NCBI GenBank assembly: GCA_029945945.1
Contig: JAQSDM010000011.1
Location: forward strand, 434,001-498,000
Length of the DNA: 64,000 bases
Direction: 5' to 3'
Source: Algoriphagus sp.
GTDB lineage: Bacteria > Bacteroidota > Bacteroidia > Cytophagales > Cyclobacteriaceae
Part shown: positions 1 to 64,000 of the stretch, piece by piece
Layout: each line of letters starts with the position of its first letter
Position numbering within the stretch: position 1 is the stretch's first letter
Made by a program: the position numbers and the translations under genes
Notes under the pieces: model-generated
What the model saw: the letters and a program-made list of their open reading frames with translations, nothing else
What the model was told of the DNA's origin: nothing
The model's database searches: none

Positions 1-389
1 AAATAAGCATCACGATCCATGTAGCTCACTTGTCCTCCCATTCTCAGAAAAGAGCGGAATCCCAATCTCAATCTGTAAGCATAAGTGACTCCAATTTCTG
101 AAACACTCAGGCTTGCCATGCTTTGTTCAGATCGGTTAAAAATTAACCCAACCCCACTGTTTGCATTGAACATGTAATGATCGATGTAAGCAGAATACGA
201 CCGGAAGGACTGATCCAATCCTGGCCATTGATTTCGGTAGTTGACGCCGATTCGAGTCATTTCCGAAGATCCTGTCAAGGCTGGATTTAGATACAATGGT
301 GCTGCATAAAACTGTGAATACTGCACATCCTGAGCCTTTAAGCTCATAGATACAAATACAAAAGTGATCAGGGTAAAGATTTTTTTCAT
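1..389 (-). CDS. PorP/SprF family T9SS-associated outer membrane protein, N-terminal part
   Basis: Partial gene, cut by the left window edge after 129 codons. It starts at the ATG on the complement of 387-389 with a signal peptide (MKKIFTLITF... ending in LKAQ) followed by the PorP/SprF hallmark DVQYSQFYAAPLYLNPALTG and NYRNQWPGL. This region is nearly identical in protein to the start of the complete PorP/SprF gene at 2839-3873, so the two are tandem paralogs. Family members are outer membrane proteins that work with the type IX secretion system; SprF is needed for export of the SprB adhesin in Flavobacterium, PorP for secretion in Porphyromonas. Only 3 bases separate it from the stop of the adhesin gene upstream, so they are almost surely co-transcribed. 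Identification is firm; which adhesin it serves is inferred from position. Confidence 0.93.
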   Translation of the reverse strand, partial: MKKIFTLITFVFVSMSLKAQDVQYSQFYAAPLYLNPALTGSSEMTRIGVNYRNQWPGLDQSFRSYSAYIDHYMFNANSGVGLIFNRSEQSMASLSVSEIGVTYAYRLRLGFRSFLRMGGQVSYMDRDAY

Positions 390-392
390 AAT

Positions 393-2459
393 CTATCTGA
401 TAAGAGTGATTCCTCCATTGCGGTCGAAGACCTGCCCATCACGGGAACTGTAGGTGATTTTGTACAAATAATTACCGGCAGGTAGTGCCTGACCACGGTA
501 GGTTCCATCCCAGCCTTTACTTTCGGCATTGGAAACGGCATATATTCTTTCTCCCCAGGTATTGAAAATATCCATCGAGAAAGAGGAGACTGCTCTGATT
601 TTCGGGAAAAATGCATCATTCAAGCCATCACCATTTGGAGTGAAAGCATTTGGGATGACTACTAGATCCATTGGATTATTGACCGTTACTGTATTCTTCT
701 CCACGCTCGAGCATCCATAGATATCATATGCCGTAAGCGATACCTCAAATGTGCCTGGCTTTTCGAAAATGTGAATTGGATCCTTGTCACTTGACTCATT
801 ACCATCTCCAAACTCCCACTCCCAAGCAATAAATTCTTCAGAAATTACACTTTCAAAGATGATCTCTTCGTCCACCTGCACTTCAGGTTCATTGGATATT
901 TCAAGTTTTCTATAGTCGAAATCCAATCTTCCTCCTTGAGTATTCTGTGAAGGAAAATCAACCCTTGCCTCAGTTTCCACTGCACAACCTGAAGCATCAG
1001 TCACTGTTACTTTGAAAGTACCTGAATGGAAAAAGTTGATTTCGCGGGCATCTTTGTCACCGTTACTCCACGTGATTTTGTAGGGCTCTTTGCCGCCATG
1101 TATAGAAACCCAGGCAACTCCGGTCACTGATCCCTCTGCACAATCAACATCCAAAGTGGATTCGATTCTTGCTGACAAAGGGCTTGGCTCTGAAATTGAA
1201 ATTGATTTATTAACCTCGCACCCGGATTCGTCTTTGATTTGGATTGTGTAGGTTCCGGCTTTAAGATCTTTTCTGCTTAAAGAAGAAAGTATTCCATCTG
1301 ACCATTTTACAGTAACCTGACCTTTGGCACCGTTTACACCAAGGTTAATAAAACCATCAGTTGCTCCCGAGCACGAAACTCCTTTGCTTTCTAACAATTC
1401 TACTTCAAGTGAAGAATGGGTACCCAAAGTGAATTGCTCCTGTACAAAACATCCGGATGCATCAGTGACTTTAACATCGTATGAACCGGAGATTAAATTT
1501 TTTGCTACAGATCCTGTTTGCCCATCACTCCATATATAAGTGTATGGAGCTTTTCCCCCTTTGACACTTAGTTCGATTTGTCCATTGGAATTTCCTACAC
1601 AGCTCGCTTCGGTGATTTTTGATTCCAAAGTCAACGCCACGGCTTCACCTACTTTATAAGAAGCTTGGAAGGAGCAACCTTTTTGGTCTTTTACCAAAAC
1701 CTCATACGTTCCGGAAGCTATACCTGTAAGATCTTTACTTGTTGCGCCATTGCTCCAGCTGTAAGTGTAAGGAGCAACACCACCTGAAACATTCAGGGAA
1801 ATTTTGCCATCCTTTTGCCCAGAGCAGCTTAGATCCTGAATTGATTCGGCGACTGTCATTCCCTCAGCGGCAGACTTTATTTCGAAAGAGACAGATACAT
1901 CACAATTAAACTTGTCTGCTACTGTGACAGTGTAAGTTCCTGGCTTAAGGTTTTTCGCTTCCCAGGAATCTTCAAGCCCATGGCTCCATGTTACTTTGTA
2001 TGGTTCTCCTCTTCCAAATTTCACGCTGATTTTTGCACTGCCATCAGCACCGGAACCGCAGGATGCATCAGTCTTTTGCAATGGATTAAGTAATAATCCG
2101 AATGGAGGTTGGATAATAATGTGTTCGACGTGTTTGGTTCCGACTGCATCAGTAATCTCCACCGTGTATGTTCCGGAAAGAAGATTCATTCGGTTTTGGA
2201 TCGTTTGGTGGTTATTCCACTTGAAAGTATAAGGAGGTAATCCGCCTTTCACATCTAAAAAAATATGCCCTTTCTCAGTATGTGAGCAAAGGGCTAATTT
2301 ACCGGTAACGGTTACTTGAATATCATCGTAGGAAGTGACTCTCTCTGCTGCCCGGCTAGGCAATTCGAATGCAAATTGAGCAGAGGCCACAGACACTATC
2401 ATCACACTCAAAAAGAGCGGAAGAATCATCAAGCCATATGTCCGAAATGCCTTTTTCAC
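393..2459 (-). CDS. SprB-repeat adhesin with PKD domain and T9SS type B sorting domain
   Basis: Predicted cell-surface adhesin of 688 residues. A signal peptide (ending SVASAQ near residue 28) is followed by about six SprB-type repeats of 70-75 residues, each with a central Cys, a GG..PY.Y.WS.G core, a GTY.V.V.D motif and a closing GC. Then come a PKD domain (WEWEFGDGNESS, about residue 545) and a C-terminal gliding-type domain with IPNAFTPNGDGLND, FNTWGERIY and GWDGTYRG, ending ITLIR. This C-terminal type (CHU_C, type B signal) directs export through the type IX system in known relatives. The PorP/SprF gene begins 3 bases downstream. Start is ATG at 2459. It is a short relative of the giant adhesin at 3874-11646, paired with its own PorP. 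Ligand is unknown. Confidence 0.9.
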   Translation of the reverse strand: MKKAFRTYGLMILPLFLSVMIVSVASAQFAFELPSRAAERVTSYDDIQVTVTGKLALCSHTEKGHIFLDVKGGLPPYTFKWNNHQTIQNRMNLLSGTYTVEITDAVGTKHVEHIIIQPPFGLLLNPLQKTDASCGSGADGSAKISVKFGRGEPYKVTWSHGLEDSWEAKNLKPGTYTVTVADKFNCDVSVSFEIKSAAEGMTVAESIQDLSCSGQKDGKISLNVSGGVAPYTYSWSNGATSKDLTGIASGTYEVLVKDQKGCSFQASYKVGEAVALTLESKITEASCVGNSNGQIELSVKGGKAPYTYIWSDGQTGSVAKNLISGSYDVKVTDASGCFVQEQFTLGTHSSLEVELLESKGVSCSGATDGFINLGVNGAKGQVTVKWSDGILSSLSRKDLKAGTYTIQIKDESGCEVNKSISISEPSPLSARIESTLDVDCAEGSVTGVAWVSIHGGKEPYKITWSNGDKDAREINFFHSGTFKVTVTDASGCAVETEARVDFPSQNTQGGRLDFDYRKLEISNEPEVQVDEEIIFESVISEEFIAWEWEFGDGNESSDKDPIHIFEKPGTFEVSLTAYDIYGCSSVEKNTVTVNNPMDLVVIPNAFTPNGDGLNDAFFPKIRAVSSFSMDIFNTWGERIYAVSNAESKGWDGTYRGQALPAGNYLYKITYSSRDGQVFDRNGGITLIR

Positions 2460-2838
2460 GTATTCTATACTTTGTTTCCTTTTCTTGCACTTTCAGTCGG
2501 CAAAAATTGCCATACAAATTATGATTTCTGTATTTCGTTTTTTAGAATATTATTTTATGTAAGTCATATACAACAAAATGATATTCTTTAAATTCGACTA
2601 TTTATGAAAAGAAGTATAGAATAATATTTAAATCCAAGGAATTAGGTGGAGTGGAGAGAAACGATGAGTGACTTGAAAAAGTATTATTTTTCTTAAAATA
2701 TTACCATAACCAATAATTAAGGTAATTCCGACTTTTTTATGGTGATGAAAAACAAAAGGCCTGAAAAACAGGCCTTGGAAAATATTTTAAAAAATTTTGA
2801 TTTTTTTTATTCAAATGGATAATTCCTTCTGAATAACC
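2460..2838. other. AT-rich spacer between the two adhesin/PorP pairs
   Basis: No coding sequence is evident in these 379 bases. The stretch holds the terminator of the PorP/SprF gene at 2839-3873 (2756-2776) and presumably the promoter of the 393-2459 adhesin, but no exact TAnnTTTG box was found on the minus strand. Confidence 0.6.
2756..2776 (-). terminator. Rho-independent terminator of the complete PorP/SprF gene
   Basis: Perfect 8-bp stem AAGGCCTG/CAGGCCTT with a 5-base A loop. Read on the minus strand it is followed by TTTTGTTTTT. It lies 63 bases past the stop of the 2839-3873 gene, closing the giant adhesin/PorP pair. Confidence 0.85.
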
Positions 2839-3873
2839 CTAATATCTGAAACATGGAATTACTCTCTCCCGTTGGTTTCTACTCTTTGGATCCCCCCAAA
2901 GGAAGGTATAAGTGAGCGAAACTTCGTGTGCACCGCCGCTGTTTCGTTGCCCTAATTTAGATATTGTCATATCATAGGAGTAGCCAATGTCAAGCCCGCT
3001 TTCCAATGAAACACCGACAAGGGCGATAAAAGCTTCGTTGTTAGGAAGTCCATTTTTGGTAGGTAATCCTCGATACCAAATCCCCAAAACCAGAGGGTCT
3101 AGAAAAAGCTGAGTACCAACATCCAATTGACTGAATGGGTCTTGTTGTTTATAATTGAACGCAAAAGAAACTGACCGTTCAGAATAGGCATGTGTAAAGT
3201 AATTTCTTCTCCCTCCTGCCAAATCAAATTTGATTCCTCCCTGAGCAGAGAGCTTCATTGGCAATTTGGACATTTGCCCCTCAACAAAAGAAACGTTTGG
3301 CTCAGAAATATGATGCATTGATGCCCCCAACCAGATTTTTTTGGAATAAAACATCCCTCCAAAGCTGTAATCCATGAAACTGTAATGACTGTCAATCGGA
3401 ATCCCATTGAGCTCATCCGTGATCCCGCCAACGGTACCATTTATAATATCTATTTGGGTTCCAAAAACCAGGTCTGAAAAAAATGCATCTCGCTGCATGT
3501 AACTCGCTTGTCCCCCAATACGGAAATACAAATCCTGACCAAGCTTAAGTCTATAAGCATAAGAAAGCCCTATTTCATTGGTAGAAAGATTAGCAAGGCT
3601 TTCTTTGTTCCCATTAAAAATCAACCCGATCCCACTATTGTAGTCAAAAATATAATGATCAATGTAAGCAGAATAGGAATTGAAGTTTTGATCAAGGCCT
3701 GGCCATTGATTTCTATAGTTGACACCAACCCTTGTAAGTTCGCTTGCTCCAGTCAGTGCAGGATTAAGATAAAGAGGTGCTGCATAAAATTGGGAATACT
3801 GTACGTCCTGAGCCTTCGCAAACCCAACTGCGAAAAAGAGACAAACCCAAATATGAAAGATCCCTTTTCTCAT
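2839..3873 (-). CDS. PorP/SprF family T9SS-associated outer membrane protein
   Basis: Complete PorP/SprF family protein of 344 residues. The signal peptide ends in FAKAQ, then comes DVQYSQFYAAPLYLNPALTG, the family signature, followed by alternating beta strands expected of an outer membrane barrel and a C-terminal strand (HEVSLTYTFLWG) shortly before the end. In the family, such proteins help anchor or export T9SS cargo, and each is usually encoded directly after its adhesin. Here the ATG (3871-3873) abuts the stop codon of the 2590-residue adhesin with no gap, so translational coupling is likely. A terminator follows at 2756-2776. A paralog with almost the same N-terminus lies at 1-389. Confidence 0.93.
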   Translation of the reverse strand: MRKGIFHIWVCLFFAVGFAKAQDVQYSQFYAAPLYLNPALTGASELTRVGVNYRNQWPGLDQNFNSYSAYIDHYIFDYNSGIGLIFNGNKESLANLSTNEIGLSYAYRLKLGQDLYFRIGGQASYMQRDAFFSDLVFGTQIDIINGTVGGITDELNGIPIDSHYSFMDYSFGGMFYSKKIWLGASMHHISEPNVSFVEGQMSKLPMKLSAQGGIKFDLAGGRRNYFTHAYSERSVSFAFNYKQQDPFSQLDVGTQLFLDPLVLGIWYRGLPTKNGLPNNEAFIALVGVSLESGLDIGYSYDMTISKLGQRNSGGAHEVSLTYTFLWGDPKSRNQRERVIPCFRY

Positions 3874-6800
3874 TTATCGGATCAAAATAAATACGCCAGA
3901 CTTTTCAACTTTTTCACCAGATCGCGTCATGAAAACACCTCGATAGACATAATTGCCATTCGGAGTATTCTTACCATTAAGTGTTCCGTCCCAACCTAAG
4001 GTTTCAAGACTATTTGCCTCAAATATCAATTCTCCCCATGTGTTGAATATGTAGAATTCCATGGAGGCGATTCCTCTATATTGGGGTTTGAAGTATTGAT
4101 TTTTCAATCCATCTGGTGTAAATGCATTCGGCACAATGATTACGTAATCATCAAACACCTGAGCTACTCGCTCGAAGACATCCACACAACCAAATTGATC
4201 AATGGTTGTCAGCGTGATGGTATAGGTGCCTTTCTTTTGATATTCATGAGTCGGATTCTGGTTGGAACTTCCGTTTCCATCTCCAAAATCCCAATTCCAG
4301 ATAATAATTTTTCCCTGAGAAACATCCTGAAATTGAACAGGCTCTTGAATCTGAATCTCAGCGTTTGTAAGAACATTTCCTCCTCCCAAGTCAACTTCGT
4401 AATTGAATTCCGGAATCAATTCTGTGTCAGAAATCAATACCTGAATTCTTTGATTTGGAGACCAACAATTGGCCCCTTTGATGCTGCTTTGAACCTGATA
4501 ACTGCCTGTTTGATTAACAGTTTCAATTTCATCAAGTCGCATAAGGCTTCCATTTGGACTTAAAATTTGATAATCATAAACAGCTGAATTGAAGCCTTCA
4601 ATAAATTCGGTAAGATCAACTGTACCATTAGGATCGCAAACAATCGAAGGATTTGAAACTCGCAGGTTCGGAATATCATAGACTATCACCTTCACAGGAA
4701 GAAGAGGAGGCTCGCATACTCCGGAACCTGAGATTTTGACATAATAAATATAGGGATCTGCCTTACCCTGAAGGCCGGAAATGCTCAGATCTCCTGCAGG
4801 ACCTATCTGATAGGTAATACTATTTGAAGTTCCGGAAGATATTTGACCAGTTCCATCTGAGTTTTGATACCAGGTAAATACAGGAGTGATGCCTGTTTGG
4901 GTCGAGGTCGGAATCAGACTAGCGACTTCTCCCTCACAAATCGTATCATCATTGGCGGCCAAAGGAGTAGGCTGATCAATGAGATCAACCGAAGTAGATA
5001 CATTGAAAATACACTGAACACCGTCCGGATTGGTATCTCTGATGGTAAACGAATAGGTGCCGGAAAGTAAATTTGGAAGCACAAAATTCCCATCACTCAA
5101 TATTGTTGTGCTTACAATTTGCCCATTTCTCGAAGCAACTACTGAATAAGACCCATAACCCCCACTTATTTGGAAAGAAATGCTTCCGTTCGCTTGATTA
5201 CAAATTGGATCACTAGTAGTTGGAACTGTCATCGAAATCGGTGCAGAAGGACCCGCTACCACAATTCCAGGAACCTGAACTACACAGTTGGCACCACTTC
5301 TTACATATCCGGTATAAGTACCCGGTACTACTTTAAAGTCTTTTGTCGAAACCCAATTTGTACCATCCAATGAATAAACAAATGTCCCGTTTCCGGCACT
5401 TCCAGTAAGTGTGATTTGGCCTTGATCCCCAAAGCAAATTTCATTTTTTACTGAATATGCTAATGCAGGCATTCTATTGATAACAGCTTTTGGTTCTGCT
5501 ACAAATCCCGGACAAACGCCTGGACCAGTCGCTCTTACATAATAGGTCTTAGGTGAATCTGAATTGTCTAATCCAGTTACTGTCAATGTGCCGTCAGCAG
5601 CAAGCTGGAATACGTGTCCGTTTGCATCTGGTGTAGCACTTGATACAATAGGAACAGTCATGGCTTTATTTTTAAACCACTCGAATAAAGCTCCCGGTGC
5701 GGCAGGATTTACTTTTGGAGAGAACACTACTGCTTCTCCCTCACAAATTTCTACATCGTCAACCAATACTTGGGTTGGACCATAAACCATTGTTATGGTA
5801 TTTGAGGTAACTAAACAGCCTTCCTTATCAGCTACTGTCAAATAATATTGTCCGGGTGCAAGATCATTAATTTCGTAAGCCGGACCCGGAATAGTTACAG
5901 TATTGAAAGAGCTACCGTTTTTGAAAAGTGTAACAGTATATGGTGCCCAGCCACCAGAGATCTGAGTCTTAATGATTCCAATATCTGCACCGCAACCCGG
6001 GTTTATCTGGGTTAAAGGTGCTACTGACAATGCTTCCGGCGGACCCAGCACTTCAACGGAGAATGAGGTGGCGCAGAAACCTCCGTTTTTGACTGAGATT
6101 GAATAAACTTTCGGCCCAAAGTTTAATGCTTCCAATTGGGTCTCTGAAATCGGAGAACCTCCATCTACAGAATAAGTGTATTTGGTATCTCCTCCTGATA
6201 CCAAATTTATTTTCCCATTATTTGCTCCAAAACATTGAACAGGCTTGAGTTCAAATACAGGCGCCGGCACTACTCTGACCAATGCTGTGACTGATTCTAT
6301 TTCATCATTACAGACTACATGCAAATAAAAGGTATACGGAGTAGCATTTCCAGGAAGTCCTGATATTGTAAGCTGACCATTCAAGGCAATTGAATAGGTT
6401 ACTGCCGGGTTTGTTGAATCTGGCCCGGCATTGATTGGCTGAGTTTTACCGGCATCTTTATACCATTTCAAATCAGTACCTGACGATCCTGAAACAATGT
6501 TCACCGGCGTTAAAACCACATTTTGACCGGCGCAGATTTCCACGGGTGCAATTTTATAATCAGGTCTTGGCTGCTCAGTGACAATAAAACTGAAGTTTAC
6601 AGGACAACCTTCTCCATCCGTAATTAAAATAAAATAGGTATCCGGAGCCAGATCTTTAGCTCCAGTTAAATCACCGGGAACGACTGCCCCGGTCAATGAA
6701 CCTTTCCTCCATTCTACTGTATGATTCCCCCAACCTCCAGAGATAACTAGGTTTTCAATACTTCCATTGGAAAGCCCGCAAGAGCTCCTCAAAATATCTG

Positions 6801-9800
6801 GTGTATTTATTGAAATTGGAGCCGAAGGTCCATCGACCTTTACCTGATAGCTCTGACTGCAAAGCCCGCCATTAGTTGCTGTAATCGTATATGTTTTTGG
6901 AGCAAATTTTAATGCCTCCAGTTGTGCCTGATTGATAGGCGCAGCACCATCAATTGAATATTCAAAAGTGGCTACCGATCCGGATGATATTTTAATTTTT
7001 CCGTCTTTAGCCGCAAAACAAGCCTCAGAGGATGTTTCAAATACAACATTAGGAACTATTCTGACAAGGGCTTGTACTGAAACAATTGCTTTAGTACAAA
7101 CAACCTCTAAGTAATAGGTATATGGATTTACAGCTCCAGCTAAACCGGATATTGTAAGTTTTCCATTTGCATCTATTAAATAAGATACAGCAGCATTTTC
7201 AGGATCTGTCCCTGCCGAAATCAATTTGGTTTTTGCAGCATCTTTATACCATTTTAATTCGGTATCCGCCGAACCAGAAATGTTATTTACCGGGGTTAAG
7301 ACAACTTGTTCGCCTTCACAGACTTCATCAGGCGCCACCACAAATACCGGATCCGGCATTTCTTCAACTTTGAAATTGAAATTGACTATACAGCCTTTGG
7401 CATCAGTGATTATTATAAAATAAGTATCTGGTAAAAGGTTATCCGCTCCGGTTAGACCGCCCGGTACTATCGGTCCTGAAATCGAACCTTTTCTCCATTC
7501 CACTGAATAATTGCCCCAACCTCCGGAAATAACCAGATTCTCGATCTTTCCATTTGCGAGATCACATGAACTTCTGAGAATATTTGGTGTATTGATTGAA
7601 ATTGCAGCTGGAGGTCCGGCTATAGTAGCTGTCGTTTGGAAAGTACATCCATTATTTCCAGTGCTTCGTATGTCTATTGTATAGGTTCCCGGGGCAAGAC
7701 CACTGAATACTTTATTTGCTACAAAAGATCCTTTGTTCAAACTGTATTCGAAAATACCATCAGCTCCGGTTGCATTTACCGTTATTGTTCCATCTTTTGC
7801 CCCAAAGCATATTTCATCTGTCACCAAAGTGGTTGCAGTTATGGGTTGGAAAACATTGATTTTTGCTTCGAAAGGTGGATTTGGACAATATCCCGGTCCT
7901 TTAGAAACCAGATAATATATATAATTACCCGCCTTCAGACCTTCCACTGTTAATTTCTTGGTGGTTGGATCTATTGTGAAAATATTTCCATTTGCATCAG
8001 GGGTCGGACTTGAGGTAATGACCTCGGTAGCTGCCAAATCTTTGTACCAGGTAAGTATTGGATTTCCTGCTGTCGTTACTGCGGGAGTGATTGAGACGAT
8101 ATCCCCTTCACAAATCTGATCCGCCAAAGGATTCACAGTGATCGGTATTCCTATATCATTAATTAAAACTTGATTAATTGTCTTGATGCAGTTATTTACA
8201 TCAGTGATACGGATTTGATAATTGCCCGGGGCCAAATTCTCATAGATCGTCGGGGAAGCAGCTGAAGCTTTGGACTGGATAACTGTACCAGCTAAAAGAA
8301 GCTCCAGTTTATACCCTGATGTTCCTCCACTAAAACTCACTTCCATCTGCCCGTTGGCAACACCACAAGCAGGTTGAAAAACCTCATCGAGTTTTAATAG
8401 CAGCTCAGCCGGTTGAGTGATCACCACATCATCCAAAGAAGTGGAGCATCCTGTTGCTGAGTTTCTGATGATAAAATCATAACTGCCAGCGATAAGGTCG
8501 TTGAATACAGGCGAGGATTGATAGGAACTGCCTCCATTAATACTATACTGGTAATCTGCTCCTTGAGCAGCATTTTGAGGAACCAAAGTGATACTTCCGG
8601 TATTTTCGCTGAAACACAAAACGTTCACTATTGTTGGCGCCGAAAGCTTAGGAACAGGGTTGACCGTAACTGTAGCAGGAATTAAAGCGCTGTTACAAAG
8701 GTTGGTACCGGTTACGAGTAAATTAAATTGATATGGCGTAGCATTTTCTGCCAAGCCTATAATACTCAAATTACCAGAAGCATCAACTGAGTAGGAAACT
8801 CCATTCCCATTGACAAGTGGATTGCCTGCTGCATCTCTCCATGCATATTGGATATTAGTCGCATTACTAAGTGTAACTACCTGAGGAGAAAGAACAGCTA
8901 TCTCACTCGGGCAAATTACATCATCCGTCGCATCAAATGTGGGAATTGGAATAGCACTAAAGTTTGGGGTTGTGAAAGTAGCAGGGCAAGAATTTGAGTC
9001 TAGTACCTGTACCGAATACGTTGCTGCTGGCGCCAAACCCGAAATCGTATAAATACCTCCTGCCAATGCCGGAGTTACCGATGCTCCATTGATTGTGAAG
9101 GTATAATTCGGAGTACCTCCTGCTGCCTGGAATCTTAACACTCCATTATTGAGACCACATGAAGGATTGACTTGATCAAGGTAGGTAATAGTGAGTACAC
9201 TTGCAGGGCCATTAATAGTACTTGTAATTGTACCGATACAATTAGTACCTGCGTTAACCTCTATGCTATAAACCCCTGGAAGGAGATTAGAGAAAGTATT
9301 AGATGGCTGAAATACACCTCCATTCAGGCTGTAAGTTTTTGACGGAAATCCACCTGTCGCTGTGACTATAATTTTACCGGTTCCTTGTCTGCAAAGATCG
9401 TCAGTTACAGAGGTTGATATATTTAAAGGAGGCAACACAAGAGCCTGAACCCTTCTCAGATTTCCCGGTGGAGTAGCGCAAAGATTCTGGGACGGATCCG
9501 CTGCTACTTCAACAAAATATTCATATGGAGTTGCGTTTTGGTTCAAGCCAGTAACAGTCAAATCTCCGTTGGCATTAATCGAATACGTGATTCCACCTTG
9601 GGTTACCGACCCAGTAAACTGACCAACCGGAAGGATCGGCTGAGCTTTATTATTGTCCTTATACCAAATAAATTTAGGGGTGATTCCGTATTTAGGATCA
9701 ATTCTTGGATCAAATAGAACCGGAGTACCCTGACAAACTTGCTGATCATCAGCATCTACAATTACCGGAGTTCCTCTTTCGTCAATTACATTGAATTCAA

Positions 9801-11646
9801 AAACATCTGCACAAGCAGAATTGGTTGCAGGATTGGAAACGGTCAGGAAGTATTTACCAAGGTTGACTCCTGAAACTCCAACCGTTGCTTGAATATACCC
9901 TCCAACAATAGCTTCTGATTTGGAATAAGTGGATGCCGGTAAAACATTTCCAAATTGATCTTTCCAGGAAAAGGTGTATCCTGGGATTAGATCTTTCAAA
10001 ACCACGTTGTTAATCGATCCGTCATTCTGGCCATTACAGGTTGGTCCAATAATAGCCCCTGAGCTATCAATTTTGGGAATCGGATTTACAGTTACCGTTA
10101 CTGTTCTAGCCTCAGAAGTAAGTCCGTAATTGTCTATTACGTTGTAATAAATTGTATGAGTACCAAAAAAACCCGGAACAGGTGTAAATTTTATTTTTGC
10201 TGCACTTCTCTCACTCCCAAAGTTAACGTCAGTTAGGGTACCCAATATAGATTCAAAAGTTCCTACACCGGGAACTACAATTGTCTTATTCTCAGGCTTA
10301 CATTTTTCAACACAAACTCCGGAAAGTCCACAATTTCCAATAAAAGGATCCCCGTTTGGATTGGGGCTATTATTTGGGGGACCTGGATTTGTAGGATATA
10401 ATTGAAGGCAACGAATAAACTGGTTATCAGCAGGCAGAGAGACGTCAAAATCAAATGTTAAATTATTATCGAAACAAACTGTCTCATTCAAAATAGGTGG
10501 GTTAGGAGCAAGCAAAGGGTCAATACTTGATACCTCAACTGTGACATTTCTAATTTCATGAATACTCCTTTTGGCGGCTCCGGTAGCTGCTGCAAACCCA
10601 ACTTTTAGGTTTTGAGGAGCTCCATAAGGATAAGGCACATTATTAAAAATATTTATTACTTGAGGTCCCGAAGGAGTGGTGACCAACATTGACATCGAAA
10701 TGGTATAATTACCTCCTCCTATAGGTCTAAGATCTATAAAAACCTTTCGGTAACCATTAGTGGCGCAATTTGTAATCCTTCCATTTGCCCCTACCGTAAA
10801 TCTTTGTGAGGCAGGCAAGAAGTATTTTGGATCCAAAACATTGAACGGAGGGCCGTCTGCGGCACCATTGAATAGAATTTTACCATCAATAAAAGGGTAG
10901 CTCAAATAGGTGGGTGGATCTGGAAAGGTTGCCGGAAATCCAACCCCTTGACCAGTCATTCCATTATCCCTGACTACATCTGCCGCAACAACAGGACCCC
11001 GGATGGCAATTGAATTAGGATATCTTGGGAAAAGAGCTGGCGAAAGACCGGATCCATAAGAAAACGGAGCAGCAAATCCCCCAAGTTTACCTTCATACTG
11101 ATTCCCCCAGTTTCCTCGCTCATCCAATCCAATGCCCATATATGCCCCTTTGAGACCATAGCCTCCTGCGAAACTTCCACCGCTATACCTCAATGGAGAA
11201 TATCCAAGGGATCCCCCCAATCCTCCTATTTCAAAAGTTGAAGCATCTATGTTTCCATTAAATAGGAAAAAACTGAAACCATCTCCGGGACCTTCAGCCG
11301 GATCCCAAGGATTATAAGCAAAATATTCGAATGAAGTTTTAATACCGTATGCCGATGAAAATGGTAAATCGACAAAAATGTATCCCCTCTGATCAGCATC
11401 GTTGTTGGTTAACCTTAATACTCCGTTTCCAGATGGATCTCCTTTTCCTGAAGTCAAAAATGCACCTTGTTCAGGGGCAGGAGGACCAAAAATAGTATTT
11501 GATCTTGGGGTTGAATTTGTGAATGGTTCACAATAGGGAAAGCCGTCTCTTGGGATCACGACTTGCGCGTGAGCCAACTGCATCCATGCCCCAAAAAAGA
11601 GAAAGGTGCAAATCAGAAAAAGCTTATTTATCTGTATTCTAACCAT
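3874..11646 (-). CDS. Giant SprB-repeat adhesin with lectin-like N-terminus and T9SS type B sorting domain
   Basis: Predicted surface adhesin of 2590 residues. Signal peptide ends LAHAQ (about 28). Residues ~35-370 resemble an L-type lectin-like domain (GDGFSFFLFNG, YMGIGLDERGNWGN, KVGFAAATG). A cadherin/Ig-like strand pair follows (FFGTHTIYYNVIDNYG, ~500). The long middle alternates SprB-type repeats (C.G..DG.I...GG...Y.W..G...GTY.V...GC) with Ig-like units carrying an ICxG(E/Q) motif, a WY(K/Q) motif and LT(V/I)(S/T/E)GL. Two adjacent 262-residue blocks are near copies. The end has a PKD domain (WNWDFGDGNGSSNQ) and a gliding-type C-terminus (IPNAFTPDGL, FNTWGELIF, GWDGTLNGK). Known relatives are exported by the type IX system and used in gliding or attachment. 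It is co-transcribed with the abutting PorP/SprF gene. Sugar binding is inferred only from fold resemblance. Confidence 0.9.
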   Translation of the reverse strand: MVRIQINKLFLICTFLFFGAWMQLAHAQVVIPRDGFPYCEPFTNSTPRSNTIFGPPAPEQGAFLTSGKGDPSGNGVLRLTNNDADQRGYIFVDLPFSSAYGIKTSFEYFAYNPWDPAEGPGDGFSFFLFNGNIDASTFEIGGLGGSLGYSPLRYSGGSFAGGYGLKGAYMGIGLDERGNWGNQYEGKLGGFAAPFSYGSGLSPALFPRYPNSIAIRGPVVAADVVRDNGMTGQGVGFPATFPDPPTYLSYPFIDGKILFNGAADGPPFNVLDPKYFLPASQRFTVGANGRITNCATNGYRKVFIDLRPIGGGNYTISMSMLVTTPSGPQVINIFNNVPYPYGAPQNLKVGFAAATGAAKRSIHEIRNVTVEVSSIDPLLAPNPPILNETVCFDNNLTFDFDVSLPADNQFIRCLQLYPTNPGPPNNSPNPNGDPFIGNCGLSGVCVEKCKPENKTIVVPGVGTFESILGTLTDVNFGSERSAAKIKFTPVPGFFGTHTIYYNVIDNYGLTSEARTVTVTVNPIPKIDSSGAIIGPTCNGQNDGSINNVVLKDLIPGYTFSWKDQFGNVLPASTYSKSEAIVGGYIQATVGVSGVNLGKYFLTVSNPATNSACADVFEFNVIDERGTPVIVDADDQQVCQGTPVLFDPRIDPKYGITPKFIWYKDNNKAQPILPVGQFTGSVTQGGITYSINANGDLTVTGLNQNATPYEYFVEVAADPSQNLCATPPGNLRRVQALVLPPLNISTSVTDDLCRQGTGKIIVTATGGFPSKTYSLNGGVFQPSNTFSNLLPGVYSIEVNAGTNCIGTITSTINGPASVLTITYLDQVNPSCGLNNGVLRFQAAGGTPNYTFTINGASVTPALAGGIYTISGLAPAATYSVQVLDSNSCPATFTTPNFSAIPIPTFDATDDVICPSEIAVLSPQVVTLSNATNIQYAWRDAAGNPLVNGNGVSYSVDASGNLSIIGLAENATPYQFNLLVTGTNLCNSALIPATVTVNPVPKLSAPTIVNVLCFSENTGSITLVPQNAAQGADYQYSINGGSSYQSSPVFNDLIAGSYDFIIRNSATGCSTSLDDVVITQPAELLLKLDEVFQPACGVANGQMEVSFSGGTSGYKLELLLAGTVIQSKASAASPTIYENLAPGNYQIRITDVNNCIKTINQVLINDIGIPITVNPLADQICEGDIVSITPAVTTAGNPILTWYKDLAATEVITSSPTPDANGNIFTIDPTTKKLTVEGLKAGNYIYYLVSKGPGYCPNPPFEAKINVFQPITATTLVTDEICFGAKDGTITVNATGADGIFEYSLNKGSFVANKVFSGLAPGTYTIDIRSTGNNGCTFQTTATIAGPPAAISINTPNILRSSCDLANGKIENLVISGGWGNYSVEWRKGSISGPIVPGGLTGADNLLPDTYFIIITDAKGCIVNFNFKVEEMPDPVFVVAPDEVCEGEQVVLTPVNNISGSADTELKWYKDAAKTKLISAGTDPENAAVSYLIDANGKLTISGLAGAVNPYTYYLEVVCTKAIVSVQALVRIVPNVVFETSSEACFAAKDGKIKISSGSVATFEYSIDGAAPINQAQLEALKFAPKTYTITATNGGLCSQSYQVKVDGPSAPISINTPDILRSSCGLSNGSIENLVISGGWGNHTVEWRKGSLTGAVVPGDLTGAKDLAPDTYFILITDGEGCPVNFSFIVTEQPRPDYKIAPVEICAGQNVVLTPVNIVSGSSGTDLKWYKDAGKTQPINAGPDSTNPAVTYSIALNGQLTISGLPGNATPYTFYLHVVCNDEIESVTALVRVVPAPVFELKPVQCFGANNGKINLVSGGDTKYTYSVDGGSPISETQLEALNFGPKVYSISVKNGGFCATSFSVEVLGPPEALSVAPLTQINPGCGADIGIIKTQISGGWAPYTVTLFKNGSSFNTVTIPGPAYEINDLAPGQYYLTVADKEGCLVTSNTITMVYGPTQVLVDDVEICEGEAVVFSPKVNPAAPGALFEWFKNKAMTVPIVSSATPDANGHVFQLAADGTLTVTGLDNSDSPKTYYVRATGPGVCPGFVAEPKAVINRMPALAYSVKNEICFGDQGQITLTGSAGNGTFVYSLDGTNWVSTKDFKVVPGTYTGYVRSGANCVVQVPGIVVAGPSAPISMTVPTTSDPICNQANGSISFQISGGYGSYSVVASRNGQIVSTTILSDGNFVLPNLLSGTYSFTIRDTNPDGVQCIFNVSTSVDLIDQPTPLAANDDTICEGEVASLIPTSTQTGITPVFTWYQNSDGTGQISSGTSNSITYQIGPAGDLSISGLQGKADPYIYYVKISGSGVCEPPLLPVKVIVYDIPNLRVSNPSIVCDPNGTVDLTEFIEGFNSAVYDYQILSPNGSLMRLDEIETVNQTGSYQVQSSIKGANCWSPNQRIQVLISDTELIPEFNYEVDLGGGNVLTNAEIQIQEPVQFQDVSQGKIIIWNWDFGDGNGSSNQNPTHEYQKKGTYTITLTTIDQFGCVDVFERVAQVFDDYVIIVPNAFTPDGLKNQYFKPQYRGIASMEFYIFNTWGELIFEANSLETLGWDGTLNGKNTPNGNYVYRGVFMTRSGEKVEKSGVFILIR
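6050..7621 (-). repeat. Two tandem 786-bp modules inside the giant adhesin gene
   Basis: The coding blocks at about 6836-7621 and 6050-6835 encode matching 262-residue modules. Both begin with ISINTP(N/D)ILRSSC and contain IENLVISGGWGN, VEWRKGS, PDTYFI and LKWYKDA in the same order. The shared GGTGTATT motif recurs at 6800 and 7586, giving a period of 786 bp. This is a recent in-frame duplication, typical of modular adhesins that change length by recombination. Confidence 0.8.
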
Positions 11647-11880
11647 TAACTACACCACCAGTTTCTATTTGCTTAAGTTACTCAATTTAACCGCTCTACG
11701 AGGTAAATCGAAATTGAAATCACGGTTTTGAAACTACCAGGGCTTAGGATTGGGGCGATCAATCGTTTATGGTTTCTTACCTAGTCAAAAAACGAAAATT
11801 CAAAAATTTAATCGCTTTAAGATTTAACGGGAGAAAACTCAATAATTATACCAAAGAAGGGTAATTTGATTTTTTTATAC

Positions 11881-13113
11881 TCAAAAATCCAAGATTACCT
11901 GATTTTTGACCAAATCCTCAAAAACCTCTCTTTTTCGGATCAGTTTTGCCTCCCCTTCCCAAATCAAAACCTCTGCAGGTCTGAGCCTTGAGTTGTAATT
12001 AGATGCCATACTGAATCCGTAGGCTCCTGCATTCTTAATTACCAATAAATCCCCTGCTTTCGCTTCAGGTAACTTCCTGTCAGAGGCCAAAGTATCTGTT
12101 TCGCAGATATATCCGACAACATCGTAAGTGGCATTCGGTGCACTTGAATTACTGAGGTTGTACACGCCATGATAAGCATCATAAAGCATTGGTCTGATAA
12201 GATGGTTCAGACCAGAATCCACACCCACAAAAGTGATCGTCGGAGTTTCTTTTACAACATTGACTTTTACGATCAAATACCCGCACTCACTCACCAAAAA
12301 CTTACCCGGCTCAAGCCAAAGCTCTAATTGCCGACCGTATTTTGCACAAAAATCCTGAAAAGCTTCTGTTACTTTTTGACCAACCTTTTCGATATCGGTG
12401 CTGATATCTCCCGGCTTGTAGGCCACCTTGAATCCTCCGCCAAAATCCAAAAATTTAAGATTCGGGAACTGAAAAGCAGCATCAAAAACTACGTTCGCCC
12501 CTTTTAAAAAAACTGCAGCATCGTAAATATCGGATCCAGTATGAATATGAAGTCCTGTAATTAGCATGTTATTCTTATTCACAGCTTCCAAAATCTCGGG
12601 TAGCTGTGCGATCGAAATCCCAAACTTACTTTTGTCGTGTCCTACAGAAATTTTTGCATTTCCGCCTGCCATGATACTCGGATTTAGTCGGATACAAACC
12701 GCAACTGAGTTCCCATAAGTCCGTCCAAATTCCTCCAGGACTGGCAAATTATCAAGGTTGATCATTACCTCCAGATTAACTGCTTCCTGCACCTCCTCAA
12801 AACTCACACAATTAGGAGTGTACATGATTTCACTCCCTGAAAAACCGGCCAACAAACCCAGTTTTACCTCTTCAATGGAAACAGCATCCACCCCGGCTCC
12901 GGCTTTCTTCACCAGTTTTAAAATGTTGATGTTTGAAAGTGCCTTGGTGGCGTATTTGATTTTCAAAGGAGCACCGGAAAAAGCTTGCTGAAGCGCTTTA
13001 ATCTGGTTGGTGATCTTTTCACCATCATAGACATAAACTGGCGTTCCGAATTGAGTTGCGATCGATTCAAGGCTTACGCCTTGGATGTGAGAGGGGTTTT
13101 GAGCAGGAGACAT
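11881..13113 (-). CDS. lysA: Diaminopimelate decarboxylase
   Basis: Catalyses the last step of lysine synthesis, meso-diaminopimelate to L-lysine plus CO2, with pyridoxal phosphate; cytoplasmic. The 410-residue alanine-racemase-fold protein has the PLP lysine in YATKAL (K57), HIHTGSD (189-195), the phosphate-binding GGGF (225-228), EPGK (268-271) and the active-site Cys in CETDTL (C337), all expected of LysA. I chose the ATG at 13113. The frame is open 10 codons further to a TTG at 13143, but an exact promoter -7 box (13131-13138) lies inside that extension. The gene is divergent from the kinase gene at 13326. An intrinsic terminator hairpin sits at 13149-13170, just upstream. Confidence 0.93.
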   Translation of the reverse strand: MSPAQNPSHIQGVSLESIATQFGTPVYVYDGEKITNQIKALQQAFSGAPLKIKYATKALSNINILKLVKKAGAGVDAVSIEEVKLGLLAGFSGSEIMYTPNCVSFEEVQEAVNLEVMINLDNLPVLEEFGRTYGNSVAVCIRLNPSIMAGGNAKISVGHDKSKFGISIAQLPEILEAVNKNNMLITGLHIHTGSDIYDAAVFLKGANVVFDAAFQFPNLKFLDFGGGFKVAYKPGDISTDIEKVGQKVTEAFQDFCAKYGRQLELWLEPGKFLVSECGYLIVKVNVVKETPTITFVGVDSGLNHLIRPMLYDAYHGVYNLSNSSAPNATYDVVGYICETDTLASDRKLPEAKAGDLLVIKNAGAYGFSMASNYNSRLRPAEVLIWEGEAKLIRKREVFEDLVKNQVILDF

Positions 13114-13130
13114 TCTGATAAATTTGCGCC

Positions 13131-13138
13131 CAAAGATA
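13131..13138 (-). promoter_or_regulatory. Candidate lysA promoter -7 box
   Basis: Minus strand reads TATCTTTG, an exact match to the Bacteroidota -7 consensus TAnnTTTG, 17 bases upstream of the chosen lysA ATG. It predicts a leader of about 10-13 bases. No good -33 TTTG at the usual spacing was found, so this is moderate evidence only. Confidence 0.4.
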
Positions 13139-13148
13139 GCCAAATAAC

Positions 13149-13170
13149 AAAAAAAGGAGGCATGTGCCTC
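13149..13170 (-). terminator. Isolated intrinsic terminator hairpin upstream of lysA
   Basis: Perfect palindrome GGAGGCACATGCCTCC followed on the minus strand by TTTTTTTG. It has the form of a strong rho-independent terminator, yet no minus-strand gene lies between it and the divergent kinase gene start at 13326. It could end a short leader or small RNA, or block read-through into lysA. Confidence 0.6.
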
Positions 13171-13313
13171 CCCTTTTCCTTATCATTTGGTGTAATTAAG
13201 AAATCCTTGTAAAGAAAGGCAGTAATCCTGATTTTATCCTGCTTAACTATTTGAATGGATCCACTTTGCCCGTTAAATATTGTTAAGCAAAAGCCCACAG
13301 CTGATTATCGGTT

Positions 13314-13321
13314 TAAATTTG
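13314..13321 (+). promoter_or_regulatory. Possible -7 box for the kinase operon
   Basis: TAAATTTG matches TAnnTTTG exactly but ends only 4 bases before the ATG at 13326. If used, the transcript would be leaderless or nearly so. No -33 element is visible, so this may be chance. Confidence 0.22.
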
Positions 13322-13325
13322 TGTC

Positions 13326-15029
13326 ATGTCAAAAGGAAACATCCTTCTCATTGTCATTCTGATGTCTCTAGCCAGTTTTGGCCTGATGGGATTTCAATAT
13401 TATTGGGTGAGAAATGCCATCCGAATCAATGAGGAGCGCTTTGACCAAATAGTCTATCAGGCACTTTCCGGGACGGTGGAACAACTTGAAAAAAGCGAGA
13501 CAAGTGATGTATTGCTAAGTAAATTGATTCAGGATCCGATTTTACAGAAATCCCTTTTTCAGAAAATTGAACCAATCGAACTTCAGGTCGGAAAACGAAG
13601 AAACTATAGTCGACCTTCTTTAACTGATACTCTTTTGGCTGAGCAAATGCCTCAGGTAAGTGCCACTTTTCGAAGAATGCTCCAGTCAAGAGGACTTGAC
13701 ATGAGTGTTCTGGAAGAACTTGACATATTCTTCACTAATATGACTCCTGAAGTAGCCTCTACGATTTTTACACCTGACGAAATGCAAATCCTCCTTCAAG
13801 AGAAAGAGAGGCAACTTCAATATCTAAGCAGAAACCAAGGATTTCTCCAAAGCCGAACAGAATCAGAGGTATCGTCTGAGCTCAATATTCCCGCGGATGC
13901 TCTTGACAAAATCAAAAGAACCAATTTAAAAATCGAGCTGATGAATCAGGCCTGGGACGAACTTGCTGCTGGACAAAAGGCAATTTTGGATCGCCTGGAT
14001 ACCGGAATGGTGAGGAAACTCGTCAAAAATCATCTGCTGGAAAGAGGTATCACCGAAAATTTTGAATTGGGATTATTGAAGGACGATGGATTTGTGATGC
14101 CAATCGGACAAGTTAACGATTCATTTGTGCTGGTCCAAAATGGCGTACAGGCAAAGCTTTTTCCAAACGACATCCTGGGAAAAGACAACTTCCTCTACAT
14201 CTATTTCCCTGAGAAAAACTACCATGTAGTCCGGCAGGTTTGGCTTCCCATTTCTTCTTCCCTCCTTTTTATCGGAGTTATCATTTTCTGTTTCATCTAT
14301 GCGATCAAAGTCATAATTCGTCAGAAAGCACTTTCTGACATCAAAAATGACTTCATCAACAACATGACCCACGAATTCAAAACCCCGCTTGCCACTGTAA
14401 GTCTGGCAGTTGAGGCGCTTCAGGATCCGGAACTTTCCAATCAGGATAAATTCAGGGCAAGGTATTTGGGTATAATCAAGGAAGAAAATAAACGTCTTGT
14501 TTCACAAGTCGAAAATGTGCTTCAGGCTGCTGCGTTGGACAAGAAAGACTTTAAACTTAAAATAGAGAAGATAAACCTGTCCGATCTGTTGGAAAGTAAC
14601 GTAGATCAGATGAGTCTTCAACTTGAAAAACGTGATGGGAAAATTTCCTTCATAAATAAGCTGAAAGATCCGGTGATAGAAGGGGATGCCTTTCACATCA
14701 CTCATATTTTCAATAACCTGTTGGACAATGCCAACAAATATTCACCGGAAAAGCCTGTGATAAAGATTGAAGCAAAGGACGATGGGGACGAGGTGATTGT
14801 CAGTATTCAAGATCAGGGAATGGGGATGACAAAGGAATCACAGCGAAAAATATTTGATAAATTCTATCGTGTACCTACCGGAAATCTTCACGATGTGAAA
14901 GGTTTTGGATTGGGACTTTCCTATGTGAAAACAATGTTGGAAGCTCACAAAGGAAATATTCACGTACATAGCGAACTCGGAAAAGGAAGCACATTTACCA
15001 TTAACCTACCTAAAAAACAAAATGAGTAA
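13326..15029 (+). CDS. Two-component sensor histidine kinase
   Basis: Membrane sensor kinase of 567 residues. TM helix 1 spans about residues 5-24; a ~280-residue periplasmic region rich in helix-forming residues follows; TM helix 2 is at about 306-331. The HisKA H-box is NNMTHEFKTPLA with phospho-acceptor H349. The ATPase domain shows the N-box (FNNLLDNANKYSP), G1 (DQGMGM), F-box-like KIFDKFYR and G2 (GFGLGLSYVK). The response regulator gene overlaps its last 8 bases, so the two form one operon. The sensed signal cannot be read from the sequence: the periplasmic domain matches no family I recognise. Start is the first ATG. Confidence 0.93.
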   Translation: MSKGNILLIVILMSLASFGLMGFQYYWVRNAIRINEERFDQIVYQALSGTVEQLEKSETSDVLLSKLIQDPILQKSLFQKIEPIELQVGKRRNYSRPSLTDTLLAEQMPQVSATFRRMLQSRGLDMSVLEELDIFFTNMTPEVASTIFTPDEMQILLQEKERQLQYLSRNQGFLQSRTESEVSSELNIPADALDKIKRTNLKIELMNQAWDELAAGQKAILDRLDTGMVRKLVKNHLLERGITENFELGLLKDDGFVMPIGQVNDSFVLVQNGVQAKLFPNDILGKDNFLYIYFPEKNYHVVRQVWLPISSSLLFIGVIIFCFIYAIKVIIRQKALSDIKNDFINNMTHEFKTPLATVSLAVEALQDPELSNQDKFRARYLGIIKEENKRLVSQVENVLQAAALDKKDFKLKIEKINLSDLLESNVDQMSLQLEKRDGKISFINKLKDPVIEGDAFHITHIFNNLLDNANKYSPEKPVIKIEAKDDGDEVIVSIQDQGMGMTKESQRKIFDKFYRVPTGNLHDVKGFGLGLSYVKTMLEAHKGNIHVHSELGKGSTFTINLPKKQNE

Positions 15030-15717
15030 AGCGAAACTATTAGTGGTCGAAGACGACCCAAACCTGGGTGATATCCTGAAGGAATACCTGGAAATGAAAG
15101 GTTACGAGCCTACGCTTTGCCGCGATGGAGAAGAAGGGTGGAACAAATTCAAAAAAGATAAATTTGACCTTTGCCTGCTTGATATCATGATGCCCAAAAA
15201 GGATGGATTTACGCTTGCAAAAGAAATCAAGAAAGTCCAGGAAGATCTTCCCATCCTCTTTCTCACTGCAAAAAATCAAAAAGACGATATTATCGAAGGC
15301 CTGAAAATAGGTGCGGACGATTATCTGACCAAGCCTTTCAGCATGGAAGAACTCCTCTTGAGGGTCAACGCGATCTTACGAAGAACTCAGAAAAGTGGTG
15401 AAATCTCTCCTTTGAAAGTGTACACGTTCGGAGATTTCATCCTCCACTATGATGAGCAAATCCTGGAAGGCCCCCAAGGCAAGAACAAACTGACCTCCAA
15501 AGAAAATGAGCTGATCCGCCTGCTTGCTTCCGAAATGAACAAACTCGTCAATCGTAGCCACGCACTCAAGCAAATCTGGGGAGATGACAGCTACTTCAAC
15601 GCAAGAAGTATGGATGTGTATCTCAGCAAAATCCGTAAACTCCTGCGTGACGATCCCAAAGTCCAAATCATCACTATTCATGGAGAAGGATTCAAAATGA
15701 TTGTGGGAGAAGGCTGA
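15022..15717 (+). CDS. OmpR-family response regulator
   Basis: DNA-binding partner of the kinase encoded just upstream (8-base overlap). The receiver domain (residues ~5-120) has acidic D11/D12, phospho-acceptor D54 in CLLDIMMPKK, T82 and K104 in YLTKPFS. The C-terminal winged helix (~135-228) shows LTSKENELIRLLA and SMDVYLSKIRKLL, placing it in the OmpR/PhoB class, similar to RprY-type regulators of Bacteroidota. The 231-residue length is normal. Target genes are unknown. A terminator follows at 15759-15790. Confidence 0.93.
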   Translation: MSKAKLLVVEDDPNLGDILKEYLEMKGYEPTLCRDGEEGWNKFKKDKFDLCLLDIMMPKKDGFTLAKEIKKVQEDLPILFLTAKNQKDDIIEGLKIGADDYLTKPFSMEELLLRVNAILRRTQKSGEISPLKVYTFGDFILHYDEQILEGPQGKNKLTSKENELIRLLASEMNKLVNRSHALKQIWGDDSYFNARSMDVYLSKIRKLLRDDPKVQIITIHGEGFKMIVGEG

Positions 15718-15758
15718 AAAGAGACGTAAGATTTAAGATATTAGACATAAGATTTAAG

Positions 15759-15790
15759 AATCCCGCGGTAGAGATACAGCGGGATTTTTT
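15759..15790 (+). terminator. Terminator of the kinase/regulator operon
   Basis: Stem AATCCCGC/GCGGGATT with a 12-base loop, followed by TTTT. It lies 41 bases past the regulator stop and only just beyond the convergent epimerase gene end. A 12-base direct repeat, TAAGATTTAAGA, occurs twice just before it (15727-15738 and 15748-15759). Confidence 0.8.
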
Positions 15791-15791
15791 A

Positions 15792-16805
15792 TTATTCTAG
15801 CAACTCCGCACCGATACCCGGTCCCTCCGGAAATGTTACTTTTTCAGGTGTAATCACCACTCCTCTAGCCGGATCATCGGAAAGCAACATCGCTCCATCC
15901 ATATCCACATAATCCAGAAGGGGAGCAATGTGTGCAATTGCGGTGATTCCAATTGAGCTCTCTGTCATGCAACCCACCATCGTTTTCATTCCAAGAGATT
16001 TGGCTTCTTGAATCATCCGAAGTCCAGGTGTAATTCCGCCCGCTTTGACGAGTTTCACATTGATTCCATGGAAAAGTCCATGACACTTTTTGACGTCTGA
16101 TTCTACAATGCAACTTTCATCAGCCATCACAGGAAGTTTACTGTGCCTGAATACTTCTTTCATTCCTTCCAGATCATCTTTTCCCAGCGGCTGCTCCATG
16201 AACTCTACACCCAATTTTGCCAGTTCCTCGGAGTTCCGGATCGCTTGCTCAGCTGTCCAGGCACAATTGGCATCAATTCTGAAAATCGAATCTGTATGCT
16301 TTCGAAGTTCCCGGACAATCTCAAGGTCATTGGCTGTACCAAGCTTGATCTTATAAATTGGCCAAGCAACTTCCTTCATTTTGGAGACCATTTTCTCCAT
16401 CGTGTCTATTCCGATTGTAAAGTTAGTTGTGGGAATAGTTGCCGGATTCAAGCCCAGATATTCGTAAAGTTTTTTTCCTTTTTTCTTCGTGAAAATATCC
16501 CAAGCCGCAAGATCGAGCGCACACTGAGCAAATGGATTATCCTTGAAAATCTCTTTTCCAAGCTCCCACAGGTGTTCTGGAGATTCCCAATCGCCCTTCT
16601 CCACCACAGGTTTGAATTTTTCCAGACATTCGGTCATATTCTCAATATCTACCCCATAGAATGGATTCGTTGTAGATTCGCCCAAACCAAAAAAACCGTC
16701 CTCCTCAAGTTTCACGATCAGGGTATCCTGTACATCCCGACTTTGATGGGCGATTGTAAAAGTGTGTTTCAGCGGGAGATCCTTGACGATGATGGAAAGC
16801 TTCAT
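15792..16805 (-). CDS. Dipeptide epimerase (L-Ala-D/L-Glu epimerase type, enolase superfamily)
   Basis: Predicted to epimerise L-Ala-D-Glu or a similar dipeptide, a step in reuse of cell-wall peptides. The 337-residue enolase-superfamily protein has the KxK motif (K152, K154), metal ligands D178 (RIDANCAW), E204 (EFMEQPL) and D229 (ADES), second catalytic lysine K251 (NVKLVKAGG), and the DMD motif (301-303) that binds the dipeptide amino group in Ala-Glu epimerases. These support a dipeptide epimerase over a muconate enzyme. It is divergent, 48 bases away, from an M14 metallopeptidase gene, which fits murein peptide recycling. Exact dipeptide preference cannot be read from sequence. Confidence 0.88.
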   Translation of the reverse strand: MKLSIIVKDLPLKHTFTIAHQSRDVQDTLIVKLEEDGFFGLGESTTNPFYGVDIENMTECLEKFKPVVEKGDWESPEHLWELGKEIFKDNPFAQCALDLAAWDIFTKKKGKKLYEYLGLNPATIPTTNFTIGIDTMEKMVSKMKEVAWPIYKIKLGTANDLEIVRELRKHTDSIFRIDANCAWTAEQAIRNSEELAKLGVEFMEQPLGKDDLEGMKEVFRHSKLPVMADESCIVESDVKKCHGLFHGINVKLVKAGGITPGLRMIQEAKSLGMKTMVGCMTESSIGITAIAHIAPLLDYVDMDGAMLLSDDPARGVVITPEKVTFPEGPGIGAELLE

Positions 16806-16895
16806 GGGATAATTTTAATTTGGGCTAAAAGTAAAGGGAATTTATAAGCCAAGATGGCTAGTTTTACCAATAAATTATCGAAAACTATCAAATCA

Positions 16896-18377
16896 ATGAA
16901 AGTTAACTCCTCCATCTTTTTGAGCATGTTTTTGCTCTTCTCAATTCCAAGTTTCGGATGCAATGCAGCAGGTAAAAAAGATTTTGAGGTCATTCCTTTG
17001 ACCACTTTGGAATCAGCATTCAATCAATTCAAAGAACCGGCAATTACCCATCGCCGATTCAAACATGCGGATATCCAGCCTTTGATTGAAAAGCATAAAG
17101 GAACTTTTGAAATTTCTGAACTGGGGAAATCCATTGAAGGAAAGAGCATTTCCAATTTGAAATGGGGCTCGGGCAAAACCAAAGTGATGCTTTGGTCTCA
17201 AATGCATGGAAATGAAAGTACCGCCACGATGGCACTTTTTGATCTGTTTAATTTTCTGGAAGCTACGGGCGATGAGTATGACGAATTGAGAAATACACTA
17301 AAAACTCAACTCAATCTGAGCTTCATTCCTATGCTCAATCCAGATGGAGCAGATGCTTTCAAAAGGAGAAATGCATTGGACATTGATTTAAATCGGGATG
17401 CGATTTCACAGATTTCGCCGGAAGCTGTTATTCTGAAAAGTGCCCGTGATTCATTTGAACCCGTTTTTGGATTCAATCTCCACGATCAGCAGATTTATTA
17501 CAATGTAAAAGGAACACCCAAACAAGCTACGATATCAATTTTGGCACCTGCCTATAATGTGGAAACGGAAGTCAATGAAGTCCGGGAGCGAGCGATGCAA
17601 ACGATCGTCGGAATGAATGAAGTCCTTCAGCAAGTAATTCCCGGTCAGGTGGGAAAATATGACGATGAATTTGAGCCGAGAGCTTTTGGGGACAACATCC
17701 AAAAATGGGGAACAAGCACCATTCTGATCGAGTCGGGAGGCTATACCGATGATCCGGAGAAGCAATATATCAGAAAGTTGAATTTCATGATTATCCTGAA
17801 TGCTTTGCACCAGATTGCCACTGAAGCTTACACTCAATACACCACGGATCAATATTTTGCCATTCCCGACAATGGAATCCAATTGATGGATTTGATCTTG
17901 AATGAAGTCCAGGTGAAAGTGGGTGAGAAACTTTACCCGGTTGATTTGGCAATCCGACGAAGAGAATCCGAAGCCAATGGTAGTTATTTCGTCTCCGGAT
18001 CGGTTGAGGACCTTGGTGACATGCAGGTTTTCTTCGGCTTTGAAGAGTTGGACGCGACGGGGATGACTTTCACTCCGGGAAAAGTCTATGAAAAGGTCTT
18101 CGAAAGTGTCGATGATTTAGACAAAACTCAGGCATTAGAACTTCTGAAACAGGGATTCATGGCCATTAAAGTAAAAAACGGAGCAGCCAGACAACTTCAT
18201 GGATTGCCGATATTGGTTTTGAAAAGCACCAATACTTTTTCCTCCGGATGGATGACAGGCTCGACTCCAAATTTCTTCCTATCAAAAGAGGGTATCTTGA
18301 AATATGCCGTGGTAAACGGTTACCTGATTAACCTGGAAAATCCGAAAGATCAAGAATTTAAACAGCGGATTTTATAA
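16896..18377 (+). CDS. M14-family zinc carboxypeptidase-like lipoprotein
   Basis: Exported metallopeptidase-like protein, 493 residues from the chosen ATG. I prefer this start because it gives a compact lipoprotein signal (MKVNSSIFLSMF...) with SFGC, cysteine 22. An upstream in-frame ATG at 16854 adds 14 residues. Counted from 16854, the M14 zinc ligands are H118 and E121 (MHGNES) and H210 (NLHDQ), with substrate-side arginines near 171 and 181 (RR, NRD) and catalytic glutamate E293 (LIESGGY). The region after ~residue 330 is an extra C-terminal domain. Divergence from the dipeptide epimerase suggests action on cell-wall peptides, but this is inference. A terminator follows at 18401-18428. 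Confidence 0.85.
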   Translation: MKVNSSIFLSMFLLFSIPSFGCNAAGKKDFEVIPLTTLESAFNQFKEPAITHRRFKHADIQPLIEKHKGTFEISELGKSIEGKSISNLKWGSGKTKVMLWSQMHGNESTATMALFDLFNFLEATGDEYDELRNTLKTQLNLSFIPMLNPDGADAFKRRNALDIDLNRDAISQISPEAVILKSARDSFEPVFGFNLHDQQIYYNVKGTPKQATISILAPAYNVETEVNEVRERAMQTIVGMNEVLQQVIPGQVGKYDDEFEPRAFGDNIQKWGTSTILIESGGYTDDPEKQYIRKLNFMIILNALHQIATEAYTQYTTDQYFAIPDNGIQLMDLILNEVQVKVGEKLYPVDLAIRRRESEANGSYFVSGSVEDLGDMQVFFGFEELDATGMTFTPGKVYEKVFESVDDLDKTQALELLKQGFMAIKVKNGAARQLHGLPILVLKSTNTFSSGWMTGSTPNFFLSKEGILKYAVVNGYLINLENPKDQEFKQRIL

Positions 18378-18400
18378 TTGTTCCAGTCAGTTTTGCATTA

Positions 18401-18428
18401 AAAAAGCTCGTCTTCTGGCGGGCTTTTT
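18401..18428 (+). terminator. Terminator of the M14 peptidase gene
   Basis: Nine-pair stem AAAAGCTCG/CGGGCTTTT (one G-U pair) with an 8-base loop, ending in TTTTT, 24 bases after the stop codon. Confidence 0.8.
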
Positions 18429-18482
18429 GCGTTAATCCCGTTAAGAAATTCGTAATTTCAACTAACCATTTTTCTATTACTT

Positions 18483-19214
18483 ATGAAAAAGAACCTTTCA
18501 GCTATCCTTTTTGCTATCGCCATCATTATCGCCTCTTTTGTCTTGGGCAATGCAGTCATCAATCGCAACCGGCCGCAAGGCACTATCGTTGTCACGGGTT
18601 TGGGGGAAAGTAATTTTACTTCAGATTTGGTTGTTTGGGAGGGAAATTTCAATCGGGAAAGCAATGATTTGAAGACAGCATACGCGAGCCTCGAAAAGGA
18701 CAGAAATGCAGTAACTACATACCTTAAGTCAAAGGGCATTCCTGAGGCTCAACTTATTTTCAATGCTGTCAATACTAATCCGCTCTATCAGCAAAACTAT
18801 TCGAATGACGGCCGTTTTTTAGGTCAAACTTTTCAAGGATATCAGCTCAATCAATCTCTGGTAATTGAGTCCAAAGAGGTAGAAAAAGTAGAAAAAATCA
18901 GCAGAGAGATCACCGAATTACTGAATCAGGGAATTGCATTCTACTCTCAGCAGCCCCGCTATTATTATACCGGACTGGAATCTTTGAAATTGGAAATGAT
19001 TGCAAAAGCAACCGAAGACGCACGAATCAGAGCAGAACGAATCGCTGAAAACTCAGACTCAGATCTGGGCGATCTGATCAATGCCAACATGGGAATCTTC
19101 CAGATTACCGGCCAAAACTCAGGAGAAGACTATTCATGGGGCGGAACTTTTAATACTTCTGCCAAAAATAAAACCGCTTCAATCACCATGAAGCTGACAT
19201 TTGAGGTGGATTAA
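18483..19214 (+). CDS. SIMPL domain protein (DUF541), membrane-anchored or periplasmic
   Basis: Protein of 243 residues with an N-terminal hydrophobic segment (about 5-24; MKKNLSAILFAIAIIIASF) and a SIMPL/DUF541 domain beginning at IVVTGLGESNF. The domain has the usual alternation of strands and helices, including KDRNAVTTYLKSKGI and KATEDARIRAERIAE. Family members are periplasmic or outer-membrane-associated proteins of mostly unknown function, some linked to oxidative stress. A DinB-like gene starts 17 bases later on the same strand, suggesting co-transcription. Confidence 0.85.
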   Translation: MKKNLSAILFAIAIIIASFVLGNAVINRNRPQGTIVVTGLGESNFTSDLVVWEGNFNRESNDLKTAYASLEKDRNAVTTYLKSKGIPEAQLIFNAVNTNPLYQQNYSNDGRFLGQTFQGYQLNQSLVIESKEVEKVEKISREITELLNQGIAFYSQQPRYYYTGLESLKLEMIAKATEDARIRAERIAENSDSDLGDLINANMGIFQITGQNSGEDYSWGGTFNTSAKNKTASITMKLTFEVD

Positions 19215-19231
19215 ACGAACTTTTGATTTCG

Positions 19232-20068
19232 ATGCCTCAGATACCGATTCAAACACTTTCTCTTTTTCCAAAGCTTGATCAACTCTTATTGGAGTTGCTT
19301 CACTCACTTTATCCGGAAGACTGGGAGAAACCTACAATTGCACCCTTGTGGAATGTAAAAGACATCGCAACGCATTTGCTGGATGGAAATCTCCGCACTC
19401 TTTCAATGCTGCGAGACGGGTATTTTGGAGAATCGCCGGGCGATATCAATGGATATCAGGATTTGGTGAAATATTTGAACAGGCTGAATTCGGATTGGGT
19501 GAACGTAATGAAACGCCTCAGTCCAAATGTCCTGGTCCAACTTCTTGAAAGCTCCGGAAAAGAATACATCGGATTTTTGAATACCCTAGATCCATTTGAA
19601 AAAGCTGCATTTTCTGTTGCCTGGGCAGGTGAAACTGAATCTCAAAACTGGTTTCATATCGCAAGGGAATACACTGAAAAATGGCATCACCAACAACAAA
19701 TCCGATTGGCAGTTGGCAAAGAAGAAATACTCTACAACAAAGAATTTTATGATGCCTTTCTTCAAACTTCTTTAAGAGCTTTGCCTTACCATTACCGGGA
19801 TTTGACAGGAAAAGAAGGAGAAGTAATTCGGGTAACAGTTGAAGGTGAATCCAACTGGAATTGGTGGATTATTTTTAATTCCAACTCGTGGAAAAGAATT
19901 GAAAATCCAACAACAAACCCCGTATCCCAAGTAATCATACCTGCCCAAATTGCCTGGAGAATCTTTACAAAAGGAATTTCCAAAGTTGAAGCGAAAAGCC
20001 AAATTTCAATTTCCGGAAAGCAAGAATATGGAGAGAAAATCCTGGGAATGTTAACCGTAATGGCCTAA
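19232..20068 (+). CDS. DinB/maleylpyruvate-isomerase-like metal-binding protein
   Basis: 278 residues from the ATG at 19232; an in-frame TTG three codons earlier is unlikely. The N-terminal half resembles the DinB/mycothiol-type four-helix bundle: an early WNVKDIATHLLDGN helix with H48, and EYTEKWHHQQQIR with E146, H152 and H153 as likely metal ligands. Relatives in Bacteroidota are annotated as maleylpyruvate isomerase N-terminal domain proteins, with no fixed substrate. The C-terminal third looks like a sterol-carrier-type alpha/beta domain (WNWWIIF, SKVEAKSQISISG). Its stop overlaps the rlmF start by one base (TAATG), so the two are probably translated together. Function is not known. Confidence 0.75.
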   Translation: MPQIPIQTLSLFPKLDQLLLELLHSLYPEDWEKPTIAPLWNVKDIATHLLDGNLRTLSMLRDGYFGESPGDINGYQDLVKYLNRLNSDWVNVMKRLSPNVLVQLLESSGKEYIGFLNTLDPFEKAAFSVAWAGETESQNWFHIAREYTEKWHHQQQIRLAVGKEEILYNKEFYDAFLQTSLRALPYHYRDLTGKEGEVIRVTVEGESNWNWWIIFNSNSWKRIENPTTNPVSQVIIPAQIAWRIFTKGISKVEAKSQISISGKQEYGEKILGMLTVMA

Positions 20069-21036
20069 TGAAGGATTCTGATCAAAATCCCCCAAGCTCA
20101 AAATCCGGCCTTCACCCAAGAAATGTCCATCGGGATCGATATGATTTCGAAGCTTTGGCCAAGACTGAACCCGAGCTTTTCCCATTTGTTTTTGAAAATC
20201 AATATGGTGACCAAACGATAAATTTTGCCAATCCAAATGCGGTTAAAATCCTCAATAGAGCTTTGTTAAAGCATTATTACAAAATCGGATTTTGGGATAT
20301 TCCGGATGGATTTCTCTGCCCTCCCATTCCCGGTCGCGCTGATTATATTCATTACGCAGCTGATTTACTTGCTCAAAACAATGCCGGAAAACTACCTCCC
20401 GGACAAAAAGTGAAAGTTCTGGATATCGGGACCGGAGCAAATCTGATCTATCCTGTTTTGGGAAATTCGATTTACGGTTGGACCTTCGTAGGAGCAGAAC
20501 TTGATGAAAAATCGATCGCATCAGCACAGAAAATCATTGATCAAAATACTACCCTGAAAGGCAAAATCGAACTACGAGCCCAAACGGATTCCTCGCATAT
20601 TTTCTCTGGAATAATAGGGACTGAAGAGTTTTTTGATCTCTCGATTTGCAATCCTCCTTTTCATGAATCAGCTGAAGATGCAAAAGCCGGAAGTTCTCGG
20701 AAAGTCAAGAATCTAACCAGAAAAGTTGATTCTAAACCGATGCTCAACTTCGGAGGCCAGGCAAATGAACTTTGGTGCGAGGGCGGAGAAAGCAAGTTCA
20801 TCGAGCGGCTGATCCGGGAAAGCCTTGAATTCAAATTCTCCTGCTTTTGGTTTACGACATTGGTCGCGAAGGAAGTGAATCTTCCCTCAATTTATTCCAA
20901 TCTGAAAAAGGCCGGAGTTGCAGAAATTAAAACAATCCCGATGTCACAAGGCAACAAGAAAAGTAGGATCGTAGCTTGGACTTTTCTCAATCCCAAACAG
21001 ATGGAAAACTGGCGGAAAATGAGATGGGGTGGATGA
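20068..21036 (+). CDS. rlmF: 23S rRNA (adenine(1618)-N(6))-methyltransferase
   Basis: Cytoplasmic rRNA methyltransferase of 322 residues that uses S-adenosylmethionine to N6-methylate A1618 of 23S rRNA, as in the YbiN/RlmF family. The family N-terminus (LHPRNVHRDRYDFEAL) is present, followed by the SAM loop VLDIGTGANLIYP (118-125 core) and the N6-adenine catalytic motif CNPPF (NPPF 195-198). The C-terminal region KKSRIVAWTFL is also typical. Length matches the family (about 310). Start is the ATG overlapping the stop of the DinB-like gene by one base. Confidence 0.92.
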   Translation: MKDSDQNPPSSKSGLHPRNVHRDRYDFEALAKTEPELFPFVFENQYGDQTINFANPNAVKILNRALLKHYYKIGFWDIPDGFLCPPIPGRADYIHYAADLLAQNNAGKLPPGQKVKVLDIGTGANLIYPVLGNSIYGWTFVGAELDEKSIASAQKIIDQNTTLKGKIELRAQTDSSHIFSGIIGTEEFFDLSICNPPFHESAEDAKAGSSRKVKNLTRKVDSKPMLNFGGQANELWCEGGESKFIERLIRESLEFKFSCFWFTTLVAKEVNLPSIYSNLKKAGVAEIKTIPMSQGNKKSRIVAWTFLNPKQMENWRKMRWGG

Positions 21037-21045
21037 TCGGTCAAA

Positions 21046-21366
21046 TTAATTCAGACCGTTTAATCCCAGAATAAAGGACATTGGTATCAGAATTAAATAC
21101 GCCAAAATCCCAATTGCCCAACCCAATGCTTTTTTTACTCCGTCAGCTTCCCGGAGCTCTGTAGTATTTCTGAAAATCAGGCCCGCAATTCCTCCTGCCA
21201 TCGGAACAAAAATGAACGGAAGGATAAGCAAGTGAATAGTATTTAGATTCAATTCACCGATAAGAGTGAAAAACAAGGCAAGCAAAACAGCAGTTATTGC
21301 TGCGCTTTGAAAGAAAGCTTTTGTCGAAGATCCGAAAGGGTCTGAACGCAATGTTTGTTGGCTCAT
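21046..21366 (-). CDS. Small three-helix membrane protein, unknown function
   Basis: 106 residues starting at MSQQTLRSDPFGSS, preferred over a longer frame (to 21450) that would cross the OsmC terminator. Three hydrophobic helices are visible: SAAITAVLLALFFTLIG, LLILPFIFVPMAGGIAGLIF and ALGWAIGILAYLILIP. The acidic/basic loop NTTELREADGVKK lies between the second and third. No family recognised. It converges on rlmF with a 9-base gap. Confidence 0.7.
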   Translation of the reverse strand: MSQQTLRSDPFGSSTKAFFQSAAITAVLLALFFTLIGELNLNTIHLLILPFIFVPMAGGIAGLIFRNTTELREADGVKKALGWAIGILAYLILIPMSFILGLNGLN

Positions 21367-21437
21367 GATTTCAGGAAATAAAATGATTGTGAATAATTTT
21401 CTGTACTTACTCACAATCAATTGCAATACCACAAAAA

Positions 21438-21464
21438 AAAAGCAGGCCATGATAGCCTGCTTTT
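21438..21464 (-). terminator. Terminator of the OsmC-family gene
   Basis: Ten-pair stem AAAAGCAGGC/GCCTGCTTTT with a 7-base loop. On the minus strand it runs into TTTTTTTTG, 21 bases after the stop of the gene at 21486-21899. Confidence 0.85.
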
Positions 21465-21485
21465 CCTTTGTTAAAATATTTAAAA

Positions 21486-21899
21486 TCAGGTATTAAGGGT
21501 ATACTCCACGCTGATTTCCATTTTCAATGCTTTTGAAATCGGGCAGTTTAGCTCGGCGTCTTTCACCAATTCAGCAAATTTCTCCTCAGTAATTCCTTCC
21601 ACCTGAGCTTTCAAAACCAAGTGAGATCTTTTCAGAGTGCCTTCTTCGAAAGTAATGTTACAGGTTACTTCGAGTTCTTTAGGAGGAAATCCTGCTGCGG
21701 TTAAATTGAAGCTCAATTTCATTGCAAAGCATCCTGAGTGAGCGGCAGCTACCAATTCTTCCGGATTTGTACCTATTCCATCCTCAAATCGAGAGACATA
21801 AGAATATTGAGTTTTGTTTAATACAGTACTGGCTGTAGTCAGGTGGCCGGAACCTTCTTTGCCAGTTCCTTGCCATACGGCGGTTGCTTTTCTGATCAT
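21486..21899 (-). CDS. OsmC-family peroxiredoxin
   Basis: Thiol peroxidase of 137 residues that reduces organic hydroperoxides in the cytoplasm. The OsmC-type start (ATAVWQGTGKEGSGHLTT) is followed by the peroxidatic cysteine in AAHSGCFAM (C57) and the resolving cysteine in ELNCPISKAL (C119), with TNPEELV between. The GSGHLTT segment favours the OsmC rather than Ohr branch. The gene is monocistronic with its own terminator. An oxidant-responsive promoter is likely but not visible. Confidence 0.9.
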   Translation of the reverse strand: MIRKATAVWQGTGKEGSGHLTTASTVLNKTQYSYVSRFEDGIGTNPEELVAAAHSGCFAMKLSFNLTAAGFPPKELEVTCNITFEEGTLKRSHLVLKAQVEGITEEKFAELVKDAELNCPISKALKMEISVEYTLNT

Positions 21900-22205
21900 T
21901 GGATAAAAGAGTTTAAGGGTAAAAGTTACAAGTTTAAACCTGAGATTGGTATGAAAGTTCCATCGTTTTTTGATTTCCCAAAGATTTGCACAAATAACTC
22001 CAAAGATTCAACTAGATCTGTTTTAATCTGTGACTTTTTCTGAGAATATCTGTAGGAAAATCATTTTAGAAATGTTTAAAAATCAAAAAAATGATCATGA
22101 TTGCCCACAGAAGTGCACATATAGCTTCATAGATTCTCTCAGATATTCACAAACAGATATTTTTTTACTGTTTCCGGGATCTTTAAAAAATCATTAATTT
22201 AGTTC
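21900..22205. other. Spacer between osmC-type gene and GxxExxY gene
   Basis: 306 AT-rich bases with no convincing gene. It must hold promoters for both divergent genes, but no exact TAnnTTTG box was found; TAATTTAG near 22195 is one base off. Confidence 0.5.
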
Positions 22206-22589
22206 ATGCATGAAAATGAAATTACTTTTATCATTCGGGGTGCTATTTTTAAAGTTTACAACACCCTCGGTCCCGAACTTTTAGAATCAAGCTATGAAGC
22301 CTCCTTAGGGTACGAATTAATTAAAGCGGGTCTAATCGTAGAACATCAGGTAGGGTTGCCACTTATTTATGACACATTAAAACTTGATGTTGGCTATCGA
22401 ATCGATTTGTTAATCGAGAAAAAAGTGATCATCGAAATCAAATCAGTTGAAAATTTAGCCGAAGTCCATCACAAGCAAATAATTACCTATTTAAAACTTT
22501 CAGGAATAAAAGTAGGCTTACTTGTCAATTTCAACACCTCGGAAATAGCTAAAGAAATTCATAGGAAGGTCAATGCTTTCAGAGATTAG
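22206..22589 (+). CDS. GxxExxY family protein
   Basis: 127-residue protein with the signature GPELLESSYE (GxxExxY) near residues 22-31, then a strand-rich PD-(D/E)xK-like segment: YRIDLLIEKKVIIEIKSVE, giving D, E and K in nuclease-like spacing. Family members are common in Bacteroidota and some cyanobacteria, usually as lone genes in intergenic settings; their function is not established. The gene is flanked downstream by a long inverted repeat (22594-22684). Start is the ATG at 22206. Confidence 0.88.
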   Translation: MHENEITFIIRGAIFKVYNTLGPELLESSYEASLGYELIKAGLIVEHQVGLPLIYDTLKLDVGYRIDLLIEKKVIIEIKSVENLAEVHHKQIITYLKLSGIKVGLLVNFNTSEIAKEIHRKVNAFRD

Positions 22590-22593
22590 ATCT

Positions 22594-22684
22594 CCCGCTG
22601 ATTCACGCAGAAAAAGTCGCAGATTTCCAAAGATCTTTTTTAATCTGCATTTATCTGCTTTATCAATCAGCGAAAATCAGCGGG
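22594..22684. repeat. Inverted repeat after the GxxExxY gene
   Basis: Perfect 10-base arms CCCGCTGATT (22594-22603) and AATCAGCGGG (22675-22684) enclose 71 bases that contain further short complementary pieces (CGCAGATTT with AATCTGC). There is no U-tract, so it is not a simple terminator. It resembles the imperfect palindromes often found near GxxExxY genes. Confidence 0.6.
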
Positions 22685-22703
22685 CAATATTTATCTAAGG
22701 GAT

Positions 22704-23828
22704 CTACTTTCTGGCAAGTGATTCAAAAACCTCCAAATACTGATCCGTCACATGCTCCCAGTTATACTTCTGGGTTAAACCAGATCGGGCAATCAATCGA
22801 AATTCTTCCATTTTCTCAGGCGCTGCCTCTGCCTTTTCAATGATCGATTTAACGGATTCCGCTGTTTTTTCAAAGAACCATCCATGCTTTCCTTTCTGCA
22901 GCATTTCCTGACTAAACGGGGTATTCAAAGCCAGAATTGCACATCCGTACCCCAGCGCTTTTAGCATCGCCGGATTTGTCCCGCCAAACTCATGCCCATG
23001 GAAATAGGCATAACTATGGGAATATAACGCCGCCAATTCATTCGGATCGGTCACGTATCCGGTGAAAAGCAATCTCTCATCTTTGATGTTCATCAATCGA
23101 TTCGCCCATTTATCCTCAAAAGGCACGTCCCCTAAAATCACAAGCTTTCTCTTTGAATCTGACTTCAAAAATCCTTCTATAATCAGGTCCGCATTATTAT
23201 CCGGGACCAACCTTGCTACAATCAAATAGTAGGAATGAGATTTTAAATTCCACCTTTCAATTGGCCTTGAATCGACAGATTCTCTTGGATTTGCACCGTA
23301 GGCAATCACCTTGGAATCTGCATTGAAAAGCTCCAGATACACCCTTCGCATCTCATCCGAATCGTTGATCAACTGATCGTAAAACTTGGTCGCCAACTTC
23401 GAAGCCCAGAAAAAATATTTTGATCCAAGACCTTTCCACTTAGGTCGAAGCCATTCCAATCCATCCACATTGATGGCCGTTGGCTTTCCAAAAACCTTCG
23501 AAATAAGGCCAAAAGGACCATTTCCGCTATTCACCACAAAAATCACATCTGCATCTGAGAAGCAGGCATGAATCATGGAAAAGAACGTATGAGTCACCTG
23601 AGTCAGGCTCTTCGATTCAATCGCCGGTGTGTAAATACACTCAATCCCATTCACAAATTGCGGGCGATTCTTAAAAAGAGAGCGGTGATTATAGACAAGC
23701 ACATGAACGCCTCTTTTCACAAGTCGCTCTCCAAGCTCCTTAATCAAAGTATCATAACCGCCGTAGACGTAAGGATAACCCTTCGCACCCATAATGGCTA
23801 CTTTCAGTTTCTTTTCAGATGCTGCCAT
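22704..23828 (-). CDS. Glycosyltransferase with DUF1972-type N-terminus (GT4-like)
   Basis: Predicted sugar transferase of 374 residues, last gene of the exopolysaccharide operon. The DUF1972-type start KVAIMGAKGYPYVYGGYDT is typical of rhamnosyl- or galactosyltransferases of capsule loci. The C-terminal GT-B half has YYLIVARLVPDNNADLIIEGF and HEFGGTNPAMLKALGYGC, the nucleotide-sugar pocket. It overlaps the end of the preceding glycosyltransferase gene by 25 bases. Donor and acceptor cannot be deduced. Confidence 0.88.
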   Translation of the reverse strand: MAASEKKLKVAIMGAKGYPYVYGGYDTLIKELGERLVKRGVHVLVYNHRSLFKNRPQFVNGIECIYTPAIESKSLTQVTHTFFSMIHACFSDADVIFVVNSGNGPFGLISKVFGKPTAINVDGLEWLRPKWKGLGSKYFFWASKLATKFYDQLINDSDEMRRVYLELFNADSKVIAYGANPRESVDSRPIERWNLKSHSYYLIVARLVPDNNADLIIEGFLKSDSKRKLVILGDVPFEDKWANRLMNIKDERLLFTGYVTDPNELAALYSHSYAYFHGHEFGGTNPAMLKALGYGCAILALNTPFSQEMLQKGKHGWFFEKTAESVKSIIEKAEAAPEKMEEFRLIARSGLTQKYNWEHVTDQYLEVFESLARK

Positions 23829-24964
23829 AGGTGTCTTTTAATTTTTTCTTCAAACGCCTCCAAACTATATTCCTTCAAGACTCGGGTTCTTCCTGCTTTT
23901 CCCAATGCCAGTCTCAGCGCTTCATTTTCAATCAATTTACTCAAAGTTCTCACTCCTTTATCCACATCGCCAATCGGAATCAAAAACCCTGTTTCGCCAT
24001 CCAAAACCATTTCGGCGGCTCCGCCCGAACGGGTTGCCACAACAGGTTTTCCTGCTGCCATGGCTTCCAAAATCACCGTAGGAAATGAATCCGGAAGGAT
24101 TGAAGGAAGGACAAAAATATCAGAAGCCGCCAGGACTTTCGGAACATCCGTTCGAAACCCTAAATCCGTAACTTTTTCCTTCAATTCTTTTTTCTCAATT
24201 ATTGTTCTGATTTCCTCCTGAATGTGTTCGTAACCGGGGAATGGATCTCCTACCAGAACAAAATGGCATTGTGGATAAGTCTTGAAAATAGTCCTTGCAA
24301 TCTCCAGAAAGAACAACTGTCCTTTACCCGGATTGATGCGCCCGATCATGGTGATGATCAACTTATCCACAGGCAATCCAATTTCAGATTTAGCATTTGG
24401 GTAAGCAATTAAAAACTCATCATAGGGGATTCCATTGTGTATAACTTCCGGTTTAGCCAATTTTAATTTGGATTTCCAATGGTTTGAAACTGCGTTAGAA
24501 ACCACAATGGGGCTCGATGTACTGCTATCAAGCATTTTTGCCAGGAGCTTAACCAATGGAGCCGGACCCGGCAAAATTTCATGAATATGCCAGATATGAG
24601 GAAGACAATTTCTCTTTGCCCAATACGCTCCCACTATTACCGCAAGAGTATTGGAATAAACCAGCTCAAAACCAAATTCATGATGGAGTTCATCCAGGAA
24701 TCGATAGGCGTTAAGATTCTTGCTAAGTCTGTTTAGTAAGCCGGTTGGATTGACATATTTCCGGCGGAGAATTCCAAGGTTTTGAATCCTGACGATAAAA
24801 CCTTCTGATTCCAGTTCACCCACCAAAGGTCCCGGCCCTGTCAAAACAACTACCGGAATCAGACCTTCATTTCGATAAATTCCAAGGACCTGCAGGATGA
24901 TTTTTCCCGAACCATAAAGCTCTGATGAACTCTGAAGAAAAAGTACATAACGGGATTTAGCCAT
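23804..24964 (-). CDS. Glycosyltransferase family 4 protein
   Basis: GT-B glycosyltransferase of 386 residues. The N-terminal half has SSSELYGSGKIILQVLGIY, the C-terminal half IITMIGRINPGKGQLFFLEIA and the E-x7-E-type motif SFPTVILEAMAAGKPVVAT. It acts at the cytoplasmic face on the lipid-linked repeat unit in known pathways. Its start overlaps the methyltransferase gene by 8 bases and its end overlaps the next glycosyltransferase, consistent with one operon. Sugar specificity is unknown. Confidence 0.9.
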   Translation of the reverse strand: MAKSRYVLFLQSSSELYGSGKIILQVLGIYRNEGLIPVVVLTGPGPLVGELESEGFIVRIQNLGILRRKYVNPTGLLNRLSKNLNAYRFLDELHHEFGFELVYSNTLAVIVGAYWAKRNCLPHIWHIHEILPGPAPLVKLLAKMLDSSTSSPIVVSNAVSNHWKSKLKLAKPEVIHNGIPYDEFLIAYPNAKSEIGLPVDKLIITMIGRINPGKGQLFFLEIARTIFKTYPQCHFVLVGDPFPGYEHIQEEIRTIIEKKELKEKVTDLGFRTDVPKVLAASDIFVLPSILPDSFPTVILEAMAAGKPVVATRSGGAAEMVLDGETGFLIPIGDVDKGVRTLSKLIENEALRLALGKAGRTRVLKEYSLEAFEEKIKRHLWQHLKRN

Positions 24965-25856
24965 TGGATTTCAGGTAAATTCCCATGATCCCCGATTTGC
25001 CAAAAAAAACAGAAATCGTTTCCAAAATCCAGGCAAAAGGCAAAAGAATTCCAATGCCTAAAAGCAAACCCGGTGTTTTCTTTCTTTTCAAACTCAGGAT
25101 CAGATTTCCTTTGAAACCCAATTGACTCATCAAAGCCTGAAGCATTCCCAGTACTCCCAAGTGAATGGAAAAAGACCTATGCCCAACTTTTTTATAACCG
25201 ATTCGATAAAGTTCTTTCTCCAAACCTGTCTCTGTCCAATGAGTCAAATGCTTTGGAATATCCCAATGAATCCAGTTTTGACCGGCAATTTTAGATTGCC
25301 AGGAATCCGCCCTTGGTACTTCGATATAAGCTTTCCCATCAGAGATAAGATTGGAATCCAATAACTCTTTAAGCAATCCCAAAGGATCTGGCAAATGCTC
25401 GAGAACATGGTTCAGGGTAATCAGATCATAATAGCCTTCTCCTACCTTTCCTCCGGAATAATACTCCTGTCTGACCTCAACTTCATACTTTTCCCGGGCA
25501 AAGTCAGCCCTTTCTTTTGCTGTTTCAATTCCCAAACCAGTCCACCCTGATTTTTTGGCTATGGCTAAAAATTGACCCTTGCCGGAGCCAAAATCAAGAA
25601 GCCTTTTTGTTTTTGAAAAAGAAATTGAATCAGCTCTATCTAATACTTCCCTTCCTTCGCGAAAAATAACCCATTCAAAAATCGACTTGCGGTTATCTAC
25701 CACGGTGTAGACTTCATCTTCATACAACGCATCTGAATCAAGATCTTCCGGAATAAAAGTCCACCGATTTCCGCAGCCCTTACATAGGCAGATGGAAAAA
25801 GCCTGAAGATCGCTTTCTGGGGATTTTTTACAAACCGGACAGGTGATTAGCCGCAT
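24957..25856 (-). CDS. SAM-dependent methyltransferase with N-terminal zinc-ribbon cysteines
   Basis: 299-residue class I methyltransferase. Four cysteines at the N-terminus (C6, C9, C25, C28) form a probable zinc ribbon. The SAM motif I is LLDFGSGKGQFL (near 85-97), followed by YDLITLNHVLEHLPDP, the usual post-motif of sugar-type methyltransferases. A C-terminal hydrophobic stretch (LLLGIGILLPFAWIL) may tether it to the membrane. Within the exopolysaccharide operon it likely O-methylates a sugar, which is inferred from context. Confidence 0.85.
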   Translation of the reverse strand: MRLITCPVCKKSPESDLQAFSICLCKGCGNRWTFIPEDLDSDALYEDEVYTVVDNRKSIFEWVIFREGREVLDRADSISFSKTKRLLDFGSGKGQFLAIAKKSGWTGLGIETAKERADFAREKYEVEVRQEYYSGGKVGEGYYDLITLNHVLEHLPDPLGLLKELLDSNLISDGKAYIEVPRADSWQSKIAGQNWIHWDIPKHLTHWTETGLEKELYRIGYKKVGHRSFSIHLGVLGMLQALMSQLGFKGNLILSLKRKKTPGLLLGIGILLPFAWILETISVFFGKSGIMGIYLKSNG

Positions 25857-25859
25857 GGA

Positions 25860-26984
25860 TTATTCGGGCGAACTCAGGATGATCTGATGAAAAGAGTCTA
25901 TAAATTTCTTGGGAGAAAAGTCATTACTTCGCTCAGAACCCCTCCTGATAAGATCATCCCGAAGGTCATTTTCTTTGCTCAAAAGTATCATTTTTTCTGC
26001 TAAATCCTGTTGATTTCCGGTTCTGGAAGCTAATCCTGCACCCCCGGCTACTTCCATCAAAGCTGGCTGATCAGAATGGATTACCGGCAATCCGTATCCC
26101 ATCGCCTCTACAATCGGAATTCCGAAGCCTTCATTTTCGGAAGGGAAAACATAGGCAAAAGCTCCACCATAAAGTGCTTTGACTTGCGAATCACTCAGGT
26201 ATCCGGGCAAAATCACTTTGCCTTCCAAGGCAAGGGTTTTCACCAATTCCTCCACAATTGGGAAATCATTCATCTGCTTACTTTGACCGGGACCGCCGGC
26301 CAGTACAAGCTGAAAATCGGAGCCGGTTTCCTTCAAAAAATCACCATAGGCTTTCACCAGGAGCGGAAGGTTTTTACGCTTGTCAAAGGTGCCAATGTGG
26401 AGAAAATACGATTTCTCTCTGAATCCTGATTGCTGCAAAAATCCTGAATCTCTGCGGTCTGCCAATGTTTTTGGACTTTGGTAGATGACCGAAACAGGAA
26501 ACTTTCCTCGTAAATATTTCTTTAATGCCTGCTTAGAATACTCCGTTGTCGTGATGATTTCAGTTTGCTCTTTCAGTCCTTTTTTGATCAGATTCAGAAA
26601 GTAAGTCCTCCACCATTTTGGGTAATTCTTCGGCATTTGCCAGAAAAAAGCATCGTGAATCACCGTCAATCTGCGACAAGGCATTGACGCTGCCGGAGAA
26701 ACAAAATCAGGACAAATCAGCACATCCGGTTGGTGTTTTTTGACCAGATCGGGCAGCTGAAACTCTTTCCAACGGAAATAATCCATGTGATAATTCAAGC
26801 GCTGGATTTTCGATTGGGGATTTTTGAACGTTTGATCAGCAGCTTGCTGATCAGGATCATGGGTAAATATCCACTCGACATCAGGATGAGGATACGCAAC
26901 GGCAGCTTTTGCAAGCTCCATCATGTAGGTCTTAATACCTGAAGTGGCGACATTCAGATATTGCAGGTCAAGAAGGACTTTCAT
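25860..26984 (-). CDS. Glycosyltransferase family 4 protein (mannosyltransferase-like)
   Basis: 374-residue GT-B enzyme. The start KVLLDLQYLNVATSGIKTYM is typical of GT4 mannosyltransferases. The middle has SYFLHIGTFDKRKNLPLLVKAY, and the donor pocket PSENEGFGIPIVEAMGYGLPVI with the E-x7-E pair. Its ATG overlaps the stop of the polymerase gene by 4 bases (ATGA), so coupling is expected. Donor sugar is unknown. Confidence 0.9.
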   Translation of the reverse strand: MKVLLDLQYLNVATSGIKTYMMELAKAAVAYPHPDVEWIFTHDPDQQAADQTFKNPQSKIQRLNYHMDYFRWKEFQLPDLVKKHQPDVLICPDFVSPAASMPCRRLTVIHDAFFWQMPKNYPKWWRTYFLNLIKKGLKEQTEIITTTEYSKQALKKYLRGKFPVSVIYQSPKTLADRRDSGFLQQSGFREKSYFLHIGTFDKRKNLPLLVKAYGDFLKETGSDFQLVLAGGPGQSKQMNDFPIVEELVKTLALEGKVILPGYLSDSQVKALYGGAFAYVFPSENEGFGIPIVEAMGYGLPVIHSDQPALMEVAGGAGLASRTGNQQDLAEKMILLSKENDLRDDLIRRGSERSNDFSPKKFIDSFHQIILSSPE

Positions 26985-28384
26985 GTAAAACTCAGATTAG
27001 ATTGGGTTTGCAGGCGGCTGTAAGCAAATACACTGTAGCCAACGATCCACCAGGTGATCCATGCCACATAGGTGTACATTTCTGCATTTGCAGTAAATAA
27101 AGGCAAAAGCAAGCCCACTTTCACTGCCGCTCCAACAAATGCCAATCTCGCTGTCATCAATTCCTCTGTTCGGTAGAATACCCTAAGGCTCAAAATAACC
27201 CCTGACGCTAGCATCAAGATGTATAAAATCATCCCTATCCAACCTAACTGTACTCCATAAATCAGAAATTGATTTTCACCACCCACGCGCAATTCGTCGG
27301 TGACGCTACCAACATTGCCGCTCATCGCAAGCCCGATTCCAAATGGATTTCCAACCATGGAATCCAGGGCCAAAACCCACTCAACTACGTGACCGATACT
27401 GGACGTGTTTTCAAAAGTCAGGGTATCCAGCACGAAATAGTAGAAATCATCCGAAGCAAAAACCAAAACATAAAGACCAAAGCCGATTAAAGCCAGAAAG
27501 CCTGCAGCGATCAGTTTATACAATCGAAAAACCAATGCTACAAAGAAAATCATCACGAAAAAGGCCCCAAATGCAGCTCTTGATGCTGAGAAAACCAGGC
27601 TTCCAAGCGAGCATATCATCACCAAAAGATAGAACCAATTGTGCTCCCTTTTCGAAGTCAGAAACCAGATCAAGCCTGCTGCAAATCCCATCAAAACGGA
27701 ACTCGCCATCTCGAGCGGATCAGAGAAAAAGCTTGCTAATCGTTTGGTCACCGCCTGAGTTTCAAATGTCCAGGTCAAGCCAAAATTTCCGCTCGGATCG
27801 ATTTCATTAATTGCTTCATTGAAATGGGCGTATCCGGTGAATTGCTGCAAATGTGCTCCGAGGAGAAAACTCTCAATCAGATTTACCAAAAATGCTCCTA
27901 TAGCAATTGCAAAAATTATTGAGAAAATCTTTTTGATGTCGATTGCCTCAAATTGTGTGTTTCTACCAAGGAAATAAACCATCCCGGGTATCAGCATATT
28001 CTTGAAGTAAAGAGCTTTATTTACAAAGATTGCCTGGCCAAGAGGAAGAAACAAATACAAAGTCGCCAATCCCAAAAATCCTATCATCAACCAATCAGTG
28101 GACTGCAATCGAAAAGGATATTTGAAGAGATTTTTTTGATAAAAAATAAAAACCAGGACCGCCAACAAAACCACCAGTTCTTTCAAAACCTGAAAGATCC
28201 CGACCAGAAAAGTAGAACCTGTTGCCAGGTAAATCACGCTTAAACTCGTGATGTAAAAGGGAAGAAAAAGAGCAAGAAAAAAGATGAAACGGCTCCAATT
28301 TCCTTTGAAAATCATCTCCTGCACTACCCACAGAAAGAGGGCGCCAACACTCAGCGAAATCAGTAGAAAAAAGATCAATGCCAT
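26981..28384 (-). CDS. O-antigen ligase/polymerase-like membrane protein (Wzy-type)
   Basis: 467-residue polytopic protein with about 11 hydrophobic helices starting at MALIFFLLISLSVGALFLWV. I chose this ATG (28384) because the frame upstream to 28486 is hydrophilic and lies inside the glycosyltransferase gene. A large loop holds ITEID-like polar residues (HFNEAINEIDPSGNFG), and the Wzy_C-like motif GSLVFSASRAAFGAFF follows. In its setting it is the candidate polymerase joining repeat units. No other polymerase candidate exists in the locus, which strengthens the call. Sequence in this family is poorly conserved. Confidence 0.8.
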   Translation of the reverse strand: MALIFFLLISLSVGALFLWVVQEMIFKGNWSRFIFFLALFLPFYITSLSVIYLATGSTFLVGIFQVLKELVVLLAVLVFIFYQKNLFKYPFRLQSTDWLMIGFLGLATLYLFLPLGQAIFVNKALYFKNMLIPGMVYFLGRNTQFEAIDIKKIFSIIFAIAIGAFLVNLIESFLLGAHLQQFTGYAHFNEAINEIDPSGNFGLTWTFETQAVTKRLASFFSDPLEMASSVLMGFAAGLIWFLTSKREHNWFYLLVMICSLGSLVFSASRAAFGAFFVMIFFVALVFRLYKLIAAGFLALIGFGLYVLVFASDDFYYFVLDTLTFENTSSIGHVVEWVLALDSMVGNPFGIGLAMSGNVGSVTDELRVGGENQFLIYGVQLGWIGMILYILMLASGVILSLRVFYRTEELMTARLAFVGAAVKVGLLLPLFTANAEMYTYVAWITWWIVGYSVFAYSRLQTQSNLSFT

Positions 28385-29310
28385 TGTTCCGGTTTTTGGA
28401 GAGGCAGTGTGATTCCGTCTTTCAATCCATGAGCTACGGACTTGAGTTTTTGGAATCTGCCTCTCAAACAAAAATAGGAGATCCACGCCAGAAATCGGAA
28501 GCTATGATAAGTCCATGCAAAAGGAGTAGCAAACCCGTGGACTTGGGAGCGAAGCAGGAAGAACTGATTTCGGACGTGGTAATAAAAAACTCTCGGACTG
28601 AGCGTTCCTTCTGAATGTTTCTTTTTCGATGAAGCGCCGGCTTCGTGATAGATTTTGGCTTCAGCTGCCAAGGCAATTTCAAATCCTTTTTCCCGGAATC
28701 GAAGTGACCATTCCACATCTTCGAAATAGGTGAAATAACTTTCGTTTAGCAAGCCGGTTTTCAGCAATGCTTCCCGAGTTATCAACATACAACAACCAGT
28801 TGCCCAATCGAGGTTTCGGTCGGTCAGGTTGAAGTTATCCACAGGTTTCCGATCTCCCAACGTGATCGCCCTTCCGAGAAATGAATTCCATTTTCCCCCT
28901 GCACTCCAGATTTGAGTGTGATCGTGAAGGAAGCAAATCAACGGCTGAACTACGCCCAATCGGGAGTTTTGGCCAAACTTCCGAATCATCTGACCAAGAA
29001 AATCGAGTTCCACAATCGTGTCGTTGTTCAAAAGCATCAGGTATGAAAATCCTTGATCCAGCGCTTTTCGGATCCCTTTATTATTTCCTCCGGCAAAACC
29101 CAGATTCTCGGAATTTTGGATTAGCTCAATTTCAGGAAATGCTTTTGCCAGTCTTTCTCCTTCTTGATTTTTCGAAGCATTATCCACCAAAATCACTCGA
29201 AAATCCGGATAGTCAACTTTGCGAAGCGAATCCAGACAGGCTTTCGTGAACTCAAATCCGTTCCAGTTGACCAATATGATCGCTACCGAAGCCTCAGGTA
29301 TAGAAACCAT
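28375..29310 (-). CDS. Glycosyltransferase family 2 protein
   Basis: GT-A enzyme of 311 residues, rhamnosyltransferase-like. It starts with VAIILVNWNGFEFTKACLDSL and has the DxD-equivalent LLNNDT near residue 97, then NLDWATGCCMLITREALLKTG and FTYFEDVEWSLRFREKGF, all typical. The C-terminal part has amphipathic and hydrophobic segments (FFLLRSQVHG). It overlaps the polymerase gene by 10 bases and the flippase gene by 17. The sugar is not known. Confidence 0.9.
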   Translation of the reverse strand: MVSIPEASVAIILVNWNGFEFTKACLDSLRKVDYPDFRVILVDNASKNQEGERLAKAFPEIELIQNSENLGFAGGNNKGIRKALDQGFSYLMLLNNDTIVELDFLGQMIRKFGQNSRLGVVQPLICFLHDHTQIWSAGGKWNSFLGRAITLGDRKPVDNFNLTDRNLDWATGCCMLITREALLKTGLLNESYFTYFEDVEWSLRFREKGFEIALAAEAKIYHEAGASSKKKHSEGTLSPRVFYYHVRNQFFLLRSQVHGFATPFAWTYHSFRFLAWISYFCLRGRFQKLKSVAHGLKDGITLPLQKPEQWH

Positions 29311-30586
29311 AGAACAGCTTTCGGTTACGTCGGTACAAAAGCACCAGACAGATTAGGAATACAATAATCTCTGTGGAAAGGATAGCGATACAAAGCCCCA
29401 GACCACCGAAATAAGAGGTGAGAATCGCTGAAACAATGATCATATACAAGCACATCATCCAGCTCGCGCGAAAGAGCAACTGCTTCAGGTCAGCAACAAG
29501 CATCAAAGTCACATTAGCGATATTGAGACAAGCCAGAAAGGGAACTGCCGCCAGCACTTTCAGGAAGAGGACTGACTCAGCGAGCTCAGATCTTGATAAA
29601 ACCTTGATAATCCACGGTGCAGTAAAATGTGTACCCGCAGCGATCAACGCTCCAAAAAGTAACACCCGGATATAAACCCGCTTGAGAAATCGATAAAATT
29701 CTACCTCATCTTCTCTATAAAGTTTAGAGGCATTGGGGAATATTGCCTGGATGATCAAAGCAGGAAAAAGCCGCAAGACCATCACAACCCGCTCCGCCAA
29801 ACTATACATTCCAAGCGTCTCTGCCCCGGAGAAAAAGCTTAGAATAATAAGGCCGCCATTGATTGAAATATGACTCGCCAGGTTACTGAAAAAGAATAGA
29901 AGATTGTCACTCAGACTTTGCCAAATATCAGAAAATCTCGGTCTGAAAAACCGGATTTCCATAACGGTATGAATGTAAAAGAGCAGAAAAAGATTGATGC
30001 TGAGTCCGAATAATCCCAGCATGAAGTTCACCCATTTGCTTTGCTCGGGACTGTGGATAAAAAGAACAATTCCCATCAGGAAGAGTAGTTTGCTGAAAAT
30101 ATTGGCAATGCTGACCAGCTTCATTTTCTCCATCCCCTGGAAAAACCAAAGCGGCAAAGTAGCTTCGGAGTAAAGCAAAAGGACAGAAAATACCAAAATC
30201 AACTGATATTCCCGAAACAGATTTAACCCGAAAACAGCAATCAGGATCAAAAGAGAGGAGATGGTTGCGAAAAGGATTTTCGCGGAGAAAATGTTCGAAA
30301 GAAGATGCGAAAGTGCTGTCTTGTCGTCCTGATTGACTGCTACTTCCCGAGGCGCACTGAGATTGTAACCAAAGCCTACCAGAATATTTAGGAGGATAAT
30401 TACCGACAGCGCCAAATTGACTAATCCAAACTGATCCACTCCGATACTTTGGATCAGCAGCGGCATGGAAATGATGGATATCAACACGTTCGACGACTGG
30501 ATCACCGCCAAAAACAAAAAGTTCTGGATGGATTTGTTCCGGATAAAATTTCCGAAGGGAAGAAGCAGGGATAGTTTTTCGAACAT
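29294..30586 (-). CDS. Polysaccharide flippase (Wzx-type, MATE/MOP superfamily)
   Basis: 430-residue protein with about 12 to 14 hydrophobic segments, for example FLFLAVIQSSNVLISIISM and LPLWFFQGMEKMKL, the latter a hallmark of oligosaccharide flippases. It probably moves the lipid-linked repeat across the inner membrane. It lies between the chain-length protein gene and the GT2 gene, overlapping the latter by 17 bases. Confidence 0.88.
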   Translation of the reverse strand: MFEKLSLLLPFGNFIRNKSIQNFLFLAVIQSSNVLISIISMPLLIQSIGVDQFGLVNLALSVIILLNILVGFGYNLSAPREVAVNQDDKTALSHLLSNIFSAKILFATISSLLILIAVFGLNLFREYQLILVFSVLLLYSEATLPLWFFQGMEKMKLVSIANIFSKLLFLMGIVLFIHSPEQSKWVNFMLGLFGLSINLFLLFYIHTVMEIRFFRPRFSDIWQSLSDNLLFFFSNLASHISINGGLIILSFFSGAETLGMYSLAERVVMVLRLFPALIIQAIFPNASKLYREDEVEFYRFLKRVYIRVLLFGALIAAGTHFTAPWIIKVLSRSELAESVLFLKVLAAVPFLACLNIANVTLMLVADLKQLLFRASWMMCLYMIIVSAILTSYFGGLGLCIAILSTEIIVFLICLVLLYRRNRKLFYGFYT

Positions 30587-30599
30587 GGCAGCTTACCGT

Positions 30600-31667
30600 T
30601 TAGCTTTCCTGCGCATGCTTTTGGTACAATCGGCGGAAATAAAGAGCAAAAAGAGTCAGAAGTCCTATAATCACTGCTCCCAGGACCATTCCCTTGACCA
30701 AGCGGATTTCAGTCCGGTTCAAAGGCAACCTTGGCGAATCGATGATCTGAATCAGGGGAGAGTTATTGCGATGACTGACTTTGGCGATTTCAAGATTCTT
30801 GACGATTTCTCCATAAACTGCCCCCGTTGCCTGCACATCCACCTGACGCTTGCGGCTTTCGACCATAGCTGAAGTCCGGAGCGGGTTCGCATTGGGAACA
30901 CGATCCGTAGAACTCGCATAGGCACCGATGCTTTCATCTAGTAAAGCCCTAACACTATCGGCCTGAGATTGCAGAATCGCCAGATTTTCTCCGGTTTTCT
31001 TGGTTTTGGTTTCATGGTAAAAGGCATTGACCTTTTCCACCAATCGCTCATTGAAAGTTTTTGCAAAAAGCTCGTCTTTCGAAGAAATCATCACCTGAAT
31101 GATGGTGAGTTTCCGGTCAGGCTTTTCCACTGCCAATTGCCTGTCACGAATCAATTTGGCCACTTCTTTGACCACCGAATCCTGCGAAACAGGGAAGCTT
31201 TCCCTCGGAATGGAAAAATCCATAGAGGAGATATCCACTTTATTTTTCCACTTTTTATCTAATTCCTCAAACTCCACAAATCGATCGATCAGTAGTTGAT
31301 TTTCGTCGAACGGACTCAGCAAAGCATCTCCCATCATCCGGTCAGAACGATAGAGTTCCATGATATTGTCTCCCTGGAATAATCCGCTTGTACTTCCGAG
31401 CGAACCTAAATTCACTCCCACCAAAGATGCCAAACCGGACATATTTCCCATTCCTCCGGCATCACCTTCCTCGAGAACAAATGAAGTTTGGGCGTGAAAA
31501 ACAGGCTTTTTGAAAATAGAAACCAAGGCGCCCAATCCCATTCCAATAATACCCGCCAGGATCAAAAGCTTCCATTGAGAAATGAAATAACTCAGCCACT
31601 CCCGAAGATTTTGGAAAACCTCCTTGAGTGTAAACTGATTATCCGAAAAATGCTTTGGCCCCGTCAT
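30600..31667 (-). CDS. Chain-length determinant protein (Wzz-type)
   Basis: 355-residue inner membrane protein with two TM helices, LLILAGIIGMGLGALVSIF (about 33-51) and GMVLGAVIIGLLTLFALYF (about 325-343), around a large coiled-coil-rich periplasmic domain. A PNRTEIRL-like loop before TM2 (PLNRTEIRLVKG) is the usual Wzz/PCP signature. It ends 13 residues after TM2 (RRLYQKHAQES), so it lacks a BY-kinase domain. Its ATG overlaps the stop of the Wza-like gene by 4 bases. It should set polymer length with the export protein. Confidence 0.88.
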   Translation of the reverse strand: MTGPKHFSDNQFTLKEVFQNLREWLSYFISQWKLLILAGIIGMGLGALVSIFKKPVFHAQTSFVLEEGDAGGMGNMSGLASLVGVNLGSLGSTSGLFQGDNIMELYRSDRMMGDALLSPFDENQLLIDRFVEFEELDKKWKNKVDISSMDFSIPRESFPVSQDSVVKEVAKLIRDRQLAVEKPDRKLTIIQVMISSKDELFAKTFNERLVEKVNAFYHETKTKKTGENLAILQSQADSVRALLDESIGAYASSTDRVPNANPLRTSAMVESRKRQVDVQATGAVYGEIVKNLEIAKVSHRNNSPLIQIIDSPRLPLNRTEIRLVKGMVLGAVIIGLLTLFALYFRRLYQKHAQES

Positions 31668-34255
31668 TGTGAGTTGATTTGGGAAATGACTAAGACCAAA
31701 GTAGCCAGGGCGGTGGTGACACCTACCACTTCACCCAATCGTAATGGAACCCGAGGACCTTTGGTCGGCACAATCACTTCCGCTCCCGGCTCCACAGCAG
31801 GGAAGTTTCTGATCCCAAAAATTCCTTTGGTTCGCTTCACTGCGCCATTGGCATAGACCACATACGTTTGCTTCTTATTTGCTCTTCTCTCAAAACCGCC
31901 CGCGCTATTGATGTATTGCTTCAGGCTTCGCCCTGCTTCATATCGAAGCGTAGTCGGATAGACCAAATCTCCCCGCATCCGAACAGTTTGGAGCAGTTTA
32001 GGAATAGAAAGAATGTCTCCTTCTTCCAAAATCATGTCATCTTCTGAACCCGGATTATTGATGATTTTTTCCAAATCAATGGCTACAGCCTCTGTTTGCT
32101 TTATTTTCACTGCGAAACCAGGTGTTTCGGCTGCGATCTGATCCAAAGATTCCTTCTTCGCATTTGACATGAGGGTGTCCACCGGATTTTGTTTTTCAGT
32201 TGGCAGATCTCTGAACAATCGTTGCAGCAACTCTTCCTGAGCTTCCGAATTATTTGGATCTTCCAGAAGTTTCAAACGCAATTGTTCCAGATTCCGCTGT
32301 CTTCGAATTTGTTCTGATTCTGTGTTGAAAAACTCCGTTCTGCGAATCAGAGTAGCACCTTTTGCGTAGGCAAATTGATTTAATCCTCCTGCGCGGGTGA
32401 CCAGATCAGAAATCTTTTCTCCACTGCTTTGGATGGCGAATATTCCGGGAGAATTGACCTGACCTTCCACCGCTACCAATTTCTGCATGGTGAAATTCGA
32501 CCGCTTCCTGACAATTACCTGATCAAAAGATTTAAGCGCCTGAGAGTTGGGGTTGTAGGACAAATCCGGGTTTACCTGAGTGGGAATAATATCTGAAAGC
32601 GTTCCCAAATCTGAATCTTCCAGTCTTCGGGCAATCTCAATATCCTGAGAATTGGCAGATTCCTGGAAGCCCCCGGCCATGATGATCAGTTCTTCCACTT
32701 TCATGGATTCGGAATAAGGGTAAGTCCCTGGTTTTTTTACTTCACCCAAAATCTGCACGTATTGCTCATTTTGGATATCGTAAATACTGGAAATTCTTAC
32801 CACATCTTCTTTTTTCAGGACCACATCCTGAGCAGAACCATCCAAAACCGCCTTCAGGTTTACCTGAATCATTTCCGTACTCAGGTCTTCTTTATTTCGG
32901 AGAATACTGGCTTGAGCGGTATAAGCGTCACCTCGTAATCCCTCTGCATTTTTTATCAATTGGGACAAAGTCAGACCTTCGGTCAAAGCGAAAGTCCCTT
33001 CGCGGTATACCGCTCCTTTGATTTGCACCCGGTTGGAAAAGCGATTCAAAATTCGGCCAACGGTGATTTCATCTCCGCCTTTCAGAATGAAAAGATTGAA
33101 CTGATTTTGATAGACATCAGAGATGGAACGCTGATTTCCGGTGATTCTGGAAATTGCCACTCGCTCCTTAAATGCCTCATCTGTGAAGCCTCCTGCGAAT
33201 TGGATCAAGTCATCGAACGTATCTTCAGTTCCAACCTCAAATGTCATTTGGCGCTTGATTTCTCCGTTGATTTTAACTCTTGATTGGAATGGAGGAACCA
33301 ATATCACGTCCTGATCCTGAAGCTGTCTGTCTAGTTCAGCAGTGCCTTTGATCAGCAACTCATAGACATCGATTTCAGCAATGAGTTGGTTGTTTCTGAT
33401 AAGTTTAATAGCTCGCATCGTCCCGTTTTCATTCGGTCCGCCAGCTGCGTAAAGTGCGTTGAAAACTGTGGAAAATGCACTCAAAGTAAATGTGCCGGGA
33501 AGCCTGACTTCTCCCAAAATATTCACTTTGATGGTTCGGACATTCCCCAAAGTCACCTGAAGAAAGGTGGACGGATTGCTTCCCGTGAGCCCTGGATAAT
33601 ACCTTGAAACCCGATTTTTGATGATTCCGGTAGCTTCCTCTATACTCTTTCCTGAAACGGAAACCGGACCGATATTGTCCAGCAACACAAATCCATCAGG
33701 ATTTACCGTTGCTTCGTAGTATTGCTCAGACTCACCATAAATATCCACAAAGACCACATCCCCGGGGCCAAGGATATAGCTTTTTGGAGTTGCCTGATTC
33801 AGGCTCGGTTCGAAGCTGAGTCTTCTGTCGGACTGATAAAAAAGTGAGGTGCCAAAGATTTCATTACCGGTATTATTGACCTCAGGCATTGATTGGGGAT
33901 CATACAAGCCTTGTGTAATCGTATTGAAATCAACTTGCTGACGGGGTTCTCGCTTGGAGGCAGATGTGGCCCGACTGGCTCCGGCTCCCATCCCACCAAG
34001 GCTTTCAATTCTGGTTTTCAGTTTGAGAACCTCGGAAGCAGACATTCCTCTCAGTTGGGCCATTTGAAGAAAATCTTCAGTGCTAAGTCCAGCTTCTGTT
34101 GCCCGGTTTACGAGTTCTTTGACTTGCTCATCGGTCAATTCGTCAACTTTCAGCTGAGTCAAATCGGTGGTTACTTGTGAAAAAGCTTGCGGAACACCCA
34201 ATCCAAGGAATGCCAGCAAGGTGAAAAAATACCAGAATTTATTGTTTAAAATCAT
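31664..34255 (-). CDS. Polysaccharide export outer membrane protein with SLBB repeats (Wza-like)
   Basis: 863-residue export protein, first gene of the polysaccharide operon. Signal peptide MILNNKFWYFFTLLAFLG... ends AFSQ. The Poly_export domain is at ~155-230 (SYILGPGDVVFVDIYGESEQ, VNPDGFVLLDNIGPV). Several SLBB domains follow (VNILGEVRLPGTFTLS, VQIKGAVYREGTFAL, VQILGEVKKPGTYPYS, VAVEGQVNSPGIFAI, VRMRGDLVYPTTLRY). A C-terminal hydrophobic helix (VVGVTTALATLVLVISQI) could cross the outer membrane. It is longer than E. coli Wza (379), as is common in Bacteroidota. A candidate promoter is at 34339-34346. Confidence 0.92.
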   Translation of the reverse strand: MILNNKFWYFFTLLAFLGLGVPQAFSQVTTDLTQLKVDELTDEQVKELVNRATEAGLSTEDFLQMAQLRGMSASEVLKLKTRIESLGGMGAGASRATSASKREPRQQVDFNTITQGLYDPQSMPEVNNTGNEIFGTSLFYQSDRRLSFEPSLNQATPKSYILGPGDVVFVDIYGESEQYYEATVNPDGFVLLDNIGPVSVSGKSIEEATGIIKNRVSRYYPGLTGSNPSTFLQVTLGNVRTIKVNILGEVRLPGTFTLSAFSTVFNALYAAGGPNENGTMRAIKLIRNNQLIAEIDVYELLIKGTAELDRQLQDQDVILVPPFQSRVKINGEIKRQMTFEVGTEDTFDDLIQFAGGFTDEAFKERVAISRITGNQRSISDVYQNQFNLFILKGGDEITVGRILNRFSNRVQIKGAVYREGTFALTEGLTLSQLIKNAEGLRGDAYTAQASILRNKEDLSTEMIQVNLKAVLDGSAQDVVLKKEDVVRISSIYDIQNEQYVQILGEVKKPGTYPYSESMKVEELIIMAGGFQESANSQDIEIARRLEDSDLGTLSDIIPTQVNPDLSYNPNSQALKSFDQVIVRKRSNFTMQKLVAVEGQVNSPGIFAIQSSGEKISDLVTRAGGLNQFAYAKGATLIRRTEFFNTESEQIRRQRNLEQLRLKLLEDPNNSEAQEELLQRLFRDLPTEKQNPVDTLMSNAKKESLDQIAAETPGFAVKIKQTEAVAIDLEKIINNPGSEDDMILEEGDILSIPKLLQTVRMRGDLVYPTTLRYEAGRSLKQYINSAGGFERRANKKQTYVVYANGAVKRTKGIFGIRNFPAVEPGAEVIVPTKGPRVPLRLGEVVGVTTALATLVLVISQINSQ

Positions 34256-34338
34256 GTTGAAAAGGCTGTAATCCGATCAACCCGGGTGAATGTCGGGCAA
34301 ATATGGAGATTAAAAATCCGTCAATTTCTTATTTCTAC

Positions 34339-34346
34339 CAAATATA
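34339..34346 (-). promoter_or_regulatory. Candidate promoter -7 box of the exopolysaccharide operon
   Basis: Minus strand reads TATATTTG, an exact TAnnTTTG match, 83 bases upstream of the Wza-like ATG at 34255 in a 120-base spacer. No clear -33 TTTG at normal distance. If active it would drive genes down to 22704. Confidence 0.35.
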
Positions 34347-34375
34347 GTTCCAAAAACCTGCTTAGTTAGAGTCAT

Positions 34376-35380
34376 TTACTCCGTACAATTCTTGCAAATT
34401 TCGATCTGAGTCCGATCATTCAGGAGTTGTGCCCTGAAGTTTTGGTAAGCAGAAGAAGACCAAATAGAGGAAAGCGAATGAGATTTTAATTCTCCCATCA
34501 CATGCGAAGCATCCTTATCAAAGCAGCATGGAACCACTTTTCCGTCCCACGTGACTACTGCTCCTTGCCACATTCTCCAGCATTTGTTTTCAATCTTCTT
34601 TTTCAACTTCCACTTTCCGTTCCCGGCCGGAACGTATCTGGAATAGCCCAAGTCAGCCGGAATGAGTTCTGATCCATTTTCGAAGGCGTAAATCTGAGTG
34701 GTTTTCAACTGGAGTTCGTCCACATGCATCTCCTCCGCCCAGGTTTTCAGGTCCGGAAGCTGATGCTCATTTTGTCCGGTCACCAGAAATTGGAGTACTA
34801 CCCGCGGAAAGTTTTGCTTCGCTTTTTCCCTTTCTGCCAAGAGCAATTTCAATCCTTCCTGCACTTTATCAAGGCTGCCTCCGATTCTGTATTGCTCGTA
34901 AATGTCCTGAGTAATTCCGTCCATGGATACAATCAGTTGCTTCAACCCGCTTTTCAAAACTGCCTCCACCTGCTTTTCCTGGAGGTAATGGGCATTGGTT
35001 GAGGTGGATGTGAAAATCCATTTTGAATTGGCGTATTCGACCATTTCCAGAAATCGGGGATTGAGGAAAGGTTCGCCTTGAAAGTAAAGATGAAGCCAGG
35101 TCAGATGACCTTTGACCTGATCGATGACTTTTTCGAACAGCTGATCCTGAAGCATTCCTGTTGGACGGGTGAAAGACCGCAAACCGGATGGACATTCCGG
35201 ACAGCGAAGGTTGCAACTCGTAGTAGGCTCGATCGAAAGTGTGGTTGGTTTTCCCCAGATAATCGGTTTTCCCCAGATTTTGCTGAGTTGAAAAGATGCC
35301 GATAAAAGCAACAGGTTTATGACTTTTTGGAAAGTCAGGGTTTTAAAAAATGCCAGCGCCGTGATCCAACTGTTTTTCAC
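34376..35380 (-). CDS. Radical SAM protein with SPASM-type C-terminus
   Basis: 334-residue radical SAM enzyme. The cluster motif is CNLRCPEC (C56, C60, C63), in the form TTSCNLRCPECPSG. A C-terminal SPASM-like region has CWRMWQGAVVTWDG, VVPCCFDKD and EICKNCTE for an auxiliary cluster. Start is GTG at 35380; no ATG is available upstream before the in-frame stop. It is upstream of, and on the same strand as, the polysaccharide operon, with a 120-base gap. Relatives in polysaccharide loci have no proven reaction, so no substrate is given. Confidence 0.85.
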   Translation of the reverse strand: MKNSWITALAFFKTLTFQKVINLLLLSASFQLSKIWGKPIIWGKPTTLSIEPTTSCNLRCPECPSGLRSFTRPTGMLQDQLFEKVIDQVKGHLTWLHLYFQGEPFLNPRFLEMVEYANSKWIFTSTSTNAHYLQEKQVEAVLKSGLKQLIVSMDGITQDIYEQYRIGGSLDKVQEGLKLLLAEREKAKQNFPRVVLQFLVTGQNEHQLPDLKTWAEEMHVDELQLKTTQIYAFENGSELIPADLGYSRYVPAGNGKWKLKKKIENKCWRMWQGAVVTWDGKVVPCCFDKDASHVMGELKSHSLSSIWSSSAYQNFRAQLLNDRTQIEICKNCTE

Positions 35381-35504
35381 AAGAGCAAGTACGAGAATGC
35401 AGGGAAAAGATGCAAAGTCAGATCTACCCGAAATAATTACCCATCACTTACTAAATCCCATTTCTCATTCGTTTCCTTACTTTTGCAACGAAACAAAAAA
35501 CTCT

Positions 35505-35778
35505 ATGAAATCGAGCATGACGAATAACGTCACACGGAGGAATGATTATCCGAAATGCGAGATTCCATGTGGCCTTAAAGAAAAAATTATAAACACACGA
35601 AATCGAGCATGACGCAAGCGACACACAGAGGTATGACTCTAAATCCTGCGAGATTCCATCTGACCATTAAAAACAATTATAAACACATGAAATCGAGCAT
35701 GAAGCAAACGTTACACGGAGGAATGATTATCAGCTTTGTGAGATTCCATGTGGCCTTTAAAAATCAAATTATAATCAC
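35505..35778 (+). repeat. Three-copy 90-92 bp tandem repeat ending at the gldB start codon
   Basis: Units are 35505-35596 (92), 35597-35686 (90) and 35687-35778 (92). Each starts with A(T/C)GAAATCGAGCATGA, contains ACACGGAGG-like and GAGATTCCAT motifs and ends AATTATAA(A/T)CAC. The next unit would begin at 35779, where the gldB ATGAAA sits, so the array repeats the gldB upstream and start context. The spacing is direct, with no unique spacers, so it is not CRISPR. The core resembles REP-like intergenic elements of Bacteroidota. Confidence 0.85.
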
Positions 35779-35782
35779 ATGA
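35609..35782 (+). CDS. Possible 57-residue leader ORF made from repeat units 2 and 3
   Basis: ATG at 35609 opens a frame through the second and third repeat units. It stops at the TGA of 35780-35782, which overlaps the gldB ATG as ATGA. The peptide includes NPARFHLTIKNNYK and SFVRFHVAFKN, two versions of the same repeat. It could couple translation to gldB, but it may be only a by-product of the repeat. I see no family. Confidence 0.25.
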   Translation: MTQATHRGMTLNPARFHLTIKNNYKHMKSSMKQTLHGGMIISFVRFHVAFKNQIIIT

Positions 35783-36786
35783 AACTCAGCCGAATTTCAT
35801 TTATCCTTCCGATCCTGCTTTTTGCTTTTTCCTGCGGAAAAAAAACCGAGACCTGCGAACTCGATTCTGAAATTCTGAAATCGGATTTGAATCTGGAAAT
35901 CATCAGAGGCGAGGATGAGTTTTTCAACGCCAAAACTCAGGAAGATTTCCTGTTTCTTCTCGAGAAGCATCCTGAGTTTGCCAAAATCTATCTGCAAAAG
36001 GAACTCTATGGCGCTCCCGATTCTCTGGCTGCGGAATTATTGGCCATCCATCAGGACTCAACGATGCGCGTACTTTATGATTCGGTGAAAGTTGAATATC
36101 CGGACATTACGGAACTTGAAAAAGAACTGGAAAACGCCTTTAAATACATCAAGCATTATTTCCCGGATTTCAAGGTTCCGAAGGTTTACACGTTTGTCTC
36201 CGGATTCAATTCGGATTTAGTGGTCACCGAAGAGATCATCGTGATCGGGTTGGATTATTTTCTTCCTGCCACTCACACTTTTCAGCCTGATCTCGCCCGC
36301 TACATGGCAGATCGATATGAGAGGCCGTACATCGTGCCCATGATCGTGACGGCGATTTCATCCAGATATAATGAGATCAATCCTCAGGACAATACCCTGC
36401 TGGCAGAGATGATTTATTATGGTAAAGCATACCACTTCACCAAGGCGATTTTGCCATGCACATCCGATCAATACATCATTGGATACACAGAAAAAGAGAT
36501 TTCTGACAGCTTCGCAAACGAGGAACTGATCTGGGCGCATTTTGTGGAGAATGAGTTGCTCTATGAAACCAACCCATTTGAAATCCGGAAATACATCGGA
36601 GAGGCACCGTTTACAGATGCCATCAGCACCAATGCTCCGGGTCGTCTCGGAAGATGGCTAGGCTGGAATATCGTGGATGATTATCAGTTCAATGAAAATG
36701 TGGATCTGCCGACGCTGATGGCGAATAAGGATGCCGAGCAGATTTTCAGGCAGTCAGGATATAGACCGCGTCCTGCGAACCAGTAG
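35779..36786 (+). CDS. gldB: Gliding motility lipoprotein GldB
   Basis: 335-residue lipoprotein with signal MKLSRISFILPILLFAFSC, lipobox cysteine C19. The body matches the GldB family: FKYIKHYFPDFKVPKVYTF, VIGLDYFLPATH, PQDNTLLAEMIYYGKAYHF and the C-terminal GRLGRWLGWNIVDDY. GldB is a cell-envelope protein required for gliding in Flavobacterium, where it supports the GldKLMN-type machinery; it lacks a known enzymatic activity. The start is the ATG immediately after the tandem repeat. Its 3' end overlaps the convergent glycosyltransferase gene by 41 bases. Confidence 0.9.
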   Translation: MKLSRISFILPILLFAFSCGKKTETCELDSEILKSDLNLEIIRGEDEFFNAKTQEDFLFLLEKHPEFAKIYLQKELYGAPDSLAAELLAIHQDSTMRVLYDSVKVEYPDITELEKELENAFKYIKHYFPDFKVPKVYTFVSGFNSDLVVTEEIIVIGLDYFLPATHTFQPDLARYMADRYERPYIVPMIVTAISSRYNEINPQDNTLLAEMIYYGKAYHFTKAILPCTSDQYIIGYTEKEISDSFANEELIWAHFVENELLYETNPFEIRKYIGEAPFTDAISTNAPGRLGRWLGWNIVDDYQFNENVDLPTLMANKDAEQIFRQSGYRPRPANQ

Positions 36787-37969
36787 GATTTTTCCCCGGA
36801 TCAATTATCTCCTTCAATCTTGTGACTGCATGCTCTTTGGAAAAATGCTTTTCCGCCAGAGCTCGGGAGTTTTGTTGCATCTGAAGAAGTGCTTTGGGGT
36901 TTGATTCCAATCTTTCCAACTCCTCAAAGGTGCTCTCCATTTTTCCGGGAAGGCACGAAAAACCTAACCCGTATTGCTTCACTAGCTGGAAAACCCAGCC
37001 TTTGTGATTGACCAAAATCGCTTTTCCGGCAGCCAACGCATCAAAAAATTTATTGGGGCTATTGGTTTTCAACACGGGAAGATGTGCAAAAGAAATCCAG
37101 GCCAGATCTGCCAAACTCAGAACTTCATTCACTTTCTCTTTGGATCCAAAAGGGATGAATCGGACATTATTAAGATTTTTTTGCGCGGCAAGTTCTCTGA
37201 GTTTACCCTCGTGACTACCCGAACCCATGATCAGAAACTGCCAGTTTTTTTGGCGATTCTGAGCCGCTTCCGCCAAGTCCAACAATTCCTCGACAGCATT
37301 CACCTGTCCCAAAGCACCGGTGTAAGCAATTGTTAAGGTAGATTTCAGTTCGTATTTGCGAAGCAGGTTTTCATTTTTATCCTGCGGAAAGAAGCAATCC
37401 AAATCGGAGAAATTCGGAATCAGACTTACGGCCCGATCGGGGGCGACTTTCCGAATGTGCTCCGCAATTCCGGGCGAAAGTGCGACCAAACTCAGTGCAT
37501 TTCGATAAATCCTGGCTTCTAGGGAAATTAGATATTTTTTCAAAAGCGGATTCCGAATCGCCCCCACCTGAATCGGAGCCTCCGGCCAAAGGTCTCTGAC
37601 TTCGAAAATATAGGGCAGCGCCAGCTTTCGCTTTGCCCAAAGGCCGATCAAACCTGTCGTCAAAGGAGTCGAAGAAATGTAAAGAATATCAGGTCGGACA
37701 AGCTTTGGTAGCAGTTTTTTGGTTTGCTTCACAAAGCTCAAAAATGAGCTGACTCTCTTCAAAAAGCCAAATTTCTGATCGTATCCAACGGGCAGATAAT
37801 GGACTTTGAACCCGTCAATCCTGCGCTGATCGTAGTATTTCTGATTGCCCCCTGTGATCAATTCCACCTCATGACCCGCATCCGCCAATCCCTTTGCAAG
37901 ATGATAGGAGCGCACGGCCCCTCCTTCTTCCGGAGTTTTGAAATATTGGTGGATGTAGATGATTCTCAT
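36746..37969 (-). CDS. Glycosyltransferase family 4 protein (WbuB-like)
   Basis: 407-residue GT-B enzyme. The start MRIIYIHQYFKTPEEGGAVR is typical of WbuB-like GT4 proteins; the donor pocket region has LTIAYTGALGQVNAVEELLDL and KTNSPNKFFDALAAGKAIL. Its ATG overlaps the stop of the amidotransferase gene by 4 bases, so the two are a unit. It probably builds the same surface polysaccharide as the larger locus at 22704-34255, from which it is separated by the gldB gene. Confidence 0.88.
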   Translation of the reverse strand: MRIIYIHQYFKTPEEGGAVRSYHLAKGLADAGHEVELITGGNQKYYDQRRIDGFKVHYLPVGYDQKFGFLKRVSSFLSFVKQTKKLLPKLVRPDILYISSTPLTTGLIGLWAKRKLALPYIFEVRDLWPEAPIQVGAIRNPLLKKYLISLEARIYRNALSLVALSPGIAEHIRKVAPDRAVSLIPNFSDLDCFFPQDKNENLLRKYELKSTLTIAYTGALGQVNAVEELLDLAEAAQNRQKNWQFLIMGSGSHEGKLRELAAQKNLNNVRFIPFGSKEKVNEVLSLADLAWISFAHLPVLKTNSPNKFFDALAAGKAILVNHKGWVFQLVKQYGLGFSCLPGKMESTFEELERLESNPKALLQMQQNSRALAEKHFSKEHAVTRLKEIIDPGKNPTGSQDAVYILTA

Positions 37970-39741
37970 AACTCACGCAATTTCGCCCATTCTGCTAAAA
38001 GAAACAGGTTATAAATTGTCAAAAAATGAGTTTTCACGGCAGCTTCGGGATTCTTTGCCATAGGCTTCATATTTTCAGGGAAATGCGATCCATGAGTTTG
38101 CTCAAATGCCTGGATCGAACTGAAAACCCGTTTGGAAAACTCTCCCTTTTCGGCAAGCCATTCGGCAAGCGGAAGTCCAAAACCAAATTTTTTCCGCTGT
38201 GAAATCCAGCCAAGGTCCAGCTCATCCAGGCATCCTTTGATCCAGACTTTCCCCCGCAAAAGGGCTGGATCTTCTATCTTTTCCCAGTAATTCAGCATCG
38301 GCACATCGAGGTAGGGAGCACGCCCCTCCACCCCATGAGCCATAAGCGCATTGTCGTGGATTTTCAGGACATCCTGAACCAGATAGACCTGTCGGTCAAA
38401 GCTCAAACCTCTTTTGTAATCCGGCAAATACGGATTGAAAACCCGCTCATAATCTCCTGCAATTTCCTCCCCGGGATTCTGTAGGCCCGAGAAATTCAAA
38501 AAAGTCGAATTCGGGTTGGAATCAATTCCTGACAGGAATTTTTTCCATTCACGACCAAAAGGCAATTTTTGAAGTAAGTGACTCCATTTGACCAGAAATT
38601 CCTTTTGCCCGAGATATCGAAAATAAGCTTCGTGTCGCTGGTAACCGCCCCAGAGTTCATCCGCTCCGGCTCCGGAAATCAGGACTTTGACATCGGCTTT
38701 TGCCTGCTTTGCAATCATCCAACTCAGAAGCCCGGCCGAGTCTCCGATGGGCTGATCCACGGATTTCAGATACGGCTCCCAATTTTCCCAAAAGACCTTC
38801 TGATCTATTTCTATCAGGTTGTGGTCAGCGGGAAATTTCTCGACAAATCGCAAAGCCGCATTTCCATCCCCGTATTTTGAGCGATATTTTTTCTCCACTT
38901 GGATCGTATAAGCAGGCAGAAATCGCCCGGTCTCGCGATACCAAAGTGCATAGAGCAAACTGCTGTCTGCTCCACCGCTTAGCATCATTCCAACCGGAAC
39001 ATCTGCATGGAATTGTTTGGAAATCGCTTCAAGGAGTAATTCCTTAAATTCCTTTTGGCCGATATTCTCAACTTTGGATTTGGAGGAAGGAATGTTATCC
39101 CATCGAAAAGAGGAATGCTGCAGAATCGTACTGTATCGGGAAGGCTTCCATTCTTTGATTTTTTTGAAAAAAGTCTTGCCCTGAAGCGGGGTCCTCAAGA
39201 CAAAATAATGCTCCAGCTGATCCCAATCTGTTTTGGATTTTAATAATTCAGCCATCCCAAGAGTTTCTGAGGAAAGCATAAACGAATGTTGATTTTGGGA
39301 ATAATAGAGTGGTTTTTCACCGCTTCTGTCCCGTGCTACCAGGACTGATCTGTCCAACATGTCTATGTAAATCAGGGCAAACATTCCCTGAAGTTTTTCC
39401 AGACCTTTGACTCCGAAGATTTTGATCCAATGCAGCAAAACTTCCGTATCCGATTGGGTAATGAAGTTCACACCCATTTTCGTCAGGAGACTTCGCAGCG
39501 CCTGATAATTGTAAATTTCACCGTTCCAAATCACTAATGACTGCCCATCGGGTGACCAAAAAGGCTGGTCCGCATCCGGTCCGGGGTGGAGGATTTTCAG
39601 ACGGTTCACTCCAATCCAAAGTCCCGGCCAGGGAGAATAAACTGCTTCCTGATCCGGACCTCTGTGTCGGCTTTGGTCTACCAGCTTCTGAATAGATTCC
39701 TCATTGGCACCTTGCCCCCAAATCAAATGAATTCCGCACAT
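37966..39741 (-). CDS. Asparagine synthetase (glutamine-hydrolysing) family amidotransferase
   Basis: 591-residue class II amidotransferase. The nucleophile is C2 (MCGIHLIWG), followed by RHRGPDQ (26-31), NGEIYN (73-78) and the ATP-pyrophosphatase loop MLSGGADSS (SGGADSS at 255-261), then SGAGADELWGGYQRHEAYF. In Bacteroidota, this type near glycosyltransferases often amidates sugar uronic acids rather than making free asparagine. Here the immediate downstream glycosyltransferase (4-base overlap) supports this, but asparagine synthesis cannot be excluded. Its start overlaps the endonuclease III stop by one base (TGATG). Confidence 0.88.
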   Translation of the reverse strand: MCGIHLIWGQGANEESIQKLVDQSRHRGPDQEAVYSPWPGLWIGVNRLKILHPGPDADQPFWSPDGQSLVIWNGEIYNYQALRSLLTKMGVNFITQSDTEVLLHWIKIFGVKGLEKLQGMFALIYIDMLDRSVLVARDRSGEKPLYYSQNQHSFMLSSETLGMAELLKSKTDWDQLEHYFVLRTPLQGKTFFKKIKEWKPSRYSTILQHSSFRWDNIPSSKSKVENIGQKEFKELLLEAISKQFHADVPVGMMLSGGADSSLLYALWYRETGRFLPAYTIQVEKKYRSKYGDGNAALRFVEKFPADHNLIEIDQKVFWENWEPYLKSVDQPIGDSAGLLSWMIAKQAKADVKVLISGAGADELWGGYQRHEAYFRYLGQKEFLVKWSHLLQKLPFGREWKKFLSGIDSNPNSTFLNFSGLQNPGEEIAGDYERVFNPYLPDYKRGLSFDRQVYLVQDVLKIHDNALMAHGVEGRAPYLDVPMLNYWEKIEDPALLRGKVWIKGCLDELDLGWISQRKKFGFGLPLAEWLAEKGEFSKRVFSSIQAFEQTHGSHFPENMKPMAKNPEAAVKTHFLTIYNLFLLAEWAKLREL

Positions 39742-40412
39742 CAGATCTCGCTTTCGTCTTTGATCGGTTTCCCATAATGCTTCTCAAAATACTTGCACAA
39801 ATGAGTAATCGGGCACTCCTCGCACTTCGGCCTCCGCGCCAGACACGTATATCGACCATGCAAAATCAACCAGTGATGGGCGATGTGGACATATTTTTTC
39901 GGAATGTGCTTGATCAGCTGTTTTTCCACTTCAAAGGGAGTCTTGGCGGTAAGAGGCACCAATCCCAATCTTCTGGAAACCCGAAAAACATGGGTATCCA
40001 CAGCCATATTTGGCTGATTCCAGATTACTGAAGTGATGACATTGGCAGTCTTTCGACCCACGCCGGGAATTTTGGTCAGCTCATCCACCGTCTGCGGAAT
40101 CTCTCCGCCAAATTTTTCCATCAGCATCTTTCCAAGACCCAAAAGGTGCTTGGTTTTGTTGCTGGGAAAAGAAACAGATTTGATGTAGGGAAAAAGCTCA
40201 TCAAAATTCGAAGCCGCCAAATGCGCCGGTGTCGGGAAATCCCGAAACAAGGCCGGAGTCACCATATTGATTCGCTTGTCGGTGCATTGAGCCGAAAGTA
40301 CAACCGCCACCAAAAGCTGAAAAGGATTTTCGTATTTCAATTCTGTCTCAGCGACAGGCATGTTTTCGGAAAAGTATTTGATAATGGCTTCGTAGCGCTG
40401 TTTTTTGAGCAT
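39741..40412 (-). CDS. nth: Endonuclease III
   Basis: DNA glycosylase/AP lyase of 223 residues that removes oxidised pyrimidines. The helix-hairpin-helix IPGVGRKTANVI carries catalytic K121; catalytic D139 is in MAVDTHV; the 4Fe-4S ligands are C190, C197, C200 and C206 in the C-x6-C-x2-C-x5-C pattern. I start at MLKKQRYEAI (ATG 40412), since the frame further upstream to 40478 has no family resemblance. It is the first gene of the unit reading on into the amidotransferase and glycosyltransferase genes. Confidence 0.93.
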   Translation of the reverse strand: MLKKQRYEAIIKYFSENMPVAETELKYENPFQLLVAVVLSAQCTDKRINMVTPALFRDFPTPAHLAASNFDELFPYIKSVSFPSNKTKHLLGLGKMLMEKFGGEIPQTVDELTKIPGVGRKTANVITSVIWNQPNMAVDTHVFRVSRRLGLVPLTAKTPFEVEKQLIKHIPKKYVHIAHHWLILHGRYTCLARRPKCEECPITHLCKYFEKHYGKPIKDESEI

Positions 40413-40882
40413 GAGTAAAAAAAGACTGTTTGGTGTTTTGAAGGTAACTAAGCGGTTGGAAGGTCGAAAGGTTTTCAATGAAAACTTGCCTTCCTAAATG
40501 ACTTTTTTCAAACTCTTAGAAATGGTTGACAAGAATCAATTAATCCTCGCCTATTCAACCACAGTGGATGCAATTTTTCAGGATTTGATTATCTTAATTA
40601 GGTAATAATCAGCGAAACATTTATTGACAGTGAAATTCAACTATGATATCCTGACGATTACTGCAATACGAAGGTTTTTAATCTAACTTCTCATGAGACT
40701 TTTTTTGATTGGCTTGTTATGTTTTGGAGGCAAACTCTCGTACGTGCGCCAACTTTATCCTCTGGTAATTTCTATAGAAATGAAGACTGTTATCATTTCT
40801 TATCCATTCTTTAATGCGATAAATATTTCCCCAAAAAGAACATCTCTCTAAAACTAATTTTTAATCCTAAAAATCAATTCAC
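40413..40882. other. 470-base spacer upstream of the MscS gene
   Basis: No gene I can support. A 52-codon frame at 40693-40851 has a hydrophobic start but no other signs of coding. The promoters of nth and the MscS channel gene must lie here; no exact -7 box was seen. Confidence 0.5.
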
Positions 40883-41695
40883 ATGGAAAAAGTAACCTCC
40901 TTCTCAGAAAAAGTAATTTCCTGGCTTATTAGTTTTGGGCCAAATCTTATTTCAGCAATTGCAGTTCTTATCATCGGTTTAACAGTCATCAACTGGGCTT
41001 CCAGGATTGTTACCAAATCAATGAATAAGAGGAACGTGGATGTTTCCCTGCGGACTTTCCTGTCAAGTCTTGTTTCCGTAGGATTGAAAATATTGCTTTT
41101 GATTACCGTGGCTGGAATGCTTGGCATTCAAACCACTTCTTTTGTTGCTATTATCGGTGCATTAGGATTGGCAGTTGGTCTGGCCTTGCAAGGCTCTCTT
41201 GGAAATTTTGCGGGCGGCGTTTTGATTCTGATCTTCAAACCATTTAAACCCGGTGAATTAATCGAATCCAATGGACAAACCGGGGTAGTACAGGAGATTC
41301 AGATTTTCAACACCATCCTGTTGACCCCGGAAAACAAAACAGTAATCCTTGCCAACGGAGCGGTAAGCAATAATACGATCATCAATTACAGCAGACATGG
41401 CAACCTTAGAGTTGACATCACGATGGCAATTTCACCAACTATGGATATCGAAAAGGCTAAAACCGTGGCAATGGAGACGATGGTAAAAAACGAGAAGGTT
41501 TTAAAAGAACCTGCTCCGTCTGTGAATGTAGTAAAGGTGGGAGATGGTATGGTTACGCTCGCAATTCGGCCGTATGCTGATCAGTCTCAATATTGGGATG
41601 TTTTCTTCAGCATTCAGGAGGAGATCAAGAATGCTTTTGACTTGAATAAAATAGAAGGGCCTACTCCAACCAGATTGGTAATCAATAAAAATTAA
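40883..41695 (+). CDS. Small-conductance mechanosensitive channel (MscS family)
   Basis: 270-residue MscS-type channel that opens under membrane tension after osmotic downshift. Three TM helices are seen: LISAIAVLIIGLTVINW (~22-40), LVSVGLKILLLITVAGML (~62-80) and pore helix TM3, ALGLAVGLALQGSLGNFAGG (~92-111), with the Gly/Ala pattern of MscS. The beta domain includes TVILANGAVSNNTIINY. It is close in length to E. coli MscS (286). A terminator follows at 41702-41747, so it is monocistronic. Confidence 0.93.
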   Translation: MEKVTSFSEKVISWLISFGPNLISAIAVLIIGLTVINWASRIVTKSMNKRNVDVSLRTFLSSLVSVGLKILLLITVAGMLGIQTTSFVAIIGALGLAVGLALQGSLGNFAGGVLILIFKPFKPGELIESNGQTGVVQEIQIFNTILLTPENKTVILANGAVSNNTIINYSRHGNLRVDITMAISPTMDIEKAKTVAMETMVKNEKVLKEPAPSVNVVKVGDGMVTLAIRPYADQSQYWDVFFSIQEEIKNAFDLNKIEGPTPTRLVINKN

Positions 41696-41701
41696 AAACC
41701 G

Positions 41702-41747
41702 GCCAGGTATCCATTTCAATTACCGAAAAAGGATTCCTGGCTTTTTT
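41702..41747 (+). terminator. Terminator of the MscS gene
   Basis: Eleven-pair stem GCCAGGTATCC/GGATTCCTGGC with one mismatch and an 18-base loop, followed by TTTTTT, starting 6 bases after the stop. Confidence 0.7.
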
Positions 41748-41884
41748 ATGTCCAAATAGCCAGCTTAAGGCCTAACCTTTTTGATTTCGGAAATCACACG
41801 GTTTTTTCTCCTAATTCTCTGTTGAACAAACCATGACCTTAGATAGACATTCATTATCTTCATTCTTTGCCAAAAACCAGAATA

Positions 41885-43003
41885 ATGAAGTCTTTCCTCC
41901 TTTGCCTAATCTTATTATTTGCCTTGAATTCAATTTCTTTTCCCCAAAACCGCCCTCGTGAACTCGGGATTCCTTTCGGAATCCTTTCGACAGGAAATCT
42001 CAATTCCATCACCGATGTACCCGGAGTCAAAGTGGGGCATCTCACCAAAATCGAAGGTGAATCCAGCCGAACCGGAATCACCACAATTTTGCCTCATGGA
42101 GGTAATCTTTTTCAGCAAAAAGTCCCTGCAGCGATTTTCGTGGGGAATGGGTTTGGAAAACTCGCAGGAGTGACGCAGGTGCAGGAACTTGGAAATCTTG
42201 AAAGCCCGATCATCCTCACTAATACGCTCAGCGTCTCGGCGGGAATTGAAGGGGTTGTACGCTATTCTCTTTCGCAGGAAGGTAATGAGCAAGTCCAATC
42301 CGTGAATGCCGTGGTCGGAGAAACAAACGACAGCTACCTGAATGACATTCGCGGAATGAATATCTCCCCCGAAGAAGTGATCCAAACGATCCAAAATGCT
42401 CAAACCGGTCACGTAAAAGAAGGAAATGTCGGAGCAGGAACGGGTACGGTTTGCTTCGGCTGGAAAGGAGGAATCGGAACCTCTTCCCGTAAACTTCCTG
42501 AAAGTCTCGGCGGACATACAGTTGGTGTGCTGGTTCAGACCAACTTTGGCGGAAACCTCCAGGTAGCCGGAGTCCCGGTTGGAGAAAAGCTGGGAAAGTA
42601 TCCATTCAAAGATGCTCTGGAAAAATCAGACGGCAGTTGCATGATCGTGGTGGCAACCGATGCTCCGATTTTGGAGCGAAATCTGGAGCGCTTGGCACAG
42701 CGCGCAATGATGGGTTTGGCTAAAACCGGAGGCATCGCTTCCAATGGTTCGGGAGATTATGTGATTGCTTTTTCTACTGCTGAAGGGCTTCGAATTCCGC
42801 ATAACCAATCTGCTTTGGCACTTCAAAAAGCGGAATTTCTCCAAAATGATGACATGACTTCCCTTTTCCTTGCCGTAATCGAAGCCACCGAAGAAGCGAT
42901 CATCAATTCACTTTTCGCAGCAGAAACTATGAAAGGCAAAGACGGTAGAGTGGTGGAAGAATTGCCAGTGGAAAAAGTGATAGAGTGGATAAAGGATAAA
43001 TAA
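41885..43003 (+). CDS. P1-family (DmpA-type) self-cleaving aminopeptidase, secreted
   Basis: 372 residues from the ATG at 41885, which starts a signal peptide (MKSFLLCLILLFALNSISFPQ); an in-frame TTG 6 codons earlier is less likely. The P1 family hydrolyses N-terminal residues or beta-peptides after cleaving itself. The expected cleavage is before S251 in DGSCMIVVATDAP, which would be the new N-terminal nucleophile. Other family marks are DVPGVKVGHLT near the start, GNVGAGTGTVCFGWKGG and SNGSGDYVIAFST. Location is periplasmic or secreted. An MFS transporter gene starts 22 bases later on the same strand, suggesting that the product or substrate is transported. Confidence 0.88.
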   Translation: MKSFLLCLILLFALNSISFPQNRPRELGIPFGILSTGNLNSITDVPGVKVGHLTKIEGESSRTGITTILPHGGNLFQQKVPAAIFVGNGFGKLAGVTQVQELGNLESPIILTNTLSVSAGIEGVVRYSLSQEGNEQVQSVNAVVGETNDSYLNDIRGMNISPEEVIQTIQNAQTGHVKEGNVGAGTGTVCFGWKGGIGTSSRKLPESLGGHTVGVLVQTNFGGNLQVAGVPVGEKLGKYPFKDALEKSDGSCMIVVATDAPILERNLERLAQRAMMGLAKTGGIASNGSGDYVIAFSTAEGLRIPHNQSALALQKAEFLQNDDMTSLFLAVIEATEEAIINSLFAAETMKGKDGRVVEELPVEKVIEWIKDK

Positions 43004-43025
43004 AAGTCACCAAAGAAAGTCCCTG

Positions 43026-44216
43026 ATGAAAAACGCAAAATCCAATCTTCTTCTGATCCTGATTTCCTATGTGGCTTTTATCAGCCTGGGTTTGCCGGAT
43101 GGATTACTCGGTATTTCATGGCCTTTTATAAGTGATAGACATGGAATTCCTTTGGATTCTCTGGGAATACTCCTGATCAGCTTTGTTTCAGGATATCTCA
43201 CGACAAGTACCACCAGTGGTAAAATCATTTCCTTAATTCCTTTAGGCGTGGTTTTGTCGATTAGTTGTGCAGTCACAGGATTGAGTTTGCTTGGATTCGC
43301 ATTTTCCAATCATTGGTACCTGGTCATTCTGGCGTCTTTTTTCCTGGGGTCAGGCGGAGGTGCCATCGACACCTCGATCAATATTTTTGCTGCTTCAAGA
43401 TTTAGTGCCAGCGTCGTAAACTGGATGCATGCTTTCTATGGAGTCGGGGCTACTTCCGGACCGTTTATTATTACATGGCTCTTAAGTCGGGATCAGGAAT
43501 GGTCGCAGGGATATATTCTGGTGGGGGCAATTCAAATCTCGTTGGCATTGATTTTCCTCTTTACACTTCCGTATTGGAAAGTCACCGGACATACCGAGGA
43601 GCCCCAGCCTTTCGGTTCAATTCGGGAAGCATTGAGACTGCCTTTTGTCTGGATCAACCCACTGATTTTCTTCATCTATGTAGGATTGGAAGCCGGAGTG
43701 GGACAATGGATCTTCACAATCCTCACCGAATCAAGGGGAATCCGAGCGGAGCAAGCGGGACTTTGGACGAGTGCTTATTGGGGGAGTTTGACTGCAGGGC
43801 GGATCCTTTTTGGAATATTACTGACCCGACTTAGGGTTCATAGTGTTTTGGTTACAGCATTTTCGGGAGTCATTTTCGGAGCATTTTTGCTGGTTTCGGA
43901 TTTCAGCCCCTTTTTAAGTCTGATTGGCATCATCCTGATCGGGCTCGCCAATGCACCTATTTTCCCCTGTTTGATTTCCATCACACCTCTGCAAGTTGGA
44001 GAAAATTATGCTGCCCATGTGATTGGCTTTCAACTCTCAGCTGCAATGATCGGAGGAGCCTTATTGCCGGCATTCGCAGGATTGCTGACAGATTTCTTTG
44101 GATGGGAAGTGATCCCCATCACTTTTCTCGTCGAGGGAGTTCTTCTATTGATCCTGTATTTGATTTCCTCCGGAAAATACAAAACTATGAAGACCAAAAA
44201 GATTATTGAATCTTGA
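43026..44216 (+). CDS. Major facilitator superfamily transporter
   Basis: 396-residue transporter with about 12 TM helices, starting LLLILISYVAFISLGLPDG. The loop after TM1 has LLGISWPFISDRHGIPLD and the helices pair in two six-helix halves, as in sugar or small-solute MFS proteins (GSGGGAIDTSINIFAASRF is like that of FucP/YbjJ-type members). It follows the P1 peptidase gene by 22 bases. Substrate is unknown; a peptide or amino acid product is possible only by context. Confidence 0.85.
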   Translation: MKNAKSNLLLILISYVAFISLGLPDGLLGISWPFISDRHGIPLDSLGILLISFVSGYLTTSTTSGKIISLIPLGVVLSISCAVTGLSLLGFAFSNHWYLVILASFFLGSGGGAIDTSINIFAASRFSASVVNWMHAFYGVGATSGPFIITWLLSRDQEWSQGYILVGAIQISLALIFLFTLPYWKVTGHTEEPQPFGSIREALRLPFVWINPLIFFIYVGLEAGVGQWIFTILTESRGIRAEQAGLWTSAYWGSLTAGRILFGILLTRLRVHSVLVTAFSGVIFGAFLLVSDFSPFLSLIGIILIGLANAPIFPCLISITPLQVGENYAAHVIGFQLSAAMIGGALLPAFAGLLTDFFGWEVIPITFLVEGVLLLILYLISSGKYKTMKTKKIIES

Positions 44217-44282
44217 ATCCTATTTTGATTCCGAAGAGAAATAACTAACCCTGAGAAATTCTCAAACCCTTATTTTCCACCT

Positions 44283-44981
44283 ATGAAACACTTTTCATCT
44301 TCCAAATCAAGCGGAGCAATCCTACTCCTCATAAGCTTAGTCACCGCTTGTACCTCTGGTAAATCTGTGATCAGCCCGGAAAACTCGACTTTTTCGGATG
44401 AAAGATATTCCGGCGGAGCTCAAATCATCCCGGGAAAAGTTCAGTTGGAATATTATAACCTGGGGGGTGAAGGGATCGCATACCATGAAAGCGATACTAT
44501 TAATTCCGGAAGCGGTAGACTAAATCCTGCTGATGGCAGCTATCTGAATGAGTTCAGAATCAAGGAAGCCGTTGATATTTCCTACACCAAATCAAGAGAT
44601 ATAGACGACAACAAGTTCAATCTGGTTCAGCCGGAAATGGATCAACTCTATGTGGGATGGACTGAGCCCGGGGAGTGGATTATGTACACCGTGGATGTGC
44701 AAACTCCCGGCACTTATCAAATAGGAATCATGTACACGTCCAATGCCGGCGGGCATATTTCACTTTCAGTAAATGGGGACGACAAAACCGGGCCTATGGC
44801 AATCACCACGACTAATGATCCAAAAGATCAAATAGCTTGGAGACAATGGCACCACTGGAATTATTCTGATTCGATCGGAACAGTCAAACTCAAGAAAGGA
44901 ATTCAAAAAATCACCCTGCACACAGTCTCAGTTGGAAATATGAATTTTGATTACCTGAATTTTAAATTGGTTACAAAATGA
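44283..44981 (+). CDS. Carbohydrate-binding (CBM6-like) lipoprotein
   Basis: 232-residue lipoprotein with C23 as the lipobox cysteine (LVTACTSGK). Residues ~55-230 match a CBM6-type beta-sandwich: VQLEYYNLGGEGIAYHES, QLYVGWTEPGEWIMYTVDV, GTYQIGIMYTSNAGGHISL and GIQKITLHTVSVGNMNFDYL. No catalytic domain is attached, so it probably binds a polysaccharide at the cell surface or periplasm. A terminator follows at 45022-45056. Confidence 0.85.
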   Translation: MKHFSSSKSSGAILLLISLVTACTSGKSVISPENSTFSDERYSGGAQIIPGKVQLEYYNLGGEGIAYHESDTINSGSGRLNPADGSYLNEFRIKEAVDISYTKSRDIDDNKFNLVQPEMDQLYVGWTEPGEWIMYTVDVQTPGTYQIGIMYTSNAGGHISLSVNGDDKTGPMAITTTNDPKDQIAWRQWHHWNYSDSIGTVKLKKGIQKITLHTVSVGNMNFDYLNFKLVTK

Positions 44982-45021
44982 TAGAGAACTCAAGGAAGGA
45001 TTAGGAACTTGCCATTAAACC

Positions 45022-45056
45022 AAAACCCCGAATCCTTGGCAGGATTCGGGGTTTTT
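45022..45056 (+). terminator. Terminator of the CBM6 lipoprotein gene
   Basis: Perfect 14-pair stem AAAACCCCGAATCC/GGATTCGGGGTTTT with a 6-base loop, ending TTTTT. The convergent barrel gene ends at 45127, and the A-rich left arm may let it stop minus-strand transcripts too. Confidence 0.88.
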
Positions 45057-45126
45057 CAATTATCATTAGAATAAGAAAAGAAGATTTTTTTAAGCTTCTC
45101 CAATTTCTCTTTTCATTAACCTTGCC

Positions 45127-45855
45127 TTACTTCCTATGTCCAAATCTATATCCCACCAGAAATTGATAGCGATAACCCAAGGCCCAAGTATCAACCTTTC
45201 CTTTCGCATCTACTTCTTGTCCTGAGAGGACATCCTCTAATATTGGGAACTGGTCAATTAACTCCAGCAGGTATTCATTTTGGATGTCTTCCGGGTCAAA
45301 TGTAAAATCCCCCTCTAATTTCATTTTTGCACGGTAGTTTGAAAATGAAGGTCCTATCAAAACCAGATCTATTGTCCATCGATCATTGAATACAAACTGA
45401 TACCCCAACTGAGCTCCAAAATTGTGAACCCTCAATTGAGAGTTTAAGGTACCTTCCTCTATTTCGCCATCTTGCTCCACTTCAAGGAAGCGCTCAGTTG
45501 AGAATCCATGCGAAGAAAAATAAGGGCCTATATATACACCGCGGGGAGCCGCAAATTTATTTTCCTTGGCAAGATAAAATCGATATTCTCCTCCAAATTT
45601 ATAACCACCTCTATTATCCTCTTTTATAATTGATGATTGGGAGATTGAAGGAAACGTTTCGTAACCAAGGGTTATTCCAAATGATTGGTGGGGCTTCACA
45701 ACCCGTTCATAAGAAAATACAATTGCATCGCGATACAGGAAATAAGACGTAAGGTCAATTTTCACGGTATTTCTTCGAAACAATGTACTATCACTTTTCT
45801 GTCCGGAAACTGAGAATGCCACTAAAAAGAGGCAGACGGCAAGTAAATGTTTCAT
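45127..45855 (-). CDS. Predicted outer membrane beta-barrel protein, unknown function
   Basis: 242 residues with signal peptide MKHLLAVCLFLVAFSVSGQ and alternating strand patterns (SFGITLGYETFP, YKFGGEYRFYLA, VHNFGAQLGYQFVF, ending FLVGYRFGHRK). The C-terminal FLVGYRFG-like strand is usual in small barrels. No specific family recognised. It stands alone between the CBM6 terminator and a long spacer. Confidence 0.75.
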   Translation of the reverse strand: MKHLLAVCLFLVAFSVSGQKSDSTLFRRNTVKIDLTSYFLYRDAIVFSYERVVKPHQSFGITLGYETFPSISQSSIIKEDNRGGYKFGGEYRFYLAKENKFAAPRGVYIGPYFSSHGFSTERFLEVEQDGEIEEGTLNSQLRVHNFGAQLGYQFVFNDRWTIDLVLIGPSFSNYRAKMKLEGDFTFDPEDIQNEYLLELIDQFPILEDVLSGQEVDAKGKVDTWALGYRYQFLVGYRFGHRK

Positions 45856-46312
45856 TGGTATATGAGTTAATGGTTTATGTAAATTTTTAACCTTATCAAG
45901 TCAATGAATTTTTGTTTAAAATCTTAATTTTTAACGGACTTTTCCATTGCTGAAAAGGATATTTTAAGTAATAGAAAGTTATAAAAAATACCACTGATTT
46001 CTTTAAAAAAGCTTGATTAATAATTCCTTTTATATGGTTTCTTAAAAATAAATTAGTGATAAATTCACTCAATAAAATCTGACTTTCCTTCCTTTGGAAA
46101 TCAATCTCTTACTTTCAATTTTGATAGTAAGAGATTCCTTAAAAACAGGAAGAATAAAAATGTTTTATCAAGTATTTCAAGAGTCCTAATCCAAACTATC
46201 GTTGAAAATAAAATTGAGTTAAAATCGTATTTTTTTTCAAAGACCAAATGGAAGAGACTTTTTAAATCTAAACGAAATCTACAATCCATCAGCCGGATCA
46301 GGCAAATAATAA
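45856..46312. other. 457-base spacer with an inverted repeat
   Basis: Very AT-rich and without a gene. It holds an 11-base perfect inverted repeat (46103-46136). It should contain the promoter of the AsmA-like gene; TTCCTTTG near 46088 is one base off the -7 consensus. Confidence 0.5.
46103..46136. repeat. Perfect 11-base inverted repeat upstream of the AsmA-like gene
   Basis: Arms AATCTCTTACT and AGTAAGAGATT with a 12-base loop. There is no U-tract on either strand, so it is not a terminator. It could be an operator or an RNA hairpin in the leader. Confidence 0.6.
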
Positions 46313-48160
46313 ATGAATACCCAAGCCAATATCCCCAAAAATAAGTGGTCCTTAAAAAGGATCCTCCTTATTTCTATTCCACTTGTTTTAGTAGCCACAG
46401 GCTCCATTATATACTTCAATTTTAACAAGTTGCTCTCAGTAGCCTTAAATAAAGCATTTGAATCCAGTATGGTTTCAGAAGTTTATGAATTGAAGTTCGA
46501 AAACCTGAGAATCAATCCCTTTGAAGGAAGTATCAGTGTGTTTGATGTTACGCTCCAACCAAGAGAAAAGCCCCTCAATTCTTACCCTTATATCAACAGC
46601 TCTTTCCGGCTCAAAACCGATGGACTGATCTTAGAAAGTGTTGATATTATGTTGTTGCTGGAATCCAACAAACTTGATTTGAAAAAAATATCCATCAACA
46701 AGCCTGAGATCTATTTAGACATTAACAGCGACAACCCAACATTTTTCCCATTCAGAGACTCAACAGATGTTTCTCCTGCAGGAAAAAAGAAATCGCTCGA
46801 ATCCTATTTTTTAGAAGAATTCCAATTGGTAGATGCTTCATTTAATGTGACCAACTCCGTAAAAAAGCGCGAATTCAGGATCCAGAACTTCAATATTTCA
46901 CTCCAGGATCTTCTGGTCGATCACCATTCAGGAGAGGATTTGATATTCCTAAAACACATTGACCTTTCTCTGGAAAAATTTACCGGGAATTTGAAAGAAG
47001 ATCCCTTACAACATTTGAGCTTTTCCGATTTCAAAATAAAACTTGATTCCGTAGATCTGCAAAAGAACCTGGATACCCTTATTTATCAGTTTCAGGATTT
47101 CACTGCCGGTGTGGATACGTTAGATATTCAGACAAAGGATAGTCTGTTTCATGTCACTATGACCTCTTTTAATCTTTCTTATCAGGATCAATCCATCAAA
47201 CTCCGGGAGTTGAGTTTTAAACCAAATGTCAGTAATGCAGTAATTCAGAAAAATTATAAATTTCAACATACCCAATTTTCAGGGACTGTTGGCTCTCTGG
47301 ATATTCTGGGAGTCAGTTTTGATTCACTGATTTATTCAAATAAAATTTTCATCGATGAAGTGCTCCTTGACAGCGTTTCAGCCGCTATTTTCAAAGACAA
47401 TACGAAAGCCAAAGACTTGAATCATTTTCCTGTTTATCTGGGCCAAACGATAGCAGGCATCAAGACACCCATCCGAATCAAACAAGTCAAAGCAACGAAC
47501 GTGAATCTGACGAATGAGGAACGAAAACCTGATGGAACAATAGCAAAGGTTCACATTACAAATGCAACTGCAGATGTGAAAAATATAACCAATCTAGCTC
47601 CAAATGAAGAGCTCTTGCTAGATGCTGTCGCTTATCTGGCGGAAAAAGTTAAAGTAAGCCTGGGACTAAAATTCAGTTATCTAAACCCTCAATTTTCATT
47701 TGAAGGAGGAATGTCGAACTTCAAATTAACAGATCTGAATCCGATCATCCAGGCCTATACTCCGGCCAAATTTACGGATGGAACAGCAGATGAAATTCAA
47801 TTCTCAGGCATTGCCCAGCGTACAAGTGCAAGCGGAACTCTGAAATTTTTATATCATGATCTCAAGATCGATTTAAAACTTCAGGATCAGGCAAAGTGGA
47901 AGAGTTCAGTCATTACATTCGGAGCAAACACTGCCCTACTCTCCAACAATCCAGTTTCATCTGATTCTCCGGAAAGAGTGGTTAAGTTTAAGGTTGAAAG
48001 GGATGTGAACAAAGGCTTTGTAAACGTGATCATCAAGTCAATCCTGAACGGCATGAAAGAGACGATGGTCATGTCAAAAGAAAACAGACACGATTTCAAC
48101 AAGGCAAAAAAGGAGGCAAAACGGGAAGCCAGAAAAGTAGAAAAAAAAGAAAAGGATTAA
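46313..48160 (+). CDS. AsmA/DUF748-like membrane-anchored protein
   Basis: 615 residues. One N-terminal TM helix (ILLISIPLVLVATGSIIYF, ~18-36) anchors a long periplasmic region. The early part INPFEGSISVFDVTLQ and LDLKKISINKPEIYL is typical of AsmA/DUF748 proteins, long beta-groove lipid-transfer-like proteins of the envelope. A second AsmA-like section, GGMSNFKLTDLNPIIQAYTP and DGTADEIQFSG, is near residues 470-500. The tail is Lys/Glu-rich (AKKEAKREARKVEKKEKD) and probably cytosolic or disordered. Role in lipid or surface biogenesis is inferred from the family only. Confidence 0.7.
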   Translation: MNTQANIPKNKWSLKRILLISIPLVLVATGSIIYFNFNKLLSVALNKAFESSMVSEVYELKFENLRINPFEGSISVFDVTLQPREKPLNSYPYINSSFRLKTDGLILESVDIMLLLESNKLDLKKISINKPEIYLDINSDNPTFFPFRDSTDVSPAGKKKSLESYFLEEFQLVDASFNVTNSVKKREFRIQNFNISLQDLLVDHHSGEDLIFLKHIDLSLEKFTGNLKEDPLQHLSFSDFKIKLDSVDLQKNLDTLIYQFQDFTAGVDTLDIQTKDSLFHVTMTSFNLSYQDQSIKLRELSFKPNVSNAVIQKNYKFQHTQFSGTVGSLDILGVSFDSLIYSNKIFIDEVLLDSVSAAIFKDNTKAKDLNHFPVYLGQTIAGIKTPIRIKQVKATNVNLTNEERKPDGTIAKVHITNATADVKNITNLAPNEELLLDAVAYLAEKVKVSLGLKFSYLNPQFSFEGGMSNFKLTDLNPIIQAYTPAKFTDGTADEIQFSGIAQRTSASGTLKFLYHDLKIDLKLQDQAKWKSSVITFGANTALLSNNPVSSDSPERVVKFKVERDVNKGFVNVIIKSILNGMKETMVMSKENRHDFNKAKKEAKREARKVEKKEKD

Positions 48161-48487
48161 CTTTTCTTCTCCTGCTCTCTGTGGGTAAAAAAGATCTTAC
48201 CTCTAAAATAAAACTCTTATCCTTTTTATATAATACTAAACGGAACCGTTTATTAAAATCAGTTGATTAATCATGTTTTATATAAAATTGAAGAGTATTC
48301 CTATCGGGTCTTTTTTAAGACTTAAATGATTCGGGACATATTCAATTACTACAGGAATTTTTCATAAATTAATCAATAGATCATTACTACTTTCTCAACT
48401 CAATAAACAGGGTTGTTTTTCGAAAGAAGGAATTTCAATAAGTACGATTGAAGTATTAATGTCCGATTCACGATCAACCAATTTGCC
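48161..48487. other. 327-base spacer with a 16-base palindrome
   Basis: AT-rich and without a gene. The only clear feature is the inverted repeat TAAACGGAACCGTTTA at 48237-48252, a possible operator for the following membrane protein gene. Confidence 0.5.
48237..48252. promoter_or_regulatory. Candidate operator palindrome
   Basis: TAAACGG-AA-CCGTTTA: 7-base perfect arms around two bases, about 235 bases upstream of the gene at 48488. Its size fits a dimeric repressor site, but no regulator gene is nearby, so this is tentative. Confidence 0.3.
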
Positions 48488-49681
48488 ATGAAAAATTCAC
48501 CTGCAGAATATCTGGAAGGAAAGGACTTCTCCCTGGTTTTGGGCGGACCCTTTTTTCAACTTCTGAAAAGGTTACATCTCACAGGTACAGGTCTGGAATT
48601 AGTTAAACTCCGGATCATCGTTATTTCATTGGTAGCCTGGCTGCCACTTCTGCTGCTTTCAATGCTGAACGGACAAGCTTGGGGTGATGGCCTGAATCTG
48701 CCTTTTTTTGAGGATATAGATGTTCATATCCGCTTTCTGTTGGCAGTACCTATAATGATCGTAGCTGAATTGTTAGTTCACGAGCGGATTTCGATCGTAG
48801 TTAAAGAATTTCAGGAGCGCAATTTAATTCCTGAATCCGAGATCAGTAAGTTCCATAATGCAATTGCATCCGCTCTTCGACTTCGTAACTCATTCATCGC
48901 AGAGATATCCATTGTTGTACTGATCTATGGGATCGGCTATCAACTTGTCTGGAATCAAACTGCGGGATTAGATTCATCTGCCTGGTATTCGGAACAAGCG
49001 TTAGGAAAAGGCAATCTTTCCTTAGCCGGCATTTGGTTCAGGTATCTGAGTCTGCCCATTTTTCAATTTCTGTTCCTACGCTGGTATTATCGGATATTTA
49101 TATGGGCACGCTTCCTGTATCAGGTTTCTAAAATCAAGCTACGATTAGTGCCAACCCACCCTGATGATGTGGGAGGTTTGGGATTCATGGCAAACTCAAT
49201 TTTTGCCTTTATGCCCCTGGCGTTCGCACATGGCACTTTGATGGCAGGTATGATCTCCAATCATATTTTTCATGACGGAGCGACTCTCCTTGATTTCAAG
49301 GTTCTGATCATTGTAGTGGTAGTCATCGTGATATGCTTGTTTATTTTACCCCTGTTTGTATTCTCCTCTCAGCTGTCCGAAGCCAAGAGAAGGGGAAGTA
49401 TGGAGTATGGCAAATTTGCCTCCCGCTTCGTTCAGGAGTTCGATGAAAAATGGTTGAAGGGGAAAAAGCCTTCTGATAATTCACTTATGGGCAATGATAT
49501 TCAATCGCTCGCGGATCTGGCCCAAAGTTTTAATGTGGTTGAAAAAATGCAATTCGTACCGATTTCCAAGAGTAATGTCATCATGCTTGTCGCCGTTACG
49601 ATCATCCCGGTTTTGCCGTTGGTGCTTACCATGATGCCTATCAGTGAATTGGTCAAACTGCTGTCCGGTTTATTGATGTAA
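48488..49681 (+). CDS. Polytopic membrane protein of unknown function
   Basis: 397 residues with about 7 hydrophobic helices, including IIVISLVAWLPLLLLSML (~44-61), FLLAVPIMIVAELLV, IAEISIVVLIYGIGYQLVW, YLSLPIFQFLFLRWYYRIF, LIIVVVVIVICLFILPLF and a C-terminal IMLVAVTIIPVLPLVL. The loop LVPTHPDDVGGLGFM is strikingly polar for a membrane protein and could bind metal or substrate. I do not recognise the family. Start is ATG at 48488. No operon partner is visible. Confidence 0.8.
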   Translation: MKNSPAEYLEGKDFSLVLGGPFFQLLKRLHLTGTGLELVKLRIIVISLVAWLPLLLLSMLNGQAWGDGLNLPFFEDIDVHIRFLLAVPIMIVAELLVHERISIVVKEFQERNLIPESEISKFHNAIASALRLRNSFIAEISIVVLIYGIGYQLVWNQTAGLDSSAWYSEQALGKGNLSLAGIWFRYLSLPIFQFLFLRWYYRIFIWARFLYQVSKIKLRLVPTHPDDVGGLGFMANSIFAFMPLAFAHGTLMAGMISNHIFHDGATLLDFKVLIIVVVVIVICLFILPLFVFSSQLSEAKRRGSMEYGKFASRFVQEFDEKWLKGKKPSDNSLMGNDIQSLADLAQSFNVVEKMQFVPISKSNVIMLVAVTIIPVLPLVLTMMPISELVKLLSGLLM

Positions 49682-50132
49682 TTCTAGGCGATCCTGATGG
49701 AAGGTAAATCAACTAATATGGTGATTTTTTTAAACAGGGAAATCCGCGAAGGGACTCAAAGAATGCTGGGAATTGTCCCGTTGTGACAGCTGGTTTGTAG
49801 CCCACGGTTTTAACCGGGGGATTGAATTATGGATAATGATTTTGGTTTTTTGGCCGTATAAACGTCAATCGGAAATGCCAGGTACGACCAAAAACAAGTT
49901 AAGGTTATGGTGAATAAAACGGATTAAAATCCTAATGTCCTATGGAATAAGGTTCAGATTACAAATTTCGAAAAGCAGGATTTTTTTAAACCACAAGAGA
50001 CACAAAGTAAACTAAGGCTTCGCTCTGCGAGGATACTCTGGTATCGCTGAAAAGTACCATAAAGGGTGGCATTATTGTAGCGATGGGTAATCCCGATAGC
50101 TCGGCTCACAAAAAGAGAGACATTTCTATTTT
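49682..50132. other. 451-base spacer with REP-like palindromes
   Basis: No gene found. It contains the near-palindrome CCCACGGTTTTAACCGGGGG (49801-49820) and CCCGATAGCTCGG (50092-50104). The latter recurs at 61959 and looks like a dispersed intergenic element. No terminator with a U-tract was recognised for either neighbour. Confidence 0.5.
49801..49820. repeat. REP-like palindrome
   Basis: CGGTT-TT-AACCG stem flanked by CCC and GGG that nearly pair; preceded by TGTAG. It has the look of a short dispersed intergenic palindrome. Confidence 0.45.
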
Positions 50133-51458
50133 CTACAAAATTGCAAACTGAACCCGGACCTGGAAAAATTGGGTAGCGCCTTTGAGTTGGTATCTATCCA
50201 AAACTCCATAGCCATACGCCACTTCCAGCCTCAAATAATTGGTCATGTACCAGTTGACCATCGGGGTGATTCTCCAGAATTCCCCACCTTTGAGTTGACC
50301 CCCATTCAGATCGAGACTTGAGACTCTAAGTAATCCTTCGAGCTCTCCCCATCCTCCCTGAAAAATGGACTTTTCCACCGGAACGAAGGAATAAACTCCG
50401 CTGACGGTGCTGTAAGGCCGGGAGGCTCCTGTGAAAATATAACTGATAGCGATGTCCCCTCCATGAAATAAGGGATTGCCTCTTTCAGGTGAGTTGAACT
50501 TGTGCCAGTGATATTCCGAACCTAGCATCAAGGGACCGTTGGTGAAGTAAATCTCGGTACCAAAATGGTTGGAATGGTCCGATTTGAAATTATCAGTGTC
50601 GATAAAAAAGGGAGCAGGATTGGATTCAGGACGTGATTTGACTCTAATTTCTCCGGATTCCACTTTTCCGTATCGGTAGCTCACACCCAAATGAAGTTGC
50701 TTTTTTTCTTCAGGAAGAAAGATCGGAAGCCAACCCACTCTGGCAGCGGTTTGCCAGTTGTAGGTTGAAAAAGACTGATTCTTAGAAAGGAGATTATCGA
50801 AAATTCCCACATTCCAAACAATTCTTTTCTCGGGCCAGAATCCGATCCACTTGATACCATCAGCAAGTATCGGAATCACATCCAATGCCATCTGACGCTC
50901 CTGGGTCCAGCCAGCATAGCCATTCATGACTTTGTTGAGCGAGTAGCCTTCTTTGGTCCTTCCTATAAAAATATGACCCGAAATCTCCGGAACACCAATC
51001 GTGATTCCCGACTCCCGCATCAACCATTCCCTGTTAGGACCATCGTACATCAGGCCGATTTTCCAGGAAATAATCCGCTTTGTGTTCAATTGCCCGCTGG
51101 CAAAAATCCGAAAATCTCTGACTTTAAACTGGTTTTCTGCCACAACACCGGCAGAATCCATCTGCTGTTTTGCGGTTGCATCTTGCGAAAATCCCGCATA
51201 TTCATACAGAAAACCAACTCCAGCCCGAAAACTGGAAAATCGGCCAGTGAAAATATTGAGGTTTTTGGGGAATTTCTTTTTTTCCAGTGAATCGATTGGA
51301 TCCAATAATTCCCCCATCGTACCATCCGGAATGACCACTTTGGTGGTATCTTGTGCTTTCGCAGTGGATGAATAAAAAAAGATCGTCAGGATCAACCCAA
51401 AGGCAAATCCCAACGATCTGAAAACTCTAACCAGCCGATTCTGAAAACTCAGATACAT
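50133..51458 (-). CDS. Porin, OprO/OprP-like
   Basis: Predicted outer membrane porin of 441 residues with a signal peptide (ending STAKAQ). The strand-rich body has RIISWKIGLMYDGPNREWLM, SGHIFIGRTKEGYSLN, QTAARVGWLPIF and a C-terminal strand FFQVRVQFAIL, as in phosphate-selective-porin-like proteins. It is the last of a run of minus-strand genes from 56820; 53 bases separate it from another porin. Passage of asparagine or dicarboxylates is inferred from its place only. Confidence 0.82.
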   Translation of the reverse strand: MYLSFQNRLVRVFRSLGFAFGLILTIFFYSSTAKAQDTTKVVIPDGTMGELLDPIDSLEKKKFPKNLNIFTGRFSSFRAGVGFLYEYAGFSQDATAKQQMDSAGVVAENQFKVRDFRIFASGQLNTKRIISWKIGLMYDGPNREWLMRESGITIGVPEISGHIFIGRTKEGYSLNKVMNGYAGWTQERQMALDVIPILADGIKWIGFWPEKRIVWNVGIFDNLLSKNQSFSTYNWQTAARVGWLPIFLPEEKKQLHLGVSYRYGKVESGEIRVKSRPESNPAPFFIDTDNFKSDHSNHFGTEIYFTNGPLMLGSEYHWHKFNSPERGNPLFHGGDIAISYIFTGASRPYSTVSGVYSFVPVEKSIFQGGWGELEGLLRVSSLDLNGGQLKGGEFWRITPMVNWYMTNYLRLEVAYGYGVLDRYQLKGATQFFQVRVQFAIL

Positions 51459-51511
51459 TTCTTAAAAAAGTTTGGAAGGAATAGTACTTTTTAGTGAACT
51501 GGACTGATCAA

Positions 51512-52726
51512 TTAGAAGATCGCAAGTGGTGAGATAAATCCTACCGTAAATCTTCCTGTGGTATAATCACTTGCCCCAAACCTCTCCTGAGAATAATCAG
51601 AATAATCATATCTCCTGCCTACCCAGTTTGCAAAAAAACGCATGTTCAAGTCACTCCAAGGATAATATTCTACAGCAGGAATAAATCCCCAGGCGTTTCG
51701 AATATGCTCTTCCCCTGTTAGATTTTCAGGGTCATTCGAACTGTTTTTCCAATTAGCAACGTCAAGCATTGCAATGAAAGTCAAGTTTACTTTTGGACTT
51801 ACCCGGTAACGAAAATGTGTCCAGTGACCAATGTACTCAGCATTCGAAACGGAAAATGCGAACAGGTCATTCGGAATAGTTTCACTGACAATGGTGGTTC
51901 TGTCCAGTTCTTCATCACTCCACTTGAAATCGTAGATGAAGCTGAATTTATCAGTAAGGTTGAATTCAGTACCCAATGCGATGTAATTCATGTTGGCGCT
52001 TGATCCATCGATGTTTTGAGCTTCATTGAAAAGGGAGTAAGACCAGATGGTTTTTATTTTACCATCCAAAAGAACTCCTCGCCAGTTTGCCACAAAAGCT
52101 AATGGAGCTTTTGACTCGGTATAATTAGGTTGCGCCCCGTACAATTCGTCAAAGGATTTGGTTCTGGAATCCAATACCTGAAGTGTCCATTGATTTTTAG
52201 GGCTTGCAGTGTACGTAAATCCAACACCGGTAAGGAAGTTGTCCGCATACTCCACGATATCGGAATACTCGTAAATATCGATTGGGTTCCAATCAAATTC
52301 CCATGCGCCCCAATCGGCACACATCTTACCGGCCGAAACAGTCCATTTGTCTGAAAGAGCTACACGGATATAGGCCAAGTCCACCGAGCGACTGATGTTG
52401 TCAATGGATTCAGAAGTCTGCGCTCTGGTGTATCGATCTCTGAAACGGAAGTAAACTTTATCGGTCACATTTCCACGGATCTCTAATCGAAACTGCTCAT
52501 TTCTGAAACGGGATTGGGTATATTCTCCATCTACAAATTCATTCCGAAAGGCAAAGTTCATATTGGCAATCATGCTCATATTCTTTAGCAAGCCCTGCTT
52601 AGTCTCCGGAATCAGCGTTTTGTAGTAGGTGGTGTCACCCACTTGCCGCTCTTGTTTTTGCGCCCAAACGACGGAAGGCAGCATCAAAAACAAAAGAATC
52701 CATTTTAAAGATTTTAATGATTTCAT
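51512..52726 (-). CDS. Porin-like outer membrane protein
   Basis: 404 residues with signal peptide MKSLKSLKWILLFLMLPSVVWAQ. Barrel strands include RLEIRGNVTDKVYFRFRDRY, VDLAYIRVALSDKWTVSAGK, YADNFLTGVGFTYTAS, FSFIYDFKWSD and RFTVGFISPLAIF. The segment DWGAWEFDWNPIDIYEYSD may form a constriction loop. It resembles OprP-type porins of Bacteroidota. It lies 67 bases after the aspartase gene, on the same strand, so it is probably part of the asparagine/aspartate unit. Confidence 0.8.
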   Translation of the reverse strand: MKSLKSLKWILLFLMLPSVVWAQKQERQVGDTTYYKTLIPETKQGLLKNMSMIANMNFAFRNEFVDGEYTQSRFRNEQFRLEIRGNVTDKVYFRFRDRYTRAQTSESIDNISRSVDLAYIRVALSDKWTVSAGKMCADWGAWEFDWNPIDIYEYSDIVEYADNFLTGVGFTYTASPKNQWTLQVLDSRTKSFDELYGAQPNYTESKAPLAFVANWRGVLLDGKIKTIWSYSLFNEAQNIDGSSANMNYIALGTEFNLTDKFSFIYDFKWSDEELDRTTIVSETIPNDLFAFSVSNAEYIGHWTHFRYRVSPKVNLTFIAMLDVANWKNSSNDPENLTGEEHIRNAWGFIPAVEYYPWSDLNMRFFANWVGRRYDYSDYSQERFGASDYTTGRFTVGFISPLAIF

Positions 52727-52793
52727 AATTGTATCATTTATATCATTTACAAAGTCAATTAATTAGTCAATTATGCCGGTTCAATTGGCATCA

Positions 52794-54254
52794 CTATTTC
52801 TGTCCGGTTAAAGCTGCCGGGTCCAAAAGCTTCTTAATTTGGTCTTCAGTCAGGAGCTTCTTCTCACGGATGAGTTCAAGGATGCCTTTACCAGTTTCCA
52901 AAGCTTCTTTTGCGAGTTCTGTTGTTTTTTCGTAACCGAGAACAGGATTCAGCGCAGTTACAATTCCTATGGTAGTTTCCAGATATCGCTCTAAAACCTC
53001 TTCGTTTGCTGTAATTCCATCGATACAGTTTTGGCGGAATAATGGCATTACCTTAAAGAAAAGTGCTTGTGATTCCATGATTGAGGTTGCAACCACCGGT
53101 TCGTAAGCATTTAATTGAAGGAGGCCGTCCCGTGATGCTATTCCTACCGTCGCATCATTGCCCATTACTTTGTAAGCCACCTGATTCATCACCTCAGGCA
53201 TTACAGGATTTACTTTGCCCGGCATGATGGATGAGCCTGGTTGAAGTGCAGGTAAATTGATTTCAAAAATACCATTACGTGGACCGGAGGTCAGGAAAAT
53301 CAGGTCACTGCTGATTTTGGAAAGGGTAACCGCCAGGTTTTTATACGCAGAAGAAAACATGACAAACCCTTGCATGCTGCTGGTCGCTGCTATCAGATCT
53401 TTTGGTCCCACGATTGGTTTGCCGGTGATTTTTGCCAGTTGGGCGACGCATTTTTCAGCATAGCCCGGGCTTGCTGTCAATCCGGTACCGATGGCGGTGG
53501 CGCCCATATTCACTTCGTATAAATAGGCTTCTGAATGACGCAGTGCTTCAATGGCAGCATCGATCTGACTTCCAAAAGCATGAAACTCTTGTCCCAATGT
53601 CATCGGGACAGCATCCTGACCTTCGGTGCGACCCATCTTCACCAGGTTTTTGAATTCTTCTCCTTTTTTGTGAAAAGCTTGCGCCAGCAATTCCGCTTCT
53701 TTTACCACTTTGTCATTATGCAATAACAAGGCGATATGGATGGCAGTTGGGTACACATCATTTGTTGACTGACCCATGTTGAGATCGTCATGAGGCTCGA
53801 TAAACTGATATTCCCCTTTTTTGTGACCGCTCATTTCAAGGGCAATATTTGCCAGGACTTCATTGGCATTCATATTGGCCGATGTTCCGGCACCTCCCTG
53901 ATACATGTCTGTCAGAAACTGGTCATGATATTTGCCATCGATCACCGCCTGACAGGCTTTCTCAATGGCAGCCATTCTTTCCGGCTTCATTCTGCCTACT
54001 TCCGTGTTCGCACGGGCAGCCGCAAGTTTTACGATGGCGTAGGCTTTTACATAGTCAGGATAAAAGTTTGTTTTTACCCCGCTGATGGGAAAATTCTCCA
54101 ACGCCCTGAGTGTTTGAACTCCGTAATAGGCATCAAAAGGAATTTGCTTTTCGCCCAGCAAGTCCTTTTCTGTTCGGGTTTGTTGAGCATGTGCGCACTG
54201 AAAGCTTATCAGCATCAGCAACGGCATTATTTTTATAAATCTGAGCTTGTTCAT
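52794..54254 (-). CDS. aspA: Aspartate ammonia-lyase with signal peptide
   Basis: Converts L-aspartate to fumarate and ammonia. 486 residues from the ATG at 54254; the frame extends to 54329 but the ATG starts a clear signal peptide, MNKLRFIKIMPLLMLISF... ending CAHAQ. The fumarase/aspartase signature is GSSIMPGKVNPV (about 340-351), with GTSANMNANE (123-132) and NDVYPTA (165-171). Most aspartases are cytoplasmic, so the signal is unusual and implies periplasmic action. It lies after a secreted asparaginase gene (99 bases) and a C4-dicarboxylate transporter, supporting a periplasmic pathway. Activity is strongly supported; export rests on the signal prediction. Confidence 0.92.
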   Translation of the reverse strand: MNKLRFIKIMPLLMLISFQCAHAQQTRTEKDLLGEKQIPFDAYYGVQTLRALENFPISGVKTNFYPDYVKAYAIVKLAAARANTEVGRMKPERMAAIEKACQAVIDGKYHDQFLTDMYQGGAGTSANMNANEVLANIALEMSGHKKGEYQFIEPHDDLNMGQSTNDVYPTAIHIALLLHNDKVVKEAELLAQAFHKKGEEFKNLVKMGRTEGQDAVPMTLGQEFHAFGSQIDAAIEALRHSEAYLYEVNMGATAIGTGLTASPGYAEKCVAQLAKITGKPIVGPKDLIAATSSMQGFVMFSSAYKNLAVTLSKISSDLIFLTSGPRNGIFEINLPALQPGSSIMPGKVNPVMPEVMNQVAYKVMGNDATVGIASRDGLLQLNAYEPVVATSIMESQALFFKVMPLFRQNCIDGITANEEVLERYLETTIGIVTALNPVLGYEKTTELAKEALETGKGILELIREKKLLTEDQIKKLLDPAALTGQK

Positions 54255-54353
54255 TTTTTTGTTTTTTACCTGAAAAATAGATCGATTGGTCCCGGATAAA
54301 TTGCGGCCGGAGGTTGAACCCGGACGCAATTGAATTCGGTGTCAGTTCAATAC

Positions 54354-55406
54354 TCAATAGGTGAAGAAAATCTCCTGAAGCTGCTTTTTATCCTTTGTTC
54401 TGGTAAGGGCAAGCATTAATAAAATCCTCGCTTTCTGAGGCGTTAAGTCATCAGACACAATGGTACCCAGCTCGTCATCGTTGATTTCATCGTGAAGAAC
54501 TACCCTTCCAGATGGGGCCCGGCTTGCCCGGCAAACAATAATTCCTCCAGCAACAGCTCTTTTCACTGCATCCATATAGGCTTTGTTGAAGTTTCCATTT
54601 CCTACACCGGCAATGACTATTCCTGCCACTTTTTTGCTGATCAGCATATCAATTTGGTCAGCAGGTGCATCTGCGTACATGTACACAATATCCACTCTCG
54701 GTAATGTAGTGGTGGCTGTCAACACAATTGGTTTTGGGGGATTTACTTCTCTTACAGCTGATGAATAATATTCTACCCTGCCATCGTAAGCCTGACCTAC
54801 AGGGCCTGTATTGGGAGATCCAAAAGCATCGGTTTTTGTGGTGCTCATCTTCATGACTTCTCTAGCATCATATATGCCTTCATTGAAGCTGACCAATACA
54901 CCCCTGCCTTTACTTTCAGGGTTAATGGCTACAGTAATGGCATCATAGAGATTTTTTGGACCATCTGCGCTGATGGCTGTTGCAGGGCGCATTGAGCCGG
55001 TAAGTACAACTGGTTTGTCGGAGGGAATGACCAGATCGAGAAAGTAAGCTGTTTCTTCCTGAGTGTCTGTTCCGTGTGTGATTACAATGGCATCCGCTTC
55101 ATTTTTGGCAAAAATTTCATTGGCACGAATCGCCAGTTTTTTCCAAATTTCAATCGTCATATCCTGGCTGCCAACTGAAGCAATCTGCTCACCTGAGATA
55201 TTGGCAATTTTCTTTACCGATGGGATGGTACCGATCAGATCGTCAATCGGAATTTTCCCTGCTGTATAACCGGCGCGGTCAGCAGATGCTCCTGCTCCTG
55301 CGATGGTTCCGCCAGTTGCTAAAATTATTACCCTTGGTAATTGTGCCTGGGCATAGACTTGTGCGGTCAAAACCAGGAATGCTAAAATGGAAAGTAACTT
55401 TTTCAT
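54354..55406 (-). CDS. ansB: L-asparaginase, type II (secreted)
   Basis: Hydrolyses L-asparagine to aspartate and ammonia; 350 residues. Signal peptide MKKLLSILAFLVLTAQVYAQ indicates periplasmic location, as for E. coli type II. Active-site threonines are T34 in TGGTIAG and T113 in THGTDTQEETA, with D114. A KP-type C-terminal domain has RGVLVSFNEGIYDAREVMK and GRVVLHDEI. Its stop precedes the aspartase ATG by 99 bases and the Dcu transporter ends 61 bases before its ATG. Product is the aspartase substrate, so the two probably act in sequence. Confidence 0.93.
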   Translation of the reverse strand: MKKLLSILAFLVLTAQVYAQAQLPRVIILATGGTIAGAGASADRAGYTAGKIPIDDLIGTIPSVKKIANISGEQIASVGSQDMTIEIWKKLAIRANEIFAKNEADAIVITHGTDTQEETAYFLDLVIPSDKPVVLTGSMRPATAISADGPKNLYDAITVAINPESKGRGVLVSFNEGIYDAREVMKMSTTKTDAFGSPNTGPVGQAYDGRVEYYSSAVREVNPPKPIVLTATTTLPRVDIVYMYADAPADQIDMLISKKVAGIVIAGVGNGNFNKAYMDAVKRAVAGGIIVCRASRAPSGRVVLHDEINDDELGTIVSDDLTPQKARILLMLALTRTKDKKQLQEIFFTY

Positions 55407-55467
55407 GTTCGTGTTATTTTTGTTTTGCTGATAGTTTTTTGAGTTTGTGTTTGTTGTTTTTTATCTA

Positions 55468-56820
55468 TTAGAGTAAAATTGACTGAAGCAAAAGCCCGGC
55501 AAGCACCGATACAGTTGTGGTAATCAAGCCAGGGAGCATAAAGCTGTGGTTGAGTACATATTTCCCGATCCGGGTAGTACCAGTCCGATCAAATTCAATT
55601 GCCATCAAGAGTGTCGGATAACCCGGAATAAAGAAGTGCCCGTTACATGCCGGAAAAATCCCGATGAGGTAAGCCGGAGGCAAACCCAGAGAAAGCCCCA
55701 AAGGCATGAGGGCCTTTGCAGTCGAGGCCTGACTGTACAGCAACATGCTCAGGATAAAAAGTGCAATAGCGAATGACCAAGGGTATGAAGCCACAAGGCT
55801 TCCCAAAGTCTCCTGGATCGCCGGGAAATTATTGTCCATGAAGGTGCTGCTCATCCAGACCACACCAAAGACGGCAATGGTAGCCTGTCCGGCAGATATG
55901 AAAAGACTTGCTTTGGTGACTTTCCCGGCTGTGGTATTGGCGAACAAAATGATCAAACCTGTCGCAGCCAGCATGATCATCATAATCATGGAAGGCATCA
56001 GCAAATGCCCGGCTTCATTCACTGCGAAACCAGGATTAAACCCTTCCTTGTTTCCAAATTCAGGCAAAAGCTGTGGGAATGATCCGAAAAGAACTACTGA
56101 AGCCACTGCCAATGAGAAAATAATCACGGATTTGACGGCACCGGGAGCAATAATTTGAGCAGCGCCCTGATCGGTTCCTTCCAGGTTTTTTGCAAAAACA
56201 GGGTCTTTCATTCTTTCCAGGAATCCCGGATCCTCACTGAGTTCTTTTCCCCGCTTCCAGACAAATAAAATACCAGCAAACATCCCAATAAGTGTGGCAG
56301 GTATAGCGGCCATCAGAATGTTAAAAAGTGAAATTCCAGATGCAGCCAGAACAGTGAGCATTGCCGCCGCAGCAGCAGAAACCGGGCTGGCTGTGATGGC
56401 CATATAGGCTCCGATCACACTCATGCTCATGGCCCGCTCGGGTCGGATTCTATTTTTGATCGCCACCTCTGCGATGATCGGCATGATGGAATAAGAGATA
56501 TGAGCCGTGCCGGCAAACAATACAAACGCATACGTAATCAGCGGTCCCAGAATTGTGATCTGTCTGGGATTGCTTCGGAGTATTTTTCCTGCCACCTGAA
56601 CCAAATAGTCCATTCCTCCGGCTGCCTGCAATGCCGCTGCAGCGGTCACAACACTCATGATGATCAGCATCACCTCCAACGGAGGATCGGATGGGATCAG
56701 GTCAAAAACAAAAATCATGACCAGCAAGCCGATCATTCCCATCACTCCCAAACCGATTCCGGACATCCGGGCTCCCACGAAAATGCAGACTAAAAGGATG
56801 GCAAGTTGTATAAAAATCAT
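55468..56820 (-). CDS. Anaerobic C4-dicarboxylate transporter (DcuA/DcuB family)
   Basis: 450-residue inner membrane carrier with 10 to 12 helices. Family traits are FVGARMSGIGLGVMGMIGLLV at the start, ALQAAGGMDYLVQVAG, PITASPVSAAAAAMLTVLA-type (ITASPVSAAAA) and the C-terminal GHFFIPGYPTLLMAIEFDRTG. DcuA/B carry aspartate, fumarate, malate or succinate. As the first gene of the run, it would bring in products of the periplasmic asparaginase and aspartase, perhaps by exchange with succinate; this role is inferred from context. Direction and substrate are not provable here. Confidence 0.9.
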   Translation of the reverse strand: MIFIQLAILLVCIFVGARMSGIGLGVMGMIGLLVMIFVFDLIPSDPPLEVMLIIMSVVTAAAALQAAGGMDYLVQVAGKILRSNPRQITILGPLITYAFVLFAGTAHISYSIMPIIAEVAIKNRIRPERAMSMSVIGAYMAITASPVSAAAAAMLTVLAASGISLFNILMAAIPATLIGMFAGILFVWKRGKELSEDPGFLERMKDPVFAKNLEGTDQGAAQIIAPGAVKSVIIFSLAVASVVLFGSFPQLLPEFGNKEGFNPGFAVNEAGHLLMPSMIMMIMLAATGLIILFANTTAGKVTKASLFISAGQATIAVFGVVWMSSTFMDNNFPAIQETLGSLVASYPWSFAIALFILSMLLYSQASTAKALMPLGLSLGLPPAYLIGIFPACNGHFFIPGYPTLLMAIEFDRTGTTRIGKYVLNHSFMLPGLITTTVSVLAGLLLQSILL

Positions 56821-57107
56821 AAACCGGAAAGGTGAAAGTTGCTACTATAAAATCATTTGCCTAAAACTTAACTCGCCCTCAATCCGAAGAAAAACTGCTC
56901 AATCAAGGCCTACATGGTACTCCCTAAAATCATTACTTAATCATCCTATAATCCTAAATTTAACTAGAGGAGAAAAATACTGGATACTCATGATCAAAGG
57001 AAGAAAATGCCTTTCAAATACAATCTTGAGCTTGTTTTTCATTCTAAAGAAAAATCTCCTTTCATTTAATTTTTAAAGAATTATTTAAATTTTAATATTA
57101 AATGATA

Positions 57108-57136
57108 TTTAAACTATGATTAAAATCATGTTTAAA
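57108..57136. promoter_or_regulatory. Long AT-rich palindrome, possible operator
   Basis: TTTAAAC-T-ATGATT-AA-AATCAT-GTTTAAA: nearly perfect arms of 13 bases with one extra T. It lies between the SLC1 gene and the dcu gene, about 290 bases upstream of the dcu start, and could bind a regulator of the nitrogen/dicarboxylate genes. A poly-AT context allows chance formation. Confidence 0.35.
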
Positions 57137-57362
57137 AGTTTTTTCCGACCCAAAGAATTTAGCGCCGGATTTGCCTCTGGGATGGGGAATAAGATCCAGT
57201 TCGGATAAATAGGCAGATGGATCAACTGGACAATCAAGAATGTCCAAGAAGTCAAAAAATAATCGTGTGATAGTGATTTTTTGAACCACAAAAGGAATAA
57301 ACGATCGCAAAGAATTACCCTGAAATCGGGTCCGACTGATTCTCTTATCAATGAATACCAAT

Positions 57363-57394
57363 AAAAAAAGGGAAGCCAAAGCTTCCCTTTTTTT
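57363..57394 (-). terminator. Strong terminator of the SLC1-type gene
   Basis: Perfect 14-pair stem AAAAAAAGGGAAGC/GCTTCCCTTTTTTT with a CAAA loop, 19 bases past the stop of the 57414-58667 gene. It separates that gene from the dcu operon. Confidence 0.92.
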
Positions 57395-57413
57395 ATATAA
57401 TTGTAACCGAAGT

Positions 57414-58667
57414 TTACCCGGTATAGTCCGTTAGAGGATCTTCAAGTTCTCCCTCCCATTTCGCCACTGCTGTAGTTGCCAAGCCGTTTCCAATAACGTT
57501 GGTAGCACTTCTGAACATGTCGCAGAAGTGATCAATCGGCAAGATCAGCGCTATGCCTTCTACAGGAATCCCAAACATCCCACAGGTAGCCGCCACTACC
57601 ACCAAACTGGCCCGTGGAACACCAGCGACACCCTTGCTACTCAGCATCAATACCAGCAACATGGTCAATTGTGTACCCAGATCAAGCTCTATACCGTACA
57701 CCTGAGCGATAAAAATGCTCGCAAAAGTCATGTACATCATACTTCCGTCCAGGTTGAAAGAATAACCCAGAGGTAAAATGAAGGATACGATATTGTCTTT
57801 GCAGCCAAATTTCTTCAGTTCCTCGGTAAGTTTGGGGAATACTGCCTCCGAACTTGTCGTGCTGAATGCGATGACCATAGGAGCAGATAATGCCTTCAAA
57901 AGTGGGAAGAGTCGCTTGCCCAAAAAGATATAGCCTACCACCAAGAGTACGACCCAAAGCACAGCGATTCCTGCCAGGAAAGCCCCAAAGTATTTGGCAT
58001 AGGTCAATAAGATATCCAGTCCTCTTGTTGCGATTACTGCTGAGATTGCTCCGAATACGCCCAATGGAGCAGTCAACATCACATAGCCAACCATTTTGAG
58101 AACCACATGTGCAATGACATCCAAAGCTTTGATTACCGGAGCGCCCTTTTCTCCCATTGCTGCCAGACCTATTCCAAAGAAGATAGAGAAGACCACCAGC
58201 TGAAGGATTTCATTGGTTGCCATAGCTTCAAATACACTTTTGGGAACGATGTGCTCCACGAAGTTTTGCATTGAAAAGCTTTTGGTTTTACCGGTCACAT
58301 CCTCAACTCCCGAAACATCGGCTACGCTCAGGTTCATCCCCACTCCAGGCTCAAAATAATTGACCATAACCAAACCGATCAAAAGGGAAATCAGAGAAGC
58401 GGTGAAAAACCAAATCATGGCTTTTCCTCCTACTCGCCCGACGGCTCCAAGATCCCCAAGTTTGGCAATGCCCACCACCAGCGTACTAAATACGAGGGGA
58501 GCAATGATCATTTGTACTAAGCGGATGAAAATAGTTGCCAGCAACTTGATATTTGTGCTGTAGGATTCAATAAGTCCGGGATCTCCGCTTTTGTTGATGA
58601 AAACTCCTATCACAATACCGAGCACCATGGCCCCGATGATGGAGTAAGTAAGACGATTTTTATTCAT
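57414..58667 (-). CDS. Dicarboxylate/amino acid:cation symporter (DAACS, SLC1-like)
   Basis: 417-residue glutamate/aspartate-type symporter. It has the hairpin and unwound motifs of the family: FSTTSSEAVFPKLTEEL (HP1 serine-rich), FNLDGSMMYMTFASIFIAQ (TM7, NMDGT-like) and SSKGVAGVPRASLVVVAAT (HP2), then DHFCDMFRSATNVIGNGLA with the substrate-binding Arg/Asn. Likely moves aspartate, glutamate or C4-dicarboxylates with Na+ or H+. It has its own terminator, so it is separate from, but probably related to, the Dcu operon. Confidence 0.93.
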   Translation of the reverse strand: MNKNRLTYSIIGAMVLGIVIGVFINKSGDPGLIESYSTNIKLLATIFIRLVQMIIAPLVFSTLVVGIAKLGDLGAVGRVGGKAMIWFFTASLISLLIGLVMVNYFEPGVGMNLSVADVSGVEDVTGKTKSFSMQNFVEHIVPKSVFEAMATNEILQLVVFSIFFGIGLAAMGEKGAPVIKALDVIAHVVLKMVGYVMLTAPLGVFGAISAVIATRGLDILLTYAKYFGAFLAGIAVLWVVLLVVGYIFLGKRLFPLLKALSAPMVIAFSTTSSEAVFPKLTEELKKFGCKDNIVSFILPLGYSFNLDGSMMYMTFASIFIAQVYGIELDLGTQLTMLLVLMLSSKGVAGVPRASLVVVAATCGMFGIPVEGIALILPIDHFCDMFRSATNVIGNGLATTAVAKWEGELEDPLTDYTG

Positions 58668-59400
58668 TAGAATTGGGGATGATCAAAACGCAGGTCGCAA
58701 AGTAATGGAAATGAGGGAAATCATTTTAATTTCCTCTTTAGAAGAATTATCCAAGCTGATCTACTTCGGATAAAATATTTGGGAGATAAAGGAAAGCGGT
58801 AAATATTTGAAGCACAGAATTATAGTTATCTGATGTTTTATTTGGGAAAAGGGCCAAAAAAAGGAAGTCTTATGGTCTTATTTTTTTTCTGATTCACTCG
58901 CTTTCATTGGGATGAAGTTCAGGTATTTAAATAAAAATTGTCTCTTGGTTGCCCAAGCATCTGTGAAAAAGCAATCAAACACTCCGTTCTATCCTCAGGG
59001 GTTGAAAATCAAGAGATAACTTATTTAACTTTTTAAATTTATAATAAGCTTTAAAAAAGATTGATTCTTATCAAGAGGATTGATTTCAAGTCCAGAAATG
59101 ATCGACTCCATTTCTTCTTTCTGCCGGAGAATAGACCAATTGAATAGCAATCGGGGATTTAACCTATTCATTAGCGAAAAGGTATTTTTGGCTTTTAAAA
59201 TTTGTAAACTTCTTCCTCGAAAAAACAGTATGGGCAAGATATTCAACAAGTTCCAAAACATTGGAAGTAATCACAACGCTGTCTCAATTACCCTAACTGT
59301 TCACTTTTTGCAAGTAAAGGATAAGGAATAATTTGATCTTGACAGTGGTAATTGAGTTTGGTTCCAATACATGATGGATAGCCTCCACTCTGCTTAAGTT
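58668..59400. other. 733-base spacer, no gene recognised
   Basis: AT-rich. Two short frames overlap on opposite strands (59025-59261 minus, 59080-59331 plus); neither has a recognisable domain, so I call neither. Nothing else stands out, and it may hold decayed coding DNA or regulatory signals for the SLC1 gene. Confidence 0.45.
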
Positions 59401-59817
59401 TTATTGAAAAGGCCCGGACCGCATAATTATACCTCCCAACATTAAAATTCCCAAAAGAAGAAGTAACAAGGCTACTACAAAACTTAAATCCTTCCAGAAT
59501 TTATATGTGCCTTTGAAACCCATCAGTTGCTTGACATACAAAAAATGCTGGGCAGAAGCTATGATCATGGCAAATGTCCCTATTCCAATCAGAGATAATC
59601 CTACCGCTCGGGGTGATTCGGAGGTCAAACTGGAATTCATGCCTTGATCTAACATGACCTGCATAAATTTATAAATCGTGAACCCAAAACTGATCAAGGA
59701 AAGGGAGGTTCGGATCCAAGCCATTAAGGTTCGTTCCGAGGCAAGGCGGTTTCGCTCAACCGCCAATTCGTTGGGGTTTTGCATTTCCGATTTTTCAGGC
59801 TGCTGGCTAGTTTCCAT
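59401..59817 (-). CDS. YidH-like DUF202 membrane protein
   Basis: 138-residue protein with the DUF202 start AVERNRLASERTLMAWIRTS (residues ~19-38) and three TM helices: LSLISFGFTIYKFM, GLSLIGIGTFAMIIASAQ and FVVALLLLLLGILMLGGII. Function in the family is unknown. It is the last gene of a same-strand cluster beginning at 63474; 71 bases lie between it and the pentapeptide gene. A METSQQPEK lead is short and polar. Confidence 0.88.
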   Translation of the reverse strand: METSQQPEKSEMQNPNELAVERNRLASERTLMAWIRTSLSLISFGFTIYKFMQVMLDQGMNSSLTSESPRAVGLSLIGIGTFAMIIASAQHFLYVKQLMGFKGTYKFWKDLSFVVALLLLLLGILMLGGIIMRSGPFQ

Positions 59818-59888
59818 GTTTTATTCTCCGATTGAAAGATAATTTTGAACAAAAATTTAACATTCCTAAATCAATGGGAATGAATCAA

Positions 59889-60737
59889 CTATTCCTCTTC
59901 GTCTCTACAAAAAACCTTTTTAGCATTGTCCCAAGATACTCCTTGCCTGTTGGAATCTGAAAAATCCGTGTTTTTGAGATCTGCTCCTGAAAAGTCCGCA
60001 TTTGTCAAATCCGACTTCTTAAAGGATGTCCCAAAGTAAGTCCCAATAAACAAAGCAATATTTTTGACCTTGGAGTGTCTAAATTTTTGGCTAATCGCTC
60101 GTTTGCTGATCACAGCACATGCCAAAGCCGCAACCACAGTTCCATATCCACCACCCAAACTTTTTCCAAACATAGCACCAGCCATCGCAACTATCAGGAA
60201 CAGAATTCCTGAAGCAAACGTACCAGCCACCGCTCTGGAAATTGTTCCAGCAACAAACATTAATCCGATCAACACCAGAGCAAGGAGTGATTTAAGCGCC
60301 CCTAATCCTGTACCATAACCAGAAATAAAAGAAATCAAACCCAAAACTGCTGTAAGCAAGATCATGAATACCAAGACTCTTTTAATGGCTTTAAACAAAC
60401 CAATCCAAATCGATATCCCGATAAAAATCACAAAATAGCCCAAGGTGATATACCCAACGATGACCTCATTTGGATCTTCAGACTGAATTTGGGAGTGAAT
60501 GGTATCCCCTGTGAGCATAGCGATGTAACCAGACAACAAGGATATCAGGATCGCAAAAAGAAAAACCAAAATTGAATGGTGCTTTTGGATCCCTGTTTTT
60601 ACCCCCGAAAAATTTGCATTCTTAAGATTTGCATTGGAAAAATCTGCTCCGCGAAGGTCCGAACCACTAAAATCAGCATGACTTAGGTCCTGACTATTGA
60701 AGGATTTCCCCTGAAGATCTTGATTCCTGTATTCCAT
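59889..60737 (-). CDS. Membrane protein with split pentapeptide repeats
   Basis: 282 residues. The N-terminus (residues ~5-45) holds pentapeptide repeats of the A(D/N)LSX type: SHADFSGSDLRGADFSNANL. Then about six TM helices follow, including FLFAILISLLSGYIAML, YFVIFIGISIWIGLF and VAGTFASGILFLIVAMAGA. The C-terminus has a second repeat block, KSDLTNADFSGADLKNTDF. The repeat units thus flank the membrane part on both sides. Pentapeptide repeats form a right-handed beta helix. I know no characterised relative. It starts 24 bases after the DUF1622 gene stop. Confidence 0.82.
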   Translation of the reverse strand: MEYRNQDLQGKSFNSQDLSHADFSGSDLRGADFSNANLKNANFSGVKTGIQKHHSILVFLFAILISLLSGYIAMLTGDTIHSQIQSEDPNEVIVGYITLGYFVIFIGISIWIGLFKAIKRVLVFMILLTAVLGLISFISGYGTGLGALKSLLALVLIGLMFVAGTISRAVAGTFASGILFLIVAMAGAMFGKSLGGGYGTVVAALACAVISKRAISQKFRHSKVKNIALFIGTYFGTSFKKSDLTNADFSGADLKNTDFSDSNRQGVSWDNAKKVFCRDEEE

Positions 60738-60761
60738 TTTCTCTCGGTTAGTATTATTGAG

Positions 60762-61154
60762 TTAGGATTCGGCTTTACTTTCATTTGACTTCGAACTTTT
60801 TCTCAAGTTCTTATCGATCAATTCCGGTAATTCGCCCAGTTCCTTGCTTAGGAAATAATTGAGAAATGTCCGAATCAGAGCAATGGCCCCCAGTTGAATT
60901 AGATTTTCATAAGATGGACTGACTGTCGTCTGGAGAATATCGGAAGCCAATTGGAATTCAAGTGCAAGGGCCAACCATCCCCCAAAGCGAAGCTTTAACC
61001 GGTTGAACATTGGGGAATAATGCTCTTCCTTTGATCGAATCAAGTAGAGTAGCGCTGAAAAAAATCCAACCACTACACAAAGGACTGCGGTGAATTCCAC
61101 AAGGAGCGTGATCACTCCAATCGAGTATTCCAGCCAATGTTCCAAAGTTTCCAT
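60762..61154 (-). CDS. DUF1622 family membrane protein
   Basis: 130 residues from METLEHWLEYS at 61154. A longer TTG start at 61175 would overlap the barrel gene by 17 bases and is less likely. Two or three TM helices are present: GVITLLVEFTAVLCVVVGFF and the LALALEFQLASDIL and IQLGAIALIRTFLNYFL segments. The GWLALALEFQLASDIL motif with LIRTFLNYFL is the DUF1622 signature; function unknown. The stop of the upstream barrel gene is 4 bases before its ATG, so they are co-transcribed. Confidence 0.85.
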   Translation of the reverse strand: METLEHWLEYSIGVITLLVEFTAVLCVVVGFFSALLYLIRSKEEHYSPMFNRLKLRFGGWLALALEFQLASDILQTTVSPSYENLIQLGAIALIRTFLNYFLSKELGELPELIDKNLRKSSKSNESKAES

Positions 61155-61158
61155 CCCA

Positions 61159-61929
61159 TCAGAAATTAAATCCAAGCCGAACGACCGGCCCGGTAGTTTT
61201 TACGTCATAATTGAATCGATCCACCGTAGTACCGCTTTCGTAATCGATGCTTAAAGCCCTATACCCAGCTGTTGCCTGAAAAAGTTTAGAGAATCGATAC
61301 CCTCCATAAACCTGAATCTGGTAGGTTTCATTTGAACCAATTCCAAACCCACCAATATCAGCTTTCAATTCACCAATCCATTTACCTGAGTTGGGCACCT
61401 GCATCCTGAAGAGGACAGTAGGATCAAACCAACTTTCCGTTTTTTCAGCTTGCTGTACATTTGTTTCTCCATTTGATCCCAGTTCGGTTCGGGAGACTGT
61501 CATGTCCCCTCCGATGGTCACCACTCGACCGCCTATTCCTAATTCTAACCATGGAAGTATGCGGTATAGGCCCTCCATTGCGAAGATGGTCTCATCAAAA
61601 TTTATCTCCCCGGAATTGATTTGGCCGTTGGGCTCGATAGTTTCCTGAAGCTTCATGTAAACAAAATCTCCGGTGATTGCCCACTTGCCATTATTGGCTT
61701 CGCCATAGAGCATAAATGCAGACCGAAGCCTGTCAAAAACTTCCCCTGCATTCGCATCAATTTCTGCCTGAGGGATTTTTCCGATTGCTACTGTTCCTTT
61801 CATATAAGGAGCCATCAGGTAAGGTTCCACCTTAAATCCCCATTCCTTTTTTGGATTTTCCTGATCTTGGGAAAAAGCCGAGCTAATCGAGAAAAGACTT
61901 GCTGAGAGAAGTAGAAAGATTTTTTTCAT
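61159..61929 (-). CDS. Outer membrane beta-barrel protein
   Basis: 256 residues with signal peptide MKKIFLLLSASLFSISSAFSQ. Barrel-like strands: WGFKVEPYLMAPYMKGTVAI, LGIGGRVVTIGGDMTV, ELKADIGGFGIGSNETYQIQ, and a C-terminal GPVVRLGFNF. It resembles the outer membrane proteins often annotated only as hypothetical in Bacteroidota. It is followed 4 bases later by the DUF1622 gene, and preceded by an 82-base spacer that holds two palindromes (61959-62001) after the rhodanese gene. Confidence 0.75.
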   Translation of the reverse strand: MKKIFLLLSASLFSISSAFSQDQENPKKEWGFKVEPYLMAPYMKGTVAIGKIPQAEIDANAGEVFDRLRSAFMLYGEANNGKWAITGDFVYMKLQETIEPNGQINSGEINFDETIFAMEGLYRILPWLELGIGGRVVTIGGDMTVSRTELGSNGETNVQQAEKTESWFDPTVLFRMQVPNSGKWIGELKADIGGFGIGSNETYQIQVYGGYRFSKLFQATAGYRALSIDYESGTTVDRFNYDVKTTGPVVRLGFNF

Positions 61930-61958
61930 GTGTTTATAAATTTATTTTTTGTGGTCAT

Positions 61959-62001
61959 CCCGATAGCTCGGGAGGAATCTCACCTGTCTGCCGACAGGCA
62001 G
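61959..62001. repeat. REP-like element with two adjacent palindromes
   Basis: CCCGATAGCTCGGG (61959-61972) is followed 10 bases later by CCTGTC-TGCC-GACAGG (61983-61998) and GCAG. The first core recurs as CCCGATAGCTCGG at 50092-50104 (13 of 14 bases). It lies in the spacer between the rhodanese and barrel genes. Confidence 0.55.
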
Positions 62002-62011
62002 ATGGCTAATT

Positions 62012-62581
62012 TCATAAGGGATTGGTTTCGTTTTTAGGAATTCTCATTTGAACCGGATTCGGGGAAAATGTGTAAGGTAATCCTGAATTCTTCCATCCAT
62101 TCCGCATGTGAAGTCCATTGAAGACGCTTTCAACATCATTCACTGTATCGCCTTCAAAGCCATCGACAATATTGTATAGGTTTTTGTATCCTGCTTTGGC
62201 CAGCATATGGATGGCCAAAGCACTTCTTCCGCCGGATCGGCAGGTGACCAAAAGCTGATCATCAGGGGCAAAAATTTCCTGAACATCAGAAAGAAAAGAA
62301 GGATTGACAGTCATTGGGAATTTCTGCTTTTCTGCATCCCATTGGTAGTGTTGAATGAATCCGGGAACATTCCAGGCCATTTCGGCATGGCCAACAAACA
62401 GGTATTCTTCCGGAGTTCTCACATCCAGAATTTTAATTGTATCTGGAGAAGTTTTCCACATTTCATATGCTTCTCTGGAGGTGACATACAACCCCATTGG
62501 GGTTTGCTTTTCTTTGGGGAGGTCTTGACCTACTCCCTGAGCATTTGTTGTTTGCATAGTAATCAAAAATAAAAAGGTCAA
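62012..62581 (-). CDS. Exported rhodanese-like protein, signal peptide apparently displaced by a frame break
   Basis: Rhodanese-fold protein of 189 residues from a TTG at 62581. The catalytic Cys is C114 in LLVTCRSGGRSALAIHML, and ILDVRTPEEYLFVGHAEMAWNVPG is the usual N-terminal part. The active loop CRSGGRS is intact. The read start, MTFLFLITMQTTNAQ, is short for a signal peptide. In the same frame the sequence upstream codes for INRLTKKQIPKRELIILQ, and an ATGAAA at 62638-62643 is one base out of frame with it. Adding one A there would give MKINRLTKKQIPKRE... as an ideal signal. So the gene may span 62012-62643 with a one-base deletion, or use a rare start. Confidence 0.75.
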   Translation of the reverse strand: MTFLFLITMQTTNAQGVGQDLPKEKQTPMGLYVTSREAYEMWKTSPDTIKILDVRTPEEYLFVGHAEMAWNVPGFIQHYQWDAEKQKFPMTVNPSFLSDVQEIFAPDDQLLVTCRSGGRSALAIHMLAKAGYKNLYNIVDGFEGDTVNDVESVFNGLHMRNGWKNSGLPYTFSPNPVQMRIPKNETNPL

Positions 62582-62649
62582 TAATTGCAGGATAATCAGT
62601 TCCCTTTTCGGGATTTGCTTTTTGGTGAGTCTGTTAATTTCATTCTCAT

Positions 62650-63474
62650 TTATTTCTTGGGAAATACAAAGATTAAAGCCGCTCTCACCCCAAAGGGCGA
62701 TTTTCCTGTTTCAGGAGCGGCCACCTGAATTCGTGGACCAACTTGGAGTTGAACCAACTGATTACCGAATTTGGTAAGTCCGCCGGCCATAATGTTGATA
62801 TACGACGTCGTACTGTTTGCTTCCCAGTTCAGTGTCGTTTCAGAGTTCACAGTTAGTCCCGCACCGCTTTTCCAGTTGTGGGTGATAAAAGGTTGCAAAT
62901 ACATTTGATTCACATCACTTCTTTCCGCATCACCCGCTATAGACCAGATTTGATTGACCAAGACACCGACCGTCCAGCCTTTCGACTGCTTTAGTGCAAT
63001 AGCTGTAGGACCCACTCCCCATTTTTTAGCACCCAGGAATTCATTGGTCGCGGTAGGCAACAAAAATGCGCCACCAAGTCCCCAAACAAATCCATTTTTT
63101 ACAACAGCATTTGAAATCCATCCACTCACCAGGGCATCAGAAATTCCGCTTTCACGCTCCCCCTCACCTGTAATATCATATTGAGAGATTATCGGTACGA
63201 TATATCGGGTGATCAGACTGTATTTTTTTGAAAGCGTGAATGGGAGAATGGGTTGGAAGTTCATTGTATTCCGTGTTCCATTATATTCTCCAATTCCCAA
63301 ATCCATATTGTTCTGAAAGGGAACACTGATCAATGCCCCAATGGGATTGGCCAGTTTTTTGGCAATTTCGGCGGCATCATTGGCATCGGTTCCTTGGCTT
63401 TCCTGAGCCATAGCACTGACTGTAAAAAGGCCGGAGATCAGGACACTTGTGGCAAATCCTTTCAATATTTTCAT
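62650..63474 (-). CDS. Outer membrane transporter-like beta-barrel protein
   Basis: 274 residues from MKILKGFATSVLIS (ATG 63474); a longer frame to 63534 is unlikely. Signal peptide ends VSAMAQ. Strands such as LGIGEYNGTRNTMNFQPILP, SLITRYIVPIISQYD and GFVWGLGGAFLLPTATNEFL are typical of the barrel family often annotated as neuromedin U or phenol-degradation transporter. The C-terminus AALIFVFPKK is a plausible last strand. Its stop (62650) is a few bases before the rhodanese region, so the two form one operon. Substrate not known. Confidence 0.75.
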   Translation of the reverse strand: MKILKGFATSVLISGLFTVSAMAQESQGTDANDAAEIAKKLANPIGALISVPFQNNMDLGIGEYNGTRNTMNFQPILPFTLSKKYSLITRYIVPIISQYDITGEGERESGISDALVSGWISNAVVKNGFVWGLGGAFLLPTATNEFLGAKKWGVGPTAIALKQSKGWTVGVLVNQIWSIAGDAERSDVNQMYLQPFITHNWKSGAGLTVNSETTLNWEANSTTSYINIMAGGLTKFGNQLVQLQVGPRIQVAAPETGKSPFGVRAALIFVFPKK

Positions 63475-63799
63475 TTTTTTATACTTAAAATCACCTTTTA
63501 GTTTGTTTCCAAATCCGCTTTGAATGCAAACCAAAAGGCCAAAGTCAACAAAATGGGCCGTTGGTAATTATGGATTTTTTCAGCCATCGCTGCAGTGAGG
63601 CGAGTAGGTTCAGATTGAGACTTTATTTGAATGAAGAACTTACCCTTCCTACAATCCAAGCATTTCTACCATTGGCGAAAACCTTCCGCAGCTATATTAA
63701 TCCTATTGCAGAAAGTGCTTCCAAGCCTTAGTGGCAACCAATTGAATCTGGTGGAGGCCATTCATCGCTGTTTGGTTTAATCGGTGTTACCTGCTTCTT
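63475..63799. other. 325-base spacer
   Basis: No gene or clear hairpin found. It probably contains the promoter of the barrel/rhodanese cluster (minus strand). No exact -7 box seen. Confidence 0.45.
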
Positions 63800-64000
63800 T
63801 TAAAATGGAGGATCGGGATATTCCGCTTCCCTACCTTCGGTAAAGGCGTGAATTCCCTCCACACGATCTGAATGTACTACGGAGCGCCAGTGTTCATCCA
63901 TCATGATGGAGACCGCTTGTTCAACCGGTTCATTATAGCTTAGTTGAACCGATCGTTTCACGGCCTGCACCGCATTAGGTGAATTGGCTGCAATCTTTTC
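63800..64000 (-). CDS. Enoyl-CoA hydratase/isomerase family protein, C-terminal end
   Basis: The last 66 residues and the stop (63800-63802) of a gene cut by the right edge. The reading frame gives EKIAANSPNAVQAVKRSVQL, NEPVEQAVSIMMDEHWRSV and EGIHAFTEGREAEYPDPPF. The FTEGR.A pattern at the end and the IAANSP.AV...K segment are those of the crotonase family (FadB/PaaF-like hydratases). The active-site region lies outside the window, so the exact enzyme cannot be named. Confidence 0.88.
   Translation of the reverse strand, partial: EKIAANSPNAVQAVKRSVQLSYNEPVEQAVSIMMDEHWRSVVHSDRVEGIHAFTEGREAEYPDPPF

Follow-up and report, generated by a model that had tools for sequence, protein, structure and literature searches.

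A ∼91-nt repeat at gene starts of Algoriphagus and related Cyclobacteriaceae, probably a mobile element, forms a three-unit array in front of gldB

Organization of the gldB upstream region

In the window, that is, the whole 64,000-nt stretch of Algoriphagus sp. DNA that was analyzed, the ATG of gldB at position 35779 directly abuts an array of three repeat units (35505-35778; Table 1). The identity of GldB was confirmed with TIGR03514 (246 bits, cut-off 190), and its relatives in a homologue search are mostly from Algoriphagus. Tandem Repeats Finder reports the array with a score of 342 as one of two arrays in the 64-kb window; the other (57065-57113) is AT-rich and consists of two copies of a ∼24-nt unit. 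An earlier note, made from the sequence alone, had described three direct units of 92, 90, and 92 bases that end at the gldB ATG, an ATGAAA at the start of units 1 and 3 that is altered to ACGAAA in unit 2, and a 57-residue frame across units 2 and 3 whose TGA (35780-35782) overlaps the gldB ATG. All of these agree with our coordinates. The 57-codon frame exists because of the unit lengths, and nothing indicates a need for it.

Table 1. Coordinates of features around the array. x is the variable base of the internal motif CCATxTG, and y is the last base before the gene ATG.
Feature	Position	Strand	Length	Remarks
Native gldB leader	35480-35504	+		Now parted from gldB by the array
Unit 1 of the probable mobile element	35505-35596	+	92 nt	x=G, y=C
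Guide-like segment of unit 1	35559-35574	+		GAGATTCCATGTGGCC; antisense to portions of both element ends
Unit 2	35597-35686	+	90 nt	First codon ACG; x=C, y=C
Frame over units 2 and 3	35609-35782	+	57 codons	TGA overlaps gldB ATG
Guide-like segment of unit 2	35650-35665	+		Two mismatches
Unit 3	35687-35778	+	92 nt	x=G, y=C; directly 5' of gldB
Guide-like segment of unit 3	35740-35755	+
gldB	35779-36786	+	335 codons

By eye, the units display a small inner hairpin (TGACG..CGTCA) and lack a palindrome that spans the unit. We found no inverted repeats within the units (segment 35200-36200) and no Rfam matches up to E=5 (segment 35300-36000).

Dispersed copies at gene starts

We searched the host genome with R1, a sequence model built on 46 host units (alignment A1), and found 62 copies at 54 sites, seven of which are arrays of two or three units. 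R1 gave 66 matches, 62 with E <1e-6 and four weak ones with E >0.07, with the best 150 of 2010 candidates scored. A 90-nt consensus gave at least 48 matches when the best 40 of 61 candidates were scored. Because of the 62 copies, a chance origin of the repeat is excluded.

The usual layout of a site is a leader followed by ATGAAATCGAGC...CAyATGAAA, and 52 of the 54 sites are sense-oriented and coincide with a gene start. These include L035, counted as a start site, where the true gene start lies 5 nt beyond the ATG; L019 and L211 are the two sites away from gene starts. Reading the flanks of all copies, we found that the ATG after the last unit opens a frame of 40 or more codons at 51 of 54 sites. 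The same holds for a close relative (genome G058), where 22 of 25 inspected sites have a frame at the following ATG; one of the misses (L186) is truncated by a contig end, and the other two are apparently the counterparts of L019 and L211. The named genes downstream (GldB, GalE, MenB, and Pth, among nine scanned) are unrelated.

As a baseline, we used 364 kb of the host genome (the window plus fifteen 20-kb samples, with simple gene calls), in which 75 ATGAAA hexamers mark gene starts, 68 are intergenic, and 431 fall within genes. If gene-internal insertions were merely lost, about half of the copies would be expected off starts (75/143 non-coding ATGAAA), as opposed to the 52/54 observed at starts (Fisher p=4e-10). 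The excess persists if targets with A at -1 are disregarded (p=1e-8). The DNA target hexamer by itself thus leaves the gene-start excess unexplained. Four recently active genomes have 39 resolved sites, of which 32 coincide with starts and are in sense (p=0.003 versus the host baseline). Here, an array counts as one site, a frame needs 70 codons or more, and three unresolved sites are left aside; without G087, the tally is 31 of 37. The preference for gene starts is weaker there than in the host, yet present. Sites off gene starts are L019, L211, L290, L296, L298, L304, L311, L312, and L322.

Empty and filled sites in relatives

Eleven host sites have empty counterparts in G058 (a 2.9-Mb assembly of a Cyclobacteriaceae MAG); at each of them, the missing stretch corresponds exactly to the unit at the start codon, and none shows a target duplication. 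At gldB (L134, from the closest relative in the gldB comparison; GldB 94% identical), the counterpart of the native leader runs straight into the ATG. A second empty site is L189, the counterpart of L033. When 26 joined host gene starts were used as query against G058, ten matches were obtained, nine of which are empty sites (L002, L004, L009, L017, L021, L022, L025, L026, and L031; the left flanks of L022 and L031 have diverged), and the other 16 starts remained unmatched. The remaining match, the pair L018/L283, was set aside because its two loci are not orthologous. At nine other sites, both genomes carry the element, with one unit in the host versus two in G058 at L006 and L011. These comparisons indicate that insertion rather than retention accounts for the presence and absence of units.

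Within the genus, R1 detects the element in 30 of 36 genomes including the host, several of them by a single weak match. Outside the genus, 1 of 22 genomes of the order has a match, and across the family (E up to 1e-4), 55 of 148 genomes, from 35 of 76 genera, have matches. Four or more matches are found in 29 family genomes (18 genera); the remaining matched genomes have one to three, which were left uninspected. Two single-contig genomes contain 138 and 99 matches, and G014 contains at least 74 copies. In G090, which belongs to another genus, the 8 copies of one 88-nt unit, spread over 7 loci with differing flanks, have the same sequence, and identity stops at the unit borders; therefore, the family has moved recently. 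G167 likewise holds one 91-nt unit that is identical at 5 loci with differing flanks. The phage records searched gave no match to the unit, the viral contigs searched held no copy, and the plasmids searched gave nothing beyond a 24-nt chance match.

Two variants of the repeat were observed on the side. Five small-genome members of the genus (L068, L071, L072, L073, and L074) carry a single diverged copy directly before rpmJ and after infA, in which the ends and the guide are largely retained and the loop is changed, which may point to an old insertion or to a function that has been kept. A second subfamily (L218, L053, and L300), with left end TGAAATGCCCATGA and GGGCATTCCAT inside, is interspersed in the same arrays.

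Pairing between the interior and the ends of the element

The internal motif TTCCATxTG is complementary to the right junction CAyATG. In the host, x and y are complementary in 40 of 46 units (unit 2 of the gldB array is among the six without the pair), and with 0.998 bits of mutual information they have double the value of the column pair that ranks next. Alignment A2 comprises 105 units from several species (106 references minus two units of L057 and one of L063, plus L070 and L218); here, x–y is a Watson-Crick pair in 90 units (GC 36, CG 29, AU 23, and UA 2), with 2 wobble pairs and 13 other combinations. Likewise, 61 of the 64 units with a readable motif (of 73) in the active genomes have the pair, and at the orthologous site L007/L185 the two genomes have opposite pairs, G-C and C-G. 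Units that are identical share y regardless of the sequence behind them, and y therefore belongs to the element.

A second helix connects the left end with the middle (AAATC..GC with GC..GATT) and is kept in relatives through two-sided changes (CCCGC/GCGGG in L070 and TGCCCA/TGGGCA in L218). The whole structure beats 500 of 500 shuffles, which do not remove relatedness, on all five measures. Compared with slid versions of itself, it stands out in cells paired (86% versus a maximum of 43%), in cells changed on both sides, and in covariation score, but not in pairs changed on both sides (15, equaled by one slide) or in pair types (45 versus 47). The distant L070 folds much better than its shuffles (z -5.2 and -4.5), whereas three of four folded elements do no better than theirs (z -0.1 to -0.8). 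For inner helix 5, whose changes look unconstrained, we make no claim. The covariation shows that the interior pairs with the ends, with a putative guide role for the internal segment; the same data would fit folding of either strand or molecule.

Between the orthologous copies L007 and L185, and likewise L040 and L186, the guide base and the right end differ while the loops agree, as if right ends had been exchanged among copies. Many units contain extra palindromes of the CCTGCC..GGCAGG or CCCGA..TCGGG type inside the guide region (L193, L196-L199, L201, L213, and L214) and still terminate at an ATG.

Target and probable position of the cut

The most informative site is menB (L026). Its empty site reads TTGAAA, and the filled site reads TTGAAATCG...CAGATGAAA with ATGAAA on its right side. 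The leftmost base thus agrees with the target, and the right-hand A would derive from the element. This site and the right-flank variants, which include ATGACA and ATGAAT, place the cut at N/TGAAA (slash marking the cut; TTTCA/ on the antisense strand) and delimit the element as TGAAATCG...CAyA. We consider this position supported by one informative site and the flank variants; it relies mainly on menB because the left first base mutates too, as seen from L021 (TTG left in the filled site versus ATG in the empty one) and from orthologous copies with A in L029 and T in L177. Under such a cut, the moving part of unit 1 would be shifted by one base (35506-35597), and the ATGAAA of gldB is presumed to have been the target of the first insertion.

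An A directly 5' of the target is found in 7 of 114 non-array copies, compared with 52 of 161 ATGAAA gene starts (p=8e-8; confident starts sampled from the host, G021, and G009 by a loose pattern scan used for the baseline only), and in 3 of 31 cases in the active genomes. No link was seen between guide base x and the base before the target. In G009, one copy (L081) is inserted in antisense at a TTTCAT within the 3' end of a Y1 transposase gene, away from a start; therefore, a short motif can suffice as target. With 150 of 237 matches considered, 40 of 72 sites in G021 and 28 of 62 in G009 are leading-oriented, compared with 30 of 51 and 33 of 49 ATGAAA-start genes in a hand tally (p=0.85 and 0.02, respectively; pooled 0.06, for orientation relative to the replication fork).

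Proposed mode of movement

We tentatively propose, at somewhat less than even odds, that the element moves as a folded single DNA strand, guided by its internal segment and cut 3' of the antisense-strand TTTCA by a Y1-like transposase of the IS200/IS605 type that acts in trans. With the cut at N/TGAAA, the element would supply the gene with a new first base A. Its own left end would again present ATGAAA and hence a target, so that arrays could grow by further insertion. The genes would survive since neither promoter nor coding sequence is disrupted and an initiation region comes with the element.

We looked for the enzyme among the Y1 transposase genes. Two Y1_Tnp (RAYT-like) genes of the host carry other repeats, as judged by eye, and were rejected as the source of the element because these repeats are their own. 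One of them (L044:1200-2400; host C9:337473) lies between GGTCTGTGTCCTCACAGACC palindromes, and its own 3' end is repeated in tandem behind it; the other (L043:1200-2050; host C13:165951) is flanked by GTTCC...GGAACG repeats and represents a separate host REP system. A search for Y1_Tnp in G014, despite its high copy number, gave no match, and R1 detected a single copy on 31 Y1_Tnp loci, namely the insertion in the gene 3' end at L081. The Y1 genes of 34 + 5 genomes showed no link to the element, with 8 further Y1 loci scanned by short patterns alone. Half-elements around a gene, as in an autonomous copy, were absent from the best 150 of 2010 host candidates scored. Because the enzyme link is missing, the comparison with IS200/IS605 is one of element build and not of a shared enzyme.

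Possible, albeit rather unlikely, is a broader reading, in which the repeat represents a family-wide class of elements whose target is the translation start itself. Such elements would use the internal guide and an enzyme outside IS200/IS605/RAYT, possibly on mRNA or on DNA opened by transcription, and each insertion would rewrite the start codon to ATG, replace the ribosome landing region, and re-create the target. In the parts of the open literature that we covered, a scope that takes in neither most subscription papers nor bioRxiv preprints, no published description of the repeat or of a start-codon-targeting element was found.

Movement on the RNA level, by copying or splicing into the exposed start region of other mRNAs and reverse transcription to DNA, would account at once for the sense orientation and the gene starts (52/54 in the host and 32/39 in the active genomes), and would also agree with the internal segment pairing with both element ends. 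However, we hold it to be improbable in view of the antisense copy in a gene end (L081), the several sites off gene starts, and the absence of an Rfam match.

Possible effect on genes and translation

A coupling-like geometry is common (69/132) among full units, those in arrays counted too: in 35 of them, the stop codon of the upstream frame lies 4 nt 5' of the following ATG, and in 34 it overlaps this ATG. In the rest, the frame stops earlier (46 units), stays open (15 units), or stops 6-7 nt before the ATG (two units). Units with an early TAG exist in identical copies at 3-4 loci, and the upstream peptide is therefore not needed for spread; an essential upstream peptide is unsupported, as early-TAG units have multiplied.

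According to work on initiation in F. johnsoniae, leader structure and A at positions -3, -6, -12, and -13 matter (PMC6847099). With the element, position -3 is C and the ATG can be covered by pairing; from these rules, an effect on translation is predicted as likely. One could ask whether the repeat is a host regulatory leader that is kept for translation control, in which a CAyATG hairpin sequesters the start codon and translation of the upstream frame opens it. The right helix indeed spans the start codon and covaries, the 69 units with coupling-like geometry would suit such a device, and the old rpmJ copy is retained in five species. Stops within the first 70 nt are also fewer in frame 0 (27/132) than in frame 2 (62/132), although this difference is partly one of composition (7 versus 10 one-step stops). 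Against these stand the unrelated downstream genes, the sites that differ between close relatives, the 46 units that stop the frame earlier, and the early-TAG units that are identical at several loci, which together make a regulatory origin quite improbable.

Arrays as probable stacks of insertions

The units of the gldB array share an identity of 0.77-0.82 with each other; when the 60 other host units are ranked by similarity, the mates come 9th to 40th. For host array mates in general, the identity is 0.62-0.83 and the rank 6th to 59th of 60 other distinct units, with better matches elsewhere. Since array mates are not nearest relatives, the arrays look like the result of repeated insertion; the left end of the unit reads ATGAAA, and therefore every insertion re-creates the target in the same place. 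The arrays are thus best read as stacks of separate insertions. Local duplication or exchange occurs too, as indicated by neighboring units in G090 (L287) that are almost identical.

Besides an amplified REP-like element, the earlier note had considered a gldB-specific device, either for translational coupling or for tuning gliding by copy number. The former stands in kind. The latter fails on the criterion that the note itself had set: the unit is dispersed through the host genome without a link to gldB, occurring at 53 other sites, nearly all of them before other genes, and a copy is missing from all 69 gldB loci retrieved from relatives (nhmmer; 29 + 40 loci, some genomes in both sets; eight genomes of the first set yielded no locus, and 38 loci of the second set were also searched with R1). 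Strict tandem duplication of the gldB leader by replication slippage as a copy-number tuner of gliding, for which the head-to-tail order of the three units would speak, is refuted by the closer matches of the mates elsewhere in the genome, the other host sites, and the copy-free gldB loci of relatives. Instead, we interpret the gldB array as a non-autonomous mobile element of ∼91 nt that inserted three separate times, a reading to which we assign a probability of roughly 0.75.

Significance of insertion at start codons

By landing at the start codon, the element leaves gene and promoter intact, and tens to over a hundred copies per genome thus become reachable. Each target has its translation initiation region replaced by that of the element. 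Bacteroidota do not use Shine-Dalgarno sequences according to PMC6847099, and the insertions would hence amount to a natural experiment in translation rewiring in such a phylum. The element might also be a source of a guide-directed tool for insertion at start codons. For annotation, caution is advised in this family, as upstream ATGAAATCG starts belong to the element and not to the gene.

Comparison with known mobile elements

The IS200/IS605 family is not known to have inverted ends or to leave target duplications. Strong subterminal hairpins at both ends and a bias toward the lagging-strand template are further traits of the family; of our four folded elements, L070 exceeded its shuffles and three did not, and the orientation counts of G021 and G009 compare with those of ATGAAA-start genes at a pooled p of 0.06. 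The element described here resembles the family in lacking inverted ends, in its precise insertion without target duplication, as seen at the eleven empty sites, and in inserting beside a short fixed target, as do the Y1 HUH systems IS608 and ISDra2 (PMC6006769, PMC8266576). IS200/IS605 transposases select their cleavage sites via guide sequences within the element (PMC6006769, PMC8266576), and an altered guide redirects insertion (PMC8266576); similarly, the internal segment of our element is complementary to its presumed cleavage sites, a likeness that concerns pairing as judged from covariation. In contrast to IS200/IS605, the element has no transposase gene inside or tied to it, one internal segment apparently serves both of its ends, it targets a start codon as read from the opposite strand, and its copies are just ∼91 nt long. 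The layout would work like the guide-and-target logic of IS200/IS605, a family of which the element is at most a candidate member.

With REP/REPIN sequences and their TnpA-REP (RAYT) enzymes, the element shares that it is short, multicopy, non-autonomous, and presumably moved in trans. A tag (GTAG or CGTC) marks the short palindromes that TnpA-REP moves. REPs are described as palindromes of 21-65 nt that are largely intergenic (PMC6006769), or as 20-40 bp in length (PMC3733652), whereas our element is found at gene starts (52/54 host sites). MITEs of the DDE type are short non-autonomous mobile DNA as well, but the element has neither their terminal inverted repeats nor their target duplication. 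Rickettsia palindromic elements, selfish DNA of ∼150 bp at places that the gene tolerates, lie in frame inside coding sequence (PMC10969869). The element is comparably placed where the gene tolerates an insertion, which is here the start codon, in any frame.
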